DNA of 64,000 nucleotides. Origin: a bacterium (GTDB lineage Bacteria; Desulfobacterota; Deferrisomatia; Deferrisomatales; Deferrisomataceae). The position numbers were made by a program, and so were the translations under genes. The DNA lies in the NCBI GenBank assembly GCA_027021615.1, contig JALUTY010000021.1:1-64000 (forward strand), in the 5' to 3' direction. Under the pieces are notes generated by a model. That model saw only the letters and a list, made by a program, of their open reading frames with translations, searched no databases and was not told the origin of the DNA. Each line of letters opens with the position of its first letter. Within the stretch, counting starts at the first letter, position 1. Below are positions 1-64,000 of the stretch, piece after piece.

Positions 1-93
1 CTCACGGCCTGCATGCGCAAACTGATCACGATCCTAAACGCGATCGTCCGGGACAGGACTCCCTGGCAGCCCCGCTCCGCGGTTCCGGCTTGA
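1..93 (+). CDS. IS110-family transposase, C-terminal end only (cut by window edge)
   Basis: The first 93 bases read in frame 1 as a 30-residue tail ending in TGA. It contains the phrase ACMRKLITILNAIVRD followed by TPWQP, which is the typical C-terminus of IS110/IS1111 transposases (DEDD-type recombinases that move without terminal inverted repeats). Just after the stop comes 'cacgcaacacagttgc', the kind of sequence seen at the end of IS110 elements. Only the tail is visible, so whether the element is intact cannot be judged. Confidence 0.75.
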   Translation, partial: LTACMRKLITILNAIVRDRTPWQPRSAVPA

Positions 94-142
94 CACGCAA
101 CACAGTTGCTTGCCCCTCGATCAGGGAAGAAGTCGCGCCGGT

Positions 143-1190
143 TCACCCCCCGGGTTTGGTCGGCAGGAGCGCTTCGAGGGGCACCACCCGCACCCCGGCC
201 TCGCCGAACCGGGGGGCCCAGGCCCGCAGGGTTTCGAGGGTAACCGGGTAGGGGTGTCCGATGGCCACGGCCCGGCCGGTGCGCAGGGCCCGGGCCACGG
301 CCCGCTCGAGCTGCCGGCCGATGGCCTCGGCCGTGCGCTCGTTGTCGATGAACACGTCCCGCCGCAGGGCCGGGACCCCAGCCCGCCGGGCCGCCTCGAA
401 CGCCACGCTGCGCGCCGTGGTGAGGCTGTCCAGGAAGAAGAGCCCCCGGCTGGCCAGCTCGTCCATCACCCATGCCAGGGGCTCCGACTGCTCGGTGAAT
501 CGGCTGCCCATGTGGTTGTTCACCCCGCTCACCCCGGGCACCGACTCCAGGGCCTGCCGCACCCGGGCGCGCACCTCGGCCTCCGGCAGGCCCACCATGA
601 GGGCGTGGGGGCCGGGGTCGGCCCGACGGGGGTAGCCTCGGGGCTCCATGGGTAGGTGCAGCAGCACCACCCGGCCCCGGGCCGTGGCCAGGCGGGCCAC
701 GCCTGCGCTGTGCTTGAGGTACGGGAGCACCGAGGGGGTCACCGGGATCGGCAGGTCCAGGAACGCCCGGGCCCGTTCGAGGTTCCGGCCCATGTCGTCG
801 ATCACCACGGCGAGCCGCGGGGCCTCGGCAGGAGGACGGGCCCATCGCACCACCACGGGGTAGGGGCCGCCGGGCAGGTCGAGGCGCACCCGGATGCGGG
901 AGGGGCCGCGGGACTCCCCGGTCACGGGCACCCCGTCGCGCCGGGCGGCCTGGCGAAGCTCGTCCACGAACACAGCGGCCGCCGCCGCGTCGGCCACCCG
1001 GATCTCGGCCGACGGGCCCTCGAGGGGGCCGAGGAGGTCCTGGAGCGCGGTGAAGGCCGGCGGCGGGGCCGGGGCGGGCGGCCTCGAGGCCCGGCGGCCC
1101 GCCAGGTAGGCCAGGCCCACCAGGGCGATGCACGCGAGCCACGCCCCCACCCATACCCAGCGACGGGTTCGGGGCGCCTTCCGTTCGGCC

Positions 1191-1201
<11 letters not shown>
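143..1201 (-). CDS. divergent polysaccharide deacetylase family protein (YibQ-like)
   Basis: A 352-residue protein with one N-terminal membrane-spanning segment (about residues 15-35), a proline/alanine-rich linker and a C-terminal domain that starts with LAVVIDDMGRN near residue 130. The IDDMG signature, the following LPMEP and the NNHMGSRFT motif are typical of the divergent polysaccharide deacetylase family (DUF610/YibQ). The domain should face the periplasm and act on envelope glycans, but the substrate is not known for the family. Its ATG overlaps the end of the upstream S41 protease gene by 11 bp, so the two are very likely co-transcribed. This pairing of a C-terminal protease with a YibQ-type protein is common in proteobacteria. 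Confidence 0.85.
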
Positions 1202-2573
<1,372 letters not shown>

Positions 2574-2606
2574 GTCCTTCGTTCCTTCCATGTAACTTTG
2601 TAACTT

Positions 2607-2641
2607 CGGTCGTCGGTCTACGGTCAACGGTCGTCGGTCTG
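2607..2641 (-). repeat. CGGTCNN heptamer array, 5 units
   Basis: Five consecutive 7-mers read cggtcgt, cggtcta, cggtcaa, cggtcgt, cggtctg, followed by ggggccttcggcc. The array lies 34 bp upstream of the chosen start of the S41 protease, with the CGACCGAAGTTAC phrase pointing at the gene. The same array with the same unit order recurs at 2983-3017. Confidence 0.9.
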
Positions 2642-2654
2642 GGGCCTTCGGCCC

Positions 2655-2686
2655 GCTAGGCGGCTAGGCAGCTAGGCGGCCGGGCG
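2655..2686 (-). repeat. octamer array (GCTAGGCG), 4 units
   Basis: Units gctaggcg, gctaggca, gctaggcg and gccgggcg follow the palindrome GGCCTTCGGCC directly. A shorter version (ggtaggcg, gccgggcg) is at 3032-3047 after the duplicated heptamers. It is a GC-rich variant of the GCTAGAAG octamers found elsewhere in the window. Confidence 0.8.
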
Positions 2687-2712
2687 GCTCTCGAACCGCG
2701 CCAAAGTTCGGA

Positions 2713-2897
2713 GGGCATGGGGTCTGCTGGAGCGCCGCGCGCGGCTCCTTGGCTCGCCGCGCAGCGCCTCCCACGTTCGCACTGCGAAATCGTTCGTGCC
2801 CCCTCGAACGATCATGAAACCACCGCCGGTGCCCCGTGCCTGCGCGGCGAATCTCAATGCCCGGCTTCGCGCGCGGCCGGAAGCAGGCCCCATGCCC
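2713..2897. repeat. 185-bp hairpin element, copy A
   Basis: Starts with gggcatggggtctgct and ends with agcaggccccatgccc, near-perfect inverted repeats. Inner arms also pair: tcgccgcgcag occurs in the left arm and its complement in the right arm, so the whole element can fold into one long imperfect hairpin. Copies with the same length are at 9304-9488, 17187-17371 and 20162-20346. It has no convincing reading frame of its own. Confidence 0.9.
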
Positions 2898-2948
2898 TCC
2901 GCCGACAACGGCCCGGGCCAACGCACGTTACCCTTCTCCGTTGTAGGG
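2892..2948. repeat. right-flank repeat module R, copy 1
   Basis: About 57 bp beginning at the end of the hairpin element and ending cgttacccttctccgttgt followed by aggg. Versions of the same module are at 17366-17425, 43428-43485 and, reversed, 61648-61694. It precedes a heptamer array here and at 17460. Confidence 0.75.
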
Positions 2949-2982
2949 CCCCCCTGGGTCGAAGGGGGCTTCCATGTAACTT

Positions 2983-3017
2983 CGGTCGTCGGTCTACGGT
3001 CAAAGGTCGTCGGTCTG
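2983..3017 (-). repeat. CGGTCNN heptamer array, 5 units, duplicate of 2607-2641
   Basis: Same unit order as the array at 2607, with one base change (aggtcgt for cggtcgt), followed by the same GGCCTTCGGCC palindrome. Its presence a second time, with the following octamers and the start of a hairpin element, shows that a block was duplicated. Confidence 0.9.
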
Positions 3018-3049
3018 GGGGCCTTCGGCCCGGTAGGCGGCCGGGCGGC

Positions 3050-4075
3050 TCACGAACCGCCCCAAAGCTCCGGGGGACACGGGGTCTGTTGGAGCGCCGC
3101 GCGCGGCTCCAGGCGGGCCGCTCCCCGGGCCTGCTCCACGGCGTGGAGAAGGCCCCCCTCCAGCAGGCCGCCGTCGCTCACCCGAAAGCCTGGGGCCGAG
3201 AACCGGTCCAAGAACGTCTCCAACAGCACCAGGCCGGGCAGGATCACGTCCTCCCGGCCCGGCTCCACGCTCGGGAGCTTTGCCCGATCGGTCCGGCGGC
3301 AGGTGCGGAACGCCCGGAACACCTCGTCGAACCCGCGCCGCTCCACCCACACCCCCGAGAGCCTGCGGGTCTGGCTCACCGGCCGGCCAGTGACCTGGGC
3401 CGCCACGGTCAGGGGGGTGCCGGCCGTGGCCACCACCTCGGCCCGACCGCTCCCCAGGTCGTCCGCCCACCGGCCGGGATCGAACGCCGGCCCGAGCCGC
3501 TCCCACGCGGCCCGGCAGGCGGCCCGGGCGGCCGCGAGGTCCCCCGGGTCGGGGGGGTCGGCCCAGGCCCGGGCCTCCCAAAGCCCCACCACCCCCATCG
3601 GGAGGCTCACCCCTCCGGTCGGGGCTCCTCGCTCCCAGGCCGCCACCTCGGTGGACCCGCCGCCGATGTCCAGGAACAGCACCCGTGACGCGGGCCGGGC
3701 GAGCAACCCCAGGGCGCCCCGCAGCGACAGGCGGGCCTCCTCGCCGCCCGAGACGATCCGGACCGCCCCCCCCAGGATCTCCCCGGCCCGGGCCGCGAAC
3801 TCCTGCCCGTCCGCGGCGTTGCGGCCGGCGGCCGCCAGGAACCCCACCCGGTGCGCCACCCCCCGGGCGTCCAGGTGCCGCCGGAACTCACCGAGCAGGG
3901 CCTCGGCCCGGGCCCAGGCCCTCGGCTGGATCGTGCCCCCCGGCCGAAGGCCCTCGGCCAGCCGCACCACCCGCTGCCGCAGCTCGGCCGGCCGCACCAC
4001 GCCGGGGCGCAGCTCCCCTGCCACCAGGAGGCGGAAGGTGTTGGAGCCCAGGTCTGCCGAGGCCCACAGGGTCAC
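3050..4075 (-). CDS. Ppx/GppA family exopolyphosphatase / guanosine pentaphosphate phosphatase
   Basis: A 341-residue ASKHA-fold enzyme expected to hydrolyse polyphosphate or pppGpp in the cytoplasm. The phosphate-1 motif SADLGSNTFRLLV opens the protein, the phosphate-2 motif LFLDIGGGSTEVA is near residue 130 and the AGTPLTVAAQVTG stretch is the second-lobe motif. I start it at the GTG at 4075, which overlaps the TGA of pgi (GTGA), giving translational coupling; the longer open frame upstream lies inside pgi. The last 20 or so residues, from RLEPRAALQQ to GGS, are encoded by the left end of a 185-bp hairpin element (3073-3110), so the native C-terminus has been replaced or extended by repeat DNA. 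Which of the two activities it has cannot be told from sequence. Confidence 0.9.
   Translation of the reverse strand: MTLWASADLGSNTFRLLVAGELRPGVVRPAELRQRVVRLAEGLRPGGTIQPRAWARAEALLGEFRRHLDARGVAHRVGFLAAAGRNAADGQEFAARAGEILGGAVRIVSGGEEARLSLRGALGLLARPASRVLFLDIGGGSTEVAAWERGAPTGGVSLPMGVVGLWEARAWADPPDPGDLAAARAACRAAWERLGPAFDPGRWADDLGSGRAEVVATAGTPLTVAAQVTGRPVSQTRRLSGVWVERRGFDEVFRAFRTCRRTDRAKLPSVEPGREDVILPGLVLLETFLDRFSAPGFRVSDGGLLEGGLLHAVEQARGAARLEPRAALQQTPCPPELWGGS
3073..3110. repeat. partial left end of the 185-bp hairpin element inside ppx/gppA
   Basis: The segment ggggtctgttggagcgccgc and the gcgcggctcc that follows it match the first 40 bp of copy A at 2713 with few changes, but the rest of the element is missing. 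It lies within the 3' coding end of the Ppx/GppA gene. Confidence 0.8.
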
Positions 4076-5493
4076 GGCCGGGGGCACCTCCACCGGGGAT
4101 CCGGATCCGACAGCTCCCCCACCCGTCTGGCCAGGTCCCCGTATCCCGGCCGGCCCATGAGGGCGAAGGTCAGGCGTTTGCCGAGTTCCACCCCCGGCTG
4201 GTCCAGGGGGTTGATCCCCAGGAGGCCCCCGGCGAACACGGTGGCCGCCTCCAGCAGGAACAGCACCTGGCCCACCTGGTGGGCGTCGGCCCGGTCGAGG
4301 GCCAGGGTCAGGTTGGGCCGTCCGTTCTCGGTCAGGGCCGCCTCGGTGGCGCGCTTCTCGGCCCCCAGCAGCTCCCCCAGGGTCTTTCCGCCCAGGTACG
4401 CGGCTTCCTCGGCCTCGGGGAACAGCGGCGGGCAACGGACCTCCCGGCGGGGATGTGCCACCTCGAGGAACGTGATGACCTTGTCCGGAGGGCCCTCCAT
4501 GTACAGCTGCACCTGGCTGTGCTGGTCGGTGGTTCCCAGCGCCTTGACCGGGGTCGGCCCCACGAACACCTCCCCCCCGTCGAGGGCGTAACGCTTGCCC
4601 AGGCTCTCGGCCCAGAGCTGACGGAACCAGTCGGCCACGTCCCGAAGGGCGTCGCTGTAGGGCATCATCACGTTCACGTTGCGCCCCCGGCGGTAGAACA
4701 GCACGTGGATCAGCCCGAACAGGTAGGCGGGGTTCTCCCACAGGTCGGGCCGGGACACGTGGGATTCCATGTGCGCGGCCCCCGCCAGCAGGCCCTCCAC
4801 GTCGACCCCGGCGCAGGCCAGGGGGAACAGCCCCACCGGGGTGAGCACCGAGAACCGCCCCCCCACGTTGGGGGGCACGTCCAGGGCCGGCAGGCCCTCC
4901 TGCCGGGCCAGGCGCCGCAGGAACCCCTTGTCCGGATCGGTGGTCACCACCACCCGTCGCCGGGCCGCATCGGGGCCCAGGGCGTCCCGCAGCCACCCGT
5001 ACACCCGCAGGAACTGGGCCAGGGTCTCGGCCGTGCCGCCGGACTTGGAGATCACGTTCACCGCGGTTTCGTTGGGGTCGAGCCACTCCAGCAGCTCGGC
5101 GATCGTCTCGGGGTCCACGTTGTCGCACACGAACAGCCGCATACCCCCGCGCCGGCGCCGGGGCCAGAGGTTATGGAGGGCCGGGCACAGGGCCCGGTGG
5201 ACCGCCAGCGTACCCAGGGCACTCCCCCCGATTCCCAGGACGAGCAGGTTCTCGCAGGTCTCCCCGACCTGCCGGGCCATGGCCTGGCTCGTCTCCAGGG
5301 CATCGGCGCGATGGGGCAGCTCGTAGAACCCCAGCTCCCCTGCCGCCCGGCGCTCGTTGATGTCCCGGTGCACCCGTTCCCCGGCCCCGGCCTGGGCCTC
5401 CAGGTCGGCCGGGGTGAGCCCGGCCGGGCCCACCCGGTCGGCGAGCACATTGGCGTAGTGGAGGGTCACCGTCTGGACGGACGACTCGCTCAT
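4072..5493 (-). CDS. pgi: glucose-6-phosphate isomerase
   Basis: A 473-residue SIS-fold isomerase interconverting glucose 6-phosphate and fructose 6-phosphate in glycolysis/gluconeogenesis. The sugar-phosphate binding motifs LGIGGSALGTL (about residue 85) and VISKSGGTAETLAQF (about 140) are clear, and the C-terminal phrase GGLLGINPLDQPGVELGK is the PGI signature. It is shorter than the 549-residue enterobacterial enzyme but within the range of shorter bacterial PGIs. Start at MSESSVQ (5493) is supported by AAAGGAACGCCG before the ATG; the extra 32 residues upstream have no ribosome site. Its stop overlaps the GTG of the Ppx/GppA gene. Confidence 0.95.
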   Translation of the reverse strand: MSESSVQTVTLHYANVLADRVGPAGLTPADLEAQAGAGERVHRDINERRAAGELGFYELPHRADALETSQAMARQVGETCENLLVLGIGGSALGTLAVHRALCPALHNLWPRRRRGGMRLFVCDNVDPETIAELLEWLDPNETAVNVISKSGGTAETLAQFLRVYGWLRDALGPDAARRRVVVTTDPDKGFLRRLARQEGLPALDVPPNVGGRFSVLTPVGLFPLACAGVDVEGLLAGAAHMESHVSRPDLWENPAYLFGLIHVLFYRRGRNVNVMMPYSDALRDVADWFRQLWAESLGKRYALDGGEVFVGPTPVKALGTTDQHSQVQLYMEGPPDKVITFLEVAHPRREVRCPPLFPEAEEAAYLGGKTLGELLGAEKRATEAALTENGRPNLTLALDRADAHQVGQVLFLLEAATVFAGGLLGINPLDQPGVELGKRLTFALMGRPGYGDLARRVGELSDPDPRWRCPRP

Positions 5494-5626
5494 CGGCGTT
5501 CCTTTCTCGGACGATGGGGAGGAACCATTCTGCACCCGGGGCTCCGCCCGCGGGAAGCCCCCCGGCGGACGGGCTCCGAGTACCGGCACCGCCGGAGGGG
5601 CCGCCCCCGGGGAACCGCCTCGGGGG

Positions 5627-6421
5627 TCAGGGGGTGCCCGGTGGAACCCGAAACTCCTCCGGGGCGTACAGGTGCCGGTTCTGGAGCACCTCGAGGGCGG
5701 CCACGGTGCGCAGCAGATCGGGCCGAGTCACGTCGAGCATGACGTGGGTCAGGCCCGCACCAGCCGATGCGGCCAGGAACACCCCCTGGAGCCAACCGGT
5801 GCCCCGGCCTCCCGCAGCCCCGGTGGTCAGGTTCGATAGCCCCACCACCGTATTCACCGGCGCCCCGAACACCTCGGGAAGCCGCCGGAGCACCTCGATC
5901 AAAGCGGCATTGTACGCCTGCCCCTCCTGCCAGCCCAGGGGGACCAGGACCGGGTCGATCCAGATCCGCTCCAGCGGCACCCCGGCGGCCTCGCACCGCC
6001 CCACCAGCTCGGCCGCCAGCGCCAACCGCTCGTCCGCCTCGCGGGGGACGCCGGAGGCCATGCAGAAGACCACCAGGTCCACCCCCAGCTGTGCGGCCAG
6101 GGCCAGGATGCCGTCGCGCCCCGGGTCACCCGAGTAGCCGTTGAGGGCGAGGGGCCCCGACCACGCTTCGGCCGCCCATGCCATCGGTTCGGGGCGGGTC
6201 GCGTCCACCAGGATCCCGCCCGACCACACCTCGGCGATGGCGTCCAGCACGAACCGCACGTCCTCCCGACCGGCGGAGCGGCCCAGGTTCAGGTCCAGCC
6301 AGGAGGCCCCGGCCTCCCCCGCAGCAAGGGCCAGGGCGCGCAGGGGGCCGGGATCGCGCTCGGCCAGGGCGCAGGCCACGCCCCCGTGCGTCACGGTCAG
6401 GTTCTCGGCGATGATCACCAT
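5627..6421 (-). CDS. dihydropteroate synthase-fold methyltetrahydrofolate methyltransferase-like protein
   Basis: A 264-residue TIM-barrel protein of the pterin-binding family. MVIIAENLTVTH opens strand 1, WLDLNLG is the pterin-family 'D.N' strand, and LVDATRPEP, PLALNGYSG and IWIDPVLVPLG follow in order, ending with TVVGLSNLT and HVMLDVTRPDLL. These features match methyltetrahydrofolate:corrinoid methyltransferases (AcsE/MtrH-like) better than folate-synthesis DHPS. No corrinoid protein or CO dehydrogenase gene is in the window, so the pathway is unproven. The start at 6421 is the first ATG of the conserved domain; the ribosome site is weak. It is 54 bp from the DUF4388 gene upstream and may be co-transcribed. 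Confidence 0.75.
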   Translation of the reverse strand: MVIIAENLTVTHGGVACALAERDPGPLRALALAAGEAGASWLDLNLGRSAGREDVRFVLDAIAEVWSGGILVDATRPEPMAWAAEAWSGPLALNGYSGDPGRDGILALAAQLGVDLVVFCMASGVPREADERLALAAELVGRCEAAGVPLERIWIDPVLVPLGWQEGQAYNAALIEVLRRLPEVFGAPVNTVVGLSNLTTGAAGGRGTGWLQGVFLAASAGAGLTHVMLDVTRPDLLRTVAALEVLQNRHLYAPEEFRVPPGTP

Positions 6422-6474
6422 GGCAGGATGCCCCGGATGCTCGCAGCGTGGGAAAACCGGTCCCCTCGGAGCGC

Positions 6475-7413
6475 TCACCGGCCCTTTGGCGCCGGCTCGA
6501 ACGGCTCTCGGCTCCACCGCGCCACCCGCTCCGTCCACGCGGAGCGAACCTGTTGGCGTTGCTCCCAGCCCTTGCCGACCTCGGAGAGCCGGTGGGGACC
6601 GGCACCCCACACCAGCCACAGGCCGGCCACGGCCAGTACGAGGCCGGCCGCCAGGTCCCACACCGGCCGGCGCCGGAGGCGAGGCTTCGCGGCCCGCACG
6701 GAGCGCGACACCCCGGCCGGCTGCACCAGGCCCTGGTCCAGCAGCTCGGCCAGGGCCTCCATCCCCCGGAACTCCCCCACCCGGGCCCGGTCCACGATCT
6801 CGCGGACGGTCGCGGCCCCGTCCACGAGGGCCAGCACCTTGACGGCTGCCGGATCCAGATCCTCGGGCAGCCCCCTCCGAGGGCGCCGAACGAGGACCAT
6901 CCGGTCCGATGGGATCTTCTCCTGCAGCCGGGGCCACTCGTCGATCTGGCGGAACCCCTCCATCAGGAGCTCGCCCACGTCCAGGGGCACCGACACCCCC
7001 TCTTCCAGATCCACCGGCTCGTCGCGGAACCGGAACGAGCCCCGCTTGAGGCCCAGCAGGCGGTACACCGTCTCCCGGTGCTGAAGGGTCAGCACCTCCC
7101 GAAACTCACCGAGTCGCAACACCCCCATGGACACCAGGATGTCCCCCAGCTTGCGCAGGCTCTGACGCTGGCGTTCCAGGGCCATGCCCAGCTGGACCGG
7201 GGTGATCAGCCCCGCCCGGACCAGCCGTGCTCCGATCAGCTCGGCGGGGCTGCGGCGGTCGGGCCACGCCTCCACCAGCCGCCCGTCCCGGAACCTTAAC
7301 CGGGCCACGGACCGGTCCACCTCGATCTCCAGGGTGCCGGTCTTGCCCTGGTGGGCGATGAGCTGGAGCAGCTCCGACAGGTTGAACGAGTCGAGGGTTC
7401 CCTGGAGGCTCAT
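6475..7413 (-). CDS. DUF4388 (PATAN) domain protein with C-terminal membrane segment
   Basis: A 312-residue protein. Residues 1-90 form a DUF4388/PATAN domain (MSLQGTLDSFNLSELLQLIA, GTLEI, LRFRDGRLVEA), followed by a helical region like the N-terminal domain of type II secretion ATPases (LIGARLVRAGLITPVQL, KLGDILVSMGVL). A single membrane helix lies near residues 238-258 and a basic tail follows. DUF4388 proteins are usually linked to signalling and gliding or pilus control in deltaproteobacteria; the partner is unknown. Its ATG overlaps the TGA of the upstream 581-residue gene (ATGA), so the two are coupled. Confidence 0.8.
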   Translation of the reverse strand: MSLQGTLDSFNLSELLQLIAHQGKTGTLEIEVDRSVARLRFRDGRLVEAWPDRRSPAELIGARLVRAGLITPVQLGMALERQRQSLRKLGDILVSMGVLRLGEFREVLTLQHRETVYRLLGLKRGSFRFRDEPVDLEEGVSVPLDVGELLMEGFRQIDEWPRLQEKIPSDRMVLVRRPRRGLPEDLDPAAVKVLALVDGAATVREIVDRARVGEFRGMEALAELLDQGLVQPAGVSRSVRAAKPRLRRRPVWDLAAGLVLAVAGLWLVWGAGPHRLSEVGKGWEQRQQVRSAWTERVARWSREPFEPAPKGR

Positions 7414-9155
7414 CCCCCTCTCCTCCCCTGAAGCGCCTGCCCCAACGCCCCGAGGTGCAGCAGACCCAGCACCGTCACCCCCGCCCAGAGCAGCCCCCGC
7501 CCCAGGCCCCAGGGTGACAGGGGCACGGGCGCGGTCGCCGTCAGGCACAGCCCGGCCCCCCCCGCCCACACGACGCCCGCGACCGCGGACCTCCATCCGC
7601 CTCGGGCCAGAAAACGCCCCCATCCCGGCAAGAGGGCCTCGCCCGCCCGGGACCAAGCGGCCGACCGGCGAGCCCATCGGGCCCTCCTCTCCCGGACCCG
7701 TTGCCGCTCCGTGGGGTCCACCGACTCGTCCCGATCCGAGGCCCAGCACGCGGCGCACAGGGGTGTGCCCTTGATCCGGTACCCGCACCGGGGGCAGACC
7801 ACCACCCCGCATCCGGGGCACACCCGGCTCCGACGCTCTCCGGCCAGCCGCCCGGCCCCCAGGGCGACGGCCAGGCCGACGAGGCCCAGGGGCCAGGTTG
7901 GGATCCCCCGCCACGGCCAGAACAACAGATCCGCGGCCGCAGCGGCCCATGCTGCAGGGGGACCGGGCCGGAGCAGGGGGGAGATCACCCAGGACCGGGG
8001 CAGGGGGGCCGACCCGGGCAGGGCCCTCCCCTGGCCGACGGATCCCTGGGTCTCGAACCGTTCCACCGCCTCGGGCCCCCGCCTCCGCGCCTCGGCCAAG
8101 GCCTCATCGGCCGCGGTCAGCTCCAGACTCTCCAGATACACCAGATGGAGGTTGTACCAGGGCAAAGGATCGTCCGGTCGGGCCTGGGCAGCGGCCCGGA
8201 ACCGCCGCTCCGCCTGCTCCAAATCGCCCCGGAGGAATGCCAGATTTCCCAGCTCGAGCTGCCAGAACCCCGGGGCTTCGCCGGAAGCCAGGGCCCGTTC
8301 GCCCAAGCGTACCGCCTCGGCCCAGGCCCCGGCCCGTCGAGCCCTGACGTGAAGGGCCAGCAGCCGCCGGGGGGAGTCGTCGGCCCCGATCTGTCCCAGG
8401 GCCTCGGCCAACGCCTGGGGCCCCGCGCCGTTGCGCACCAGGTACTGGACCCACGCCTCCTGGCACGCCGCGGGCCGGTACGCTCCCAGCCCCAAGACCG
8501 CAGGCAGGCCGAACCCGGCAGCCAGGGCCACGCCTCCCCACACTTTTCCGCCGCGGGGCAGATAGGGGACCATGGTTGCGGTGAAGGCTCCCAGGGCCGC
8601 CGCCGGCCCGAATCCCGCGGACCAGGCCGCACCGGCCATGAGCACCAGGAGCCCTACCGGCGTCCAGGTTCGAAACCTCCAAGGGAAGGCGTCCGCGTAG
8701 TCATGGGCCAGGAGACGCCCTCGGGCGGCGAGGGCCCAGGCCACGAGGGCCAGCAGCACCGCCCACCCCGCCCCTGCCACCGCCAGGGCCAGACGGGCGA
8801 TCCCCTGCCCCTGGACCCAGGGATCAAGGATCACCGCCCACCCCGCCTCGGCCGCGTGCCGAAACCGGTCCGGCCAAGAAACTCCTGCCTGCAGGGCCAG
8901 CGCCCACCGGGGTCGAGGGTCGTCCGGGGCGGCCTCGGCGGCCAGCTCCGCCCACACCCGGGCCTCCTCCGGGGTCGAAGCCGACCGGGCTTCGCGCAGG
9001 AACCGCATGGCCACCGGCACGAGGTCCGGGGCCAGGCTCTCCACCTTTTCCCGGGCCATCCAAACCCGCACCGCCTCCCGGGCCCGATCGGATCGGGCCG
9101 CCTCCCGCCATCCCGGCGGCATGGCCGCCGCAGCCCCGGCGGCCACGACGAGCAC
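7410..9155 (-). CDS. membrane protein with TPR-like repeats and a zinc ribbon, function unknown
   Basis: At least 581 residues. Hydrophobic segments near residues 110-135, 145-165, 170-190 and several in the last 170 residues indicate multiple membrane passes. The centre (about 270-370) reads as TPR-like helix pairs (LELGNLAFLRGDLEQAERRF). Near residue 460 is a cysteine cluster CPGCGVVVCPRCGY plus CAAC, a zinc-ribbon pattern. The open frame continues upstream of 9155 without ATG, GTG or TTG; translated, that region reads RRVALALLVLVVAAG, a good signal peptide, so the GTG at 9155 probably truncates it. A GGGGGGAGG lies before an ATC codon at 9182, a possible non-standard start. The gene overlaps the DUF4388 gene by 4 bp. 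Confidence 0.7.
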   Translation of the reverse strand: MLVVAAGAAAAMPPGWREAARSDRAREAVRVWMAREKVESLAPDLVPVAMRFLREARSASTPEEARVWAELAAEAAPDDPRPRWALALQAGVSWPDRFRHAAEAGWAVILDPWVQGQGIARLALAVAGAGWAVLLALVAWALAARGRLLAHDYADAFPWRFRTWTPVGLLVLMAGAAWSAGFGPAAALGAFTATMVPYLPRGGKVWGGVALAAGFGLPAVLGLGAYRPAACQEAWVQYLVRNGAGPQALAEALGQIGADDSPRRLLALHVRARRAGAWAEAVRLGERALASGEAPGFWQLELGNLAFLRGDLEQAERRFRAAAQARPDDPLPWYNLHLVYLESLELTAADEALAEARRRGPEAVERFETQGSVGQGRALPGSAPLPRSWVISPLLRPGPPAAWAAAAADLLFWPWRGIPTWPLGLVGLAVALGAGRLAGERRSRVCPGCGVVVCPRCGYRIKGTPLCAACWASDRDESVDPTERQRVRERRARWARRSAAWSRAGEALLPGWGRFLARGGWRSAVAGVVWAGGAGLCLTATAPVPLSPWGLGRGLLWAGVTVLGLLHLGALGQALQGRRGG

Positions 9156-9524
9156 GAGCAGGGCCAGGGCTACCCGCCGGATGGCCTCCCCCCTTTCCCG
9201 CCGGGCTCCGGCCTCTCGGCCCGGGCCTGGAAGTGCACCCGTCTCGCCGCTGGGTTCTTATTAAACCGGCGGTTAGACCGGCGCGCTTTCCTCCCTGATC
9301 GGAGGGCAAGGAACCCGCTGGAGAACCGGGCGCGTGCCCTTCGCCCGCCGCTCAGCGCCTCCGGTGCTCGGACCGAGAAACGGTACCCATTCCATGGCGT
9401 TGCCACGAGACCGACTCCCCTGCCTCGTGCCTGCGGGGCGAATCTCGACGCCCGGCTTTGTGCCCCGCCGGAGGCAGGTCCCTTGCCCCGCCCTCCGAGG
9501 AGGCGAGCCCACTTTGTCGCCGGG
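9156..9524. other. intergenic region holding hairpin element copy B
   Basis: Apart from the probable signal-peptide start of the upstream gene (9156-9182), I see no gene here. A lower-GC stretch (attaaaccggcggttagaccg) contains a short inverted repeat ccggcggttagaccgg, followed by the 185-bp element at 9304-9488. Confidence 0.6.
9304..9488. repeat. 185-bp hairpin element, copy B
   Basis: Starts gggcaaggaacccgct and ends ggcaggtcccttgccc. Compared with copies A and C the outer stem has changed from gggcatgg/ccatgccc to gggcaagg/ccttgccc, a paired change that keeps the pairing. The interior keeps the landmarks cagcgcctcc, cgtgcctgcggggcgaatct and cccggctt. Confidence 0.9.
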
Positions 9525-9899
9525 TTAGTAATCACTTTCACGGGAGGCCCGCACGAACTTGAGCTTGAGATCCGCGCTTACCGTGCGCAGGAGCGTGGCC
9601 TCGTCGGAGGTCAGGTTGCCGCGGGTCTTCTCCTGGAGCATGTCCAGGATGTCGATGGTGTGGCGGGCCTGCTCCAGGTCCGGCCTCACCTCGCCCGTGG
9701 CCGGGTCTGCCACCTCGCCCAGGTGAACGAGCGCCATCTGGGCCAACCCCACCACAAACCCGGTGAAATCCACCGGGGGCAGCGAGGCCCTGGGCCCCCC
9801 TGCGCTTCTTGGGGTCTCTTTTTCTCCCTCCGCCATCGCCTCGCCGTCCGGCGTTACACGCCGCCGATCTCGCACCGTGAATCCCCGTTCCTCCATCAT
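9525..9899 (-). CDS. DUF1844 domain protein
   Basis: A 124-residue cytoplasmic protein. After a variable 50-residue N-terminus comes the DUF1844 core: PPVDFTGFVVGLAQMALVHL, then GEVRPDLEQARHTIDILDML and a C-terminal helical part. The family is common in Deltaproteobacteria and Planctomycetes; its function is unknown. The ATG at 9899 has GGAGG six bases upstream. A heptamer array (9919-9953) and an octamer array (9974-9997) lie directly upstream in the leader. Confidence 0.85.
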   Translation of the reverse strand: MMEERGFTVRDRRRVTPDGEAMAEGEKETPRSAGGPRASLPPVDFTGFVVGLAQMALVHLGEVADPATGEVRPDLEQARHTIDILDMLQEKTRGNLTSDEATLLRTVSADLKLKFVRASRESDY

Positions 9900-9918
9900 C
9901 CACAACCTCCAGCAACTT

Positions 9919-9953
9919 CGGTCGAGGGTCGTCCGCCGTTGGCCGCCGGTCTG
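9919..9953 (-). repeat. degenerate CGGTCNN heptamer array, 5 units
   Basis: Units cggtcga, gggtcgt, ccgccgt, tggccgc, cggtctg, followed by ggggccttcggcc as at 2641 and 3017. It is 20 bp upstream of the DUF1844 start, with CGAAGTTGCTGGAGG (the last five bases being the ribosome site) between. Confidence 0.75.
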
Positions 9954-9973
9954 GGGCCTTCGGCCCCCTTGAA

Positions 9974-9997
9974 GGCTGGAAAGCTAGAAGGCGAAAA
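9974..9997 (-). repeat. octamer array (GCTAGAAG type), 3 units
   Basis: Units ggctggaa, agctagaa, ggcgaaaa followed by agcctatcgcg. The A-run after the last unit also occurs at the octamer arrays at 21518 and 50868. Confidence 0.7.
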
Positions 9998-10046
9998 AGC
10001 CTATCGCGCCGTCCGGCCCCGGCACGGGTCCGAAGGATCGGAGCCT

Positions 10047-10688
10047 TCAGGTGGGGAACGCCTCCTGAAGCAAGGGCAGGAACTCCCGGACGAAACCCTC
10101 GGCTCTCCGGGCCACCCGCTCCGGGTCCACGTCCGGGGGCACGTCGGCAATGAACCGTACCAGGGCACCGTCGTTGCGTTTCCGGAAGATCGAGTCCACC
10201 ACGAGCCACACCTTGGCCCAGTACTCGTTGGTGATGTTCCGGCCGCGGCTCTGGTACCAGTACAAGACCAGCTGCCGCTCCTCCCCCTTTTGGATCACCA
10301 CCTGGTTCGCCCGGGTGACCCCACCGTTCAGACCGGGGGTCTCGAACTTGCGCACCCTCGACGCCACCGGGCGCCACCCTGCACCGGGCAGGCAGTGGCG
10401 GGGGGAGTGGATCTGATCGCCCTCCCTCTGTCGCTCGTAGTACCCCACGTACACCGACACCGAGAATCCGTCCGGCGCCCGGTACGTGCGCAGGAGGTAG
10501 TCCTCCACCCCCACCACTTGCACGATCCGTTCCTCGAGCTTGCTGGGAACACCGGTCCACTCCTTCACCTTCAAGGGGACGTTCCGGAGCGGCTTGCGCA
10601 AGGGAACCGCGTGCACGTCGCTCAGGAACCGGGTGTAGCCAGCCGTGGCGAGCACCAACAGGACCAACACGATCGTTCGGCGGTGCAT
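10047..10688 (-). CDS. exosortase-associated protein EpsI
   Basis: A 213-residue protein with an N-terminal membrane anchor (TIVLVLLVLATAGYT) and an EpsI domain facing the periplasm. The landmark is IHSPRHCLPGAGW at residues 93-105 (His94, Cys99), found in the EpsI family that is encoded next to or fused with exosortases. It lies 18 bp downstream of the exosortase gene in the same direction, as in many EPS/PEP-CTERM loci. EpsI is thought to assist export or processing of exopolysaccharide, but the reaction is not established. Confidence 0.9.
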   Translation of the reverse strand: MHRRTIVLVLLVLATAGYTRFLSDVHAVPLRKPLRNVPLKVKEWTGVPSKLEERIVQVVGVEDYLLRTYRAPDGFSVSVYVGYYERQREGDQIHSPRHCLPGAGWRPVASRVRKFETPGLNGGVTRANQVVIQKGEERQLVLYWYQSRGRNITNEYWAKVWLVVDSIFRKRNDGALVRFIADVPPDVDPERVARRAEGFVREFLPLLQEAFPT

Positions 10689-10706
10689 GAAGAGCCTCCG
10701 GGAGCC

Positions 10707-11561
10707 TCAGAGCCGGGACCGGCGGGGACCGATCCGGTTTAAAATCCACCCCACCACGAACAACATGACGAAGGCCGCGACAAACACGACCCATCCCGAG
10801 AAAGTGTGGAAGAACCCGGCAGCCGCCTCTGGGCTCACGTAATGGGTGAGCAGTCCGGTTCCCGTGATTCGCAACGCGTTGGCCGCAATGGCGATCGGCA
10901 CAGTGGCCGCCACCACCAGCACCCGCCGCCACCAACCCCGACTCATGAAGTACGCGTACACAACCCCAAGGGCCAACAGGCTCACTAGGCTACGGATCCC
11001 GCTACAGGCGTCCGCCACCTCCAAGGTCTGGGAGGCCAGGTGGATGATGTTCCCCTCGCGGAACACCGGCACCCCCAGCCAAAACAGGCTGTCCGTGGCC
11101 ACCCGGGCGGCGAGGAGCTTCAGGGGGAACGCAACGGAATCGTACACCAGGTACGGAAGCGGAACCATGAACATCAGAAAGGCCAACGGAAACAGAGTCT
11201 TGGAGAACACCCTCCAACCCCATAGCCACAGCACCGTGCCCATCAGCAGGAACACCAGGCTGGAGCGTTGGAGGAACAGCTCCGCCCCGGCCCGGCCCAG
11301 CACAAACAGGGCCAGGCTCATCAGGCACAGCACCAGCCCTGTCCAGGATCCACGGGCCCGCCGGGCCGCCTCGGCCAGCTCGCGCCGCCGATCCCAAAGG
11401 AGATACAACGACACCAGAGGCACGAGAAACCCATGGGAGTAGTTCTCGTCCAGATACCAGTCCTGGACCATCGAGGGGACCACCGCAGCGTACAGCACCG
11501 CCGTAGCTCCCAGGACCACAGCGAGGTCCAGACCAGCCGGTACCGCCCGGGTGCGTGCCAT
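10707..11561 (-). CDS. exosortase (Xrt family transmembrane cysteine protease)
   Basis: A 284-residue protein with about eight membrane segments. The three catalytic residues of exosortases are present: Cys186 in EVADACSGIRSL, Arg231 in ANALRITG and His252 in FFHTFSGW. Exosortases cut PEP-CTERM-type C-terminal sorting signals and hand proteins on to an envelope or extracellular polymer. It forms a pair with EpsI. No protein in this window carries a PEP-CTERM tail, so the substrates must be elsewhere. The exact subtype (XrtA, XrtB, XrtD and so on) cannot be assigned by eye. Confidence 0.93.
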   Translation of the reverse strand: MARTRAVPAGLDLAVVLGATAVLYAAVVPSMVQDWYLDENYSHGFLVPLVSLYLLWDRRRELAEAARRARGSWTGLVLCLMSLALFVLGRAGAELFLQRSSLVFLLMGTVLWLWGWRVFSKTLFPLAFLMFMVPLPYLVYDSVAFPLKLLAARVATDSLFWLGVPVFREGNIIHLASQTLEVADACSGIRSLVSLLALGVVYAYFMSRGWWRRVLVVAATVPIAIAANALRITGTGLLTHYVSPEAAAGFFHTFSGWVVFVAAFVMLFVVGWILNRIGPRRSRL

Positions 11562-11650
11562 GATCCCTCCATAGGATATCGGTCCGTGAAGAAACGGGCT
11601 GTGTTCACGAGGGGTTGGGCGTCGAGCCTACCGATTGGGGACGGATCTCG

Positions 11651-12982
11651 TCAAGGCGCTCCGCGGGATTCGTGGGCGGGTCGGCCTCCGATCCGCCGAA
11701 ATACCGGGGATGCCACGTAGATCACGGCTGCGACGAACGAGATCGCCAGGGGAGCTCCGTACTCATCCTTGCGCACCCCCTGGGCCAGGAGCAGGAGGAA
11801 AAAGGCCAAGAGGGCCACCCGCAGGATCTTGGGCATACGGGGGAGCACCGCCCGGCCGAAGTGGGCGTAGGACACCCGCGACACCATCAGCGCGGCCGAC
11901 GCAAAGACCACCGCGGCCTTCCACCCGTCCGACGGCAGCAGGAGACAGCCGCTTCCCACCAGCAGGGCCCCGCCGGGAGAGGGAAGCCCGCTGAACTCGT
12001 GCACCCCCCCGGCCACCCCCTCCTTGCGCTTTTCCACCACAAACCGGACCAGCCGGTACACCGTGGCCACAAGGTGGAGAAACCCCAACCCCAACCCCAG
12101 CCACATCCGGTCGAAGGCGGTGGCCACGATCAACCCCACGGTCACCCCGAAGCTCGTGCCGTCCGCCACATCGTCGAAGATCTCTCCCCGGGGGGTCGAC
12201 CCCCACTTCTCCGCGGCCCTGCCGTCGAACAGATCGAGGAACTGCCCCAGAAACACCAACCCGAAGGCGTACACCGGGTCGCGGCCACTCACGATCACCC
12301 AGATCCCCCCCAGCCCGCACACCAGGTTGAGCAGGCTCAGAATGTTGGCATACCAGTAGTTGGGCACCACCTTGAACGCCCAGGAGCAGAAGGCCAGGCC
12401 GGTACAGATGACGAGCAGGGGCCGAACGGTTCGGTGCAGGGGAAGCGCGCCGTAGATCCACTCCACGCCGGTCACGGCCAGGAGGACCACGATCAGAAAG
12501 GTCTTGGCCTTGCCGAACAGATTCGCAGACTTCTCCTTGAGGAACCGGCGGGAGAACTGTCCCAAGGCGTCGAACCCAAGAAGCGCAGCCACCAGCCACG
12601 GCGAGTACACCCCTTTCCAGGCGAAGTACACCAGGAGGGGGGCATACATCAGCTTGTCCGAGAGGGGGTCGATGGTGGCCCCCCTGGCGCTCGACAAGCC
12701 GGTGCGGCGGGCGATGTCCCCGTCGGTCAGGTCGGTGATCATCCAGAACGCGAAGAAAAGAAACGCCGCACGAGGCCACCCCGCCTCCAGCAGCACCACT
12801 GTGACGAACCCCATGGGGTAGCGCAGCCGGCTGATGTTGTTGGGTCGCAGCCACCGCGTGCGGCGCACGAAGGCTCTTTGGGCCGGGGTGCGGATGCAGC
12901 GGTACACGAGAAATCGCTCGACCGCGAAGAGAGCCACCACCGGCAGCACGATCTCCTGGACGATCCGACCGTACGGGGGCAT
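11651..12982 (-). CDS. tandem-domain CDP-alcohol phosphatidyltransferase
   Basis: A 443-residue membrane protein with two CDP-alcohol phosphotransferase motifs. The first (residues 84-109) matches the family signature exactly: D84..DG(87-88)..AR(91-92), G101, D105, D109. The second (250-274) keeps all four aspartates (250, 253, 270, 274) but has Glu258 where Arg is expected and one residue less in the spacer. The first domain resembles phosphatidylglycerophosphate synthases, the second phosphatidylserine-synthase-like sequences. One enzyme could make two lipids, or the second site may be inactive. It sits 89 bp upstream of the exosortase gene in the same direction. Possible link to envelope polymer anchoring is inference only. 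Confidence 0.85.
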   Translation of the reverse strand: MPPYGRIVQEIVLPVVALFAVERFLVYRCIRTPAQRAFVRRTRWLRPNNISRLRYPMGFVTVVLLEAGWPRAAFLFFAFWMITDLTDGDIARRTGLSSARGATIDPLSDKLMYAPLLVYFAWKGVYSPWLVAALLGFDALGQFSRRFLKEKSANLFGKAKTFLIVVLLAVTGVEWIYGALPLHRTVRPLLVICTGLAFCSWAFKVVPNYWYANILSLLNLVCGLGGIWVIVSGRDPVYAFGLVFLGQFLDLFDGRAAEKWGSTPRGEIFDDVADGTSFGVTVGLIVATAFDRMWLGLGLGFLHLVATVYRLVRFVVEKRKEGVAGGVHEFSGLPSPGGALLVGSGCLLLPSDGWKAAVVFASAALMVSRVSYAHFGRAVLPRMPKILRVALLAFFLLLLAQGVRKDEYGAPLAISFVAAVIYVASPVFRRIGGRPAHESRGAP

Positions 12983-13192
12983 CCCTCCTCCTCGAATCCG
13001 TTGCGGTGTCTATCCGTGTCAGCCGGGCCCCTGCATCTTCCTAGAATCGGACGGTCGGGCGCAACCGCTGGGTTCGGGGGGAAAAGGAGAGAGGAGAAGG
13101 GGCGGGAGGCGGGCATGGGACTACGAACGAAAAAGGGAACGGCTGCCGGCCGGACGCGTTCGGCGTGACCGCGGGCAGGGCGCCGGTGGCCC

Positions 13193-15211
13193 TCACAGCA
13201 CGCGGGTCCAGCCGCCGTTCTCCGCGGCCGGCTCCGCCGTATCGGGCTCGGGCTGGGACTGCGGGGGAGAGGGGGCGTGGGCCTCGATGCGGTTGCGGCC
13301 CCGGGCCTTTGCCACATACAGGGCGCGGTCCGCCCGCTGGATCAGCCCCCGCAGGTCTCGGGCGTCCTCGGGGAAGGCCGCCACCCCCATGGACACGGTG
13401 AGCCGGCCCAGGGGTTGGCGCTCCTCCCCCGGGAAGTAAAACGCTTCCACCTCCCGACGGATCCGCTCGCCGATCTCCAAGGCTTCGGCCTTGCGGGTCT
13501 CGGGCAGGATGATGGCGAACTCCTCCCCCCCGAACCGGCTCACCACGTCGATGGCCCGGACGCCGGCCCTGAGGATCCGGCCCAGCAGCACCAGGGCCTT
13601 GTCCCCGGCCGGATGACCGTTGGTGTCGTTGTAGTGCTTGAAGTGATCGATGTCGATCATGATCAGCACCAACGGGTGGTTGTGTCGGGAAGCCCGGTCC
13701 AGCTCCTGAGCCAGACGTTCCTGGAAGTACCGGCGATTCAGGAGGCCGGTCAGCCCGTCGGTGATGGAGATCCGCCGCAGCTCTCGGGACTGGGCCCAGT
13801 AGGCGGAGCGCTCGATGGCCAGGGTGGCCTGGGCCATCACGGTTTCGAGAACGTCCAGGTCCTGGGGGGAGAACGGCTCGCCCGTGGCCTTGTCCGCCAG
13901 GTTCAGCACCCCCACGGTGCCGCCGTTCCGGCGGATGGGAAGGCTCAGGAAGCTGCGAGTGTCGAAGCGGGGGCGGTTCTTGCGCCGAAACCTCGGGTCC
14001 AGCTCAATATCGTGCACGATGATCGGCTCCCCCGTGGCAAACACCCGGCCCGCGATGCCCTCCCCCGGCCTCACCTTGAGCCGGCCCGCCACCTTCTCCG
14101 CCATGCCCACCGCAGCCCGCACCCGCAACGCCCCATCGTCCTCCCCGGGGACCAACAGGCTGCCCTTACGCGCCCCGGTAAGCTTGCGGGCCTCGTCCAG
14201 GATGACCCGAAACAGATCGACGGGATCCAGGCTTCCGAGAAACCGCTGGGACAGTCCGCGTACGGCAGCCACCTGCTCGTGCCGGCGCCGAGCGTCCTCG
14301 CGCAGACGGCGGTTCTCCAGCACGATCGCCAGCTGAACCCCAAACCCCCGTAGAAGCGACCACTCCTCCCCGTCCAGCTCCCGGTTCACCACCGCCAGAG
14401 CCACGGTGGGCCGGTCTTCGGTTCCCACCGGAAACAAGGCCAGGCGCTCCACGGCCTCCGGCAACCCCAAACGGGTGAGGTCGTGGGGATCGTCGATCCG
14501 TACCGGCCGCCGCCCCATCCATTCGGGCCCGCCCGGCCCCTCCACGGGCGCGGACCATGTGAGCAGGGCCTTTTCTAAGGGGCCCGTGGCCGTTTGCACC
14601 CGTAGGCGCTCCGAGCCGGGGTCACGGACCAGCACGGCCGCGTTTTCCACCTCGAACAGGACCCCCAGAGTGCTAAGAGCCAGCCCCCACACCTCGAGCA
14701 CGCTCCCCGCCTGGACCAGATCTGGCAGGAGATCGAACAGGGTAACCGCCCGAACGCGATCCCGCTCGGCCTCCGTGCGCTCCGCGTGCCCCTGCACCAA
14801 TGCCGCCAGGCACAGCCGCGCCAGGGTGCCCCACTCCTGCAACCGACGGGGCTCGGTCTCACCGTCGTCGCTTGGGGTTCCCAGGAGGGTAAGGGTCGGC
14901 CGGTGCGAGGGCTTTGTCACCGGCCCCGCAAACACCAACCGGCCGGAGGAGGAGTCCCGAAACAGGACGGTCTCGCCCCCTGCCTGGGCCTGCTTCACGA
15001 TCTTCCTGAGAAACGGCGGCCACTGCGCCGGATCCTCCGGGGCCTCGGGCCCCGGCAGCCCCAGCGCTTCCAGGCTACCGGCCACGATTCCCCCTGGCAC
15101 AGCCGCCAGGGACAGCCGCAACCCTGTCACCTTGCCGAAGGTCTGCGTGAACCGGGTCCACTCGGATGGAGGAAGGATTTTCCCGATTTTAGGAAGGGAG
15201 GGTTCCCTCAT
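13193..15211 (-). CDS. GAF and GGDEF domain diguanylate cyclase
   Basis: A 672-residue cytoplasmic signalling protein. The N-terminal 300 residues include GAF-like regions; a well-formed GAF domain runs from about 325 to 490 (EARKLTGARKGSLLV, GEGIAGRVFATGEPI, LPIRRNGGTVGVLNLADK). A GGDEF domain follows with ITDGLTGLLNRRYF, the active site GGEEF at 561-565 and an inhibitory I-site RAID at 552-555, exactly five residues upstream. It should make cyclic di-GMP with product inhibition. I start at the ATG at 15211 because a good promoter at 15264-15291 places the transcript start below the alternative upstream codon. Confidence 0.93.
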   Translation of the reverse strand: MREPSLPKIGKILPPSEWTRFTQTFGKVTGLRLSLAAVPGGIVAGSLEALGLPGPEAPEDPAQWPPFLRKIVKQAQAGGETVLFRDSSSGRLVFAGPVTKPSHRPTLTLLGTPSDDGETEPRRLQEWGTLARLCLAALVQGHAERTEAERDRVRAVTLFDLLPDLVQAGSVLEVWGLALSTLGVLFEVENAAVLVRDPGSERLRVQTATGPLEKALLTWSAPVEGPGGPEWMGRRPVRIDDPHDLTRLGLPEAVERLALFPVGTEDRPTVALAVVNRELDGEEWSLLRGFGVQLAIVLENRRLREDARRRHEQVAAVRGLSQRFLGSLDPVDLFRVILDEARKLTGARKGSLLVPGEDDGALRVRAAVGMAEKVAGRLKVRPGEGIAGRVFATGEPIIVHDIELDPRFRRKNRPRFDTRSFLSLPIRRNGGTVGVLNLADKATGEPFSPQDLDVLETVMAQATLAIERSAYWAQSRELRRISITDGLTGLLNRRYFQERLAQELDRASRHNHPLVLIMIDIDHFKHYNDTNGHPAGDKALVLLGRILRAGVRAIDVVSRFGGEEFAIILPETRKAEALEIGERIRREVEAFYFPGEERQPLGRLTVSMGVAAFPEDARDLRGLIQRADRALYVAKARGRNRIEAHAPSPPQSQPEPDTAEPAAENGGWTRVL

Positions 15212-15263
15212 GTGACGTTTTTGCCTCGTTTCCACGACCTGCTCCAACCCCCCGCACAAGCAC

Positions 15264-15291
15264 TCTATAACCGTGTGTCAAAAGGGGTCAA
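15264..15291 (-). promoter_or_regulatory. sigma-70-type promoter of the GGDEF gene
   Basis: On the minus strand TTGACC (15291-15286) is followed after 16 bases by TATAGA (15269-15264), in a locally AT-rich patch within very GC-rich DNA. Transcription would begin near 15257, about 45 bases before the chosen ATG. Confidence 0.5.
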
Positions 15292-15459
15292 GCAGGTGAA
15301 ACCCGGTGGAAACACGCGGAGGGAAGGCCTGGCCGTCCTCACCGGGCCCCACAAGCAGTCCTCCACCGGGTAGGGGTCTCGGAGGAAGGTCATGTGCAAC
15401 CCCGATGCCATCCCGATCTGCGCCGCCCGCCCTCTCCGAAAAAAAGCTCGATTTCGGCC

Positions 15460-15487
15460 TAAAGTTTCTTTTTTCGTCGGCCGAATC
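15460..15487 (+). promoter_or_regulatory. sigma-28 (FliA)-like promoter motif
   Basis: TAAAGTTT at 15460-15467, a 12-base spacer and GCCGAATC at 15480-15487 resemble the flagellar sigma consensus TAAAGTTT-N11-GCCGATAA, one base longer in the spacer and with changes in the last bases. It points away from both flanking genes, which are on the minus strand, and towards the hairpin pair at 15498-15585. Confidence 0.45.
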
Positions 15488-15491
15488 AAAA

Positions 15492-15585
15492 CCCAAGGCG
15501 TCGGAACCGGACTGACCCAACCCGACGCGAACCCCTCTAGCCGGGGCACGGTTTCCCTCCTTTCCCGTGCCTCGGCCATTTTTTT
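15492..15585 (+). ncRNA. candidate small RNA of about 95 nt with two hairpins
   Basis: Directly downstream of the sigma-28-like motif is a first hairpin (GCGTCGG 15498-15504 with CCGACGC 15522-15528; the loop holds two GGA triplets) and then a strong second hairpin ending in seven T's. No reading frame of note lies in it and both neighbours are on the other strand. Family membership was not recognised. Confidence 0.45.
15540..15585 (+). terminator. strong intrinsic terminator
   Basis: Stem GCCGG-GGCACGG (15540-15551) pairs with CCGTGCC-TCGGC (15565-15576), including one G-U pair, followed by seven T's at 15579-15585. It works only in the plus direction, where no protein gene is present. Confidence 0.75.
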
Positions 15586-15726
15586 GACCCGGCGGCCGAG
15601 CTTCGGGCCCTCGGTCCGCTGGGCATCCAGGCGGCGTGAGCCGGATGCTGCATCCGCGTACGGCCGGCAGGTCCCTGCCCTCAGCGCCGAAAAAGCGCGG
15701 CGGCGGCTCCTCCAGCGGCCCAACAG

Positions 15727-16419
15727 CTACCTCGCCCCCCAGGGGCAGGCCCTGACGCACACCCCGCAGATGGGTTTTTCGATGTGGGGCCGCCCGGCGA
15801 ACCCGAAGCAGGCCTCGGCACATCGGGAGAACTCCAGGGCCTCCTCCCGGCTCCGATAGTGACTCTCGGTCCCCACTCCCCGGATTGCCCCCACCGGGCA
15901 GGCGTCGGCGCACGCGGTGCACGATCCACAGAGGTTCGGCGCCGGCCGCCCCGCCGGGAGAGGGGCGTCGGTGAGCACCACGCCCAGCCGCACCCGCGGG
16001 CCGAACTCAGGGGTCACCAGCAACAGGCTCTTCCCCTGCCATCCCAGTCCTGCGAGGCGGGCCAGAGCCTTGTAGGACACGTGGCCCACGAGCCGCTCCC
16101 GGTCCAGCAACTGGGATGCTGGAAGCGGAAGCGCCCGGTATCCCTCGCGTTCCAAGGTCCGAGCCACGGCGAACCCGATCCGATCCAGCTCCTGGTTAGC
16201 CACACGGTAGCAGTGGGCGTACTCGGGCGTCGGTCCCTCCAGACAGGTCTCCACGGAGGCGTCAGGGAGTCTAAGGGCGCAAACCACCGCCCGAAGGTAG
16301 GGCCCCAGCAAACCCTCGGGCCGGGGCTCGAGCCCCTGGGCCGCCCTAAGATCTGCCACGCCCACCCGGTCGGCCCCCAGATCCCGAGCCGTCTCCTCCA
16401 AGCACATCGTCCCGACCAT
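15727..16419 (-). CDS. QueG-like double 4Fe-4S ferredoxin-type protein
   Basis: A 230-residue protein. The C-terminus carries two ferredoxin motifs: CGSCTACADACPVGAI near residue 165 and CGVCVRACP at 219-227, plus extra cysteines between. The middle (SYKALARLAGLGWQGKSLLLVTP) matches epoxyqueuosine reductase and its relatives that bind cobalamin. It is shorter than QueG (about 350-380 residues) and lacks the C-terminal HEAT-like region, so it belongs to the broader QueG-like reductive group rather than being queG itself. AGGAGG precedes its ATG by a few bases, and a heptamer array sits 17 bp upstream. Confidence 0.8.
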   Translation of the reverse strand: MVGTMCLEETARDLGADRVGVADLRAAQGLEPRPEGLLGPYLRAVVCALRLPDASVETCLEGPTPEYAHCYRVANQELDRIGFAVARTLEREGYRALPLPASQLLDRERLVGHVSYKALARLAGLGWQGKSLLLVTPEFGPRVRLGVVLTDAPLPAGRPAPNLCGSCTACADACPVGAIRGVGTESHYRSREEALEFSRCAEACFGFAGRPHIEKPICGVCVRACPWGAR

Positions 16420-16435
16420 GGGATCCTCCTGGCTT

Positions 16436-16463
16436 TGGTCCTCGGTCGTCGGTCGTTGGTCAG
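16436..16463 (-). repeat. CGGTCNN heptamer array, 4 units
   Basis: Units tggtcct, cggtcgt, cggtcgt, tggtcag. It lies 17 bp upstream of the QueG-like gene, and its last unit supplies the TGA stop (16460-16462) of the YkgJ gene. Confidence 0.85.
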
Positions 16464-16891
16464 GAACCGTGAGCTCCGGACCGATCCCGGAGATTGGAAA
16501 GGCATGGGGCTTCAGGCTCCGGATCGATCTTCACCCCGCGCACGCACCTGCCGCCGTGGGCCGGGGTGGGGTACCGACGACACACCTCGGGTTTGGTCTC
16601 GTGAATGCGGCACCGGGCCTCTTCCGGGCCCGTGCGCTCCAGAAACGGGCAGTCCGGCAGGGGCTCACCCGTGGCGGGATGACACCAGATGCGCTGGTCC
16701 TCTCCCACCCGGGCCAGGAGGTCGGCGCGCCCCTCCCGGTTCCACCGCTCCAGGTCCTCCCGGGTGGCTCGGAGCTGGTGACCGTACAGGTCGCAGCAGA
16801 TCCCGCACCCTCTGCACCCGGACGCCCCCCCTCCCTGCCGTGCCTCCCGCCCTCTCCGAAGCCAGCCGAACACCCGACACCTCCCATCCAT
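16460..16891 (-). CDS. YkgJ family cysteine cluster protein
   Basis: A 143-residue protein with the YkgJ cysteine pattern: CRGCGICCDLYG near residue 26, then CHPATG, CPFLE, CRIHETKPEVCRRYP. The family (UPF0153) is thought to bind zinc or an iron-sulfur cluster; its role is unknown. I start at the ATG at 16891 with GGAAGGGA 11-18 bases upstream; a TTG at 16915 is the alternative. The stop codon lies inside a heptamer repeat unit. The upstream leader (16904-16921) matches repeat-mosaic DNA found before other genes. Confidence 0.8.
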   Translation of the reverse strand: MDGRCRVFGWLRRGREARQGGGASGCRGCGICCDLYGHQLRATREDLERWNREGRADLLARVGEDQRIWCHPATGEPLPDCPFLERTGPEEARCRIHETKPEVCRRYPTPAHGGRCVRGVKIDPEPEAPCLSNLRDRSGAHGS

Positions 16892-16921
16892 GGCCCGACG
16901 GTCCCTTCCCAGCAACTTCCG

Positions 16922-17109
16922 CTAGCCCGCATGATTCATGAGCGTTCGTCGCGAAACCGTCGAGTGTGCATCAGATCGGGGCAAGCGCAGCGCCGAGGGG
17001 CGCAGGCGTACGGGACGGTACGTCGAGCCCCGAGGCGCGAGCACGCCCCGAGATGGCGTGCGTGCAATCGGCGATCGCAGCAGAAGGCCTCATGAATCAT
17101 GCGGGCTAG
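16922..17109. mobile_element. 180-bp MITE-like element with CTAG target duplication
   Basis: The ends cccgcatgattcatgag and ctcatgaatcatgcggg (16926-16942 and 17089-17105) are perfect 17-bp inverted repeats, flanked on both sides by CTAG. A related mosaic at 61900-61944 has the flanking context without an insert, which supports CTAG being a target duplication. There is no transposase frame inside, so it would need an enzyme from a related full-length element. The end sequence resembles IS1380-type termini, but this is a recollection, not a search. Confidence 0.75.
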
Positions 17110-17114
17110 GACGA

Positions 17115-17190
17115 TTGAAAACCTATCTGATTTCATATCGTTCCAAGCATGACCACACCTCTTCAGGCGTCACCTCACGGTCTCGGGGGC
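17115..17190 (+). repeat. left-flank repeat module L, copy 1
   Basis: Begins ttgaaaacct, continues through cgttccaagcatgaccac and ends cacctcacggtctcggggg at the hairpin element. A reverse-oriented relative is at 61832-61909, with the same ends and about 75-80 bp long. Confidence 0.75.
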
Positions 17191-17371
17191 ATGGGGTCTG
17201 CTGGAGAGCCGCGTGCGGCTCCTTGGCTCGCCGCGCAGCGCCTCCAACGCTCGTACCGGGAGTTCGTTCGTGCCCTACCGAACGGTCGTGAAACCATCGA
17301 CGGTGCCCCGTGCCTGCGCGGCGGATCTCAATGTCCGGCTTCGCGCGCGGCCGGAAGCAGGTCCCATGCCC
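17187..17371. repeat. 185-bp hairpin element, copy C
   Basis: Starts gggcatggggtctgct and ends agcaggtcccatgccc, identical in length to copy A and nearest to it in sequence. It is flanked by modules L (left) and R (right), the arrangement that contains the type II hairpin element at 61689-61836. Confidence 0.9.
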
Positions 17372-17425
17372 CGCCGCCGGCAACGGCCCCGGACCCACGA
17401 AAGTTACCCTTCCCCGTTGTAGGGG
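17366..17425. repeat. right-flank repeat module R, copy 2
   Basis: Runs from the end of copy C through agttacccttccccgttgt to aggg; it matches 2892-2948 and 43428-43485. Confidence 0.75.
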
Positions 17426-17459
17426 CCTGCAGGGGCCTGACGAGGCTTCCCAGCAACTT

Positions 17460-17487
17460 CGGTCGTCGGTCGTCAGTCTTTGGTCGA
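17460..17487. repeat. CGGTCNN heptamer array, 4 units
   Basis: Units cggtcgt, cggtcgt, cagtctt, tggtcga, preceded by cttcccagcaactt as at other arrays. No start codon lies close on the minus strand here. Confidence 0.8.
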
Positions 17488-17524
17488 AACACCCTGAGCC
17501 CTGGGCAGACACCGGGGCCTCGGT

Positions 17525-17712
17525 GGGCATGGGCCTGGTGGAGCGTCGGGCGCGACCCTTTGGCTCGCCACGCCCCCCCGAACCTCTGCAATGTCATCGA
17601 ACTCCGCAGCCGTCCGCTGTCTCCGCCCGATCCGACGGCTCAGCCAACCGCGCGCGAAGGCGCGGCGCTCCAATGCTGCACTCGCACCAATCCGGAGGCA
17701 AGGCCCGCGCCC
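17525..17712. repeat. diverged copy E of the hairpin element
   Basis: gggcatgggcctggtggagc, then tttggctcgcc in the left arm and ggaggcaaggcccgcgccc at the right end keep the order of landmarks of the 185-bp element, over 188 bp, but much of the interior has changed. No gene is seen from 17488 to 17824. Confidence 0.5.
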
Positions 17713-17824
17713 TCGGGGTCTCACCCGCAGTCGGCGGCTTCCCGGCCCCCCTGGCCCGTGCCGGCCGGGGCTTGCTCCCTGCATGGGTCAACGGTACATT
17801 CGGTTGTTTCTCCGACTCCCTTGA

Positions 17825-18409
17825 GTGCGAGTGGACGCTGTGGATACCGTGGCCCCCAGATCTCCCCTGACTCCGGCAGCGTTCGCCTACGCCGCAGCAT
17901 CGGTGGTGGCGCTCCTGATCCTGCCCCATCTGCGTGCCCCTCTCGTGCGGTACGGTCAACCTCACCCCGGCGCCCTCCTGCTCGGAACGGCACCGTCGAC
18001 CGGGGCCAGCTTGGGCCTCGTCCTGGGAGCTTTGCTCACCGCGGCCGGCCAGGCTGCAACCCGGTTCACCCGTTGGGGCCGGAGGCTCGACGCCTTGCTG
18101 GCCCGGCTGGTAAAGGGTCTCCATCCGGCGGACGCCGTCTTGTTGGCCGCCCTGAGCGCCCTTGCCGAGGAGCTGGTGTTCCGGGGGATCCTCCTCCCTT
18201 ACCTGGGGCTCTGGGGGTCCTCGGCCCTGTTCGGGCTCGCCCACTGGATTCCCCGGGACGGGCTGTGGCCGTGGGGGATGTGGGCGTTTGTGGCCGGTCT
18301 GATCCTCGGCCAGGCCGCTTTGGCCATGGGCGGGCTCTTGGCCCCCATGGTAGCTCACTTCGTGGTCAACGCCGTGGGTCTCCTGCTCCTTTCGTGGAGA
18401 AGGCCGTGA
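17825..18409 (+). CDS. CPBP family intramembrane glutamic endopeptidase
   Basis: A 194-residue membrane protein with about six hydrophobic segments. The CPBP (CAAX protease, Abi) motifs are present: AEELVFRG near residue 115, FGLAHW near 137 and HFVVN near 178. Such proteases cut within membranes; in bacteria the substrates are mostly unknown. The start is a GTG at 17825 with a weak ribosome site. Its TGA overlaps the GTG of the DUF1848 gene. Confidence 0.8.
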   Translation: MRVDAVDTVAPRSPLTPAAFAYAAASVVALLILPHLRAPLVRYGQPHPGALLLGTAPSTGASLGLVLGALLTAAGQAATRFTRWGRRLDALLARLVKGLHPADAVLLAALSALAEELVFRGILLPYLGLWGSSALFGLAHWIPRDGLWPWGMWAFVAGLILGQAALAMGGLLAPMVAHFVVNAVGLLLLSWRRP

Positions 18410-19275
18410 TCGTGTCGGCCAGCCGCCGCACCGACGTCCCGGCCCTGTACCCTGTCTGGCTCCGGCAGCGGTTGGCCCAGGGCCGAGCTCGCGTGGTCCA
18501 CCCGTTTCGCCCTTCCCTGGTTCGCACGGTGGACCTGCGCCCCCGGCCTGCCGGCACGATGGACGCACTGGTTCTGTGGACCCGTACCCCCGGCCCCCTG
18601 CTCGGGGACCTCCAGGAGTGGCAGCGCAGGGGGGTCCGGTCAGTCTGGCTGGTTACGATTACCGGGTACCCCCCGGAGCTCGAGCCCCACGCCCCGCCTG
18701 CCCCGGCCGCACTCGCGGCTCTGGAGGAGCTGTCGCGCCAGGTGGGGGCCCGGCGGGTGGCCTGGCGCTATGATCCGGTGCTCTTCGCCCCGGTCCTCGG
18801 CATCGACCCGGCGTGGCACCGCCGCAACTTCGGCCGCCTGGCTGGCCGACTCTCAGGCCGGGTGGACCGGTGCATCCTGAGCTTGTACGACCCCTACCGG
18901 GCTCCGGAGGGGCGGTTCCGACGAGCGGGTCTGCGCGTGCACACCCAAGGCGGAGCCGAGCTCGCCCGGGACCTGGCGGGCATCGCGGACCGGCACGGCA
19001 TTCCGATCCGCACCTGCTGTGAGGATCTGGAGGATGCCGGCGTCCCCCCGGGCGCCTGCATCGACGGGCGGTGGCTTCAGCACCTGTGGGGCATCGCAGG
19101 GGGGGCACGCAAGGACCCCGGACAGCGCGCGGCCTGTCGGTGTGCCCCGTCCGTGGACATCGGGGCCTACGACACGTGCGCCCACGGCTGCCTGTACTGC
19201 TACGCGACCCGCGCCGGGGACCGGGCCGCGGCCCGGCACCGGGCCCACGACCCTACCCAGGAGGCGTTGGGGTGA
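18406..19275 (+). CDS. DUF1848 family protein
   Basis: A 289-residue protein that opens with VIVSASRRTDVPALY, the DUF1848 signature, followed by LVLWTRTPGPLL and WRYDPVLF. The C-terminus has CCEDLEDAG, CRCAPSVDIG and CAHGCLYCYA, a cysteine set resembling a radical-SAM or photolyase-like iron-sulfur site. The family function is not known. The GTG start at 18406 overlaps the previous stop and has GGAGAAGG just upstream; its own stop overlaps the CYTH start. The three genes are translationally coupled. Confidence 0.85.
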   Translation: MIVSASRRTDVPALYPVWLRQRLAQGRARVVHPFRPSLVRTVDLRPRPAGTMDALVLWTRTPGPLLGDLQEWQRRGVRSVWLVTITGYPPELEPHAPPAPAALAALEELSRQVGARRVAWRYDPVLFAPVLGIDPAWHRRNFGRLAGRLSGRVDRCILSLYDPYRAPEGRFRRAGLRVHTQGGAELARDLAGIADRHGIPIRTCCEDLEDAGVPPGACIDGRWLQHLWGIAGGARKDPGQRAACRCAPSVDIGAYDTCAHGCLYCYATRAGDRAAARHRAHDPTQEALG

Positions 19276-19760
19276 AGATCCAATGGGAGTGCGAACGAAA
19301 GTTCCTCGTCCACCCGACCGCGCTTCCGGCCCTCCCCCGGGGCATCCGCATCGAGCAGGCCTACCTGGGGTTCGAGCCGGTCGTCCGGGTGCGGCTGGAG
19401 GGCGACCGGGGGGTCCTCACGGTCAAGGGCCCCGGGCTTCGGGCCCGGAGGGAGGTGAACCTCAGCATCCCGGCCGAGGCGGCCCGGGCGCTCATCGAGC
19501 TCCGGGTCGAAGGCACCACCGTCATCCGGAAGACCCGTCACCTGGTCTTGCACGGAGGCCATGTGTGGGAGGTGGACGTGTTCGCCGAGCCGTTCCAGGG
19601 TCTCGTCACCGCCGAGGTGGAGCTCCGGAACCCTGACGAGGACCCTGAGCTGCCGCCGTGGGTGGGTCAGGAGGTGACAGATCATCCCCGATTCCAGAAC
19701 GCCGTCCTGGCCCGCACCGGGCGGGTCCCGCCACCGCCGTCCCCCGAGCCGAAGGAGTGA
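19272..19760 (+). CDS. CYTH domain protein
   Basis: A 162-residue protein with the CYTH start motif WECERKFLV (consensus EIERKFLV), then RVRLEGDRGVLTVKG and REVNLSI, and acidic strand residues such as WEVDVF and VTAEVEL. CYTH enzymes form an eight-stranded tunnel that binds triphosphates (tripolyphosphatase, thiamine triphosphatase or adenylate cyclase type IV); short stand-alone bacterial forms are often tripolyphosphatases. The start is a GTG overlapping the DUF1848 stop. Confidence 0.85.
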   Translation: MKIQWECERKFLVHPTALPALPRGIRIEQAYLGFEPVVRVRLEGDRGVLTVKGPGLRARREVNLSIPAEAARALIELRVEGTTVIRKTRHLVLHGGHVWEVDVFAEPFQGLVTAEVELRNPDEDPELPPWVGQEVTDHPRFQNAVLARTGRVPPPPSPEPKE

Positions 19761-19766
19761 CGAGCC

Positions 19767-20120
19767 ATGGATACCCGCGTCCGGCCTGGCGACGTGATTC
19801 TCGTGAACGTGGAAGACAAACCCGCCTTCTTCGGCCGGGTAGAGGAGATCCTTCCGGACGTGAAGGTGGGATGGAGGCGCATCCGATTCACGGTGCTCAC
19901 CGTGCCGCTCCAGGAGATGACATGGATCCTGGAGCCTTCTCAGATCGACGGCGAACCCTTCACCATGGGGGGCACTCCCATCCGGATCGATCGGCTCCCC
20001 GATCCGGCCGCATTCCAAGGGGAGCCCCAGGAAACGGTGTCGGAGGAGCGGCCCGATCCCGCGCCGGCTAGGCCCAAGGTGATCGCGTTTCCGGGACCGA
20101 AGAAGCCCCCTGCCGAGTGA
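19767..20120 (+). CDS. conserved hypothetical protein
   Basis: A 117-residue soluble protein with the core VRPGDVILVNVEDKPAFFGR, EEILPDVKVGWRRIRF and VPLQEMTWIL, then GEPFTMGGTPIRID. I recall similar proteins in Desulfuromonadales with the same order of motifs, without a function. AAGGAG lies nine bases before the ATG and the gene follows the CYTH gene by 6 bp, so it belongs to that operon. The C-terminus is proline-rich and probably disordered. Confidence 0.65.
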   Translation: MDTRVRPGDVILVNVEDKPAFFGRVEEILPDVKVGWRRIRFTVLTVPLQEMTWILEPSQIDGEPFTMGGTPIRIDRLPDPAAFQGEPQETVSEERPDPAPARPKVIAFPGPKKPPAE

Positions 20121-20161
20121 TACTCAAGTTGCACTCAAAGCTATTGGCCCCACGCCCAGAG

Positions 20162-20346
20162 GGGCAAAGGACCTGTCGGAGGGCCGGGCGCGGCCCCTGG
20201 GCTCGCCGTGCAGCGCCTCCGGCGTCTGGACTGAGAACTGCTGAGGACTCCAACGGGTTGCCATGGAGACAGCTCCCCCGCCCCGTGCCTGCGCGGCGAA
20301 TCTCAATGCCTGGCTTCGCTCCCGGCCGGAGGCAGGTCCCTTGCCC
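20162..20346. repeat. 185-bp hairpin element, copy D
   Basis: Starts gggcaaaggacctgtc and ends ggcaggtcccttgccc, so like copy B it has gggcaa/ttgccc at the ends instead of gggcat/atgccc. It fills most of the gap between the converging plus operon and the minus XdhC genes. Confidence 0.9.
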
Positions 20347-20401
20347 CGCCCCCAGATGCGTATCCGACGGATGGCAACTTGGTATGAGGGCGAGGGCCGG
20401 G

Positions 20402-20728
20402 TCACTCGCGGTGCATCGGCTCCACGAAGATCCACATGCGCCCGCCACACACGTCGCCGCCCCGGGTGCCCAGGTCGTCCGTGAGGTCCACCTCCACGAG
20501 CTCGGGCCGCCCCGTGACCAGCAGAACCCGAAGGGCCGCGCTCTTCACCTGGCTCTCGCCGCACCCCCCCCCCACCGAGCCGTAGGTGGTGCCGTCGGCG
20601 CACACGATCATCTTCGCCCCCACCTCCCGGGGGGTGGACCCGCCGGCCCCCACCACGGTGGCCAGGCACGTCGCCACCCCGGCGTTGCGCAGCTCCACCA
20701 CCTTCTCGAAGACCTCCCGGTCGGTCAT
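20402..20728 (-). CDS. small XdhC/CoxI-type protein (N-terminal domain only)
   Basis: A 108-residue protein made of an XdhC_CoxI domain: VATCLATVVGAGGSTPREVG, then GSVGGGCGES and GTRGGDVCGGRMWIFVEP. The GGGCGE and GDVCGG motifs are those of XdhC proteins, which insert sulfurated molybdenum cofactor into molybdenum hydroxylases. Its ATG overlaps the stop of the larger XdhC gene (ATGA). No molybdenum hydroxylase gene is seen in the window. Confidence 0.85.
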   Translation of the reverse strand: MTDREVFEKVVELRNAGVATCLATVVGAGGSTPREVGAKMIVCADGTTYGSVGGGCGESQVKSAALRVLLVTGRPELVEVDLTDDLGTRGGDVCGGRMWIFVEPMHRE

Positions 20729-21498
20729 GACCCTTCCTCCACGGCCCGACGGAGCAGCCGGGCCTGCCCCGGGCCTTTCCGGCGCACGCACACCAACTCC
20801 GACACGATCGACAGGGCGATCTCGGCGGGGCTCTCCCCCCCGATGGGCAAGCCGATTGGGGTGAACACGTCCCGCAGGCGATCCCGAGGGGTCCCCTGGC
20901 GCCCCAGCATCTCCAGCACGAAACCCACCCGCCGCCGGCTCCCGATCAGGCCCACGTAAGCCGTGGGTCGCCGGAGCACCGCTTCCAGGCACTCGGCGTC
21001 GTGCTCGTGCCCTCGCGTGATCACCACCACGTACCAGTGGGACCCCAGGGGCATCTCGGCGAGGGCCTCCCGGAAGTCCCTGGCTATTACCCGGCACCCG
21101 GGGAACCGGTCGGGATGGGCGAAGTCGGGCCGGTCGTCCAGAACCGTCACCCGGAACCCTACAGCCCGTGCGAACTTGGCCAACGGAACTGCGATGTGAC
21201 CGGCCCCGCACACCAGGACCGAGGTTTCCGGCGCCAGGGTGTCCAGGAACACCCGGTGCCCCTCGGGGATCATCACCCAGCCCCGGCGGAGGTCCGCGAG
21301 CGCACCGCAAGCGGCCCGGGTGATCTGCCGATCCAGCTCCGGAAGCCCCGTGGTCCCCTCCACCTCGCCGTCCGAAAGCACCAGAAGATGCCGGCCCACC
21401 CGGTCTTCGTCCTCTGAGGCCACCACGGTGGCGAGGCAGACGCTTCGCCCCTGCTCCAACAGATCGCACACCCTCTCCCAAAGGTCGGTCGACACCAC
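20725..21498 (-). CDS. XdhC family protein with Rossmann domain
   Basis: A 257-residue protein with a diverged N-terminal XdhC_CoxI part (SVCLATVVASEDEDR) and a C-terminal Rossmann domain (VLVCGAGHIAVPLAKFARAV, VTVLDDRPDFA, YVVVITRGHEHD, IGSRRRV). The pair of a split and a two-domain XdhC is typical of loci serving selenium-dependent or other molybdenum hydroxylases. I chose the GTG at 21498 because AGGAGAGAA precedes it; the open frame runs 400 bp further but that part is leader and octamer repeat. Confidence 0.85.
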   Translation of the reverse strand: MVSTDLWERVCDLLEQGRSVCLATVVASEDEDRVGRHLLVLSDGEVEGTTGLPELDRQITRAACGALADLRRGWVMIPEGHRVFLDTLAPETSVLVCGAGHIAVPLAKFARAVGFRVTVLDDRPDFAHPDRFPGCRVIARDFREALAEMPLGSHWYVVVITRGHEHDAECLEAVLRRPTAYVGLIGSRRRVGFVLEMLGRQGTPRDRLRDVFTPIGLPIGGESPAEIALSIVSELVCVRRKGPGQARLLRRAVEEGS

Positions 21499-21517
21499 TT
21501 CTCTCCTGTTCTTTTTC

Positions 21518-21549
21518 GCTGGGAGGCTGGGAAGCCAGAAGGCCAAAAA
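21518..21549 (-). repeat. octamer array, 4 units
   Basis: Units gctgggag, gctgggaa, gccagaag, gccaaaaa, followed by accttttttcg. It ends 20 bp upstream of the XdhC start, with the ribosome site between. Confidence 0.7.
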
Positions 21550-21769
21550 ACCTTTTTTCGTCTCCAGCCGCCGGCGCCGCAAGCACGCGCCTGTCTCGTC
21601 GCCACGCGCATAATAGTAATAACACGAAACCGACGGCTCGATCGAAACCGCCGGGGGTTGCACGCCCGCCCCGCCGTGGTAGGGTAGGACGATCCCATGA
21701 CGCACCGGCACGGACGGCCCTCCCCTTTGCCGCACGACGCGGACACTTTCGGGGGTACGGGGGAGGCCC

Positions 21770-22726
21770 ATGGATCCTTTCGCCTTTTGCCGGAACCGTC
21801 CGTTCCCTCCCTCGTCCCGCGGGGGCTTCGCCCTGGCGGCCACCATGATGCTCCTGGCCATCCTGAGCGTGCTCGGGGCGGCCGCGCTCCAGTCCACCAC
21901 CCTCGAGGTGCAGATCAGCGCCTGGGACCGGGACGCTCGAACGGCAGCCTATGTGGCCGAGGCCGGTCTCGAGGAGGCCCGATACTACGTGGCCCGGGGC
22001 TGGGGTAAGCTGGGCTCAGCCTCCTCGGCTGGCCCCGGCGCGGTGGAGGTGTCGGTGCCGACCCCGATCCTTCCGGCCGTGCCCTGGGATTCTGGATCGT
22101 GTCTGTACACCGGGTTCACCCTCTACGACGCCTCGGCCACCGCCTACACGGTGCAGGACTGTTCCGGTCAGCGGGGGGCGGCCCGTTTTCGGCTCGCCGT
22201 GGCGGTCGGGACGCCGGCGGAGGGCCGGTTCTTCCTGGTTCGGGAGATCCCCGCCGCCACGGTCTCTGGCACCGCCCTGGAGGTGCCCGCCCCGGATTGG
22301 GCCGTGGCCTCGTCCCCCGGCACCTGGGACGGGTGGGTCGTGTGGGACGGAGGCGACCGGGCTTACCGGGTCGTGGCTTCCGACCGGGACTCGGTGGCCG
22401 GCACGGTGATCCTCCGACTCGACGCCTCACCCGGACCCGGGCCCTACCGCATGGGGCGCCACCCTTGGATCGCATCGCTCGCCTCGGGCGCCGCCCCCCC
22501 CGGGGACGCGGCCCTGGCCTCGGCCGACACCTGGGACCGGGACTTCCCGGTGGCCGGGGGCACGGGACGTGCGTCGGTGCGGGCCGAGGCCAGCGGTCCC
22601 GGCGAGTACCGGGTGGTGAGCCCTGGCCTAGTGGGACGTAGCCGAGGGCTGGCCCAGATGGTCGTGCGCCGAACCGGCCTCCCCGAGCAGGCCGTGACGA
22701 GCTGGAGGGTGGGGCATGAGGAGTAA
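21770..22726 (+). CDS. PilX-like type IV pilus minor pilin / assembly protein
   Basis: A 318-residue protein. After a short leader, SRGGFALAATMMLLAILSVLG is the PilX N-terminal hydrophobic helix, followed by AALQSTTLEVQISAWDRDARTAAYVAEAGLEEAR, the conserved PilX pattern. The rest is a beta-rich ectodomain with few cysteines. GGGGGAGG lies four bases before the ATG. It overlaps the next gene by 11 bp, so the two pilin-like proteins are made together and probably form a pilus tip or secretion pseudopilus complex. No PilV, GspH or pilus motor genes lie nearby. Confidence 0.8.
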   Translation: MDPFAFCRNRPFPPSSRGGFALAATMMLLAILSVLGAAALQSTTLEVQISAWDRDARTAAYVAEAGLEEARYYVARGWGKLGSASSAGPGAVEVSVPTPILPAVPWDSGSCLYTGFTLYDASATAYTVQDCSGQRGAARFRLAVAVGTPAEGRFFLVREIPAATVSGTALEVPAPDWAVASSPGTWDGWVVWDGGDRAYRVVASDRDSVAGTVILRLDASPGPGPYRMGRHPWIASLASGAAPPGDAALASADTWDRDFPVAGGTGRASVRAEASGPGEYRVVSPGLVGRSRGLAQMVVRRTGLPEQAVTSWRVGHEE

Positions 22727-25700
22727 GCTCGGGTTCCGAGGGCTTGCAAACCCCCGCCGGCCATCTCCCGAGGGGGAACCGCCCCCCCGGGCGGAACGGG
22801 GCGCGGCGGGCGGGTTCACCCTTGTGGAGCTCCTGGTCGCCCTGGCCGTGGCCGGGATCTTCCTCTCCTTGCTGTACCAGGCGTTCCTCGTGCAGGAGCG
22901 CTCCTACCGGGTACAGGAGGACGTGGCGGACGCACGCCAGAATGCCAGGGTGGCGGTGGACGAGCTCTCTCGGGCCCTCATGAGCCTGGGTGCCGGGACC
23001 GATGTGGAGGGCGGGCAACCCCGGTTCCTGGTGGCCCACGAAAACGAGATCACGTTCACGGCCAACCTGTCCGCGGATCACGACGCCCAAACACCGGGCG
23101 CGACCGTCCCTGGTGCCGGCACCGGGGACCCGTACGGCACGTTTCCCCCCGGCACCTACGCCGGCTCCCCGGCCGAGACCTACCGATACCGGCTGGTACG
23201 CCGATCGGGGGAGGACCTCTTCACACTGATGCGCGAGATCAACGGCGGACCCGACCAGGCCGTGGCCCTTCTGATCGCCGATCCGGACCGAGCCGGCCCC
23301 CTGTTTCGGTACTGGGGAGACTTCGATGGCAACGGCACCGAGGAGTGGCTCGACCGCGTGGACCGAGCCACCAGCCCGCGTCTGGCGGCCGGAGAGCCCC
23401 TGGAGGTCCTGGTCCGACGTATCGAGATACGGGTGGTGACCGAACCGCCCAGGCCGGATCCCCGGTTCCCGGGGCCCGGCGGAGTGCGACAGACCCGGCT
23501 GGTCACGTCGGTGACCCCCCGAAACCTCTGGGACTGCCCGAGGGTGGTGCCGGCATCGACCCTGGGCCCCCTCCGGGCCCCGGACCTCCGGGGGACCACC
23601 ACACCGGTCGAGTTCCGGGTGCTCCGGGGCTCCGCTCCAGAGGAGGGCCGCACCGTACGGTTCACCCTGACCGGCCCCAGCGGCCACGGCGTGGCGCTGG
23701 CGTCGACCCAGGCCGCCACGGACGCGGACGGGTACGTGCAAGCCCAGGTGGTGTGGCCCCCCGCCTGCGCCGACCTTCCCGAAGGCACGTACACCGTGAC
23801 CGCGCGCACGGCCGAGCCCCCCACCCTGCTGACCCCCTTCGGCGCGTGCACCCCACGCCAGGTCACGATGACCGCCACCGTGGGGCCGGGGCTGCCGCAG
23901 CGGGTCGCGTTCGACCTGGCGCTGCTGGAGGTGTCCAGCTGCGGGGGCGAGGGGCAGACCGGATTCCGGGTCCTGGATGCGTGCGACCGCCTGGTGGACC
24001 CGGCCGACGCAGCCGCCCACCCGGCTGAGCTGGAGATCGGGCCGGACCCGGAGTTCGGGACCCTGGAGCCCCGGACCCTGGACCAGCCCTCGGGCGTCCT
24101 GGTGTACCGCTCACGCTCAGACGACTACAGCCGGTACGCCGTGCCCCGCTCTCCTGCCGACCCCAACCGGTTCCCGGCGTGGATCCAGACCGACACCCTG
24201 AGCGGCCGGGTGGACGTGGAGGTGATCCTCTCGCCCCGCCGGCTCCTGGGACCCACCGCCCACATCCCATCCACCGCGTTCACAGACTGCCCCGATCCGT
24301 CGGTTCCCGTGGTGGACACCTTTGGCGTGGAAGACGCCTGCGGCAACGCCCTGTGGACCCTGGCAGGCACCGGCGAGGCGGTGAGGACGGAGCTGGTTCC
24401 CCAGAGTGGGCCGGCCACGGACCAAGGCGCGATCTCTTCCCCGGGAAACCGGGCGACCCTAAGCCCTGATCCCGTGGACGTGGTCCGGCCCGACCCGAGC
24501 GCCGTAGCCCCCGGCACCTTCAGCGTGGCCTACCTTCCTCCCACCTGCTCGGTGGGGGGGATCCCCTATGCCCCGAGGCTCCGGCTCACGCCCACCTGGG
24601 CCCTGTCAGGCCCTTCGATCCTGCCGGTGCACGTCGCACCGTGCACCGGCTGCGGCGTCCGGGTGCTCGACGTGTCCGGCACGGCCGCAACCAGCTGGAG
24701 CCGGGCCTGCGAAGGCCAGATGGACGTCCTTGTGACCCAGTGCGTGCCGGCCGGCACCACTGTGGAGCTCGTGGTCGTACCCCGGCTCGGCAGTCTGGGA
24801 CTCCCCAGCTTCGACCGGAACCGTCCGCTCCAGCGGGCTCGGGTCACCTTCTCCACCGCCGGCCCGGGCCAGACGGCTCGACTGCCGCTGTACCTGGGCT
24901 CGGCCCAGACCGGGGACGGGTTTCGGATCAAGGCCTACGTGCCCGACCAGGCGACCTCTTCCGCGATGGGGGGGGTGAGCTGTGCCTCGGAGCTGGTCTC
25001 GGTGGACACCGCTTGCTCGGAGATCCTTATCAGCGCGGTCGCCGACAACCCGGGTGCCGTACCGAACCGACCCCGGGCCGAGGACACCCCGTTGTGCGCG
25101 GCAGAGGGCAACGCGGTGTTCTTCCGGGTGAAGGACTGCGACCAGAACCGCCGGGACTACGCGGCCGACGACATCCAGCGCACGGTGGGCTCCACTCGGG
25201 GGCTGGTGGTGCAGGTGCTCGACACCGATGGAACCGTGCTGGACGAGGAGGGACCGGATCTGTTCGAGGTGGACGTCCACGGTACCCGGGCCACGGACAG
25301 CCCGTACTTCCAGGGCAGCCTCGTGGTGACCCAAGACCCCACCGACACCGCCGCCAGCGGGCGCCTGTTCGCCCCGTCGGACCGGGTGGTCACGGTGCGG
25401 GCGACCTACTTCGACCCGGACGACCCGACCGACCGCAACTGCGTGGCTGAGGCGCTGCTGGTACCGCCCCTGCCCCTGTGCCTGACCCTACCGGCCGCCA
25501 CCTTCGGGGACTGGACCGGCCCCTTGACCGTCCACGGCGGTGACGCGGTCGTGGCGGGAGACTGGCGGTTACCCCCGGCCCCGGTTCTCGTCGCCAAAGA
25601 ACCGACCGCTCCCCTGCTAGGGACCCTTCGGACCGATCGGTTCCTCAATGTGTACGTGGGGGGCGTCGTCTCCGTGGGAGGCGCCGCCCTGACCCCGGCC

Positions 25701-27365
25701 GAGGAGGTAGATCAGCCGTTCGTCCCGGGCGGGCCGGGTGCTTCGGTGAGCACGGCCCACCCCAATGTGTTCCAGAACGTACCCGGCGCCGCCGGTCTCG
25801 CCTCGCGCCTCAACTATGACCGTCTGAAGCTCCTCGCCCGGGCTCGGGGCGTGTACTGGGAGCCTGCCGGGGGAGGGCTCCTGCGCAACCCCCGCACCGG
25901 TGTGGTGGCCGGGTTCCAGGAGCTCACCGGGCTACCCGGGCCGGGAGGGGCAACCGCGTTCTACGACGGGCGGTTCGTGTTCATCGACGCGCCCGCCGGG
26001 CTCCGCTCCGGGGCCCTTCTCGACGCTGCTAGCGCTACGGACCTTCCCACCTACGAGGTCGCCGGAGACTACTTCACCGAGGGGCTCGTGTACGTGGCCG
26101 GCAACGTCACGTTCCTGGCCCCTGGGCCGACACGAACGGTCCCGGTGGCCGTGCCCGCCTCTGGGGACGCCCGGTACGACGAGGCCACCGCTCCCCCCGG
26201 ACGGGACGAGCTCCCTTTGGGGGTGCCCTTCGGTTCCACGCCGTCCCCGGCCGGTGACCTCGGCGCCCACGCCCGGGCCGCCCTGTACGCCGCAGGAATC
26301 GTCCGGTTCGCCGGCCCCTGGCGGTGGTACGGAGCGGTCACGGGGGAGAAAGGGGTGGTCAACCAGGGCGGCGCCGTGATCTGGTACGACCCCACGTGGA
26401 ACGGATCAAGGCCCGATCTGTGCACCCGTTGCTGCGGGCTGCGTTTGGCCCCCCCTGCCCTCTCCCTGGCGCCCGGCGACCTGGGCACGGTGTCCGCGGT
26501 AGGGGCCGATGGAGCGACGGTGTGGCAGAGCCTGAACCCTTCGGTGGCCCTGGTGGACCCAGCCGGCGCGGTGGAGGCGTTGGCCGAGGGCACGACTGCG
26601 TTACGGGCCACCGACGGGGCCGGGTGCGTGGCCGAGTCCGAGGTGCTCGTGTCCTGCGGGCTGCGCCTGGAGATGAGCCCTCCGGCCGGGCTTCGCCCCG
26701 GGGACCGGGCCACGGTGTCGGCCCTGGGGCTCCACGGCACCCCGGTGTGGAGCGTGGATACACCGTCAGTGGTGAGCATCGTGGCGAACCTGGGGCCTAC
26801 GGTGCAGCTGGAGGCCTTGGCCCCGGGGGCGGCCCGGGTGGAGGCCCTGGACACCAACGGGTGCACGGCCGGCCTGGACCTGGCGGTAAGCTGCCCTGCG
26901 GCCGGGATCGTGTTCACCCCGACTGACCCGGCCGTAGGGGATCGGGTCGATCTGTCGGTGTGGGACGGCGGCGACGACCTCACGGCCCGCTACGCCTTCT
27001 CGGTGGACGGCGTCGATCTGGCTGGACGGGGTCTGGTGCTCGGCCAACCCGGCCCCCGGACCGTGGAGGCCCGGATGACCGGTGCACCGTGCGGAGCCGG
27101 CCCGACGGTGTTGACCCCCAGGTGCCCCCATGTGGCCATGGCCGCCTCGACCCCCTCGGCTCGGGTAGGCGTCGCGTTCACCGTCTCGGCCACGGGTCCG
27201 ACCGGACAGGACTGGACCGACCGCTTCACCTGGTCGGTGGCCCCGGACGGGGCGGCCCGGCTCTTCGGGTCCGAGGTGACCCCAGCGGCTCCGGGCACGC
27301 TGATCGTCACAGGGGACTGGGCCGGGTGCCCGGCCGGCCCCCTGGAGATCCCGGTGTCCCCCTGA
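22716..27365 (+). CDS. giant prepilin-type surface protein (PilW-like N-terminus, 1549 aa)
   Basis: A 33-residue basic leader ends at the prepilin peptidase site GG|FTLVELLVALAVAG (Gly33/Phe34, Glu38), and the next 80 residues are PilW-like (EDVADARQNARVAVDELSRAL). The ectodomain is about 1400 residues, far longer than PilW (300-400). It has spaced cysteines, an invasin/Ig-like stretch near 280-380 (VRFTLTGPSGHGVAL, VQAQVVWPPACADLPEGTYTV), a PilX-C-like part near 1130-1230 (VYVAGNVTFLAPGP, ALYAAGIVRFAGPWRWYGAV) and Big_2-like beta domains at the C-terminus (VWQSLNPSVALVDPAGAVEAL). A pilus-tip adhesin is the likely role by analogy with PilY1/PilW; this is inference. No sorting tail is seen. 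Confidence 0.8.
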   Translation: MRSKLGFRGLANPRRPSPEGEPPPRAERGAAGGFTLVELLVALAVAGIFLSLLYQAFLVQERSYRVQEDVADARQNARVAVDELSRALMSLGAGTDVEGGQPRFLVAHENEITFTANLSADHDAQTPGATVPGAGTGDPYGTFPPGTYAGSPAETYRYRLVRRSGEDLFTLMREINGGPDQAVALLIADPDRAGPLFRYWGDFDGNGTEEWLDRVDRATSPRLAAGEPLEVLVRRIEIRVVTEPPRPDPRFPGPGGVRQTRLVTSVTPRNLWDCPRVVPASTLGPLRAPDLRGTTTPVEFRVLRGSAPEEGRTVRFTLTGPSGHGVALASTQAATDADGYVQAQVVWPPACADLPEGTYTVTARTAEPPTLLTPFGACTPRQVTMTATVGPGLPQRVAFDLALLEVSSCGGEGQTGFRVLDACDRLVDPADAAAHPAELEIGPDPEFGTLEPRTLDQPSGVLVYRSRSDDYSRYAVPRSPADPNRFPAWIQTDTLSGRVDVEVILSPRRLLGPTAHIPSTAFTDCPDPSVPVVDTFGVEDACGNALWTLAGTGEAVRTELVPQSGPATDQGAISSPGNRATLSPDPVDVVRPDPSAVAPGTFSVAYLPPTCSVGGIPYAPRLRLTPTWALSGPSILPVHVAPCTGCGVRVLDVSGTAATSWSRACEGQMDVLVTQCVPAGTTVELVVVPRLGSLGLPSFDRNRPLQRARVTFSTAGPGQTARLPLYLGSAQTGDGFRIKAYVPDQATSSAMGGVSCASELVSVDTACSEILISAVADNPGAVPNRPRAEDTPLCAAEGNAVFFRVKDCDQNRRDYAADDIQRTVGSTRGLVVQVLDTDGTVLDEEGPDLFEVDVHGTRATDSPYFQGSLVVTQDPTDTAASGRLFAPSDRVVTVRATYFDPDDPTDRNCVAEALLVPPLPLCLTLPAATFGDWTGPLTVHGGDAVVAGDWRLPPAPVLVAKEPTAPLLGTLRTDRFLNVYVGGVVSVGGAALTPAEEVDQPFVPGGPGASVSTAHPNVFQNVPGAAGLASRLNYDRLKLLARARGVYWEPAGGGLLRNPRTGVVAGFQELTGLPGPGGATAFYDGRFVFIDAPAGLRSGALLDAASATDLPTYEVAGDYFTEGLVYVAGNVTFLAPGPTRTVPVAVPASGDARYDEATAPPGRDELPLGVPFGSTPSPAGDLGAHARAALYAAGIVRFAGPWRWYGAVTGEKGVVNQGGAVIWYDPTWNGSRPDLCTRCCGLRLAPPALSLAPGDLGTVSAVGADGATVWQSLNPSVALVDPAGAVEALAEGTTALRATDGAGCVAESEVLVSCGLRLEMSPPAGLRPGDRATVSALGLHGTPVWSVDTPSVVSIVANLGPTVQLEALAPGAARVEALDTNGCTAGLDLAVSCPAAGIVFTPTDPAVGDRVDLSVWDGGDDLTARYAFSVDGVDLAGRGLVLGQPGPRTVEARMTGAPCGAGPTVLTPRCPHVAMAASTPSARVGVAFTVSATGPTGQDWTDRFTWSVAPDGAARLFGSEVTPAAPGTLIVTGDWAGCPAGPLEIPVSP

Positions 27366-27618
27366 TACCGGTTCGCATTCCGTCGTGTAGCGTCCGGGGC
27401 GGCCGGTCCTCCGCAAAGCAGACGGCCTCGCCGAACGTGGTCGGCACGTCTACATTGGTTGATTGCAACCTGGTCATGACCCCGCCTTTCTTTACACGAA
27501 CTATCGCCTTCATCTACTCTGTAACCGATTCATCCACTCGAGAACTTCCCCGGGCGACGGCAGCCGGACGCACCGTCAGGCGCCTTCGCCGGGGAGCGCT
27601 TTTTTTCGGAGGTGACCC
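27366..27618 (+). other. leader region with hairpin and T-tract before the PP-loop gene
   Basis: No convincing gene. This patch has lower GC than its surroundings (ttctttacacgaactatcg, catctactctgtaaccg). CCCCGGGCGA (27549-27558) can pair with TCGCCGGGG (27586-27594) with a bulged G, and T's at 27600-27606 follow five bases later, directly before the ribosome site. It could end the pilin transcript or act as an attenuator of the next gene. Confidence 0.4.
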
Positions 27619-28662
27619 ATGTCGGTGAAGGCGATCGCACTGCTTTCGGGCGGGCTCGACTCGACCCTTGCCGTGAAGATGGTTCTGGACCAGGGCATTG
27701 AGGTTGTGGCCCTCAACTTCATGACCCCCTTTTGCAACTGCACGGCCAAGACGAGCTCATGCAAGCACGAGGCCCTGCGGGTGGCCCGGGAGTTTGGGAT
27801 CCCGATCCGGGTGCGGTACAAGGGCATGGAGTACCTGAAGATCGTGGAGAACCCCAAGCACGGGTACGGCCGTGGGCTGAACCCCTGCATCGACTGCCGG
27901 ATCTTCATGCACCGGGAAGCCCGGGAGCTCATGGAGGAGGAAGGGGCGCGGTTCCTCGTGACCGGCGAGGTGCTGGGGCAGCGCCCCATGAGCCAGCGCC
28001 GCCCGGTCCTGAAGCTGATCGAGCGGGAGAGCGGTACCGAGGGTCTGGTGCTGCGCCCGCTCTCGGCGCAGCACTTTGAGCTCACCATCCCCGAGAAGGA
28101 GGGCTGGATCGACCGGGAGAAGCTCCTGGCCATCCGGGGCCGGTCACGCAAGGAGCAGATCCGGTTGGCGACCGATCTGGGGGTGACGGACTACCCGTGC
28201 CCGGCAGGTGGGTGTCTGCTCACCGACCCGGACTTCGCCGCCAAGCTCAAGGACCTGTTCGAGCACAAGCCCGGCTACGACCTGACCGATGTGCGGCTCC
28301 TACGCACCGGTCGGCACTTTCGGATCCGGCCAGGGCTCAAGGTGGTCGTGGGTCGAAACCAAGGGGAGAACGAGGGGCTGGAGCGGGGGGCGAGGGACGA
28401 AGACATGCTCGTGCGCGGCGAGGACTTCAAGGGCCCGTACGCCCTGCTTCGGGAGGCTCCCACCAGGGAGGATCTTCAAACCGTGGGCCGGATCCTTCTG
28501 CGTTACGCCCACCAGGACCGGGGGACCATCAAGGCGCAAACGGGGGAGCATGTGGACACCCTTCCGGTGGAAGGGCCGTTGGCCGACCCCGAGCTGCTGG
28601 AGCTACGGATCGGTTACCACCGGGAGGCGGGTGGCAAGGCCTGCAGCGTAGGGGCCGGCTGA
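27619..28662 (+). CDS. PP-loop ATPase, ThiI/MnmA-like tRNA thiolation family, with NFACT-R-like C-terminus
   Basis: A 347-residue cytoplasmic protein. The PP-loop SGGLDSTLAVKM opens it, followed by FCNCTAKTSSCKHEA and NPCIDCRIFMHREA (cysteines as in tRNA-thiolating enzymes) and LVTGEVLGQRPMSQ. CPAGGCLLTDPDFA is near residue 196. The last 120 residues resemble the NFACT-R RNA-binding domain found in one group of ThiI-like proteins. It probably thiolates a tRNA base, using ATP, but which base is not clear. GGAGGTGA lies four bases before the ATG, a near-perfect ribosome site. Confidence 0.8.
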   Translation: MSVKAIALLSGGLDSTLAVKMVLDQGIEVVALNFMTPFCNCTAKTSSCKHEALRVAREFGIPIRVRYKGMEYLKIVENPKHGYGRGLNPCIDCRIFMHREARELMEEEGARFLVTGEVLGQRPMSQRRPVLKLIERESGTEGLVLRPLSAQHFELTIPEKEGWIDREKLLAIRGRSRKEQIRLATDLGVTDYPCPAGGCLLTDPDFAAKLKDLFEHKPGYDLTDVRLLRTGRHFRIRPGLKVVVGRNQGENEGLERGARDEDMLVRGEDFKGPYALLREAPTREDLQTVGRILLRYAHQDRGTIKAQTGEHVDTLPVEGPLADPELLELRIGYHREAGGKACSVGAG

Positions 28663-28703
28663 GGCAGCCGGCCTGCCCCCTTCCCTTCGAAGCCGCGGGG
28701 GAC

Positions 28704-29081
28704 TCAGTCCTCCTCGGGCTCGATGAACCCCTTCTCCTCCAGGTAGAGGATGTGCTCGTCGAGCACCTCCTCGATGGTGGCGGGCTCGGCGCCGGTCAGC
28801 CGGGCGGCGAAGGTGACCAGCCGGTCCTCCAGGTCCTCGATGCCGCCCAGGTCGGTGCCGGCCGGGGGGACCAGGTCCGCGTGGGCCTGCTGGAGCTTTC
28901 GGACCTCGTCCATGAACTCCTGGCCCTCGTCGTCGTCCGGGATCTCATACACCCCCAGGGCGCAGTGGAACAGGAAGTCCGCCTCCAGGATCTCCTCCAC
29001 CGCCTCCACCGCCAGACCGGTGCGCTCGGCAACCTCCCGAGCGGCCTCCTCCACGTCGTAGAGCATCACTTCTTCGGGCAT
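28704..29081 (-). CDS. acidic hypothetical protein
   Basis: A 125-residue, very acidic soluble protein (MPEEVMLYDVEEAAREVAER, ending EEKGFIEPEED), predicted mostly helical. I do not recognise the family. GGAAGGACGTGAG precedes the chosen ATG at 29081; the frame could start 39 bases earlier. It converges with the PP-loop gene and lies downstream of the M20 peptidase gene with 170 bp between, so it may have its own promoter. Confidence 0.6.
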   Translation of the reverse strand: MPEEVMLYDVEEAAREVAERTGLAVEAVEEILEADFLFHCALGVYEIPDDDEGQEFMDEVRKLQQAHADLVPPAGTDLGGIEDLEDRLVTFAARLTGAEPATIEEVLDEHILYLEEKGFIEPEED

Positions 29082-29142
29082 CTCACGTCCTTCCGGCCGG
29101 CTCCCCGGCCCACATTCCACCGGTGGGGTACGGATAGTGCTT

Positions 29143-29156
29143 CGGTCGTCGGTCGT
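29143..29156 (-). repeat. CGGTCNN heptamers, 2 units
   Basis: Two cggtcgt units preceded by gtgctt, 62 bp upstream of the acidic protein's start. The rest of the gap (29157-29250) holds ggggccaagggacctgccgg, slightly similar to the start of hairpin copy D; no gene is seen. Confidence 0.65.
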
Positions 29157-29250
29157 TCTTCACCCGGCGGGGGAACCAGGCGCCCCCTCCCCCGATCGGG
29201 GCCAAGGGACCTGCCGGGCGGCCTCGAACCCCAGCCTACCAGCCCCCCGA

Positions 29251-30333
29251 CTACGCGCAAGATTCCAGCACCCCGCGGCACAGGTCCTGATAGAGCCGGG
29301 CCGCCTCCACGACCTGGCCCCACCGAACCCGCTCCTCCTCGGCGTGGGCAAGCTCCAGGCTTCCGGGCCCCAGCACGAAGGCAGGAACCCCGCACCGGTG
29401 GAACCGGTTGGCATCGCTGTGGCTCCGGAACACCCCCACTCGCCCGCCCCCCAACCGCTGAAACACCCCCACCAGGGGGTCGTCCGCGGGCAGGAGGTAG
29501 CCGGGGTCCTCGGTCTCGAACTCCACCCGCAGCCCGTCCGTGTCCTCCAAGGCCCGCAGGACGGCGGCCCGAACCCCCTTTAGGTCCACCCCGGGCGGCA
29601 CATGGATGTCGGCCCAGGCCACCGCCCGGGCCGGCACGGCGAAGCCCGGGTTGGCCGTCTCGAGATGTCGGATGTTCAGCACGGGAGCCTCGGCTCCGGT
29701 CCCCGAGAACTCGGGGGCTCCCATGAGGGCGGCCACTCCGGCCAGGAGCCGCTCGGCCGCGTTGCGGCCCCGCTCGGGCACGCTGGCGTGTGCCCGGCGG
29801 CCCTCGGCCGAGATCGCCACCTCCAGGTACCCGTAGTGCCCCGTGCAAAGGACTAGGTCGGTGGGCTCCCCCACCACCGCACGGCCCGGCCGGAACTCGC
29901 CGAGGAACGCGTCGGCGCCGTCTCCGTCCTCCTCCTCGCCTACCACCAGGGCCACGCCCACCTTCCGGCCCAGGCCCCCGGCTCGCAGGCACAGGTACGC
30001 CTCCAGGATGGCGGCGCATCCCCCCTTCATGTCGGCCGCCCCCAACCCCCCGATCCATCCCTCCCCCAGATCCCGGGGGCCGTAGTCCTCCAGGTCCCAC
30101 GCGTCCACCGTGTCCACGTGTCCCACCAGCACCACGGCCGCATCCGGGTCGCCCAGGAGCAGATTGTACCGGTCCTCATCCACCGGCTGCACCCCGTAAG
30201 GGCAGCCCTGCTCGGACAGGAACTCCTCGAGGTATGCCAGGGCCGCCTCCTCCTTTCCGGAGGGGCTGTAGATCTCCACCAGAGACCAAAACAGGCCCCG
30301 TAGCCGCCCCTCTCGGACCTCACCGGACCTCAT
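29251..30333 (-). CDS. M20 family metallopeptidase (ArgE/DapE-like)
   Basis: A 360-residue cytoplasmic zinc hydrolase. Metal ligands and catalytic residues are in VLVGHVDTVDAW (His, Asp), GLGAADMKGGCAAI (Asp), VGEEEDGDGADAFL (catalytic Glu), VVGEPTDL (Asp/Glu region) and the C-terminal RSHSDANRF region. A dimerisation domain with GRRAHASVPERGRNA lies between. The family includes ArgE, DapE and carboxypeptidases; the substrate cannot be fixed from sequence. Its start overlaps the end of the GNAT gene by 14 bp. Confidence 0.85.
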   Translation of the reverse strand: MRSGEVREGRLRGLFWSLVEIYSPSGKEEAALAYLEEFLSEQGCPYGVQPVDEDRYNLLLGDPDAAVVLVGHVDTVDAWDLEDYGPRDLGEGWIGGLGAADMKGGCAAILEAYLCLRAGGLGRKVGVALVVGEEEDGDGADAFLGEFRPGRAVVGEPTDLVLCTGHYGYLEVAISAEGRRAHASVPERGRNAAERLLAGVAALMGAPEFSGTGAEAPVLNIRHLETANPGFAVPARAVAWADIHVPPGVDLKGVRAAVLRALEDTDGLRVEFETEDPGYLLPADDPLVGVFQRLGGGRVGVFRSHSDANRFHRCGVPAFVLGPGSLELAHAEEERVRWGQVVEAARLYQDLCRGVLESCA

Positions 30334-30850
30334 GGCTCTTTCGCCTTTTGCGCTGCTCCCTCAGCTCGTCCAGGTTCATGCTCAAAAACACATGGGGCCG
30401 GGGCTGCTCGAACCCCAGCGAAGCAAAGAACCGCAGCGCGGCGGCGTTGTTGGCGTCGGTGTCGACCATGAGGATCCTCACCCCCTGGTCAGCCATGCGT
30501 TGGGCCAGCCTTTGGACGAGGCGCTCCCCCACCCGCCGCTTCTGGTACCGGGGGTCCACGGCCATCCAGACCAGGTACCCATAAGTCCAGGCCGACCGGG
30601 GCTTTGACACCGTGGTGCCCATGGCGAACCCGGCCATCGTCCCGGTCTTCCGGTCCTCGGCCACCAGGCACAGGTCCGATTCGGTGTGAAACAGCCCGGT
30701 GACCTCGTACTCGTCCCAGGTGCGGTAGAGGTTCGGGACCTGTGCCGTGAACACCCTCTCCCCCAGGTGGTACACAGCGGCCAGGTCGTCGATCTCCATC
30801 TCCCGGATCTCGACCGCCGGGCGAGGATCCCTCTCTTCGGCCTTTGCCAT
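30320..30850 (-). CDS. GNAT family N-acetyltransferase
   Basis: A 176-residue GNAT-fold enzyme. VEIREMEIDDLAAVYHLGER is the N-terminal strand-helix, and WMAVDPRYQKRRVGERLVQR contains the acetyl-CoA loop R-R-V-G-E-R. NNAAALRFFASLGFEQ is the C-terminal helix motif. It resembles RimI-like or diamine acetyltransferases, but the substrate is unknown. It follows the PBP gene by 3 bp and overlaps the M20 gene, so it is part of the same operon. Confidence 0.85.
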   Translation of the reverse strand: MAKAEERDPRPAVEIREMEIDDLAAVYHLGERVFTAQVPNLYRTWDEYEVTGLFHTESDLCLVAEDRKTGTMAGFAMGTTVSKPRSAWTYGYLVWMAVDPRYQKRRVGERLVQRLAQRMADQGVRILMVDTDANNAAALRFFASLGFEQPRPHVFLSMNLDELREQRKRRKSHEVR

Positions 30851-30853
30851 GGC

Positions 30854-32110
30854 TCACATCCCGAAGAACTCTTTCATCACGGCCTGGGCCACGTACGTCC
30901 CCTTGATGTGCCAGAGCTTCCGGTTCACCACCAGGCTGGCCACCGCGATCTGGGGCCGGTCGACCGGAGCGAACCCGATGAACCACTCGTACTTGCCCGG
31001 GGGATCATCTCCGGTGAGGCTGCCGGTCTTTCCCGCTACCCCTACCTCCCTCCGGAGCCGGCGGGCATAACGGTAGAACACCTTGGCCGAGGTCCCCCGG
31101 GTCACAGTCCGTCGCATCATCCGGGCCACCTCCCGGGTGACCCGCTCGGACGCCGCCCGCCTCCAGGGCGCCGGAGCGGCGCGGTACACCACCTCGCCCC
31201 CGGCGTCCTCGATCCGGTCCACCACATACGGCCGCATCATCACTCCCCCGTTGCCCACGGCCGCGGCGATCAGGGCGGCGTGCACTGGGCTCAGGTAGAC
31301 CTCACCGAACCCTGCCGCGGTCCGGGCCAGGGGGTAACGGTCCTCGGGCACTGTGGCACGGCTGGGCTGCAGCGGGAAGTCGAAGGGGATCTCCCGGTTG
31401 AACCCGAACGCCTCCAACGCTTCCTGCAGCTTCTGACTCCCCACCACGTCGGCGCCGACCTTTCCGAACACCACGTTGTTCGACAGGGCCAGGGCCTCGG
31501 CCAAGGTATGTACATTGTTCTCCCTCCACCGGTTGGAGGGGGAGATCTTGCGGGGATAGAGGCGGTACGGGCTCCCTTGAAACCGGATCTGGCTGGTCGC
31601 CGAGACCTTCCCGGTTTCCAAGGCCGCGCACGCCGTGATCACCTTGATCAGGCTCGCCGCCGGGTATGTGGCCCGGCGACAGAAATCGTTGAGATCGGGC
31701 TCCTGGCGGGAGTACTCGGCCAAAGCCAGGATCCGGCCGGTGCCGGGGTCCACGGCCACGAACGCGCCGTAGGGCACCCGGTACCTCCGAAACACGGCCA
31801 GGGCCTCCTCCTGGAGTTCCCGCTCCAGCGTGTACACCACCCGGTGGCCGGCCACCCACTGCTCGTACACCCCCTCGCTCTCGTCCCAGCGGGGTGAGGG
31901 CCAGGAGATCCGGCACAGCACGTCGCGGCACGTCGAGGCCGCCGGGGGCGGCTCGGGCCGAGACTTCGGACCGGGGACCTCGAAGAGCGGCGCGAGCCAC
32001 ATCCCCCCCAGGCCGGCCAGCACGATCCCTGCGAACGCCGCGGCCGCCCACCTGCGCTTGCGGCGACGACGCTGGCGGGCGTGCCGTTCCAGATCGGACC
32101 ACCAGTCCAT
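30854..32110 (-). CDS. penicillin-binding transpeptidase domain protein
   Basis: A 418-residue protein with a basic cytoplasmic tail, one membrane helix (about 20-42) and a periplasmic transpeptidase domain. The three active-site motifs are present: S153-L-I-K156, S210-N-N212 and K361-T-G363. There is no glycosyltransferase domain and only a short linker, so it is a monofunctional D,D-transpeptidase, smaller than PBP2 or PBP3 and closer to MrdA/PbpA-like accessory enzymes. It probably crosslinks peptidoglycan in a special context. It abuts the LOG gene (1 bp gap). Confidence 0.88.
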   Translation of the reverse strand: MDWWSDLERHARQRRRRKRRWAAAAFAGIVLAGLGGMWLAPLFEVPGPKSRPEPPPAASTCRDVLCRISWPSPRWDESEGVYEQWVAGHRVVYTLERELQEEALAVFRRYRVPYGAFVAVDPGTGRILALAEYSRQEPDLNDFCRRATYPAASLIKVITACAALETGKVSATSQIRFQGSPYRLYPRKISPSNRWRENNVHTLAEALALSNNVVFGKVGADVVGSQKLQEALEAFGFNREIPFDFPLQPSRATVPEDRYPLARTAAGFGEVYLSPVHAALIAAAVGNGGVMMRPYVVDRIEDAGGEVVYRAAPAPWRRAASERVTREVARMMRRTVTRGTSAKVFYRYARRLRREVGVAGKTGSLTGDDPPGKYEWFIGFAPVDRPQIAVASLVVNRKLWHIKGTYVAQAVMKEFFGM

Positions 32111-32111
32111 C

Positions 32112-33149
32112 TCAGAGCCCGTTGATCCGGTCGATCATCTTCCGGAGCAGGCCGAAGTCCCGCTTCACGAAGTCCACGACCAACCGGGGGAGATCCCGGA
32201 CCTCAGGCTCGTCCTCCTCCTCGGGCAAGGCCCCTGAGGGGGTGATCGTGCCGCCCGGCACCAGGATCTCGCGGAACTCCACGGCCAGACGCTCCACTGC
32301 CTCGGCCGGCAGCGGCTCGGTCAGCCGCAGCACCAGCCGGCCGTTCACGTACCGAAGGCTGTGGTACCGGCGGTAGAACCGCTGGATGATCCCCAAGGCG
32401 TCCTCCACGGACCCTGCCCGCTGAAACAGAAGGAGGTCACTCGGGCTGATGTACCCGTCGCCCAGAAGCTCCCGCTCGAAAAAACGGACCCAGCGGTCCC
32501 AGTAAGTACCCCCCGGCTCGTCGATCAGAACCAGGGGCAGGGGCGGCTGCTTGCCGGTCTGCACCAGGGTGAGGGTCTCCATGGCCTCGTCCAGGGTGCC
32601 GAACCCACCTGGAAACAGGGCCACGGCATGGGCCTCCCTGAGGAACGCCACCTTCCGGTTGAAGAAGTAGTGGTAGGTGATCAGCCGGGGGCTCTTCTCG
32701 ATAACCGGGTTCGGCCGCTGCTCGAACGGAAGCCGGATGTTCACGCCGAACGACATCTCCGGCCCGGCCCCCTCGTGGGCCGCCTGCATGATGCCCGGCC
32801 CCCCGCCCGTGATCACCATGTAGCCCGCACGGGCCAGGGCCTTGCCGAACTCACGCGCCATCGCGTAGATGGGCTCGTCCGGGCTGGTGCGGGCCGACCC
32901 GAACACCGTCACCTTGCGCACCCGCCTGTACGGACCGAACACCTTGGAGGTGAACCGCATCTCCTTGAGGCTGATGTTCATCAGGCGCAGGTCTCCCCGA
33001 TCCGAGGTCTCCTGCCCCGCCTTGAGGGCGGCCAGGATCATCTCCCGCACCAGGTCCGGGTGATGCACGGGTCCCACCAGGCCGATCAGGCGATCGATGG
33101 CGTCGTCCGCCGGCCCGTTGGCCCGAGAGAATCGCAGGGGTCGCGGCAT
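32112..33149 (-). CDS. LOG family protein (nucleotide 5'-monophosphate nucleosidase type)
   Basis: A 345-residue Rossmann-like protein. KVTVFGSARTSPDEPIYAMA, VITGGGPGIMQAAHEGA and the signature PGGFGTLDEAMETLT (PGGxGTxxE) are those of the LOG/PpnN family, which cleave nucleoside monophosphates to base and ribose phosphate. It has an N-terminal extension of about 70 residues and a C-terminal extension of about 100 compared with minimal LOG proteins. I chose the ATG at 33149 (MPRPLRFSR), with GGAA upstream; a longer frame begins at 33260 but overlaps the small membrane-protein gene. Confidence 0.88.
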   Translation of the reverse strand: MPRPLRFSRANGPADDAIDRLIGLVGPVHHPDLVREMILAALKAGQETSDRGDLRLMNISLKEMRFTSKVFGPYRRVRKVTVFGSARTSPDEPIYAMAREFGKALARAGYMVITGGGPGIMQAAHEGAGPEMSFGVNIRLPFEQRPNPVIEKSPRLITYHYFFNRKVAFLREAHAVALFPGGFGTLDEAMETLTLVQTGKQPPLPLVLIDEPGGTYWDRWVRFFERELLGDGYISPSDLLLFQRAGSVEDALGIIQRFYRRYHSLRYVNGRLVLRLTEPLPAEAVERLAVEFREILVPGGTITPSGALPEEEDEPEVRDLPRLVVDFVKRDFGLLRKMIDRINGL

Positions 33150-33178
33150 GGTTTTCCGGGAATGCGGTCCAGGATTGG

Positions 33179-33487
33179 TCAATGGAGGGTGCGGTCCGAG
33201 CGCCCTTGGCGCGGGGGGTTCCGGCCCAAAGTGGAGCGGTACAGCCGACGCACCTGGCACCGGGCCGTCAGTCGGCGCACCCCCACCGTGACCACCACGG
33301 CCACGGCGATGACGGTCGGCCCGAAGAAGGGCGACCCGATGCTGGCCGGATGCCAGGCGGCCACCACAAGAAGCTCGAGCAGGAGGACGAGCACGAACAC
33401 GGCAAGCACGAACCGGGGTCCGCCCCCGAACCCGGATCGGGGTGCCCCCCGCTTGCGAAAGTCCACGTACACCACCTTGCCCGCCAT
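33179..33487 (-). CDS. small membrane protein of unknown function
   Basis: A 102-residue protein starting MAGKVVYVDFRKRG, with two hydrophobic segments (about 24-44 and 50-72) and a basic C-terminus. I do not recognise a family. It precedes the LOG gene by 29 bp. The ATG has a modest ribosome site (GAGCGGAACGGCG). The region between it and the divergent CinA gene (33488-33635) is the likely promoter area for both. Confidence 0.55.
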   Translation of the reverse strand: MAGKVVYVDFRKRGAPRSGFGGGPRFVLAVFVLVLLLELLVVAAWHPASIGSPFFGPTVIAVAVVVTVGVRRLTARCQVRRLYRSTLGRNPPRQGRSDRTLH

Positions 33488-33635
33488 CGTCGCCGTTCCG
33501 CTCCCCTCCGGGTGGGGGTTCGTCCGGGTAACGTTCGCCCGAGAGTCATAACCCATGCTAGCATGCTGTCGGTCACATCGCCAGGAAGCTTCCGCCTGCA
33601 ACCGGGAGCCCCCCGTCCGGAGGACCCGCAAACCC

Positions 33636-34829
33636 GTGCCCCACGCGGAACTCATCTGCATCGGTTCGGAGCTCCTTCTGGGTCGCTGGGTCGACACCAA
33701 CGGCCCCTGGCTTGCCCGCGCCCTCGCCTCCCTGGGGGTGAGGGTGGCCCGCAAGTGGGTGGTGGACGACGACGAGGCAGCCATTGCCGAGGCCGTGGTC
33801 CAGGCTGCCGGTGCCAGCGACCTGGTGGTTCTGAGCGGGGGGCTGGGCCCCACCGAAGACGACCGCACCCGCGCGGGGGTGGCCCGGGCCGCCGGTGTCC
33901 CCCTGGAGATGCGACCCGAACTCGTGGAGGAGATCCGTCGGGTCTTCCAGCGTCTGGGGGCCAACATGCCTCCCTCCAACCGGGTCCAGGCCGAGATCCC
34001 GGCGGGGTCCGAGCCGGTTCCCAATCCGTGGGGCACAGCACCGGGGTTCGCCCTGGTTCTCCACGGGGCGTGGGTGGTAGCCCTGCCCGGGGTGCCCCGG
34101 GAGCTCAAGAACCTGTTCCGATCTTGGGTCCTGCCCCGGCTGCAGGATCGCTTGGGCCTGGGCGCGAACGTCACCCGGGTGCTTCGGCTGTCGGGGCTGG
34201 GGGAGAGCGCCGTGGGCGAACGCCTCCGGGACCTCATGGCTGGGCCTCCTGGGGAGACCCGGATTGGATTGCTCTCTTCGCCGGGGGAGGTGCGAGTGGT
34301 GCTGACCGCCCGGGCGGCGGCCGAGCAGGAGGCAGTCAGGCGACTGGCCCGGGTGGAGGCCGAGGTCCGAGGCCGGCTGGGTAAGTTCGTGTTCGGCGCA
34401 GACGACGAGACTCACCCGGTTGTGGCACTCCGGGCCGTGGAGGCCGTGGGGTGGACGCTGGCCGTGTCCGAGGGGTTCTCGGCCGGCACCCTGGCGTCGT
34501 GGCTTCGCAGCACCGGCGCCCCGACCTTCCGGGGTGGAATGGTGCTCGGGCCCGGCAGGATCCGGGCTGTCGGCCCGACCCCCGAGGCCCGCTGTCTCGC
34601 GGTGGCCCGGCGGGCCGCCCGGTGGTTCCGGGCCCACGTGGGGGTGTGCGTGGCCCGGGAGGACGAGCTCGTCCCGGCCGCGGCCGCCGACCGGGTCTGG
34701 ATCGGAGTGACCGCGCCCACAGGGGCTTGGGCCCGGTCGCTGCCGGTGCTTCGGGGCGACGAGTTCGATGCCCAAAGGGCCTGCCACCAGGCCCTGTTCC
34801 ACGTACGGCGCCTGGCAGGCGGCGTTTGA
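33636..34829 (+). CDS. CinA-like protein with degenerate C-terminal amidase
   Basis: A 397-residue protein. The N-terminal MoCF_biosynth domain is intact: ELICIGSELLLGRWVDTN, SGGLGPTEDDRTR, ALPGVPRELKNLF. The C-terminal CinA/PncC domain normally starts with the nicotinamide-mononucleotide deamidase motif AESCTGG; here it reads VSEGFSAGTLAS, so the key serine/cysteine context is lost and activity is doubtful. The start is the GTG at 33636 with GGAGG 12 bases upstream. Canonical CinA is about 410-420 residues, so length is normal. Confidence 0.85.
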   Translation: MPHAELICIGSELLLGRWVDTNGPWLARALASLGVRVARKWVVDDDEAAIAEAVVQAAGASDLVVLSGGLGPTEDDRTRAGVARAAGVPLEMRPELVEEIRRVFQRLGANMPPSNRVQAEIPAGSEPVPNPWGTAPGFALVLHGAWVVALPGVPRELKNLFRSWVLPRLQDRLGLGANVTRVLRLSGLGESAVGERLRDLMAGPPGETRIGLLSSPGEVRVVLTARAAAEQEAVRRLARVEAEVRGRLGKFVFGADDETHPVVALRAVEAVGWTLAVSEGFSAGTLASWLRSTGAPTFRGGMVLGPGRIRAVGPTPEARCLAVARRAARWFRAHVGVCVAREDELVPAAAADRVWIGVTAPTGAWARSLPVLRGDEFDAQRACHQALFHVRRLAGGV

Positions 34830-34832
34830 CCT

Positions 34833-34860
34833 GGAAACCCTGCTGTGCTACCTAGTGGCG
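34833..34860 (+). promoter_or_regulatory. possible sigma-70 promoter of iorAB
   Basis: TTGACC spans the end of the CinA gene, followed by about 17 bases and TACCTA. It would give a short leader before the TTG start of iorA with its GGAGGTGA ribosome site. Weak evidence by eye. Confidence 0.25.
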
Positions 34861-34895
34861 CCTTTCGCCAGCCTTCCCATTGGAGGTGAGGCTTC

Positions 34896-36791
34896 TTGTC
34901 CTTTGACCCCGGTTCTTCCCCGGCGCCGTCGGCCCTGCTCGGCGTGGAGGCGTGTGCCCGGGGCGCGCTCGAGGCCGGCGCCCGACTGGCTACCGGCTAC
35001 CCGGGCACCCCAGCCACGCCGGCCATCGAGTATCTGCTGGCCCAGGCCACGGAGCACCTCTCGGTGGAGTGGGCGGTCAACGAGAAGGTGGCCCTGGAGG
35101 TGGCAGCCGGCCACAGCTGGGCCGGCCTCCGCAGCTTCGTGGCCCTGAAAATGTCGGGGCTCAACGTGGCCTCCGACGCCCTGCTCTCGGTCGCCACGTC
35201 CGGCACCGTGGGCGGTCTGGTGGTGTATGTGGGCGACGATCCCGGAGCCTACTACGGCATGGTGGAGCAGGACAGCCGGCTCTACGCCCGGTTGGCGTTC
35301 CTGCCCATGGTGGAGCCGGGCTGCGAGCCGGACGAGGCTCGCCGTATGACCTGCCACGCGTTCGACGTGTCGGAGGCGGCCGGCACCCCGGTTCTGATCC
35401 GGGGTACCACCACCACGGCCTACACCTGGGGACCGGTGGACCTCGAGCCTTTGGAGAGGGGCTGCCGGACACCCCGGGTCCCGTTTGACATCGACCGGTA
35501 CACCAAGGCCGGCGCAGCCCGATGCCGACGCCAGCACCGACAGGCCCTGGCCCGGATGGCCGAGGCTGCCCGGCTCCTGGACCCCTGGAACCAGGAGGTC
35601 CTGGGGCACGGGGACCTGGGGGTGATTGCACCGGCGTCGGTGTGGGGTTATGTGGCTGAGGCCGTGGAGCGGCTACCCGGGAACGAGCGGCCCCACCTGC
35701 TCCGGATCGCCGTAGTGCACCCGTTGCCCGAGGAGCGGATCCTGGGCCTCCTGAGCCGGTGCCGGCGGGTCCTGGTGGTGGAGGAGCTCGATCCGCTCAT
35801 CGAGGAGCGGGTCCGTTCCCTGGCCGCCGAGCTGCCGCGTCCCCCGCGGATTCTCGGGAAGCGCCAGGGGCTCACGCCCGAGGTGGGAGACCTGGACCCG
35901 GACGCCGTGTCGGCCGCCCTGGATCACCTGCTGGACCGGGAGCCCCAGCGCCGCGCCCCCCGCCGGTCGGCGAACCTACCTCCGAGCCTGGCTCCTCGGC
36001 TCCTCACCTTCTGCCCGGGCTGCCCCCATCGATCGGCCTACGTGGCGCTGGAGCGGGCCATCGCTCGGGCCGGGTACCGGAAGGACGAGGTGATCGTTAC
36101 CGGCGACATCGGCTGCACCATCCTGGGCATGAACCCGCCCCACAGCCTGTGCCGGACCGAGGTGGCCATGGGCTCGAGCATCGCTGTGGCCGAAGGGTTC
36201 GTGCGGGCCGGGGTCGAGGCCCCCGTGGTCGCGGTGATCGGGGACAGCACCTTCTTCCACGCGGGGATCCCACCCCTGCTCAACGCGGCCACCAAGAACG
36301 TCCGTCTCACCGTTCTGGTGCTGGACAACCACCACGCGGCCATGACCGGTTTCCAGCCCTCCCCCACCCAGCACCGCCCCATCCCCGGAGCCCCTGCCCA
36401 GCCTCTCAGCATCGAGGAGCTGGCCCGGGCCGCCCGGGTACGACGGGTGCGCAAGACGTTGCCCTACTTCACCCGCCGGCTGTCGCGGGTGCTCGCAACG
36501 GCCCTGCGATCTCCCGGGGTGCAGGTGGTGGTGGCCGAAGCCCCCTGTGTGCGTCGGTCCACGGCCCGGGTGGTGATCCCGTACCAGGTACGGCCCGACC
36601 GGTGCGTGGGCTCAGAACGGTGCCGGCCCTCGTGCCTCGAAGCCGTCAACTGCCCGGCCCTGGAGACAAACGGCGGGGAGACCGAGGTTTGGATCGATGC
36701 CGACCGATGCCTGGGGTGCGGGCTGTGCGCCGAGGCGTGCCCCCGCCGGGCGATCCGGCGACGCATCCGATCCCGGAGGCGGCTCCCGTGA
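34896..36791 (+). CDS. iorA: indolepyruvate ferredoxin oxidoreductase, alpha subunit
   Basis: A 631-residue thiamine-pyrophosphate enzyme. The pyrimidine-binding half runs from GVEACARGALEAGARLATGY; the TPP/Mg region is in GDIGCTILGMNPPHSL and VIGDSTFFHAG. The C-terminus has one standard ferredoxin motif (CLGCGLCAEACPRRAI) and one irregular cluster (C-x5-C-x3-C-x5-CP in CVGSERCRPSCLEAVNCP). With IorB it oxidises aryl pyruvates to aryl acetyl-CoA, reducing ferredoxin, in amino acid fermentation or aryl acid assimilation. The start is a TTG with GGAGGTGA seven bases upstream. Confidence 0.93.
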   Translation: MSFDPGSSPAPSALLGVEACARGALEAGARLATGYPGTPATPAIEYLLAQATEHLSVEWAVNEKVALEVAAGHSWAGLRSFVALKMSGLNVASDALLSVATSGTVGGLVVYVGDDPGAYYGMVEQDSRLYARLAFLPMVEPGCEPDEARRMTCHAFDVSEAAGTPVLIRGTTTTAYTWGPVDLEPLERGCRTPRVPFDIDRYTKAGAARCRRQHRQALARMAEAARLLDPWNQEVLGHGDLGVIAPASVWGYVAEAVERLPGNERPHLLRIAVVHPLPEERILGLLSRCRRVLVVEELDPLIEERVRSLAAELPRPPRILGKRQGLTPEVGDLDPDAVSAALDHLLDREPQRRAPRRSANLPPSLAPRLLTFCPGCPHRSAYVALERAIARAGYRKDEVIVTGDIGCTILGMNPPHSLCRTEVAMGSSIAVAEGFVRAGVEAPVVAVIGDSTFFHAGIPPLLNAATKNVRLTVLVLDNHHAAMTGFQPSPTQHRPIPGAPAQPLSIEELARAARVRRVRKTLPYFTRRLSRVLATALRSPGVQVVVAEAPCVRRSTARVVIPYQVRPDRCVGSERCRPSCLEAVNCPALETNGGETEVWIDADRCLGCGLCAEACPRRAIRRRIRSRRRLP

Positions 36792-37378
36792 ACCTGGACG
36801 TGGTGGTCTGCGGAGTGGGGGGCCAGGGTGTGGTGACCCTGGGGAGGGTGGTGGCCGGGGCGGCCCTGCGCGAGGGGTACGACGTGCGCCTGCTGGGCCA
36901 GTCGGGCCTGAGCCAGGTGGGGGCCCCGGTCATGGTCCACCTTCGGATCGGAGCCCCGGCCGGTCCCAGCCCCAAGGTCCCCCTGGGCGCGGCCGACGTG
37001 GTCATCGGCCTCGAGCGGATGGAGGCCCTGAAGCTGGCCCCCTACCTCCGGCAGGGAGGTACCGCCCTGCTGTCGGACGAGGCGGTCCGGCCCTACGAGG
37101 CCCGATTCCGACCCCAGAGGTATCCGGACCGGCAGTGCGTGGAGGCCGCGTTCTCCGGCGAACGGGTGCTCTGGATCCCCGCCCTGGATCTCGCCCGCCG
37201 CCACGGCCCCCCGGCCTATGTGGGGGCTGTGATGGCCGGGGCCCTGGCGTCCGTATCGAACGTGGTGGATCGGGACCAGCTGGTGCTGGCGCTTCGGGCC
37301 GAGCGCCCCCAAGAGGCGGACGCAGAGGTCGAGGCCTTTTTCGCAGGCTACGAGTTCCTGACCGGAGCCGACGACTGA
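36788..37378 (+). CDS. iorB: indolepyruvate oxidoreductase, beta (gamma-type) subunit
   Basis: A 196-residue protein of the pyruvate/ketoisovalerate oxidoreductase gamma family: VVVCGVGGQGVVTLGRVVA at the N-terminus, QSGLSQVGAPVMVHLRIG and ADVVIGLERMEALK. It forms the second subunit of the IorAB complex. Its GTG start overlaps the TGA of iorA (GTGA), which couples their translation and supports equal production. Confidence 0.92.
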   Translation: MNLDVVVCGVGGQGVVTLGRVVAGAALREGYDVRLLGQSGLSQVGAPVMVHLRIGAPAGPSPKVPLGAADVVIGLERMEALKLAPYLRQGGTALLSDEAVRPYEARFRPQRYPDRQCVEAAFSGERVLWIPALDLARRHGPPAYVGAVMAGALASVSNVVDRDQLVLALRAERPQEADAEVEAFFAGYEFLTGADD

Positions 37379-37402
37379 GTCCGGACACCCCACCGCCGGG
37401 GC

Positions 37403-38677
37403 TCAGGCCGCGGCCCGCGCCTCCCCCCCTACCCCCAGCACCGCTTCCACGTCGATCCCGGACTGGGCCGCGGCCAGGGTCGTGGCAATGGTCCGGGCGA
37501 ACGGCTTCTCCCCCTCGGGATCGGGCTCGGTGAGGTCTGCGTCTACGGGCGGGGTGAGCGGCTCCCCCGTGGCCTTTCGCACCAACCGCACCCAGGGCCG
37601 GATCAGCTCGGCGTGGTTCTGGCGACACACCACCCCCACCTCCCCCGTGTCCAGGCGCACCACCGACCCGATCGGGTAGATGCCCACACACTGGATGAAC
37701 TTCTGGACGAACACCGGATAGAAGTCGGTCTTGGACCACTCGTAGATCTTCTGCAGGGCCTGGTGGCTCGGCATGCCCTTGTGGTACACGCGGTCCGATG
37801 TGATGGCGTCGTACACGTCCACGATGGCCGCGATCAGGCCGAACTTGCCGATGGCCATGCCCGAGACCCCCCGGGGATAGCCGCGACCGTTGAACCGCTC
37901 GTGGTGGTTCAGGGCCACGGCAGCGCTCTCGTTGGGCACATTGCGGGTGTCCATCAGGATCTTGGCGCCGTGGAGCGTGTGGGTCTTCATCACGGCGAAC
38001 TCTTCGGCCGTCAGCCGGCCCGGCTTGTTCAAAATCTGCTCCGGCACCCGCATCTTGCCCACGTCGTGGAGGATCGCCCCGACCCCCAGGCGCCGCAGCT
38101 CCTCCTTCACGATCCCCAGGTGCCGTCCCAAGGCCAAGGCCAGCACGCTCACGTTCACCGAGTGCTGGAACGTGTAGTCGTCGAAGCTTTTGAGGCGCGA
38201 CAGACTGGTGATGGCGTCGGGGTTGCGGAAGATCGAGTCCACCATCTTGTCCACGGTCTCGGCGGCCCGCTCGCCGTCGATGCTCCTGCCCATGCGGGCG
38301 TCGTGGAGCAGGTCCTTCACCAGTTCTTTGGCCTCGGCATAGACCACCTTGGCCCGACGGACCTCCTCCTCGAAGGCGGCCTGCTCCTTGGAAAGCCGCA
38401 TCGGGGGCTCGCCCGACCCCTCCGCGGCTACCTCCTGCTCCATCCGCTGCCGGACCTCCGCGTCCGCCTCCTCCACCGGCACGGCCCGGACGCTGTCCTT
38501 CCCTTTGGCCGTATTGATGTACACCTCTTGGATCCCGTGCTCCCGGACGAGATCGATCTCCTTGGCGCTGCGTATCTTCTTCTTGTTGCTCAGGAAGGGG
38601 TGGTCCATCCAGGGGACGTTGAAGTCCTCGACGAACATCCCCACCTCCAGGTCTTTCACCGCAATCTTCTTGATCAT
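37403..38677 (-). CDS. HD-GYP domain cyclic-di-GMP phosphodiesterase with DUF3391 N-terminus
   Basis: A 424-residue protein. Residues 1-60 (IAVKDLEVGMFVEDFNVPWMDHPF) form a DUF3391 domain. The HD-GYP domain has His204-Asp205 in ILHDVGKMRVPEQILNKPG and HHERFNGRGYP at 258-268, with Asn in place of the usual Asp in the 'DG' pair, a change seen in other DUF3391 proteins. It should break down cyclic di-GMP to GMP or pGpG and may oppose the GGDEF protein at 13193. The ATG at 38677 has GAGGGG upstream; 50 extra bases could encode an N-terminal extension. Confidence 0.9.
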   Translation of the reverse strand: MIKKIAVKDLEVGMFVEDFNVPWMDHPFLSNKKKIRSAKEIDLVREHGIQEVYINTAKGKDSVRAVPVEEADAEVRQRMEQEVAAEGSGEPPMRLSKEQAAFEEEVRRAKVVYAEAKELVKDLLHDARMGRSIDGERAAETVDKMVDSIFRNPDAITSLSRLKSFDDYTFQHSVNVSVLALALGRHLGIVKEELRRLGVGAILHDVGKMRVPEQILNKPGRLTAEEFAVMKTHTLHGAKILMDTRNVPNESAAVALNHHERFNGRGYPRGVSGMAIGKFGLIAAIVDVYDAITSDRVYHKGMPSHQALQKIYEWSKTDFYPVFVQKFIQCVGIYPIGSVVRLDTGEVGVVCRQNHAELIRPWVRLVRKATGEPLTPPVDADLTEPDPEGEKPFARTIATTLAAAQSGIDVEAVLGVGGEARAAA

Positions 38678-38753
38678 GGTCAACCCCTCGAACGCCCCTC
38701 GTCCCGAACCTCTCTTACGGATCGGCACGGCCCGCCGAGCCTTGAGACGCGAC

Positions 38754-38783
38754 TTGACACCCTCCCGGAAGGGCGGGTATCAA
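38754..38783 (+). promoter_or_regulatory. sigma-70-type promoter of the TPR gene
   Basis: TTGACA (38754-38759), an 18-base spacer and TATCAA (38778-38783). The spacer contains a small inverted repeat, ccctcccggaagggcggg, that could be an operator. The transcript would begin about 80 bases before the ATG. Confidence 0.45.
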
Positions 38784-38868
38784 GCCTTTTCCCGTGCGAG
38801 AACCGGCCCCGGTCCGCTCGGCTCCTGCCGGGAGTTGGCCCCGGCAACACGTTCAGGGAGGAGTACGG

Positions 38869-39471
38869 ATGTCGCAGCCCAAGAAGGTGAACCTGGATCA
38901 GGCCGTCATCTGGGCGGTGGGGTGCCTGGTGGTGGGCTTCGTGGTGGGCATCGTGTCGGGCTACTTCGTCGCCCGCACACCGGGGCCCAGGCCCGCTCCG
39001 GTGACCCAGCCCGCCCCGGCGGTTGCCCCACCCTCGTCCACCCTGGGGAGCCTTACGGTGGAGATCCGGGAGCTCAGGAACATCCTGAAGAACGACCCCA
39101 CAAACCGGACCGCGTGGGTGCGGCTGGGGAACCTCTACTTCGACACCGATCAGTACATGGAGGCGATCGACGCCTACACCAAGGCCTTGGAGCTTGACCC
39201 CAACGACCCTGACGTGATCACCGACCGGGGCATCATGTACCGCCGCATCGGTGACTTCCAGAAGGCGGTGGAAGAGTTTCGCCGGGCTGCCGAGCTGGAC
39301 CCGTCCCACCTGAACAGCCTGCTGAACCTGGGGGTGGTGCTCCGGTACGATCTCAACGACCTCGAGGGCGCCATGAAGGCGTGGCAGCGGTACCTGGAGC
39401 GCAAGCCTCCGGCAGAGATGGCCGGGAAGATCCGGGCCGAGATCGCGGCGATCCGCAAACAGCTACCTTAA
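38869..39471 (+). CDS. membrane-anchored TPR protein
   Basis: A 200-residue protein with an N-terminal membrane helix (AVIWAVGCLVVGFVVGIVSG), a proline-rich linker and three to four TPR motifs (AWVRLGNLYFDTDQYMEAID, RGIMYRRIGDFQKAVEEF, LLNLGVVLRYDLNDLEGAMK). Such NlpI/CycH-like proteins act as scaffolds in the periplasm or, if reversed, the cytoplasm. GGGAGGAG is six bases before the ATG. A strong terminator follows the stop by 2 bp. Confidence 0.82.
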   Translation: MSQPKKVNLDQAVIWAVGCLVVGFVVGIVSGYFVARTPGPRPAPVTQPAPAVAPPSSTLGSLTVEIRELRNILKNDPTNRTAWVRLGNLYFDTDQYMEAIDAYTKALELDPNDPDVITDRGIMYRRIGDFQKAVEEFRRAAELDPSHLNSLLNLGVVLRYDLNDLEGAMKAWQRYLERKPPAEMAGKIRAEIAAIRKQLP

Positions 39472-39472
39472 A

Positions 39473-39507
39473 GAAACCGGGCCGTCCTTTTAGGACGGCC
39501 CGGTTTC
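39473..39507. terminator. bidirectional hairpin terminator
   Basis: GAAACCGGGCCGTCC and GGACGGCCCGGTTTC form a perfect 15-bp stem with loop tttta, between the TPR gene (plus) and pyrK (minus). There is no T-run of note, so its efficiency is uncertain. Confidence 0.7.
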
Positions 39508-39629
39508 CGAAAGGAGGAGGAAGAGAGGAGGCTGGTCGCAAGCCACCGGCCTTGCCCTAGGAGATCGGCCCCTCGCGGTCTCGACTTTAGACGAAATTCG
39601 TTCCAAAGGCTTTTTTCCGGCCACGGACC

Positions 39630-40415
39630 TCATCCTCCTACGCTGGCGATCCACGCGATCTGGCTTCCCCGGAACACCGGGCCGTCCTTGCACACCCTCA
39701 GGTAGCCTCCCCCGGCCGCGGGCACCACGCACCCCAAGCACGCCCCCACCCCGCAGGCCATGTGGGCCTCCAGGGAGACCTCGCACCCCACCCCGTGGCT
39801 CGCACACAGGTCCACCACCGCCCGGAGCATAGGCATGGGGCCACACGCGTACACCCGGGCCGGGCCGCCGACCTCCCGCAGGACCCGCTCCAGCGAAGCG
39901 GTCACCAGGCCCATGCGGCCTAGGCTTCCGTCCTCGGTGACCAGCTCGCACGGCACGGACAGGCACGCGAAGTCCCCATGGCACAGCAGGTCCCGGTCGG
40001 ACCGGGCTCCCAGCACCAGCCGCGGCCGTACCCCGCGGTCCAGAAACGACTCGGCCAGGAACAGGAGAGGGGCCACCCCCACCCCCCCGCCCACCAAGAT
40101 CGGGGCCTCCGCATCCAGGGAGAAGCCCCTGCCGAGGGGGCCCAGCACGTCCACCCGGTCCCCCACGTGGCGGCGGGCCAGCATGGAGGTCCCCCGGCCT
40201 GCGACCCGGAACAGCACCTCGAACTCGCCGCCGGTCAGGGGGTCCACCCGGTGGATGCTGAACGGCCGCCGCAGCAGCGGGTCGATGCCCTCCCCCACCT
40301 GGAGCATCACGAACTGCCCCGGCTCGGCCCCGAACGGCTCGGCCGGACGAAGCCGCAACCGGTAGTACTCTCCGCCGAGGGCCTCCCGGTACACCACCCA
40401 CGCCCGATCGTCCAT
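39630..40415 (-). CDS. pyrK: dihydroorotate dehydrogenase electron transfer subunit
   Basis: A 261-residue flavoprotein with FAD-binding (LLRRPFSIHRVD, GRGTSMLA) and NAD-binding (ILVGGGVGVAPLLFLA) parts. The C-terminus has the 2Fe-2S motif CGVGACLGCVV and the distal Cys in VCKDGPVF. It passes electrons from PyrD (type 1B) to NAD. No pyrD gene follows in the window. The gene overlaps nothing but starts 3 bp after the rimI stop; the heptamer array at 40435-40462 lies in rimI's 3' end just upstream of its ribosome site. Confidence 0.92.
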   Translation of the reverse strand: MDDRAWVVYREALGGEYYRLRLRPAEPFGAEPGQFVMLQVGEGIDPLLRRPFSIHRVDPLTGGEFEVLFRVAGRGTSMLARRHVGDRVDVLGPLGRGFSLDAEAPILVGGGVGVAPLLFLAESFLDRGVRPRLVLGARSDRDLLCHGDFACLSVPCELVTEDGSLGRMGLVTASLERVLREVGGPARVYACGPMPMLRAVVDLCASHGVGCEVSLEAHMACGVGACLGCVVPAAGGGYLRVCKDGPVFRGSQIAWIASVGG

Positions 40416-40418
40416 GGC

Positions 40419-40937
40419 TCACTCTCCGTGACTTCGATCGTCGGTCGCCGGTCGTCGGTCAGCGGCACCCCCAGCGACCAGATCCCGGATCATCACCACA
40501 GCATCCTCGCCCGTGTCCGGGTAGTATCCCGGCCGCCGCCCCACCGGCTCGAACCCCAGCCCTCGGTAGAAAGCCTGGCCGCTTTCGTTGGAGGCCCGGA
40601 CCTCGAGGAACACGAACTCCACCCCCTCGGCCCGCATCCTGTCCTGCGCCTCCCGCACCAGGCGGGCCCCGATGCCCCGTCTGCGCCATTCCGGGAGTAC
40701 GGCCAGGTCGAGCAGGTGACAGAGCCCCCCCTGGACCGCGTAGAGGAGGTGGGCCACGAGCCTCCCCTCAGGGGTCTCCGCGCCCAAGGCCAGGCAGAAT
40801 CGACTGTGGAGCACGTCCCGAACTGTTCCCGGGTCCCACGGGTGCTCGAAGCTCGCTGCCTCGACGCGGAGCACCTCGAGCCATCGGGACGGGGGCACCC
40901 CCACGATCCGCACCGCGGGGTCATCGGTCACGGGCAT
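40419..40937 (-). CDS. rimI: ribosomal-protein-alanine N-acetyltransferase RimI
   Basis: A 172-residue GNAT enzyme that acetylates the N-terminus of ribosomal protein S18. HLLDLAVLPEWRRRGIGARL (acetyl-CoA loop R-R-G-I-G-A) and VFLEVRASNESGQAFYRGLGF are the RimI motifs. Start ATG at 40937; a GTG at 40931 is possible. The C-terminal residues DRRPATDDRS are translated from the heptamer array (40435-40462), an addition not part of the enzyme fold. It overlaps the TPR gene by 17 bp at its start. Confidence 0.87.
   Translation of the reverse strand: MPVTDDPAVRIVGVPPSRWLEVLRVEAASFEHPWDPGTVRDVLHSRFCLALGAETPEGRLVAHLLYAVQGGLCHLLDLAVLPEWRRRGIGARLVREAQDRMRAEGVEFVFLEVRASNESGQAFYRGLGFEPVGRRPGYYPDTGEDAVVMIRDLVAGGAADRRPATDDRSHGE
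40435..40462 (-). repeat. CGGTCNN heptamer array, 4 units, inside the rimI 3' end
   Basis: Units cgatcgt, cggtcgc, cggtcgt, cggtcag. It lies 20 bp upstream of the pyrK start and is translated as the RimI tail. Confidence 0.85.
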
Positions 40938-42780
40938 CCGCCTGGAGCTCCCCGACCCGTTTGCGCACCCACGCCCCGGCCTCCGGGCCAAGCCCCGCCC
41001 CGAGCGCTGCCCGGTACCGCGCCAGGGCCTCCCCGGCCCGTCCGGCCTGGTCGGCCTGCACACCCAGCCGCAACAGGGCGCGGCCCCGTTGGGGGCCGGG
41101 CCGGGCCGCCACGGCCTCCCACACCCGACGCGCATCATCGAGCCGCCCCGTGCGAGCCAGGGCCTCGGCCTGGCGCAGCTCGGCCGCGCCCGAAGGGTCG
41201 GCCTGGCGGGCACCCCGGGACCACCGAAGCACCTCGCGCCAGTTTTCCGAGCGAAACGCCTTGACCTGAAGCGCCAGGGCGGCCCGGGCACCCTCCGGGG
41301 TATCGGCGTGGCGTTCCGCCAGCCTGCGACGAAGCTCCGCAGCACGGTCGGAGTCGCCGACCGCCTCGGCATGGGCCGCGGCCCGCTCCAGGAGCGCCGG
41401 CACCTCGGCCGGAGGAGCCGCCCCGGCCGCCCTCTCGGCGAACCGAGCGGCACGGGCCGAGTCTCCGAGCGCCTCGGCCGCAGCCAGGGCCACCAGCCAA
41501 GCCGCAGCCGGGCTCTCCGCCCCGAGAATCGGCTCGATGCGCCGGAGCGTCTCCCCGGGCTTCCCCCGCTCCAGCAGCACCCGCGCCGCCCCGAGCCGAG
41601 CCGCCCGTCCCAGGGGGCCCTCCGGCGCGATCGCGTCCCACAGCTCCACCGCCGCCTGCCAGCGGCCCTCACGCAGGGCATCCTCGGCCAGGGCCCAGCG
41701 GGCCCGGTCCAGCTCTTCGCGGGGCACCCGTGCCCCGGCGTCAAGAAGGGCGCGGCCGTGCCTTCGGACCGCCTCGGGATCCCCGAGCTTTCGCGCCAAG
41801 GCAAACGCTGCTCGGTGGACCTCGATGGCCCTGGTGCCGGTCACCCCGGCTTCGAGAGATCCTTCCAAGTGCCGCAGGCCTCCCCGCAGGTCCCCCGATT
41901 TCCGGGCAAGATCTGCCAGGAGCAGATGCGCCGAGACGGCGTCCTCCCCCTTTGGCACCAACGCCAGGAGTGCCCCCAGGGCCTTTGCCGCGGCCCGGGG
42001 CTCCTCTGCATCTGCCAACGACCTTCCCTGGGCCAGAAGCGCCTGGGCCCTCTCCTCCCGATCGGGGGTCCACCGGGCCACCCGTTCCCAGAAGAACGCC
42101 TGGTCCCGAGGGGTCGACGCCACGGACGCCCCGGCCCGAGACAGGGACAGGCGTGCCTCCGGGTCCCCTGGCACCGCCGGGTCGGCCAGGGCCTCCCGGG
42201 CGGTCTCGAGCACGGCCGTCGGGTCGCCCTGCTCCTGCAGGGCGCGAACGAGCCCGAGCCAGGCCGAGGGACGCCGGGGGTCGCCCTCTGCCTCCGCCAG
42301 GAACGCCCGGTACTGCTCGGCGGCGTCTTTCCACCGCCCCAGCGCCTGCGCGGAGGCAGCAGCCAGGAGTCGCGCATCCTTTCTCAGCCCCCCCCCTCCC
42401 GCAGCGAAGTATCGGGTAAGGTGCTCCCAGGCCACTGCGTGACGCCCCTCCCCGGCCTCGAGCCATCCAAGCCAGTACTCCGCCTCGATTTCGCCTCGCT
42501 CGACCAAACGCTCCAAGGCCCACCGAGCGCCGTCCGGGTTCTTCCGGGCCACCTCGGCCCGGAAAAGGAGGTCCAGAAGATCCGGCAGATTTGGATCCTC
42601 TGGCTCGGCCTCGGCATAAGCCCGGAGCTCCTCGGCCGCCAACCCGTAAAACCCGTCACGGTACGCTTGCAGGCCCACCTCCAGGCGTTCGCGGGCGCCT
42701 GCGAACGCCCCGCTCCACGCCCAAGCGACAAGGGCCGCGGCGAACGCGGCCCTCCTGATCCGGCAGCCGGTCCTACCCAC
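40921..42780 (-). CDS. secreted or periplasmic TPR-repeat protein (619 aa)
   Basis: A signal peptide (AAFAAALVAWAWSGAFAGA) is followed by about 590 residues of TPR and TPR-like helix pairs (YRDGFYGLAAEELRAYAEA, DGARWALERLVERGEIEAEY and others to the end). No other domain is seen. Proteins of this kind are scaffolds for envelope complexes, for example in outer-membrane assembly or secretion (BamD- or TolA-associated types). It lies upstream of rimI and overlaps it. Alanine, arginine and glutamate dominate, as expected in GC-rich coding. Confidence 0.8.
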   Translation of the reverse strand: MGRTGCRIRRAAFAAALVAWAWSGAFAGARERLEVGLQAYRDGFYGLAAEELRAYAEAEPEDPNLPDLLDLLFRAEVARKNPDGARWALERLVERGEIEAEYWLGWLEAGEGRHAVAWEHLTRYFAAGGGGLRKDARLLAAASAQALGRWKDAAEQYRAFLAEAEGDPRRPSAWLGLVRALQEQGDPTAVLETAREALADPAVPGDPEARLSLSRAGASVASTPRDQAFFWERVARWTPDREERAQALLAQGRSLADAEEPRAAAKALGALLALVPKGEDAVSAHLLLADLARKSGDLRGGLRHLEGSLEAGVTGTRAIEVHRAAFALARKLGDPEAVRRHGRALLDAGARVPREELDRARWALAEDALREGRWQAAVELWDAIAPEGPLGRAARLGAARVLLERGKPGETLRRIEPILGAESPAAAWLVALAAAEALGDSARAARFAERAAGAAPPAEVPALLERAAAHAEAVGDSDRAAELRRRLAERHADTPEGARAALALQVKAFRSENWREVLRWSRGARQADPSGAAELRQAEALARTGRLDDARRVWEAVAARPGPQRGRALLRLGVQADQAGRAGEALARYRAALGAGLGPEAGAWVRKRVGELQADARDR

Positions 42781-42870
42781 GTCCGTCCTCCGGTCCCTCC
42801 CGGTATCCCGGAACCACCGGCACGCAGCTCCCGTCGGCGATCACGTTGAGTCCTGCCGCCTCGGTTCGGG

Positions 42871-43228
42871 TCACGGCCCCTCGGCCTCCTGGAGCACCAC
42901 GAACCGGTTCCCGATGCCCTCGCGGATCCCCTCGGGGAGGTCCTCCCACCGCACCCCGTCCACCTGGATCGGGAGATCCGACTCGGAAAAGGCGTCCCGC
43001 AGGGCTTCGAGCTCCTCGTCGGGAGCAAGCCCCACCACCGCGAGATCGAGGTCCGAGAACCTCCGAGCAGAGCCCTCCACCCGCGACCCGAACACCCGCA
43101 CCTCCCGCCCGCAGGGCGTTTCTCGTAACGGGATCGAGCCCTGAGGTCACGGCCTCGTCTTCGCACCGGTCAAGCACATCCCCCAGGGCCGTCACCGCCT
43201 TGCGCAGACTCGTCAGATCCAGCGCCAC
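42871..43228 (-). pseudogene. HEPN/MNT nucleotidyltransferase pair with internal deletion
   Basis: The first 45 codons (MALDLTSLRKAVTALGDVLD onwards, ending TRNALRAG) match the N-terminus of HI0074-type substrate-binding (HEPN) proteins; in the next frame, GREVRVFGSRVEG and SDLDLAVVG with a tail to the stop at 42871 are the nucleotidyltransferase (MNT) half of the same toxin-antitoxin-like pair. The C-terminal part of HEPN and the N-terminal part of MNT are missing, so one deletion has joined them. The GTG start has GGAG seven bases upstream and a heptamer array 22 bp upstream. Confidence 0.65.
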
Positions 43229-43249
43229 GTGTTGACTCCCATGTAACTT

Positions 43250-43277
43250 CGGTCGTTGGTCGTCGGTCGCCGGTCGG
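43250..43277 (-). repeat. CGGTCNN heptamer array, 4 units
   Basis: Units cggtcgt, tggtcgt, cggtcgc, cggtcgg followed by ggccttcggcc. It is 22 bp upstream of the HEPN/MNT remnant. Confidence 0.85.
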
Positions 43278-43292
43278 GGGCCTTCGGCCGTG

Positions 43293-43432
43293 TCAGGGGT
43301 CAGAATTCAGAAGGACAGTGGACAGGAGGAAGGCGTCGGATGACCCTAGAAGAAGTCCCCGAGAAAACCAGGCTGTTTTTCGGGATTTTCCTGTCCTCTG
43401 TCCGCTGAAATCTGGCTTCTGAAACCCATGCC
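43293..43432. repeat. type II hairpin element, copy 1 (about 140 bp)
   Basis: Begins tcaggggtcagaattcagaag and ends cttctgaaacccatgcc. Its two arms are imperfectly complementary (ggacagtggacagg against cctgtcctctgtcc) and are made of CTG-type heptamers. A reverse-oriented copy is at 61689-61836. A short piece of the same kind (gaattcagaagacaggaatt) is at 46800-46819, between carA and carB. Confidence 0.75.
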
Positions 43433-43485
43433 CCGCCGCCGGCAATGTGCCCGCACCACCGAACGTTACCTTCCCCGTTGTAGGG
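43428..43485. repeat. right-flank repeat module R, copy 3
   Basis: catgccccgccgccggcaat through cgttaccttccccgttgt and aggg. Here it follows the type II element, whereas at 2892 and 17366 it follows the 185-bp element. Confidence 0.75.
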
Positions 43486-43521
43486 TCCCGCAGGGTCTGA
43501 CTGACGATGCCTCCCAGCCTT

Positions 43522-46782
<3,261 letters not shown>

Positions 46783-46910
46783 GGCAGAATCCAGGAGTCG
46801 GAATTCAGAAGACAGGAATTGGGGGACGAGGGTCTCGTGTCGGTGCCGGGGGTCCGCGGGCCGGGGGCCGGAGCGTGGGGATGCGCGTCACCCGTCACCC
46901 GTCACCGAAC
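46783..46910. repeat. carA-carB gap with short repeats
   Basis: The gap holds gaattcagaagacaggaatt (a piece of the type II element) and three tandem heptamers cgtcacc (46887-46907). No gene is seen; whether carB has its own promoter here is open. Confidence 0.55.
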
Positions 46911-48044
46911 TTACCCCTTCTCCATCAGCTCCACGAACCGGCGGAACAGGTACTTGGCGTCGTGGGGGCCGGGGCTCGCCTCGGGGTGGTACTGCACGCT
47001 GAACACCGGGAACTCCCGGTGGCGGATCCCCTCGACCGTGCGGTCGTTGAGGTTCACGTGGGTCACCTCGATGGCGTCCGCGTGGGGGGAGCGCCGCAGG
47101 CTCTCCATGTCGACCACGAAGTTGTGGTTCTGGCTGGTGATCTCCACCTTCTCGGTGGCCAGGTCCTTGACGGGCTGGTTCGCGCCGTGGTGGCCGAACT
47201 TGAGCTTGTGGGTGGTGCCCCCCAGCGCCAGGCCGAGGATCTGGTTGCCCAGGCAGATGCCGAACAGCGGCACCTTGCCCAGGAGACCCCGCACCGCCTC
47301 CACTGCGTAGGGCACCCCCTGGGGGTCGCCGGGGCCGTTGGAGAGGAACACCCCGTCGGGGCTGCGGGCCAGCACCTCTTCGGCCGAGGTCGAGGCGGGC
47401 ACCACGGTCACGTCGCACCCCACCTCGGTCAGGAGCCGAAGGATGTTGTACTTGACCCCGAAGTCGAAGGCCACCACCCGGAACCGTCCCGGGGCGCGGG
47501 GCCTGCGGTACCCCCCCTCCACGGTCCAGTCCCCCTGGTCCCAGCGGTAGGGCTCGGAGCAGGTCACCTCGCGCACCAGGTCCCGGCCCTCGATGGGCGG
47601 GGCCGAGCGGGCCCGCTCCACGAGCTCGCCGGCGTCCAAAACCTCGGTGGAGATCGCGCCCATCATGGAGCCCCGTTCCCGGAGCCGCTTGGTCACGGCC
47701 CGCGTGTCCACCCCCTGGATGCCCACCACCCCCTCCTCGGCCAGGAACTCGCCCAGGCCCTTCCGTGCCCGCCAGTTGGACGGCACCTCCCAGGCCTCCT
47801 TGACGATGAACCCCTCCACGTGGATCCGGTAGGACTCGTAGTCCTCCCCGTTGATGCCGTAGTTGCCGATCTCCGGGTAGGTCATGGCCACGATCTGGCC
47901 CTTGTAGGAGGGGTCGCTCAGCACCTCCTGGTACCCGGTCATGCTCGTGTTGAACACCACCTCGCCCACGGTGGTCCCCTCGGCCCCGAAGGACCAGCCC
48001 GGGAACACGGTGCCGTCGGCCAGGGCCAAAAGCGCCTTCTTCAT
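46911..48044 (-). CDS. carA: carbamoyl-phosphate synthase small subunit
   Basis: A 377-residue glutaminase that feeds ammonia to CarB. The N-terminal domain has [20 protein letters not shown]; the class I amidotransferase triad is Cys in [14 protein letters not shown] and His/Glu in [13 protein letters not shown]. Its ATG overlaps the pyrC stop (ATGA), so it is translated together with pyrC. Confidence 0.97.
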
Positions 48045-49360
48045 GTCGGAAGCCTCTCTGCGGTCTCGAGATTCTCGGCCAGGATCCGGCCGTTCCAATA
48101 CACGGTGCGCCCGCCCACGATCGTGCCCACGGCCCGGCCCCGCAGGTCCATGCCCGCAAACGGGCAGTTGCGCGCCTTCGAGAAGAACGCCGCCGGGTCC
48201 ACGGTCCACCGCGCCTCGGGATCCACCAGGGTGATGTCGGCCGGCCCGCCCGGGGCAAGGGTGCCGCCGGGAAGGCCCAGGGCCCGGGCCGGCCCCCACG
48301 TCAGGGCGGCCACGGCCCGCACCCGATCCAGCAGGCCGTGGTGCACCAGCCGCAGCGTGACCCCCAGGCTGGTCTCCAGCCCGATCACCCCGTTGGGCGC
48401 GGCCTCGAACTCCACCTCCTTCTCGTCCGGGGCGTGGGGGGCGTGATCCGTGGCCACCGCGTCCACCACGCCCCGGCGCAGGGCCTTCTGCACGGCCTCC
48501 ACGTCGGCGATCTCCCGCAGGGGCGGGTTCATCTTGGCGTGGGTGTCGAACGACCGCACCGCGTCCTCGGTCAGGGTGAAGTAGTGGGGCGCGGTCTCGC
48601 CGGTCACCGGCAGGCCCATGCGCTTGGCGTAGCGCAGCAGCTTCATGGACCCCCGGGTGGACAGGTGGGCCAGGTGGAGCCGGCCGCCGGTGCGGCGCGC
48701 CAGCAGCAGGTCCCGGGCCACCTGGATCTCCTCGGCCTCGGCCGGTATGGCCGGGAGCCCCAGGTAGGCCGAGGCCAGGCCCTCGTTCATGGCCCCTCCC
48801 CGGGCCAGGTCCAGGTCCTCGCAGTGGCTCACCACCACCACGCCAAAGGCCGAGGCGTACTCCAGGGCCCGGCGCATCAGCAGGCTCGACGACACCGGGT
48901 GGCCGTCGTCCGTCACGGCCACGCACCCGGCCTCGGCCAGCTCCCCGATCTCGGCCAGGTCCTCGCCCCGCAGGCCCTTGGAGATCGCCCCCACCGGGTA
49001 CACCCGGCACACGCCCCCCCGGTGGGCCTTCTCCAGGATGTACCGGGTCACCTCCGCGTTGTCGTTCACCGGCCGGGTGTTGGGCATGGCCGCCACCGCC
49101 GTGAACCCGCCGGCCGCGGCGGCGCGGGTGCCCGAGACCACGTCCTCCTTGTACTCCTGGCCCGGCTCCCTGAGGTGCACGTGGATGTCGATCAGCCCCG
49201 GCAGCACCCACAGGCCCGAGGCGTCCACCACGGGGGCGGAACCCGGGTCGATCGAGGGCTCCACCGCCAGGATCTTTCCTTCGGCCACGGCCACGTCCCG
49301 GGGGGCGTCCAGGCCCGAGGCCGGGTCGATCACGTGGCCGCCGCGGATCACGAAGTCCAT
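48041..49360 (-). CDS. pyrC: dihydroorotase
   Basis: A 439-residue class I dihydroorotase closing carbamoyl aspartate to dihydroorotate. The zinc-binding [15 protein letters not shown] is near residue 57; further ligands lie in [18 protein letters not shown] and [13 protein letters not shown], and NPPLRE is the substrate motif. The ATG at 49360 is 12 bp inside the pyrB stop, giving overlapping coding. Confidence 0.95.
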
Positions 49361-50286
49361 TCCGACCTCCCGCCGCCCAACAGCAGGTACAGCACGGCCA
49401 TGCGCACCGCCACCCCGTGCTCCACCTGTTCGAGGATCACCGACCGGGGGCCGTCGGCCAGCTCGGAGGTGATCTCCACCCCCCGGTTCATGGGCCCCGG
49501 GTGCATGACGATCGCGTCGGCCGCCGCCCCCTCGAGCACCCGCGAGTTCAGACCGAACACCCGAGCGTACTCCCGGTCCGACGGGAACACGGCCCGGCCC
49601 AAGCGCTCCTTCTGGATGCGCAGGGCCATGACCACGTCGGCTCCAGCCACGGCCTCGGCCACCCGGGTGTAGGCCTCCACCCCCATCCGCTCCACCTGGG
49701 GCGGCAGCATGGTCGGCGGGCCGCACACCCGCACCCGGGCGCCCAGCTTGGTGAGGGCGTGGATGTTGGACCGGGCTACACGGCTGTTGGCGATGTCGCC
49801 CACGATCGTGACCGTGAGCCCCTCGATCCGGCCCTTGCGCCGACGGATCGTGAACAGGTCCAGCAGGGCCTGGGTCGGATGCTCGTGCCGGCCGTCGCCC
49901 GCGTTGATCACCGAGCACCCGAGCCGCCGGGCCACGAACTCGGCCGCGCCGGCCGCGCCGTGGCGGATCACCACCGCGTCGGGCACCATGGCCTCGATGT
50001 TCCTCACGGTGTCCAGCAGGGTCTCGCCCTTCTTCACCGAGCTGGTGGAGGCCGAGAAGTTCACGGTGTCGGCCGAGAGCCGCTTCTCCGCGATCTCGAA
50101 CGAGAGCCGCGTGCGGGTGGACGGCTCGAAGAACCCGTTCACCACGGTCTTGCCCCGCAGCGCCGGCACCTTCTTCACCTCCCGGCGCGACACCTCCAGG
50201 AACCCCTCGGCCGTGTCGAGGATGTGCACGATCTCCTCGGGCGCCAGGGGCTCAATGGCCACCAGGTCCTTGCGCTGGAACTCCAC
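49348..50286 (-). CDS. pyrB: aspartate carbamoyltransferase catalytic subunit
   Basis: A 312-residue enzyme joining carbamoyl phosphate and aspartate. The carbamoyl-phosphate loop [13 protein letters not shown] is near residue 50, and [17 protein letters not shown] and GPMNRGVEI follow. It starts with GTG at 50286 after GGGGAGG. The gene follows pyrR by 4 bp; no pyrI regulatory subunit is present, as in most non-enteric bacteria. Confidence 0.96.
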
Positions 50287-50290
50287 CGGA

Positions 50291-50854
50291 TCAGACCTCC
50301 CCTTCGTCCCAGCCCGGTTCCACCAGGAACACGGCGTCGTCGGACGGGTCGTCGCCCACCCGGACCTCGATCTCCTCCTCCGGCCGGGTGGGCTCGGCAT
50401 GGCCCACGTAGTCGGGCTGGATCGGCAGCTCCCGGTGTCCCCGGTCCACCAGCACGGCGAGCTGGATGGCCCGGGGCCGGCCCAGGTCCACCAGGGCGTC
50501 CAACGCGGCCCGCACCGTGCGGCCGGTGTAGAGCACGTCGTCCACCAGCACCACCATCCGATCGTCCAGGGAGAACGGGATGTCCGTGGGCCCCAGGGGC
50601 GGCGGGGCCCCCTTGCGGCCCAGATCGTCCCGGTACAGGGTGATGTCGAGCCGGCCCACCGGCACCTCGACCCCCTCGGCCTTGCGGATGTGATCGGCGA
50701 TCCGGCGGGCCAGCCGGTCGCCCCGGCGCACGATCCCCACCAGGGCCAGGCCCTGGGTGCCCCGGTTGCGCTCGAGGATCTCCAGGGCCATGCGCGCCAG
50801 GCTCCGGCGCACGGCGTCGGCGTTCAGGAGCACCCTGCGGTAGGTCTCGGCCAT
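50291..50854 (-). CDS. pyrR: PyrR bifunctional regulator / uracil phosphoribosyltransferase
   Basis: A 187-residue PRTase-fold protein. The PRPP loop [19 protein letters not shown] and the N-terminal [17 protein letters not shown] identify PyrR. In Gram-positives it binds pyr mRNA to cause attenuation; here no PyrR-type antiterminator was found in the leader, so its role may be as an enzyme or by another site. It heads the order pyrR-pyrB-pyrC-carA-carB. An octamer array ends 14 bp upstream of the ATG. Confidence 0.92.
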
Positions 50855-50867
50855 GGGAGGACCCTTT

Positions 50868-50907
50868 GGCTAGAGGGCTGGAAAGCTAGAAAGCTGGAAG
50901 GCCCAAA
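50868..50907 (-). repeat. octamer array, 5 units, in the pyrR leader
   Basis: Units ggctagag, ggctggaa, agctagaa, agctggaa, ggcccaaa, followed by accccttttccgc. It lies directly before the ribosome site of pyrR. Confidence 0.8.
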
Positions 50908-51008
50908 ACCCCTTTTCCGCTCGCCTCCGCCGGCCCCCGGCCAAGGCGGCGGTACCCGGGTGCGACGGATGACCCGGTGAACCACGGAGAACCGAGCCCT
51001 GTCGGAAC

Positions 51009-51047
51009 TCAAAAAAAAACCTTCTCGCCTGGGCGGAGAAGGTTTCG
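51009..51047 (-). terminator. intrinsic terminator of the metalloprotease gene
   Basis: Read on the minus strand, AAACCTTCTC and GAGAAGGTTT flank the loop cgcccaggc, and a run of T's follows (A's at about 51010-51019 on the plus strand). It sits between the metalloprotease-like gene and pyrR, so it separates the two transcripts. Confidence 0.8.
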
Positions 51048-51169
51048 TCTCGGGTTGCGGGGTGAAACGGATCCGACATCGATGCTCCTACGGGCCCCCG
51101 TCTTCGAGTTGGCGGGGAAGTCTACCAGGGCGCCCGAAAGGGGTCAACCGGCCCCGACGATGGTGCCCT

Positions 51170-52576
51170 TCAAAGGCCAAGGGCCGACACGAAGCACCCA
51201 CCAGAGCCCCCGGACCCTCCCCCATCGGGCCCTTCCACCAAGAGGGAGAAATCCAAAGGTGACTCGCCGACATTGACCATTGCCAGGAGAGCGGGGGCCT
51301 CCCCCGACACCCGGATGTCGGTCCGCCCCTCCGGAGCATCAACCACCTCGATCTCGCTGCTCCCGGCCCGGGAAACCGCAAGACGAGCCGTGGCGGGGTT
51401 CACGGGCGTAAACGTCACGCCCAACGTTTCAGGAGCCCGGTCCAACCGAAACAGGTTCGCGCCGAACCGGCCGGGGGCGGTGGATGGTGACGAGGTGTAG
51501 GAGAGAGGAAGGGTCGAGGCGGCCCGCGCCAGGCTTGGAACCGCCGGGGCCCGGAACTGCTCTCCGTCCGGCCAAAAGTCCTCCGGATGAGCGGCAAGAC
51601 TCCAAAAGGCGGCCACGGCATCCTCCAGGGACTCGCCCTGGCGTACGTCGAGCGCGGTGCGCAGGGCCGACTCCAACCCCTCATCGAACGCGTTCGAGAA
51701 GACGTCGATCCAAAGGTCCGTAGCGCCGTACCTCAGCCACAAGAACCCCGGGAAGATGGCAGCGCCGTACTCGTGCAGCCCGTCCTGGCTGTTCAGAGGC
51801 TCCTCCGGCCGTGAGAGGAACCGTTGGACGTAGGTGACGTAGTCGTCCACGTCCGGGGTCACCACCTCCTCCATCCAGGTCGCGGTGGCCTCGAACCACC
51901 ACAGCTCGTTCCGCCATCGGGTGTCGGAAACCTGCTCCTCGTCGTCCCACGGGTACCCCAGGGCCCGCTGCACGGCATGGAACAGCTCGTGAGCCGCCGT
52001 GGCCCGGAGGACCGATCGTTCGTCGTCGGCATGTTGCGAAAAGTCGTCGTTGAACACGAAGTACGCCACCCCGTAGTCCGCGTCGATCTCGGTGTAGGCG
52101 TAGTACGACGAGTCCACGGTGACGGTGACCCACTGCCCCTGCTCGGTGCTGTACACCTCCACGCCCGTGTTCGCAAAGTACACATCCAGATAGTAGTTCC
52201 CCACGCCGTACGGTGCGGGGAACCCCAGATCGACCGTCTCCTGGTACGCGTACTCCAGGGCAGAGGCCGTCTCGTCCACCCAGTCGGGTCGGCCGTTGCC
52301 GTCCGCGTCGGCCCAGTCCGGGTCGGACCGGTCGTAGGCGTCGCCCCAGAGAAGCCGAAAGTGGTCCGTGACAAATGTCGAGGCGTTCCTCGTGGGAACC
52401 GGTGCCACCCCCCGAAGAGCCGAACGGCGGGGAAGCGGCCGGGCCGTCTCGAACCGCCCCGCCTTGTCTCCTCTCAGCCCTGTTGCACAGCGGCCTCCCC
52501 AGGAGGCCGCTGGGACGACGACCGGGAGCACCAAACACATCCCGGTGACCAGAGACCGCCATCGCTTTCGCGCCAT
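51170..52576 (-). CDS. MXAN_6640-like putative zinc metalloprotease, secreted
   Basis: A 468-residue protein with a signal peptide (SLVTGMCLVLPVVVPAASWG), an EF-hand-like calcium loop DADGNGRPDWVDE and a zinc site AAHELFHAVQ near residue 195; WWFEATATWMEE has the third ligand in gluzincin style. The following 200 residues form a beta-rich C-terminal part. The protein ends GGSGGSGGCFVSALGL, a glycine run with Cys-Phe-Val, similar to the start of a 'CFIATAAYG'-type tail but cut short. Protease activity is likely from the motif but not certain. Confidence 0.8.
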   Translation of the reverse strand: MARKRWRSLVTGMCLVLPVVVPAASWGGRCATGLRGDKAGRFETARPLPRRSALRGVAPVPTRNASTFVTDHFRLLWGDAYDRSDPDWADADGNGRPDWVDETASALEYAYQETVDLGFPAPYGVGNYYLDVYFANTGVEVYSTEQGQWVTVTVDSSYYAYTEIDADYGVAYFVFNDDFSQHADDERSVLRATAAHELFHAVQRALGYPWDDEEQVSDTRWRNELWWFEATATWMEEVVTPDVDDYVTYVQRFLSRPEEPLNSQDGLHEYGAAIFPGFLWLRYGATDLWIDVFSNAFDEGLESALRTALDVRQGESLEDAVAAFWSLAAHPEDFWPDGEQFRAPAVPSLARAASTLPLSYTSSPSTAPGRFGANLFRLDRAPETLGVTFTPVNPATARLAVSRAGSSEIEVVDAPEGRTDIRVSGEAPALLAMVNVGESPLDFSLLVEGPDGGGSGGSGGCFVSALGL

Positions 52577-52597
52577 CTCCCTTTTACCTCGCGCAAA

Positions 52598-52625
52598 ACC
52601 GGGGAGGCCCGCAGGCCTCCCCGGT
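52598..52625 (-). terminator. terminator of the giant lipoprotein gene
   Basis: ACCGGGGAGGCC and GGCCTCCCCGGT form a perfect 12-bp stem with a 4-base loop; reading on the minus strand TTTT follows at once. It lies 18 bp after the lipoprotein gene's stop. Confidence 0.75.
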
Positions 52626-52642
52626 CGATTGGGCGGGTTCTT

Positions 52643-55600
52643 TTACGGACCCGCCGGGGTCCACAACATCCACAGATCCAACACCACCCTCCCGTCGGGG
52701 AGGAGGACCACGGAGAACGTCTCGGTCTCTCCGGCCGTGGAGCCCGGATCCGTGGAGGTGCTGATCACCGTGGTCAAAGTGGTGCCATCGGTGGAGAGGC
52801 TCCAGGTGCCCGTCTCGGACCAAGAGGAACCGTCAAACGGATCCGTGCCGGTCACCTGGTAGGTGTTGTCGCTGTTGAAGACGGCGGTCTCGAGCACGAT
52901 CGTGCCGGTGGGATCGAGGTTCTCCCAGGTGCCCACCAGATCAGTCTCCGAGGACGGCGGGGCAGCCCCGGGGCTGGCCGCATCCGTCGGATCGAAGCCC
53001 AACCCCACCTCCAGACCATCACCAACGCCGTCGCCGTCGGTGTCGGGGTTGTCGAACGCCGTGCCGGTGTCCACGGTCTCCACCCGGTTCGGGAGCCCGT
53101 CGTGGTCACCGTCGATCACGTCGAGGATGGCGGCAAAGTAGTCCTCCGCCAGGTCGGCCAGGGTGCCCATGCCGCCCGTATTGTTGGTGATGGCAGCCTC
53201 CAGGGCCAACGGGTTGGCGTCCGTGATGGTCGTCTGATCCAACGACCCGTGGCAGCCGGCGCAGTTGTCGTCGTACAGGGCCGCGCCGTCGAGGCTTCCC
53301 GACGTCTCTCCCTCGGGCGGCGCCTCGCAGGCATCCCCCACGCCGTTCAGGTCGATGTCCTCCTGGCCGGGGTTATACGCGTTCGGGCAGTTGTCCTGCT
53401 CGTCCAGGATGCCGTCCCCGTCCATGTCGCCGGGCTCGCCAACGGTGCTCTGATCCTGGCACGCGTCACCCATCCCGTCCATGTCGGCATCGGCCTGGTC
53501 CGGGTTCGGCACCATCGGGCAGTTGTCCTGCTCGTCCAGGATGCCGTCCCCGTCCGTGTCGCCGGGCTCGCCAACGGTGCCCTGATCCTGGCACGCGTCA
53601 CCCATCCCGTCCATGTCGGCATCGGCTTGGTCCGGGTTCGGCACCATCGGGCAGTTGTCCTGCTCGTCCAGGATGCCGTCCCCGTCCGTGTCGCCGGGCT
53701 CGCCAACGGTACCTTGCTGGCCCTGGCACGCGTCACCCATCCCGTCCATGTCGGCATCGGCCTGGTCCGGGTTCGGCACCATCGGGCAGTTGTCCTGCTC
53801 GTCCGCAATGCCGTCCCCGTCCGTGTCGCCGGGCTCGCCCATCGGCTCCCCGCTCAGCGCGGCCGAGATGGCCTGCAGGTCCTCGTCCGTCAGCCACCCC
53901 AGCTCGTACATGCTTTGCTCTTGGTTCAAGGCGTCACGAATGGCCTCTGGGGACGGATCCTCCACCGTGGTGTTGTCGATACCCAGGTGGCAGGTCTGAC
54001 AGTTCTCCTCGTAAAGGGCCGCGCCGTCCACGAACTCGCCCTCACCAGGGGGCGGAGGCATGGCTCCCGCGTTCCACGAGCACCAGTCCATGGCAGACGA
54101 GTCGTCCAGGGGATCGGAGCCCTCCCGCACCTCGTCTCCGTCCGAGCATCCGTCGTTGTCCGTGTCCCACAACGTCTCATCCGTCCCGAGATCGGCCTCC
54201 TCCCCGTCGAACAGGCCGTCCCAATCCGAGTCCACCCCAAGAGCAGGGCCGGGGACCGTCTGCAAGGAGTTGGGGTCCTCTGGGTCGTCGCCTATGCCGG
54301 TGACCACCACGGATCGGCGCATGCACGGTTGGGACGGATCGGTGCACTCGTCCCACTCCACCGTGAGCATGCCGCCCCACGCATTGAACCAGACCTCTTT
54401 GCCGGGCGCGGGGTACCACATGTCCTCACACACCATGTTGCCGGCGCCGTCGTCGAAGCAGGTGTCGCCACTGTCGGGATCACCGATCACCCCGTCGTCG
54501 TTCACGTCGCGGAACAGCACGATGTTGAACCAGGCATCGCCCTCGCGGTTCAGAAGATCCCCGATCGTCGCGGTCAGGGAGTACCCGCTGTCGCCGGGGC
54601 CGACCGCCGTGGACGCCAGGAGCTCCCGCGTGTACTGCCACTTGTCCCACTCGAACAGGGCGTCCGGGTTGTACTCGTTGACCTCCTTGAGCAAAGCCAC
54701 GCGGTACGGGTACCCGTCGTCGGGCACGCTCACCGCACCCTCGATCGCGAACTCCGCGTCCGTGTCGATGGGATCGGACACGAAGAACTCTGCGTGGGCG
54801 CTGCCACCCTGGCCCAGCTCTGCACCCGTATCCGCGTCGATGAACACCACCGCCACGTCGATCTGGTACGCATCGGGGTCCGTCACGTCCTGCTTCGGGA
54901 AGTCGTAAGGGACCGTAAAGGCACGGGTGAACAGAATCTTGTTTCGATCCCACGTGCTGTAGATCGGATCCCAGTCCCACCAGGGGCAGAAGTCCTCGCC
55001 AGGCGAGCTCGCCTCGTCCTCGGGGTCGGTCCCTGCCACCTGCTCGATGCTGTCGGCCACCCCGTCGCCGTCGCTGTCGGCCAAATGTTCGGCCGGGGTG
55101 CTCTCCGGGTTCCACGGATCGGTTCCCAGCTGCATCTCTTCATAGTTGCTAAAGCCATCGTCGTCCGCGTCCACGGCCGTGGCGCAGGCGCTCCGTCCCA
55201 CGTTGAGGTGGTAGCCGATCTTCACGCCCTCGGGCACCTCCACGTCCGGGGCCTCCCACTTCACGGTGATCCGGGCGGCGTCTTCCACGCCGTCCTCGTC
55301 GGTGTCCACATTGGCCGCAAACCGGGTGGCGCCCTGCTGGTTGTACTCCTGCCAGAGCTGGTTGTTCTCCTCCATCTGCTCCGGGCTCGGGTTGGCCGGG
55401 AGCGGCGGGGGCATCCCCAGAGGCGTGGTGAGGCGTGGGTAGGCGTCCGTCATCCCTGTAATGACCTTCCGATCGAAGGTCTTCGTGTACTCTTGGCCGG
55501 TGGCGTTGTCGACCACCGTTACGACGTACTCACCCGACGTGAAGTCCGACACGATCCGCTCCGAATCGGGCTGCGGGGGCTCGTTCGGGTCCGGTTGGGC

Positions 55601-57634
55601 CTGGAAGTCCATCTCCGCCCACGGGTCCAGCCGGAAGCACTGGCCCCACGGGTCTCCCCAGGGTTCCGGGAGCAGCTCGATCTGACCGGTGGTTCCGTCG
55701 CTCTTGGGGTAGGTGAGGGTCACCGTCACGTCCATCGAGGGAAGGTCCTCGCCAGGCCCCACAGGCTCGGGACCGGCCGGGCCCCCCAGCTGCATCATCT
55801 CGATCATGTACGACAGGTTGCTCACACAGGTACCCGCATTTAGGACGTCGATCTCGTATCCCATCGGCTCGCCGTTGGCCCCGGTGTCATCCACCCACAT
55901 CCGGCCCGGGTAGAGCCACATCTCGTGGATGTCGTACCCGATGTCGTAGCGCTGCCACATCTGCTGGCCGGGGTTCTCCGGATCGTCCGAGAAGAAGCCC
56001 ATCAGCTCCATGATAGAACCGGGGGCCAAGGGATTGAAATCGAACGGGTTCTCGCGCTCCGCCGTGACCATCCCGTTCTCGTCCGCCTCTGCCGTGAAGG
56101 TGGCCTCGAGGTTCAGCACCTCGGGCAGGAACTCGTCCACCAGGTAGACCGTGAACGCGATCCCCTGGGGCATCTGGAGCTCCGTGTCCTTCTGGAGGTC
56201 GGTCCAGACCGAGCTCTCCGCGGGCGGGAACAGCCCCAACAGGATCGGCGGGACCTCGGCGAGCTGCTTCTTCTCGTCCTCGTTCAGATCGGTCCCGGCC
56301 TCCCGCTTGGCCACCAGGTCGTACACGGCCGCCATCTTGGTACTGAAGTGCTCGAGCACGGAGGTTACGGTGACCCCGCTGGTGTCGACCTGCTCGCGAA
56401 ACTCAATGCCGTTCATCACCGCGGGCAGGAGGTCCTGGACGGTGGCCGTCCATCCGGCCACGTACCGGTCGGCCATGAACTGGACCATGAACGCCGGCAC
56501 GTCGTCGTCGCCCACCAGCTCCACAAACACGCGGCGGACGAGCTCGCGCTTACCTTCCTCGGTGGAGGTGTCCAGGCTCTGGAACTCCTCGGCCTTCTGC
56601 TCGGTCTTCACCGCCGAGACCTCGTTGTCCACCGACTCGTCCGAGAGGAGCACGCCGGTGACGTCGTCCATGTTCTCGTTCTCCACCTCCTCCAGCGCAG
56701 AGGTGTCCACCGGCTCCTGCTGGGTGTCGTCGCCGCTGGCGGCCTGCTCAACCACCTCGGCCACCTCAGGCGGGGTCTCCACAACCATGGACGGGATCTG
56801 GATCACGCCCTGATCCACCATGGTCTCGATCGCGTCTTTCACGGCCGTGACGATCCGATTGACGATCTCCTCGTCAATGCCAGTGCCGTCGGTCGCCTGG
56901 AGGATCGCGTCCACGAGCGCCTCGGTCACCACGCTCGCCTTCGGAGAGACCTCCACCGGCGGAGCCTCGGTGACCCCTTCGGGGACGCTCGCCAGGGCCT
57001 TCATCTCCAGGAGCCGGGCCTTCTCTCCGGTCCTCTCCACCACCTTCATGTACCGAACGATGTAGTCGACGCCGTCCTTCACCCCGTCGAACTCGAACTG
57101 GACCTTACCCGTCTCCGGGTCGGTTACCAGCTGCCCCTGGATCCCCGTGTCCTGCAGATCTCCCTTCTCGTCCAACACATACAGCTTGACGATGGCGTCG
57201 CTGGTAAGATCTGCTTGGGCGGCGTACAGGCTCCGGGCCGCACGCCGGCCGCCCCGGGTGCGGGCAGCGGCCCGGCTGAGGCTGTTGGCATCCGCGCTGC
57301 TCAGACCCGAGAGAGACACGTCCCCGGTCAGCTTGGCGAGCCCCGAGTACGGATTCGTCGTCCCCTGGTCTCCCGTGTCGGTATCACCCCCTGTGGACCC
57401 CCCGGTATCGCCCGTGTCCCCACCGGTCGTGCCTCCGGTGTCCCCACCGGTCGTGCCTCCGGTGTCCCCACCGGTCGTGCCTCCGGTGTCCCCACCGGTC
57501 GTGCCTCCGGCGTCGGCCACGGTGGTGCCGCCGCCCCCCCCGCCGCCACCGCCACAGGCGGAAAGGAACAGGCCCGCTGAAAACAGAACCGTCAGCAGGA
57601 CGATCCACGCTGGATGTCTCCCTCGTTCTCTCAT
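52643..57634 (-). CDS. giant lipoprotein with thrombospondin type 3 repeats and two cytochrome c-type motifs (1663 aa)
   Basis: A lipobox LFLSAC (Cys27) follows a signal helix, then a Gly/Thr/Asp-rich stretch with TTGGDTGG repeats (28-95). The next 800 residues are mostly novel, with acidic calcium-type motifs from about 780 (DTDEDGVEDAA, DADDDGFSNYEE, DSDGDGVADSIE). Near the C-terminus are NCQTCH (C1212, C1215, H1216) and NCAGCH (C1458, C1461, H1462), each followed by a Met-bearing stretch and a helix (MYELGWLTDEDLQAI, MGTLADLAEDYF) as in class I cytochromes c. Four tandem thrombospondin type 3 units lie between (about 1265-1440). A beta-rich domain closes the protein. AAGGAGG precedes the ATG. 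Surface electron transfer is plausible inference. Confidence 0.85.
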   Translation of the reverse strand: MRERGRHPAWIVLLTVLFSAGLFLSACGGGGGGGGGTTVADAGGTTGGDTGGTTGGDTGGTTGGDTGGTTGGDTGDTGGSTGGDTDTGDQGTTNPYSGLAKLTGDVSLSGLSSADANSLSRAAARTRGGRRAARSLYAAQADLTSDAIVKLYVLDEKGDLQDTGIQGQLVTDPETGKVQFEFDGVKDGVDYIVRYMKVVERTGEKARLLEMKALASVPEGVTEAPPVEVSPKASVVTEALVDAILQATDGTGIDEEIVNRIVTAVKDAIETMVDQGVIQIPSMVVETPPEVAEVVEQAASGDDTQQEPVDTSALEEVENENMDDVTGVLLSDESVDNEVSAVKTEQKAEEFQSLDTSTEEGKRELVRRVFVELVGDDDVPAFMVQFMADRYVAGWTATVQDLLPAVMNGIEFREQVDTSGVTVTSVLEHFSTKMAAVYDLVAKREAGTDLNEDEKKQLAEVPPILLGLFPPAESSVWTDLQKDTELQMPQGIAFTVYLVDEFLPEVLNLEATFTAEADENGMVTAERENPFDFNPLAPGSIMELMGFFSDDPENPGQQMWQRYDIGYDIHEMWLYPGRMWVDDTGANGEPMGYEIDVLNAGTCVSNLSYMIEMMQLGGPAGPEPVGPGEDLPSMDVTVTLTYPKSDGTTGQIELLPEPWGDPWGQCFRLDPWAEMDFQAQPDPNEPPQPDSERIVSDFTSGEYVVTVVDNATGQEYTKTFDRKVITGMTDAYPRLTTPLGMPPPLPANPSPEQMEENNQLWQEYNQQGATRFAANVDTDEDGVEDAARITVKWEAPDVEVPEGVKIGYHLNVGRSACATAVDADDDGFSNYEEMQLGTDPWNPESTPAEHLADSDGDGVADSIEQVAGTDPEDEASSPGEDFCPWWDWDPIYSTWDRNKILFTRAFTVPYDFPKQDVTDPDAYQIDVAVVFIDADTGAELGQGGSAHAEFFVSDPIDTDAEFAIEGAVSVPDDGYPYRVALLKEVNEYNPDALFEWDKWQYTRELLASTAVGPGDSGYSLTATIGDLLNREGDAWFNIVLFRDVNDDGVIGDPDSGDTCFDDGAGNMVCEDMWYPAPGKEVWFNAWGGMLTVEWDECTDPSQPCMRRSVVVTGIGDDPEDPNSLQTVPGPALGVDSDWDGLFDGEEADLGTDETLWDTDNDGCSDGDEVREGSDPLDDSSAMDWCSWNAGAMPPPPGEGEFVDGAALYEENCQTCHLGIDNTTVEDPSPEAIRDALNQEQSMYELGWLTDEDLQAISAALSGEPMGEPGDTDGDGIADEQDNCPMVPNPDQADADMDGMGDACQGQQGTVGEPGDTDGDGILDEQDNCPMVPNPDQADADMDGMGDACQDQGTVGEPGDTDGDGILDEQDNCPMVPNPDQADADMDGMGDACQDQSTVGEPGDMDGDGILDEQDNCPNAYNPGQEDIDLNGVGDACEAPPEGETSGSLDGAALYDDNCAGCHGSLDQTTITDANPLALEAAITNNTGGMGTLADLAEDYFAAILDVIDGDHDGLPNRVETVDTGTAFDNPDTDGDGVGDGLEVGLGFDPTDAASPGAAPPSSETDLVGTWENLDPTGTIVLETAVFNSDNTYQVTGTDPFDGSSWSETGTWSLSTDGTTLTTVISTSTDPGSTAGETETFSVVLLPDGRVVLDLWMLWTPAGP
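53300..53835 (-). repeat. in-frame tandem repeat coding for thrombospondin type 3 units
   Basis: Four units of about 132 bp, each translating as GEPGDTDGDGILDEQDNCP followed by the calcium-binding second half ending GDACQDQ. The middle units are almost identical at the DNA level, showing recent copying. The last unit (towards 53340) has diverged. Confidence 0.9.
57405..57515 (-). repeat. 24-bp tandem repeat coding for GGTTGGDT
   Basis: The phrase caccggtcgtgcctccggtg with tcc closes each unit and repeats four times with almost no changes, translating on the minus strand to a threonine/glycine linker right after the lipid-anchored cysteine. Repeat number may vary between strains. Confidence 0.85.
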
Positions 57635-57972
57635 GGTGTACCTCCTTGCGGGTGGGTTGACAGTGGTTTGACGAGGACTGAATACTCATTCATAAAAAGC
57701 TCCCCCCACTCCTTCCTGGAGGGGGGGTGGGGGCCGGCTCCAAGAACGCTTGACACGGTCTTGTCTCTCTCGATCCCAGGCTTGAGAGGGATCCATCACA
57801 CGCCTCTCCGTTTCGTGTCAGGGCCGTCCTGGAAAACGATATTTATTCCCATCGTCTCCCTGCCTGGATCGCTTTAGCGCCTCCCCAATTTTTTTTACCC
57901 CGAGGGAGAGGAGAAGCCCCTTGGCCCTCGGAGGGCCGGTGCGCTACCCTGCGGGCTCAGGGAGGAGAGCCC
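57635..57972. other. divergent intergenic region between lipoprotein and dgt
   Basis: No gene is seen. On the plus strand TTGACA (57657-57662) with AATACT after 18 bases is promoter-like but far from dgt. A lower-GC patch (tgaatactcattcataaaaa) lies close to the lipoprotein start and probably contains its promoter. Near 57885 is attttttttacc without a hairpin. Confidence 0.45.
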
Positions 57973-59004
57973 TTGAAACTGTGTGTGCGAGAGATGCTCG
58001 AACGGGCCGAGGAACGGGGGCTCCATCCACTGGCCACGCACTCGGGCCGGTCGAGGGGGCGGGTACGGCCCGAGGACCCCTGCGACCTGCGGCCCTGTTT
58101 CCAGCACGACCGCGATCGGATCCTGCACTCGAAGGCGTTTCGTCGGCTTAAGCACAAGACCCAGGTGTTCCTGGCTCCGGCCGGTGACCACTACCGAACC
58201 CGCCTGACCCACACCCTGGAGGTCAGCCAGATCGCCCGTACCATCGCCCGCGCCCTGCGCTTGAACGAGAGCCTGGTGGAGGCAATCGCCCTCGGACATG
58301 ACCTGGGCCACACCCCCTTCGGGCATGCGGGCGAGACCGTGCTGCGGCAACTGCGGCCGGGGGGGTTCCATCACGCGGTACAAAGCCTGCGGGTGGTGGA
58401 CCGACTCGAACGGGGGGGCCGAGGCCTGAACCTTACCCACGAGGTTCGTGAAGGGATCCTGCACCATTCCAAGGGGCGGGGAGAGATCCTGGCATCCGGG
58501 GCGAGCCTCGAGGCCCAGACCGTGCGGGTTGCGGACCTGATCGCCTACCTCAACCACGACGTGGACGACGCTCTGCGGGCCGGGGTGATCGGCCGTAACG
58601 AGATTCCGGCCGCCGTGACCCGCATCCTCGGTGCATCGCACGGGCAGCGGATCGACACCATGGTGCGCGACACCGTGGCCGAAACGGTGCGCCGGAACTG
58701 GGAGACCATCGCCATGAGCGACGAGGTCCACGCGACGGCCCTGGAGCTGAGGGAGTTCCTCTACGAGCGGGTGTACGACAACCCCGAGGTCCACAGGGAC
58801 TTCATCAAGGCTAAGAAGGTCCTCGAGGAACTCTATGGTCACTTCGTGACCCGGCCGGCATGGTTTCTCGAGAACCTGGCCCAACCGATCCCAGGGGAGA
58901 AGGTGGAGGACCTGGCCGCTGACTTCATTGCCGGCATGACCGACCGATACGCGCTGCTCCTGTACGAGCGGATCTTCATGCCCCAGCCCTGGAGGGTCCT
59001 CTAG
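57973..59004 (+). CDS. dgt: deoxyguanosinetriphosphate triphosphohydrolase-like protein
   Basis: A 343-residue HD-domain enzyme removing triphosphate from dNTPs. [20 protein letters not shown] is the substrate motif, [19 protein letters not shown] has the first His, and [16 protein letters not shown] has the HD pair and the following histidine. C-terminal helices end in [10 protein letters not shown]. The start is a TTG at 57973 with GGGAGGAG six bases upstream. The protein belongs to the type 2 group (about 340-390 residues) common outside enterics. Confidence 0.92.
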
Positions 59005-59086
59005 CCCCAGGCTTCAGGTTTTCCGCGAAAACGCCGAAACGTACCGGAAGGGGCCGCTCGCCGGCCCCAGGACCGAGGGAGGTCCC

Positions 59087-60373
59087 ATGCCCCGAACGGT
59101 TCTCGTGGTGGACGACAGCTCCACGATCCAGGAGGCGGTTCGACACGCTCTTGCTGGTGAGCCCTGGGACACGGTGGGTGCCGCGTCCGGGGAGGCAGCC
59201 GAGGCCGAGCTGCGAGCCGGGCGGGTCGATGTGGTGCTGTGCGACGTGGACCTGAGGGGCGAGGACGGGCTCGGGGTGTGCCGGCGGATCCGCGAGGCCA
59301 CCCCGGGCCGCACGGTGCCCGTGGTGCTCATGGGAGCCCGGGTCACGCCGGCGGCGGCCGCGGCAGCCGGCGCCACCGTGATTCTGACGAAACCCTTCTC
59401 CTCCGAGGAACTCCTCGGGGCGCTCCAGGAGGCCGTAGAGATGCAGAGCTTCGGCATGAGCGATCTCGAGATCGAGACCACCGAACCCGGCGGGAATGCT
59501 CGGAAGGATGCCTCGGCCCGACCTTTGGCCGAGGAAGAGGTGGAGGTCATCGACCTGTCGGACGACGAGGACCTCTCCGAGTTCGAGCTGCTGGAGGACC
59601 TGGAGCCCATAGAGGTGCCCCCTTCCCCACTCGAAGAGGAGCCGGCCCTGGGCCTGGACGACCTCCTCAGCATGGGGGATAAGGAGCCGCCGGCTGAGGT
59701 CGATGCGGAGCCCCTGGACCTGGGCGCGGGCGGCGAGGCTTCCGCCCGCGCAAGCGGAACCGAAACGGAGGACGGCGAGATCGGAGACCTGCTGGCCTCG
59801 TTCTCGGCCGACGAAGGGGGCGAGGCGGGGACCCCGGTGACAGAGGCCGATGGAGTGGACGAGATCGGCGACCTGCTGGAGTCCCTGGTTCCCGAGGAGG
59901 GGCCGGAACCGGCGGCGGACGAAGCCGCCCCCGAGATCCAGATCGCCTGGGGCGAGGGAGAGGCCCCAACGCCAGCGCCCGCGGCAGAGGAACCGACCCC
60001 CACCGGAGAGGCCGGAGAGCCGAACCCGGAGGGGGCAGAAGCCGCTCCGAATGAGGTGGGGACGTTGCTTCCCGAGAGCCCCGAGGCGTACGAGGAGGCC
60101 CCCACCGGCTGGGAGGAGCCCCCTCCTACCCCGCCCCACCGAGCGGACTGGGACCAGGAGGCCGGCCCAGAACCGGCTCCGCCCTCCTGGGGGCCCATGG
60201 TGGAGGGCACGGTGCGAGAGGCGTTGGAGCGAAGCCTTTCGCCCGAGGCGCTCACCCCCCTGGTCCAGGCCACCGTGGAGAAGGTGGTGTGGGAGGTGGT
60301 GCCCCAGCTGGCCGAACGCCTGATCCAGGAGGCCATCGAGCGGTTGAAGCAGGAGCCGGAGGAAGGGCTCTAG
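59087..60373 (+). CDS. response regulator receiver domain protein with long acidic linker and C-terminal helix
   Basis: A 428-residue protein. Residues 1-120 are a receiver domain: RTVLVVDDSSTIQEAV, phospho-acceptor Asp in VVLCDVDL, and the Lys in ILTKPFSSEE. A very acidic proline-rich linker of about 240 residues follows (EEEVEVIDLSDDEDLSEFEL, EIGDLLESLVPEEG). The last 60 residues form an amphipathic helix pair, with VEKVVWEVVPQLAERLIQEAI, a tail also found in PopZ-like and motility response regulators of deltaproteobacteria. No kinase is nearby. The ATG is 83 bp after dgt and has GGGAGG just upstream. Confidence 0.85.
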   Translation: MPRTVLVVDDSSTIQEAVRHALAGEPWDTVGAASGEAAEAELRAGRVDVVLCDVDLRGEDGLGVCRRIREATPGRTVPVVLMGARVTPAAAAAAGATVILTKPFSSEELLGALQEAVEMQSFGMSDLEIETTEPGGNARKDASARPLAEEEVEVIDLSDDEDLSEFELLEDLEPIEVPPSPLEEEPALGLDDLLSMGDKEPPAEVDAEPLDLGAGGEASARASGTETEDGEIGDLLASFSADEGGEAGTPVTEADGVDEIGDLLESLVPEEGPEPAADEAAPEIQIAWGEGEAPTPAPAAEEPTPTGEAGEPNPEGAEAAPNEVGTLLPESPEAYEEAPTGWEEPPPTPPHRADWDQEAGPEPAPPSWGPMVEGTVREALERSLSPEALTPLVQATVEKVVWEVVPQLAERLIQEAIERLKQEPEEGL

Positions 60374-60408
60374 CCACAGACCGGCACGGAGCGGAAACCG
60401 GGACGAGC

Positions 60409-60443
60409 AGGCCCTGGCCTTCGAGGCCGGGGCCGTTTATTTT
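60409..60443 (+). terminator. intrinsic terminator after the response regulator gene
   Basis: GCCCTGGCC and GGCCGGGGC form a hairpin around ttcga (60411-60433), followed by gtttatttt. Confidence 0.65.
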
Positions 60444-60515
60444 GGGGCGAAACCGGCAACAAAACAGTTGCACTTCCCACCCCGCTCGGGAGAAAGGGAC
60501 CTTCCGGAGGTCTCC

Positions 60516-61655
60516 ATGAACGACACCTGGCGCAAATGGTTCCCGGTCTCGAGCCGGATCACCTACCTCAACCATGCGGGGGTGGCTCCCTTGTCCACCC
60601 GGGCGGCTGCTGCCATGGAGACGGCTGTCCGGGAGTGCACCGAGTGGGGAGCATTTCGCTACGGCCGGCTCCTCAATGGCATCCGCCGAGCCCGGGGGTC
60701 GGCCGCCGAGCTCCTGGAGGTCCACCCCGACCACGTGGCTTTCGTCAAGAACACCTCGGAAGGCGTGTCCTTCGTGGCGGAGGGGTTTCCTTGGAAAGCG
60801 GGGGACGCGGTGGTGGTGCCGGAGGGCGAGTTCCCGTCCAACGTGTACCCCTGGATGAACCTGGCTCGGCGAGGGGTCCGGGTGATCCGGGTACCGGAGC
60901 GCGGGGGCCGGCTCGACATGGACGACTACCGCCGGGCCGTCTCCCAACGCCGGGTTCGCTTGCTCGCGGTGTCGGCCGTGGAGTACGGCACCGGGTTTCG
61001 AAACGATCTCGCTGCCCTGGGCGAGCTGTGCCGGAAGCGGGGCGTGCTCTTCTTCGTGGACGCGATCCAGGCCCTGGGATGCATCCCCCTCGCCCCCGAG
61101 AGGCTCGGCATCCACGCCCTGGCCGCCGACGGCCACAAGTGGCTGTGCGGGCCGGAGGGGATCGGGCTCCTGTACCTCTCCCGCGAGGCCCTGGAGCGGC
61201 TCCATCCGGTCGAGGTGGGATGGAACTCGGTCCAGGACCCCATGGCCTTCGACCGGATCCGGTTCGAGCTGCGGCCGGACGCGGCCCGGTTCGAGGCCGG
61301 AAGCCCCAGCACCGTGGCGGTGCACGGCCTCGGAGCGGCTCTGGAGCTCCTGCTCGAGGTGGGCATCGCCCGAGTGTGGGCCCGGGTCCAGGAGCTCTGG
61401 GGCGGGCTGATCGAAGGCCTGCGGGAACGGAGCTACTCCGTCGCCTCCCCCCTGGCGCCCCGGGAGCGAAGCGGTATCCTGACCTTCGTACCCCGGAGGA
61501 AGGCGCCGACGGATCTGGCCGCCGGGTTCCACGTCGAAGGAGTGTTCGTGGCGGCCCGGGGGCCGGGGGTGCGGGTGTCACCCCACTTCTACAACACGAC
61601 CGAGGATCTGGAGCGGTTCTTCGCGGCCCTGGACCGCCTCGACCGGGAAGGGTAA
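60516..61655 (+). CDS. class V aminotransferase (cysteine desulfurase-like fold)
   Basis: A 379-residue PLP enzyme. Motifs include YLNHAGVAPLSTRAA near the N-terminus, FVKNTSEGVSFVAEGF, FFVDAIQALGCIPL and the Schiff-base lysine in AADGHKWLCGPEG. FEAGSPSTVAVHGLGAALEL is a family C-terminal motif. It is closest to isopenicillin epimerase-like and SufS/kynureninase-like proteins; the substrate is unknown. GGAGG lies five bases before the ATG. Its stop TAA falls in repeat module R (reverse orientation). Confidence 0.88.
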   Translation: MNDTWRKWFPVSSRITYLNHAGVAPLSTRAAAAMETAVRECTEWGAFRYGRLLNGIRRARGSAAELLEVHPDHVAFVKNTSEGVSFVAEGFPWKAGDAVVVPEGEFPSNVYPWMNLARRGVRVIRVPERGGRLDMDDYRRAVSQRRVRLLAVSAVEYGTGFRNDLAALGELCRKRGVLFFVDAIQALGCIPLAPERLGIHALAADGHKWLCGPEGIGLLYLSREALERLHPVEVGWNSVQDPMAFDRIRFELRPDAARFEAGSPSTVAVHGLGAALELLLEVGIARVWARVQELWGGLIEGLRERSYSVASPLAPRERSGILTFVPRRKAPTDLAAGFHVEGVFVAARGPGVRVSPHFYNTTEDLERFFAALDRLDREG

Positions 61656-61694
61656 CTCTCGTTGGTCCGGGGCCATTGCCGGCGGCGAGGCATG
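61648..61694 (-). repeat. right-flank repeat module R, copy 4 (reverse)
   Basis: Read on the minus strand it gives the same ccgccggcaatggccccgga phrase and gttaccctt end as the other R copies. It covers the last residues and the stop of the aminotransferase gene. Confidence 0.7.
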
Positions 61695-61836
61695 GGTCTC
61701 AGGAACCGGAATTCAGCGGACAGGAGACAGGAAATCCCGAAAAGCAGTTTGGGTTCCCGGGGGGATCCTCTCGGGGCACCGAAGAGCCTTCTCCCCGTCC
61801 ACCGACTTCTGAATTCTGGCCCCTGAACTCCATGCC
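61689..61836 (-). repeat. type II hairpin element, copy 2 (reverse)
   Basis: The minus-strand reading matches the element at 43293 from tcaggggccagaattcag to gacccatgcc, with ttcgggatttcctgtc and ctgtccgctgaatt conserved. It lies between modules R and L, where copy C of the 185-bp element lies at 17187. Confidence 0.75.
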
Positions 61837-61909
61837 CCCCGAGACCGTGAGGTGACGCCAAGGAGGCGTGACCATACTTGGAGCGCTGGAAGATCACGGA
61901 GGTTTTCAA
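61832..61909 (-). repeat. left-flank repeat module L, copy 2 (reverse)
   Basis: On the minus strand: ttgaaaacctccgtgatctt, then gctccaagtatggtcacg and ggcgtcacctcacggtctcg, matching 17115-17190. Confidence 0.75.
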
Positions 61910-61912
61910 GCA

Positions 61913-61944
61913 TTCTAGCCTTCTAGCCTCCTAGCTTTCTAGCG
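61913..61944 (+). repeat. octamer array (TTCTAGCC), 4 units
   Basis: Units ttctagcc, ttctagcc, tcctagct, ttctagcg, followed by gaagtcactgggagg with the ribosome site of the MEMO gene; the ATG is 24 bp downstream. Confidence 0.85.
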
Positions 61945-61967
61945 GAAGTCACTGGGAGGGGAACCCG

Positions 61968-62768
61968 ATGATCCGCAAGCCCGCAGTTGCCGGACAGTTC
62001 TACCCCGGAAACCCCACACGTCTGCAGGATATGGTCACCCGGGCCTTGGGACCCGGCCCGGGGGAGCCCGCGGTGGGAGTGGTCTCGCCCCACGCCGGCT
62101 ACGCGTACTCGGGCGCCGTGGCCGGGTGCACCTTTGGTGCCGCTCGGGTGCCGGACACCGTGATCCTCCTGGGCCCCAACCACACCGGGCTGGGCACCGA
62201 TGCGGGGGTGTGGGCCCGAGGGGGCTGGGCCACCCCCCTGGGCACGGTGCCCGTGGCCGAGGACCTGGCCGAAGCCCTCCTAGCCGCCTGCCCGATCCTC
62301 CAAGAGGACACCCTGGCCCACGTGCACGAGCACTCCTTGGAGGTCCAGCTGCCGTTCCTCCAGGTAAAGAGCCCCAGCGTACGCATCGTTCCGATCTCGT
62401 TCATGCTGCGGTCCTACGGAGACATCGCCGAGGTGGGGCGGGCCGTTGCGCGGGTGGTGGAGTCCTGGCCCGACCCGGTGCTCCTGGTGGCATCGAGCGA
62501 TATGAGCCACTACGAGCCCGAGGACGTGGTCCGGGCCAAGGACCGAATGGCGATCGAGTGTATGCTGGCGCTGGACCCCCGGGGCCTGCTTGACACTACG
62601 AAACGCCATGGAATTACAATGTGTGGTGTGGTACCCACGGCGGTGATGCTCGTGGCCGCCCGGGAGTTGGGCGCTGCCGGCGCGAAGCTGGTCCGGTACG
62701 CTACCTCGGGCGACGTGAGCGAAGAGCACCGCCAGGTGGTTGGGTACGCAGGTATCGTGGTGGCCTGA
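61968..62768 (+). CDS. amrB: AmmeMemoRadiSam system protein B (MEMO1 family)
   Basis: A 266-residue protein with the MEMO fold. [74 protein letters not shown] and [12 protein letters not shown] are the family motifs in order. It is one of three proteins (AmmeMemoRadiSam A, B and a radical SAM) whose chemistry is not settled. The other two are not seen in this window. GGGAGG lies nine bases before the ATG. Confidence 0.9.
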
Positions 62769-62774
62769 TCCGGC

Positions 62775-62812
62775 CGGGCCTGCTCTCTCAGGCAGGCCCG
62801 CTCTCGTTTTCC
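62775..62812 (+). terminator. intrinsic terminator after the MEMO gene
   Basis: CGGGCCTGC and GCAGGCCCG form a 9-bp stem, followed by ctctcgttttc. It separates the MEMO gene from gltX. Confidence 0.75.
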
Positions 62813-62848
62813 CCTCGGCCGATTCCCCTTTCTCGGAGGAGTTCCCCC

Positions 62849-64000
62849 ATGTCGGGTGTACGAACCCGTTTCGCCCCGAGCCCCACCGGCCATTTGCACG
62901 TCGGAGGGGCCCGGACCGCCCTGTTCAACTTTCTCTATGCCCGCCACCACGGCGGCACGTTCGTGCTGCGCGTCGAGGACACCGACCGGGAGCGCTCCAC
63001 CGACGAGAGCACCCGGGCCATCCTGGAGTCGATGCGGTGGCTCGGTCTGGATTGGGACGAGGGCCCCTACTTCCAGAGCCAACGCACCCGCCTGTACCTG
63101 GAGCACGTGGAGCGGCTGCTGGAGGAGGGCAAGGCCTACCGCTGCGACTGCCCGCCGGAGGTGGTGGAGGCCAAACGGCAGAGGGCGCTGATCGAGGGCC
63201 GCAAGCCCAAGTACGACGGCACCTGCCGGGCGCGCACCGACGTGGACCCTTCGAAGCCTCACGTGGTCCGATTCAAGGCCCCCCAGGCGGGCGCCACCGT
63301 GGTTCCCGACCTCCTGAGGGGGGAGGTGGTCTACGACAACGAGGAGCTCGACGACCTGGTGATCCTGCGCACCGACGGGGCCCCCACCTACAACTTCGTG
63401 GTAGTGGTGGACGATGCGCTTATGGGCATCACCCACGTGATCCGGGGCGACGACCACCTCAACAACACCCCCCGCCAGATCCAGCTGTACCGGGCCTTGG
63501 GCTACCCCCTGCCCCGGTTCGCCCACGTGCCCATGATCCTGGGCCCCGATAAGAAACGGCTGTCCAAGCGCCACGGCGCCACCAGCGTGGAGGCTTACCG
63601 GGACGCTGGGTTCCTGCCCGAGGCCCTCGTGAACTTCCTGGCCCGGCTGGGATGGTCCCACGGGGACCAGGAGATCTTCTCCCTGCAGGAGCTGATCGAC
63701 CGGTTCGACCTGGGCGGGGTGGGCCGCTCCGCGAGCGTGTTCAACGAGGACAAGCTCCTGTGGCTCAACGCCCACTACATCAAGGAGTGCCCCCAGGACC
63801 GATTGGTGGACCTGGTCAGGCCCTTTCTGGAGCGCAAGGGGTACGAGACCGCCAACCGCGACAAGCTGGGGGTGCTGGTGGAGGCGTTCCGGGCCCGCTG
63901 TAAGACCCTGGCCGAGTTCGCCGAGAAGGCCACCCCTTACTTCGTGCGGGAGATCGAGGTGGACCCGGCTGCGGCAAAGAAGTATCTGAAGGCCTCAATC
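62849..64000 (+). CDS. gltX: glutamate--tRNA ligase (partial, C-terminus beyond window)
   Basis: The first 384 residues of a class I tRNA synthetase charging tRNA-Glu (and, in many bacteria, tRNA-Gln for later amidation). The HIGH-type motif is in [20 protein letters not shown] and the KMSKS-type motif is [10 protein letters not shown] near residue 235. [11 protein letters not shown] and [20 protein letters not shown] are conserved. GGAGGAG lies seven bases before the ATG. The gene runs off the end of the window in frame. Confidence 0.96.

Follow-up and report, generated by a model that had tools for sequence, protein, structure and literature searches.

A predicted sigma-28-driven small RNA with a 16S-like terminator loop, conserved across a deltaproteobacterial order

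Does the intergenic interval at 15212-15726 of the window (the whole 64-kb stretch of DNA analysed here, from an uncultured deltaproteobacterium), bounded by two minus-strand genes, host a small RNA gene under flagellar control, and what might such an RNA do? The original prediction had placed a sigma-28-driven small RNA on the plus strand of this interval and had offered titration of CsrA as one possible function.

Architecture of the predicted RNA

The interval is flanked by a GAF-GGDEF diguanylate cyclase gene (13193..15211, minus strand) and by a gene for a QueG-like 4Fe-4S protein (15727..16419, minus strand; below the QueG cut-off), the latter convergent with the RNA. The predicted RNA, of approximately 90-94 nt with both ends estimated, occupies 15492..15585 on the plus strand and is delineated by covariance models, order-wide homologues and covariation. 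From 5' to 3' it comprises hairpin 1, a 7-bp stem (GCGTCGG/CCGACGC, 15498-15504 with 15522-15528) that differs in sequence between families and retains its pairing; an 11-nt, C-rich single-stranded linker (GAACCCCTCTA, 15529..15539) that is invariant in the genus and partly kept in a more distant relative, G003; and an intrinsic terminator (15540..15585). The terminator consists of a 12-bp stem with one G-U pair (15540-15551 with 15565-15576), a 13-nt loop (TTTCCCTCCTTTC, 15552..15564) that we propose as the pairing site, and a T7 tract (15579-15585), so that the predicted succession of a 7-bp hairpin, a 12-bp terminator stem and seven T's was present as claimed. A terminator scan with a loop limit of 8 nt listed none at this locus because the actual loop is longer than that limit.

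Evaluating the fold of 15490-15585, we obtained -39 kcal/mol (z = -3.8), with 0 of 200 shuffles folding as well; together with the terminator and the covariation described below, this points, on comparison alone, to a non-coding unit that ends in an intrinsic terminator. A small protein on either strand was considered and rejected, as the predicted RNA has no ATG and a 4-nt indel in the same-genus genome G002 shifts the frame of the overlapping minus-strand ORF, and the ORFs overlapping 15460-15585 are best read as mechanical. No Rfam family matched the locus above its gathering score, the one weak full-length covariance match being to RF02833 (Scr3202 of Streptomyces) on the same strand, at 22 bits (E 0.37) and far under that family's gathering score of 52 bits. 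The RNA apparently represents an undescribed family, covered by no Rfam family, within a kind of regulator that is already known, and a small RNA gene at 15460-15585 is well supported by the sequence comparisons.

Repeats were also seen nearby. Just 3' of the terminator, a 34-nt stretch (15602-15635) is a dispersed intergenic repeat, with several copies of 85-89% identity in the genomes of the genus, and two further intergenic blocks of the window (17173-17378 and 20148-20353) hold diverged repeats of 73-74 nt that are 64-89% identical.

Promoter, order-wide conservation and fliA

A sigma-28-type promoter lies directly upstream of the RNA, as would be expected of a sigma-28-dependent small RNA. 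The predicted plus-strand TAAAGTTT-N12-GCCGAATC arrangement was found at 15460-15487, with a -35 element (TAAAGTTT, 15460..15467) that is an exact consensus, a 12-nt spacer (15468-15479) and a -10 element (GCCGAATC, 15480..15487) that deviates from consensus at three positions, for a combined match of 13/16. Aligning the three species of the genus (the window, G001 and G002) revealed that the -35 element, the GCCGAA of the -10 element and an A7 tract (15439..15445, roughly 45-55 nt 5' of the predicted start), possibly an UP element, are all invariant, and that the spacer has diverged (5/11 positions identical across an 11-column stretch between the window and either relative). An inverted repeat, TTCGGCC/GGCCGAA (15453-15485), surrounds the -35 element and is conserved in the genus; its minus strand runs on into T7, and the repeat may mark the end of the QueG-like transcript or a site of regulator binding.

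Searching the 4.25-Mb genome for TAAAGTTT-N10..13-GCCGA returned 2 sites, against 0 for the reversed control, the second lying upstream of a cheY-like/cheX operon. Its counterparts in G001 and G002 also stand 5' of a CheY-like gene followed by CheX, and in G003 one TAAAGTTT-type motif directly follows fliA and precedes a FliM-like ORF. The sigma-28 consensus of E. coli predicts such motifs at chemotaxis and flagellar genes, and these positions indicate that the motif marks such genes in this lineage as well.

A DNA search of 59 relatives recovered the element in both same-genus genomes at 87-89% identity over approximately 195 nt. Within the RNA, 91/94 and 90/98 positions were identical to the window, and the linker and terminator were identical at 57/57 positions in all pairs of the three species, to be set against the yardstick of 79-81% identity that the neighbouring cyclase gene gives at its fourfold-degenerate sites. 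Elsewhere in the genomes, 20-nt matches to CCCAAGGCGTCGGAACCGGA resembled coding sequence and were set aside as chance.

We then looked beyond the genus with two covariance models. Model R1, built from three sequences and run against 395 genomes of the phylum, matched over its full length in G003 (E 3.8e-7), G007 (4.1e-7) and G004 (1.2e-4). Model R2, built from six sequences and run against the 12 genomes of the class (which are also the 12 of the order), contributed G010, G009 and G006 (1.2e-5 to 5e-5), none of which had been used in building it. In the nine-sequence alignment, which was itself fitted to the structure, 98.1% of cells were paired compared with 34-44% in slid controls, both sides had changed in 10/19 stem pairs, and the covariation score was 0.474 compared with 0.19 in shuffles. 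Genomic context connects these loci too: vanZ, UDG, hflK/hflC, queA and tgt recur in varying subsets around the loci of G003, G004, G006, G007, G009 and G010 (hflK/C, queA, tgt and LivK having been named by eye), and the shared vanZ, UDG, hflK and tgt neighbours tie the RNA loci together between families. A QueG-like gene is common to G003 and the genus of the window, and in G003 the final part of this convergent ORF is overlapped by the RNA. G005 stands outside the tally, its locus sequence ending within vanZ next to UDG.

Other matches are less clear. In the phylum beyond the order, weak hits among the 395 genomes were about as numerous as chance predicts; one of them (L151, G130:C105:7131-7214, E 0.019), which has the loop TCTCCCTCCTTCC and a C-rich linker, is possibly a distant member or a chance match. 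At G011:C100 the terminator hairpin matched alone and had no T-run, and this match was left uncounted. A hairpin that is related in its stem-loop sequence and lacks a T-run (CCGGGGAAAGGTTTCCCTCACCTTTCCCCGG; L170:1501-1541, G000:C83:74741-74781) has a same-span model hit in G002. In a prophage-like region of that genome (G002:C1:4182708-4182798; L160, near 9709-9799) we saw a similar terminator with the loop TTTTCCTCCTTTC and, by eye, no sigma-28-like promoter; it is possibly a case of mimicry or of convergence.

Promoters accompany most of the homologues. Sigma-28-like sites precede 8/9 of them, matching 11-14 of 16 positions with an N11 or N12 spacer and starting at a near-fixed 31-36 nt before the RNA (taking for G006 a start that lies 30 nt earlier than the model hit); a match of at least 11/16 was reached in approximately 0.4-3% of random 85-nt stretches. 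The exception was G004, where the 16-position match scoring stayed at background and no sigma-28 promoter was recognisable. The gene fliA is present in 11/12 genomes of the order, and in the sole genome without it, G008, no strong covariance-model hit was found and UDG is preceded by another gene across a 10-nt gap, leaving no space for the RNA at the syntenic site. That RNA presence follows fliA is suggestive only, there being one informative loss, in an incomplete genome. Taken as a whole, the predicted sigma-28-driven small RNA is strongly supported: promoter, fold and terminator are conserved across the order, the RNA is associated with fliA, and the comparisons also show a conserved loop and orthologues throughout the order.

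The terminator loop and its possible partners

Comparing terminator loops, we found one invariant single-stranded element, CCTCCTT (CCUCCUU in the RNA), in 9/9 homologues. The window loop is invariant within the genus, and the others read TTCCCCTCCTTTC in G003, TTCCCTCCTTTC in G007 and G004, GCTCCTCCTTTGG in G009 and G010, and TACCTCCTTA in G006. Among 28 terminator-like hairpins in 375 kb of the lineage, only homologues carried CCTCCTT in the loop. In the usual bacterial 16S rRNA, CCUCCUU forms the anti-Shine-Dalgarno core of the 3' tail.

We consider it likely that this is a FliA-dependent, trans-acting sRNA of approximately 90 nt whose terminator loop blocks ribosome-binding sites. Active FliA (sigma-28) would transcribe the free-standing RNA gene, the terminator hairpin would display the C/U-rich loop UUUCCCUCCUUUC with its 16S-like core, the loop would pair in trans with certain mRNAs at their G-rich ribosome-binding sites, and translation of these mRNAs would be lowered while flagella are built or used. 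In this way the RNA probably adjusts protein synthesis as cells become motile.

Which mRNAs might be paired is less clear: counts of loop complements compared with the reversed pattern (37 v 37, 38 v 18 and 42 v 35) gave no consistent excess. A loop this generic offers little target specificity. Leads only are a cheW-domain gene (Pfam), with a 12/14 loop-complement match at its start, and pyrophosphatase-like and adenylate-kinase-like genes, identified by eye only; the ribosome-binding-site matches of all three are conserved in two or three species. The cyclase mRNA had seemed an attractive target, its gene being served by a conserved sigma-54-type promoter (TGGCATCGGGGTTGCA / TGGCATCGGSGTTGCA, 15395..15410, minus strand, outside the RNA), which is the sole TGGCA-N6-TTGCW match in the window and is conserved in G001 and G002. 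Its leader matches the loop complement at 12/14 positions (15220-15233) in all three species, but it was rejected as preferred target, its duplex energy ranking 51 of 159 start regions, like shuffled leaders. A wider reading, to which we give some but limited weight, is a motility-coupled translation brake conserved throughout the order, in which a mimic of the 16S 3' end competes broadly for Shine-Dalgarno sequences; if true, it would mean less initiation on strong-Shine-Dalgarno mRNAs during flagella building.

Local action in cis, on the 3' end of the QueG-like mRNA or by read-through into the cyclase leader, appears improbable: the RNA and the QueG-like gene do face each other in G003, with the ORF-end overlap noted above, and in the genus of the window, yet other families combine the same loop with different neighbours (UDG, vanZ, LivK-like), and the cyclase start region is not a preferred partner of the loop. 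Nor do we put much faith in a protein or ribosome route, in which the 16S-like loop would act as decoy for whatever factor recognises the 16S rRNA 3' end. The loop core of each homologue does match the 16S tail, no particular set of targets emerged, and a C/U-rich loop could be bound by a protein; to our knowledge, a decoy sRNA of this kind has no precedent. Against it, a C/U-rich terminator loop has a proven pairing role in RepG (PMC8295292).

Trans-acting pairing also has to be weighed against there being no RNA gene at all, the block instead serving the divergent sigma-54-type cyclase promoter as regulatory DNA (enhancer sites). The conserved site lies 50 nt away on the opposite strand and the inverted repeat flanks the -35 element, but both stems show compensatory changes, the terminator has a U-tract and homologues occur at loci without a cyclase gene, all of which makes this reading very doubtful. 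Least credible of all is the CsrA-titrating RNA under flagellar control, in which the loop GGA sequesters CsrA: csrA was found in all four genomes checked and hairpin 1 of the window carries two GGA triplets, but of the two said to lie in its loop one does (15509-15511) and the other straddles the stem end (15503-15505), the loop GGA reads TGA in G001 and G002, and other homologues share none (G007, G009 and G010 have no GGA in the hairpin 1 loop). Known CsrA sponges have many conserved GGA loops; the window RNA resembles those of the CsrB/RsmY type in being small and structured in a genome with csrA, and differs in having no conserved, repeated loop GGA.

Known systems and what the family may mean

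Sigma-28 small RNAs have already been described in E. coli and Campylobacter. Close in design and in the mode of action proposed here, as likened by published description only, are CjNC1 and CjNC4 (CJnc10 and CJnc170, the latter also FlmR) of Campylobacter, for which sigma-28 control and ribosome-binding-site pairing were proposed and partial repression of reporters was seen in E. coli (PMC4626219); overexpression of CJnc170 leads to shorter flagella and less motility (PMC11187230). Like the window RNA they possess their own sigma-28 promoter and terminator, a predicted ribosome-binding-site pairing and conservation in a species group, whereas they are only 44-47 nt long, use another pairing region and target sigma-54-dependent flagellar mRNAs, and a two-hairpin fold with a 16S-like terminator loop is not reported for them. 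RepG of Helicobacter pylori, which uses a highly conserved C/U-rich terminator loop as pairing site on a chemotaxis mRNA, is similar in mode only; its target is a G-repeat in the mRNA leader, and sigma-28 control is absent from its description (PMC8295292). UhpU, MotR, FliX and FlgO of E. coli are sigma-28-controlled and flagella-linked as well, but they derive from mRNA untranslated regions and were studied with Hfq, and MotR and FliX pair inside coding sequences (PMC10578931).

What the present locus would add is a family that spans an order of little-studied deltaproteobacteria, in which the promoter is clear, both hairpins covary and the 16S-like loop has been retained though most other sequence changed. 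The covariance models permit a search for the family elsewhere, and two questions become testable now: how such bacteria link protein synthesis to the assembly of flagella, and whether selective regulation can be achieved by a bare anti-Shine-Dalgarno loop.
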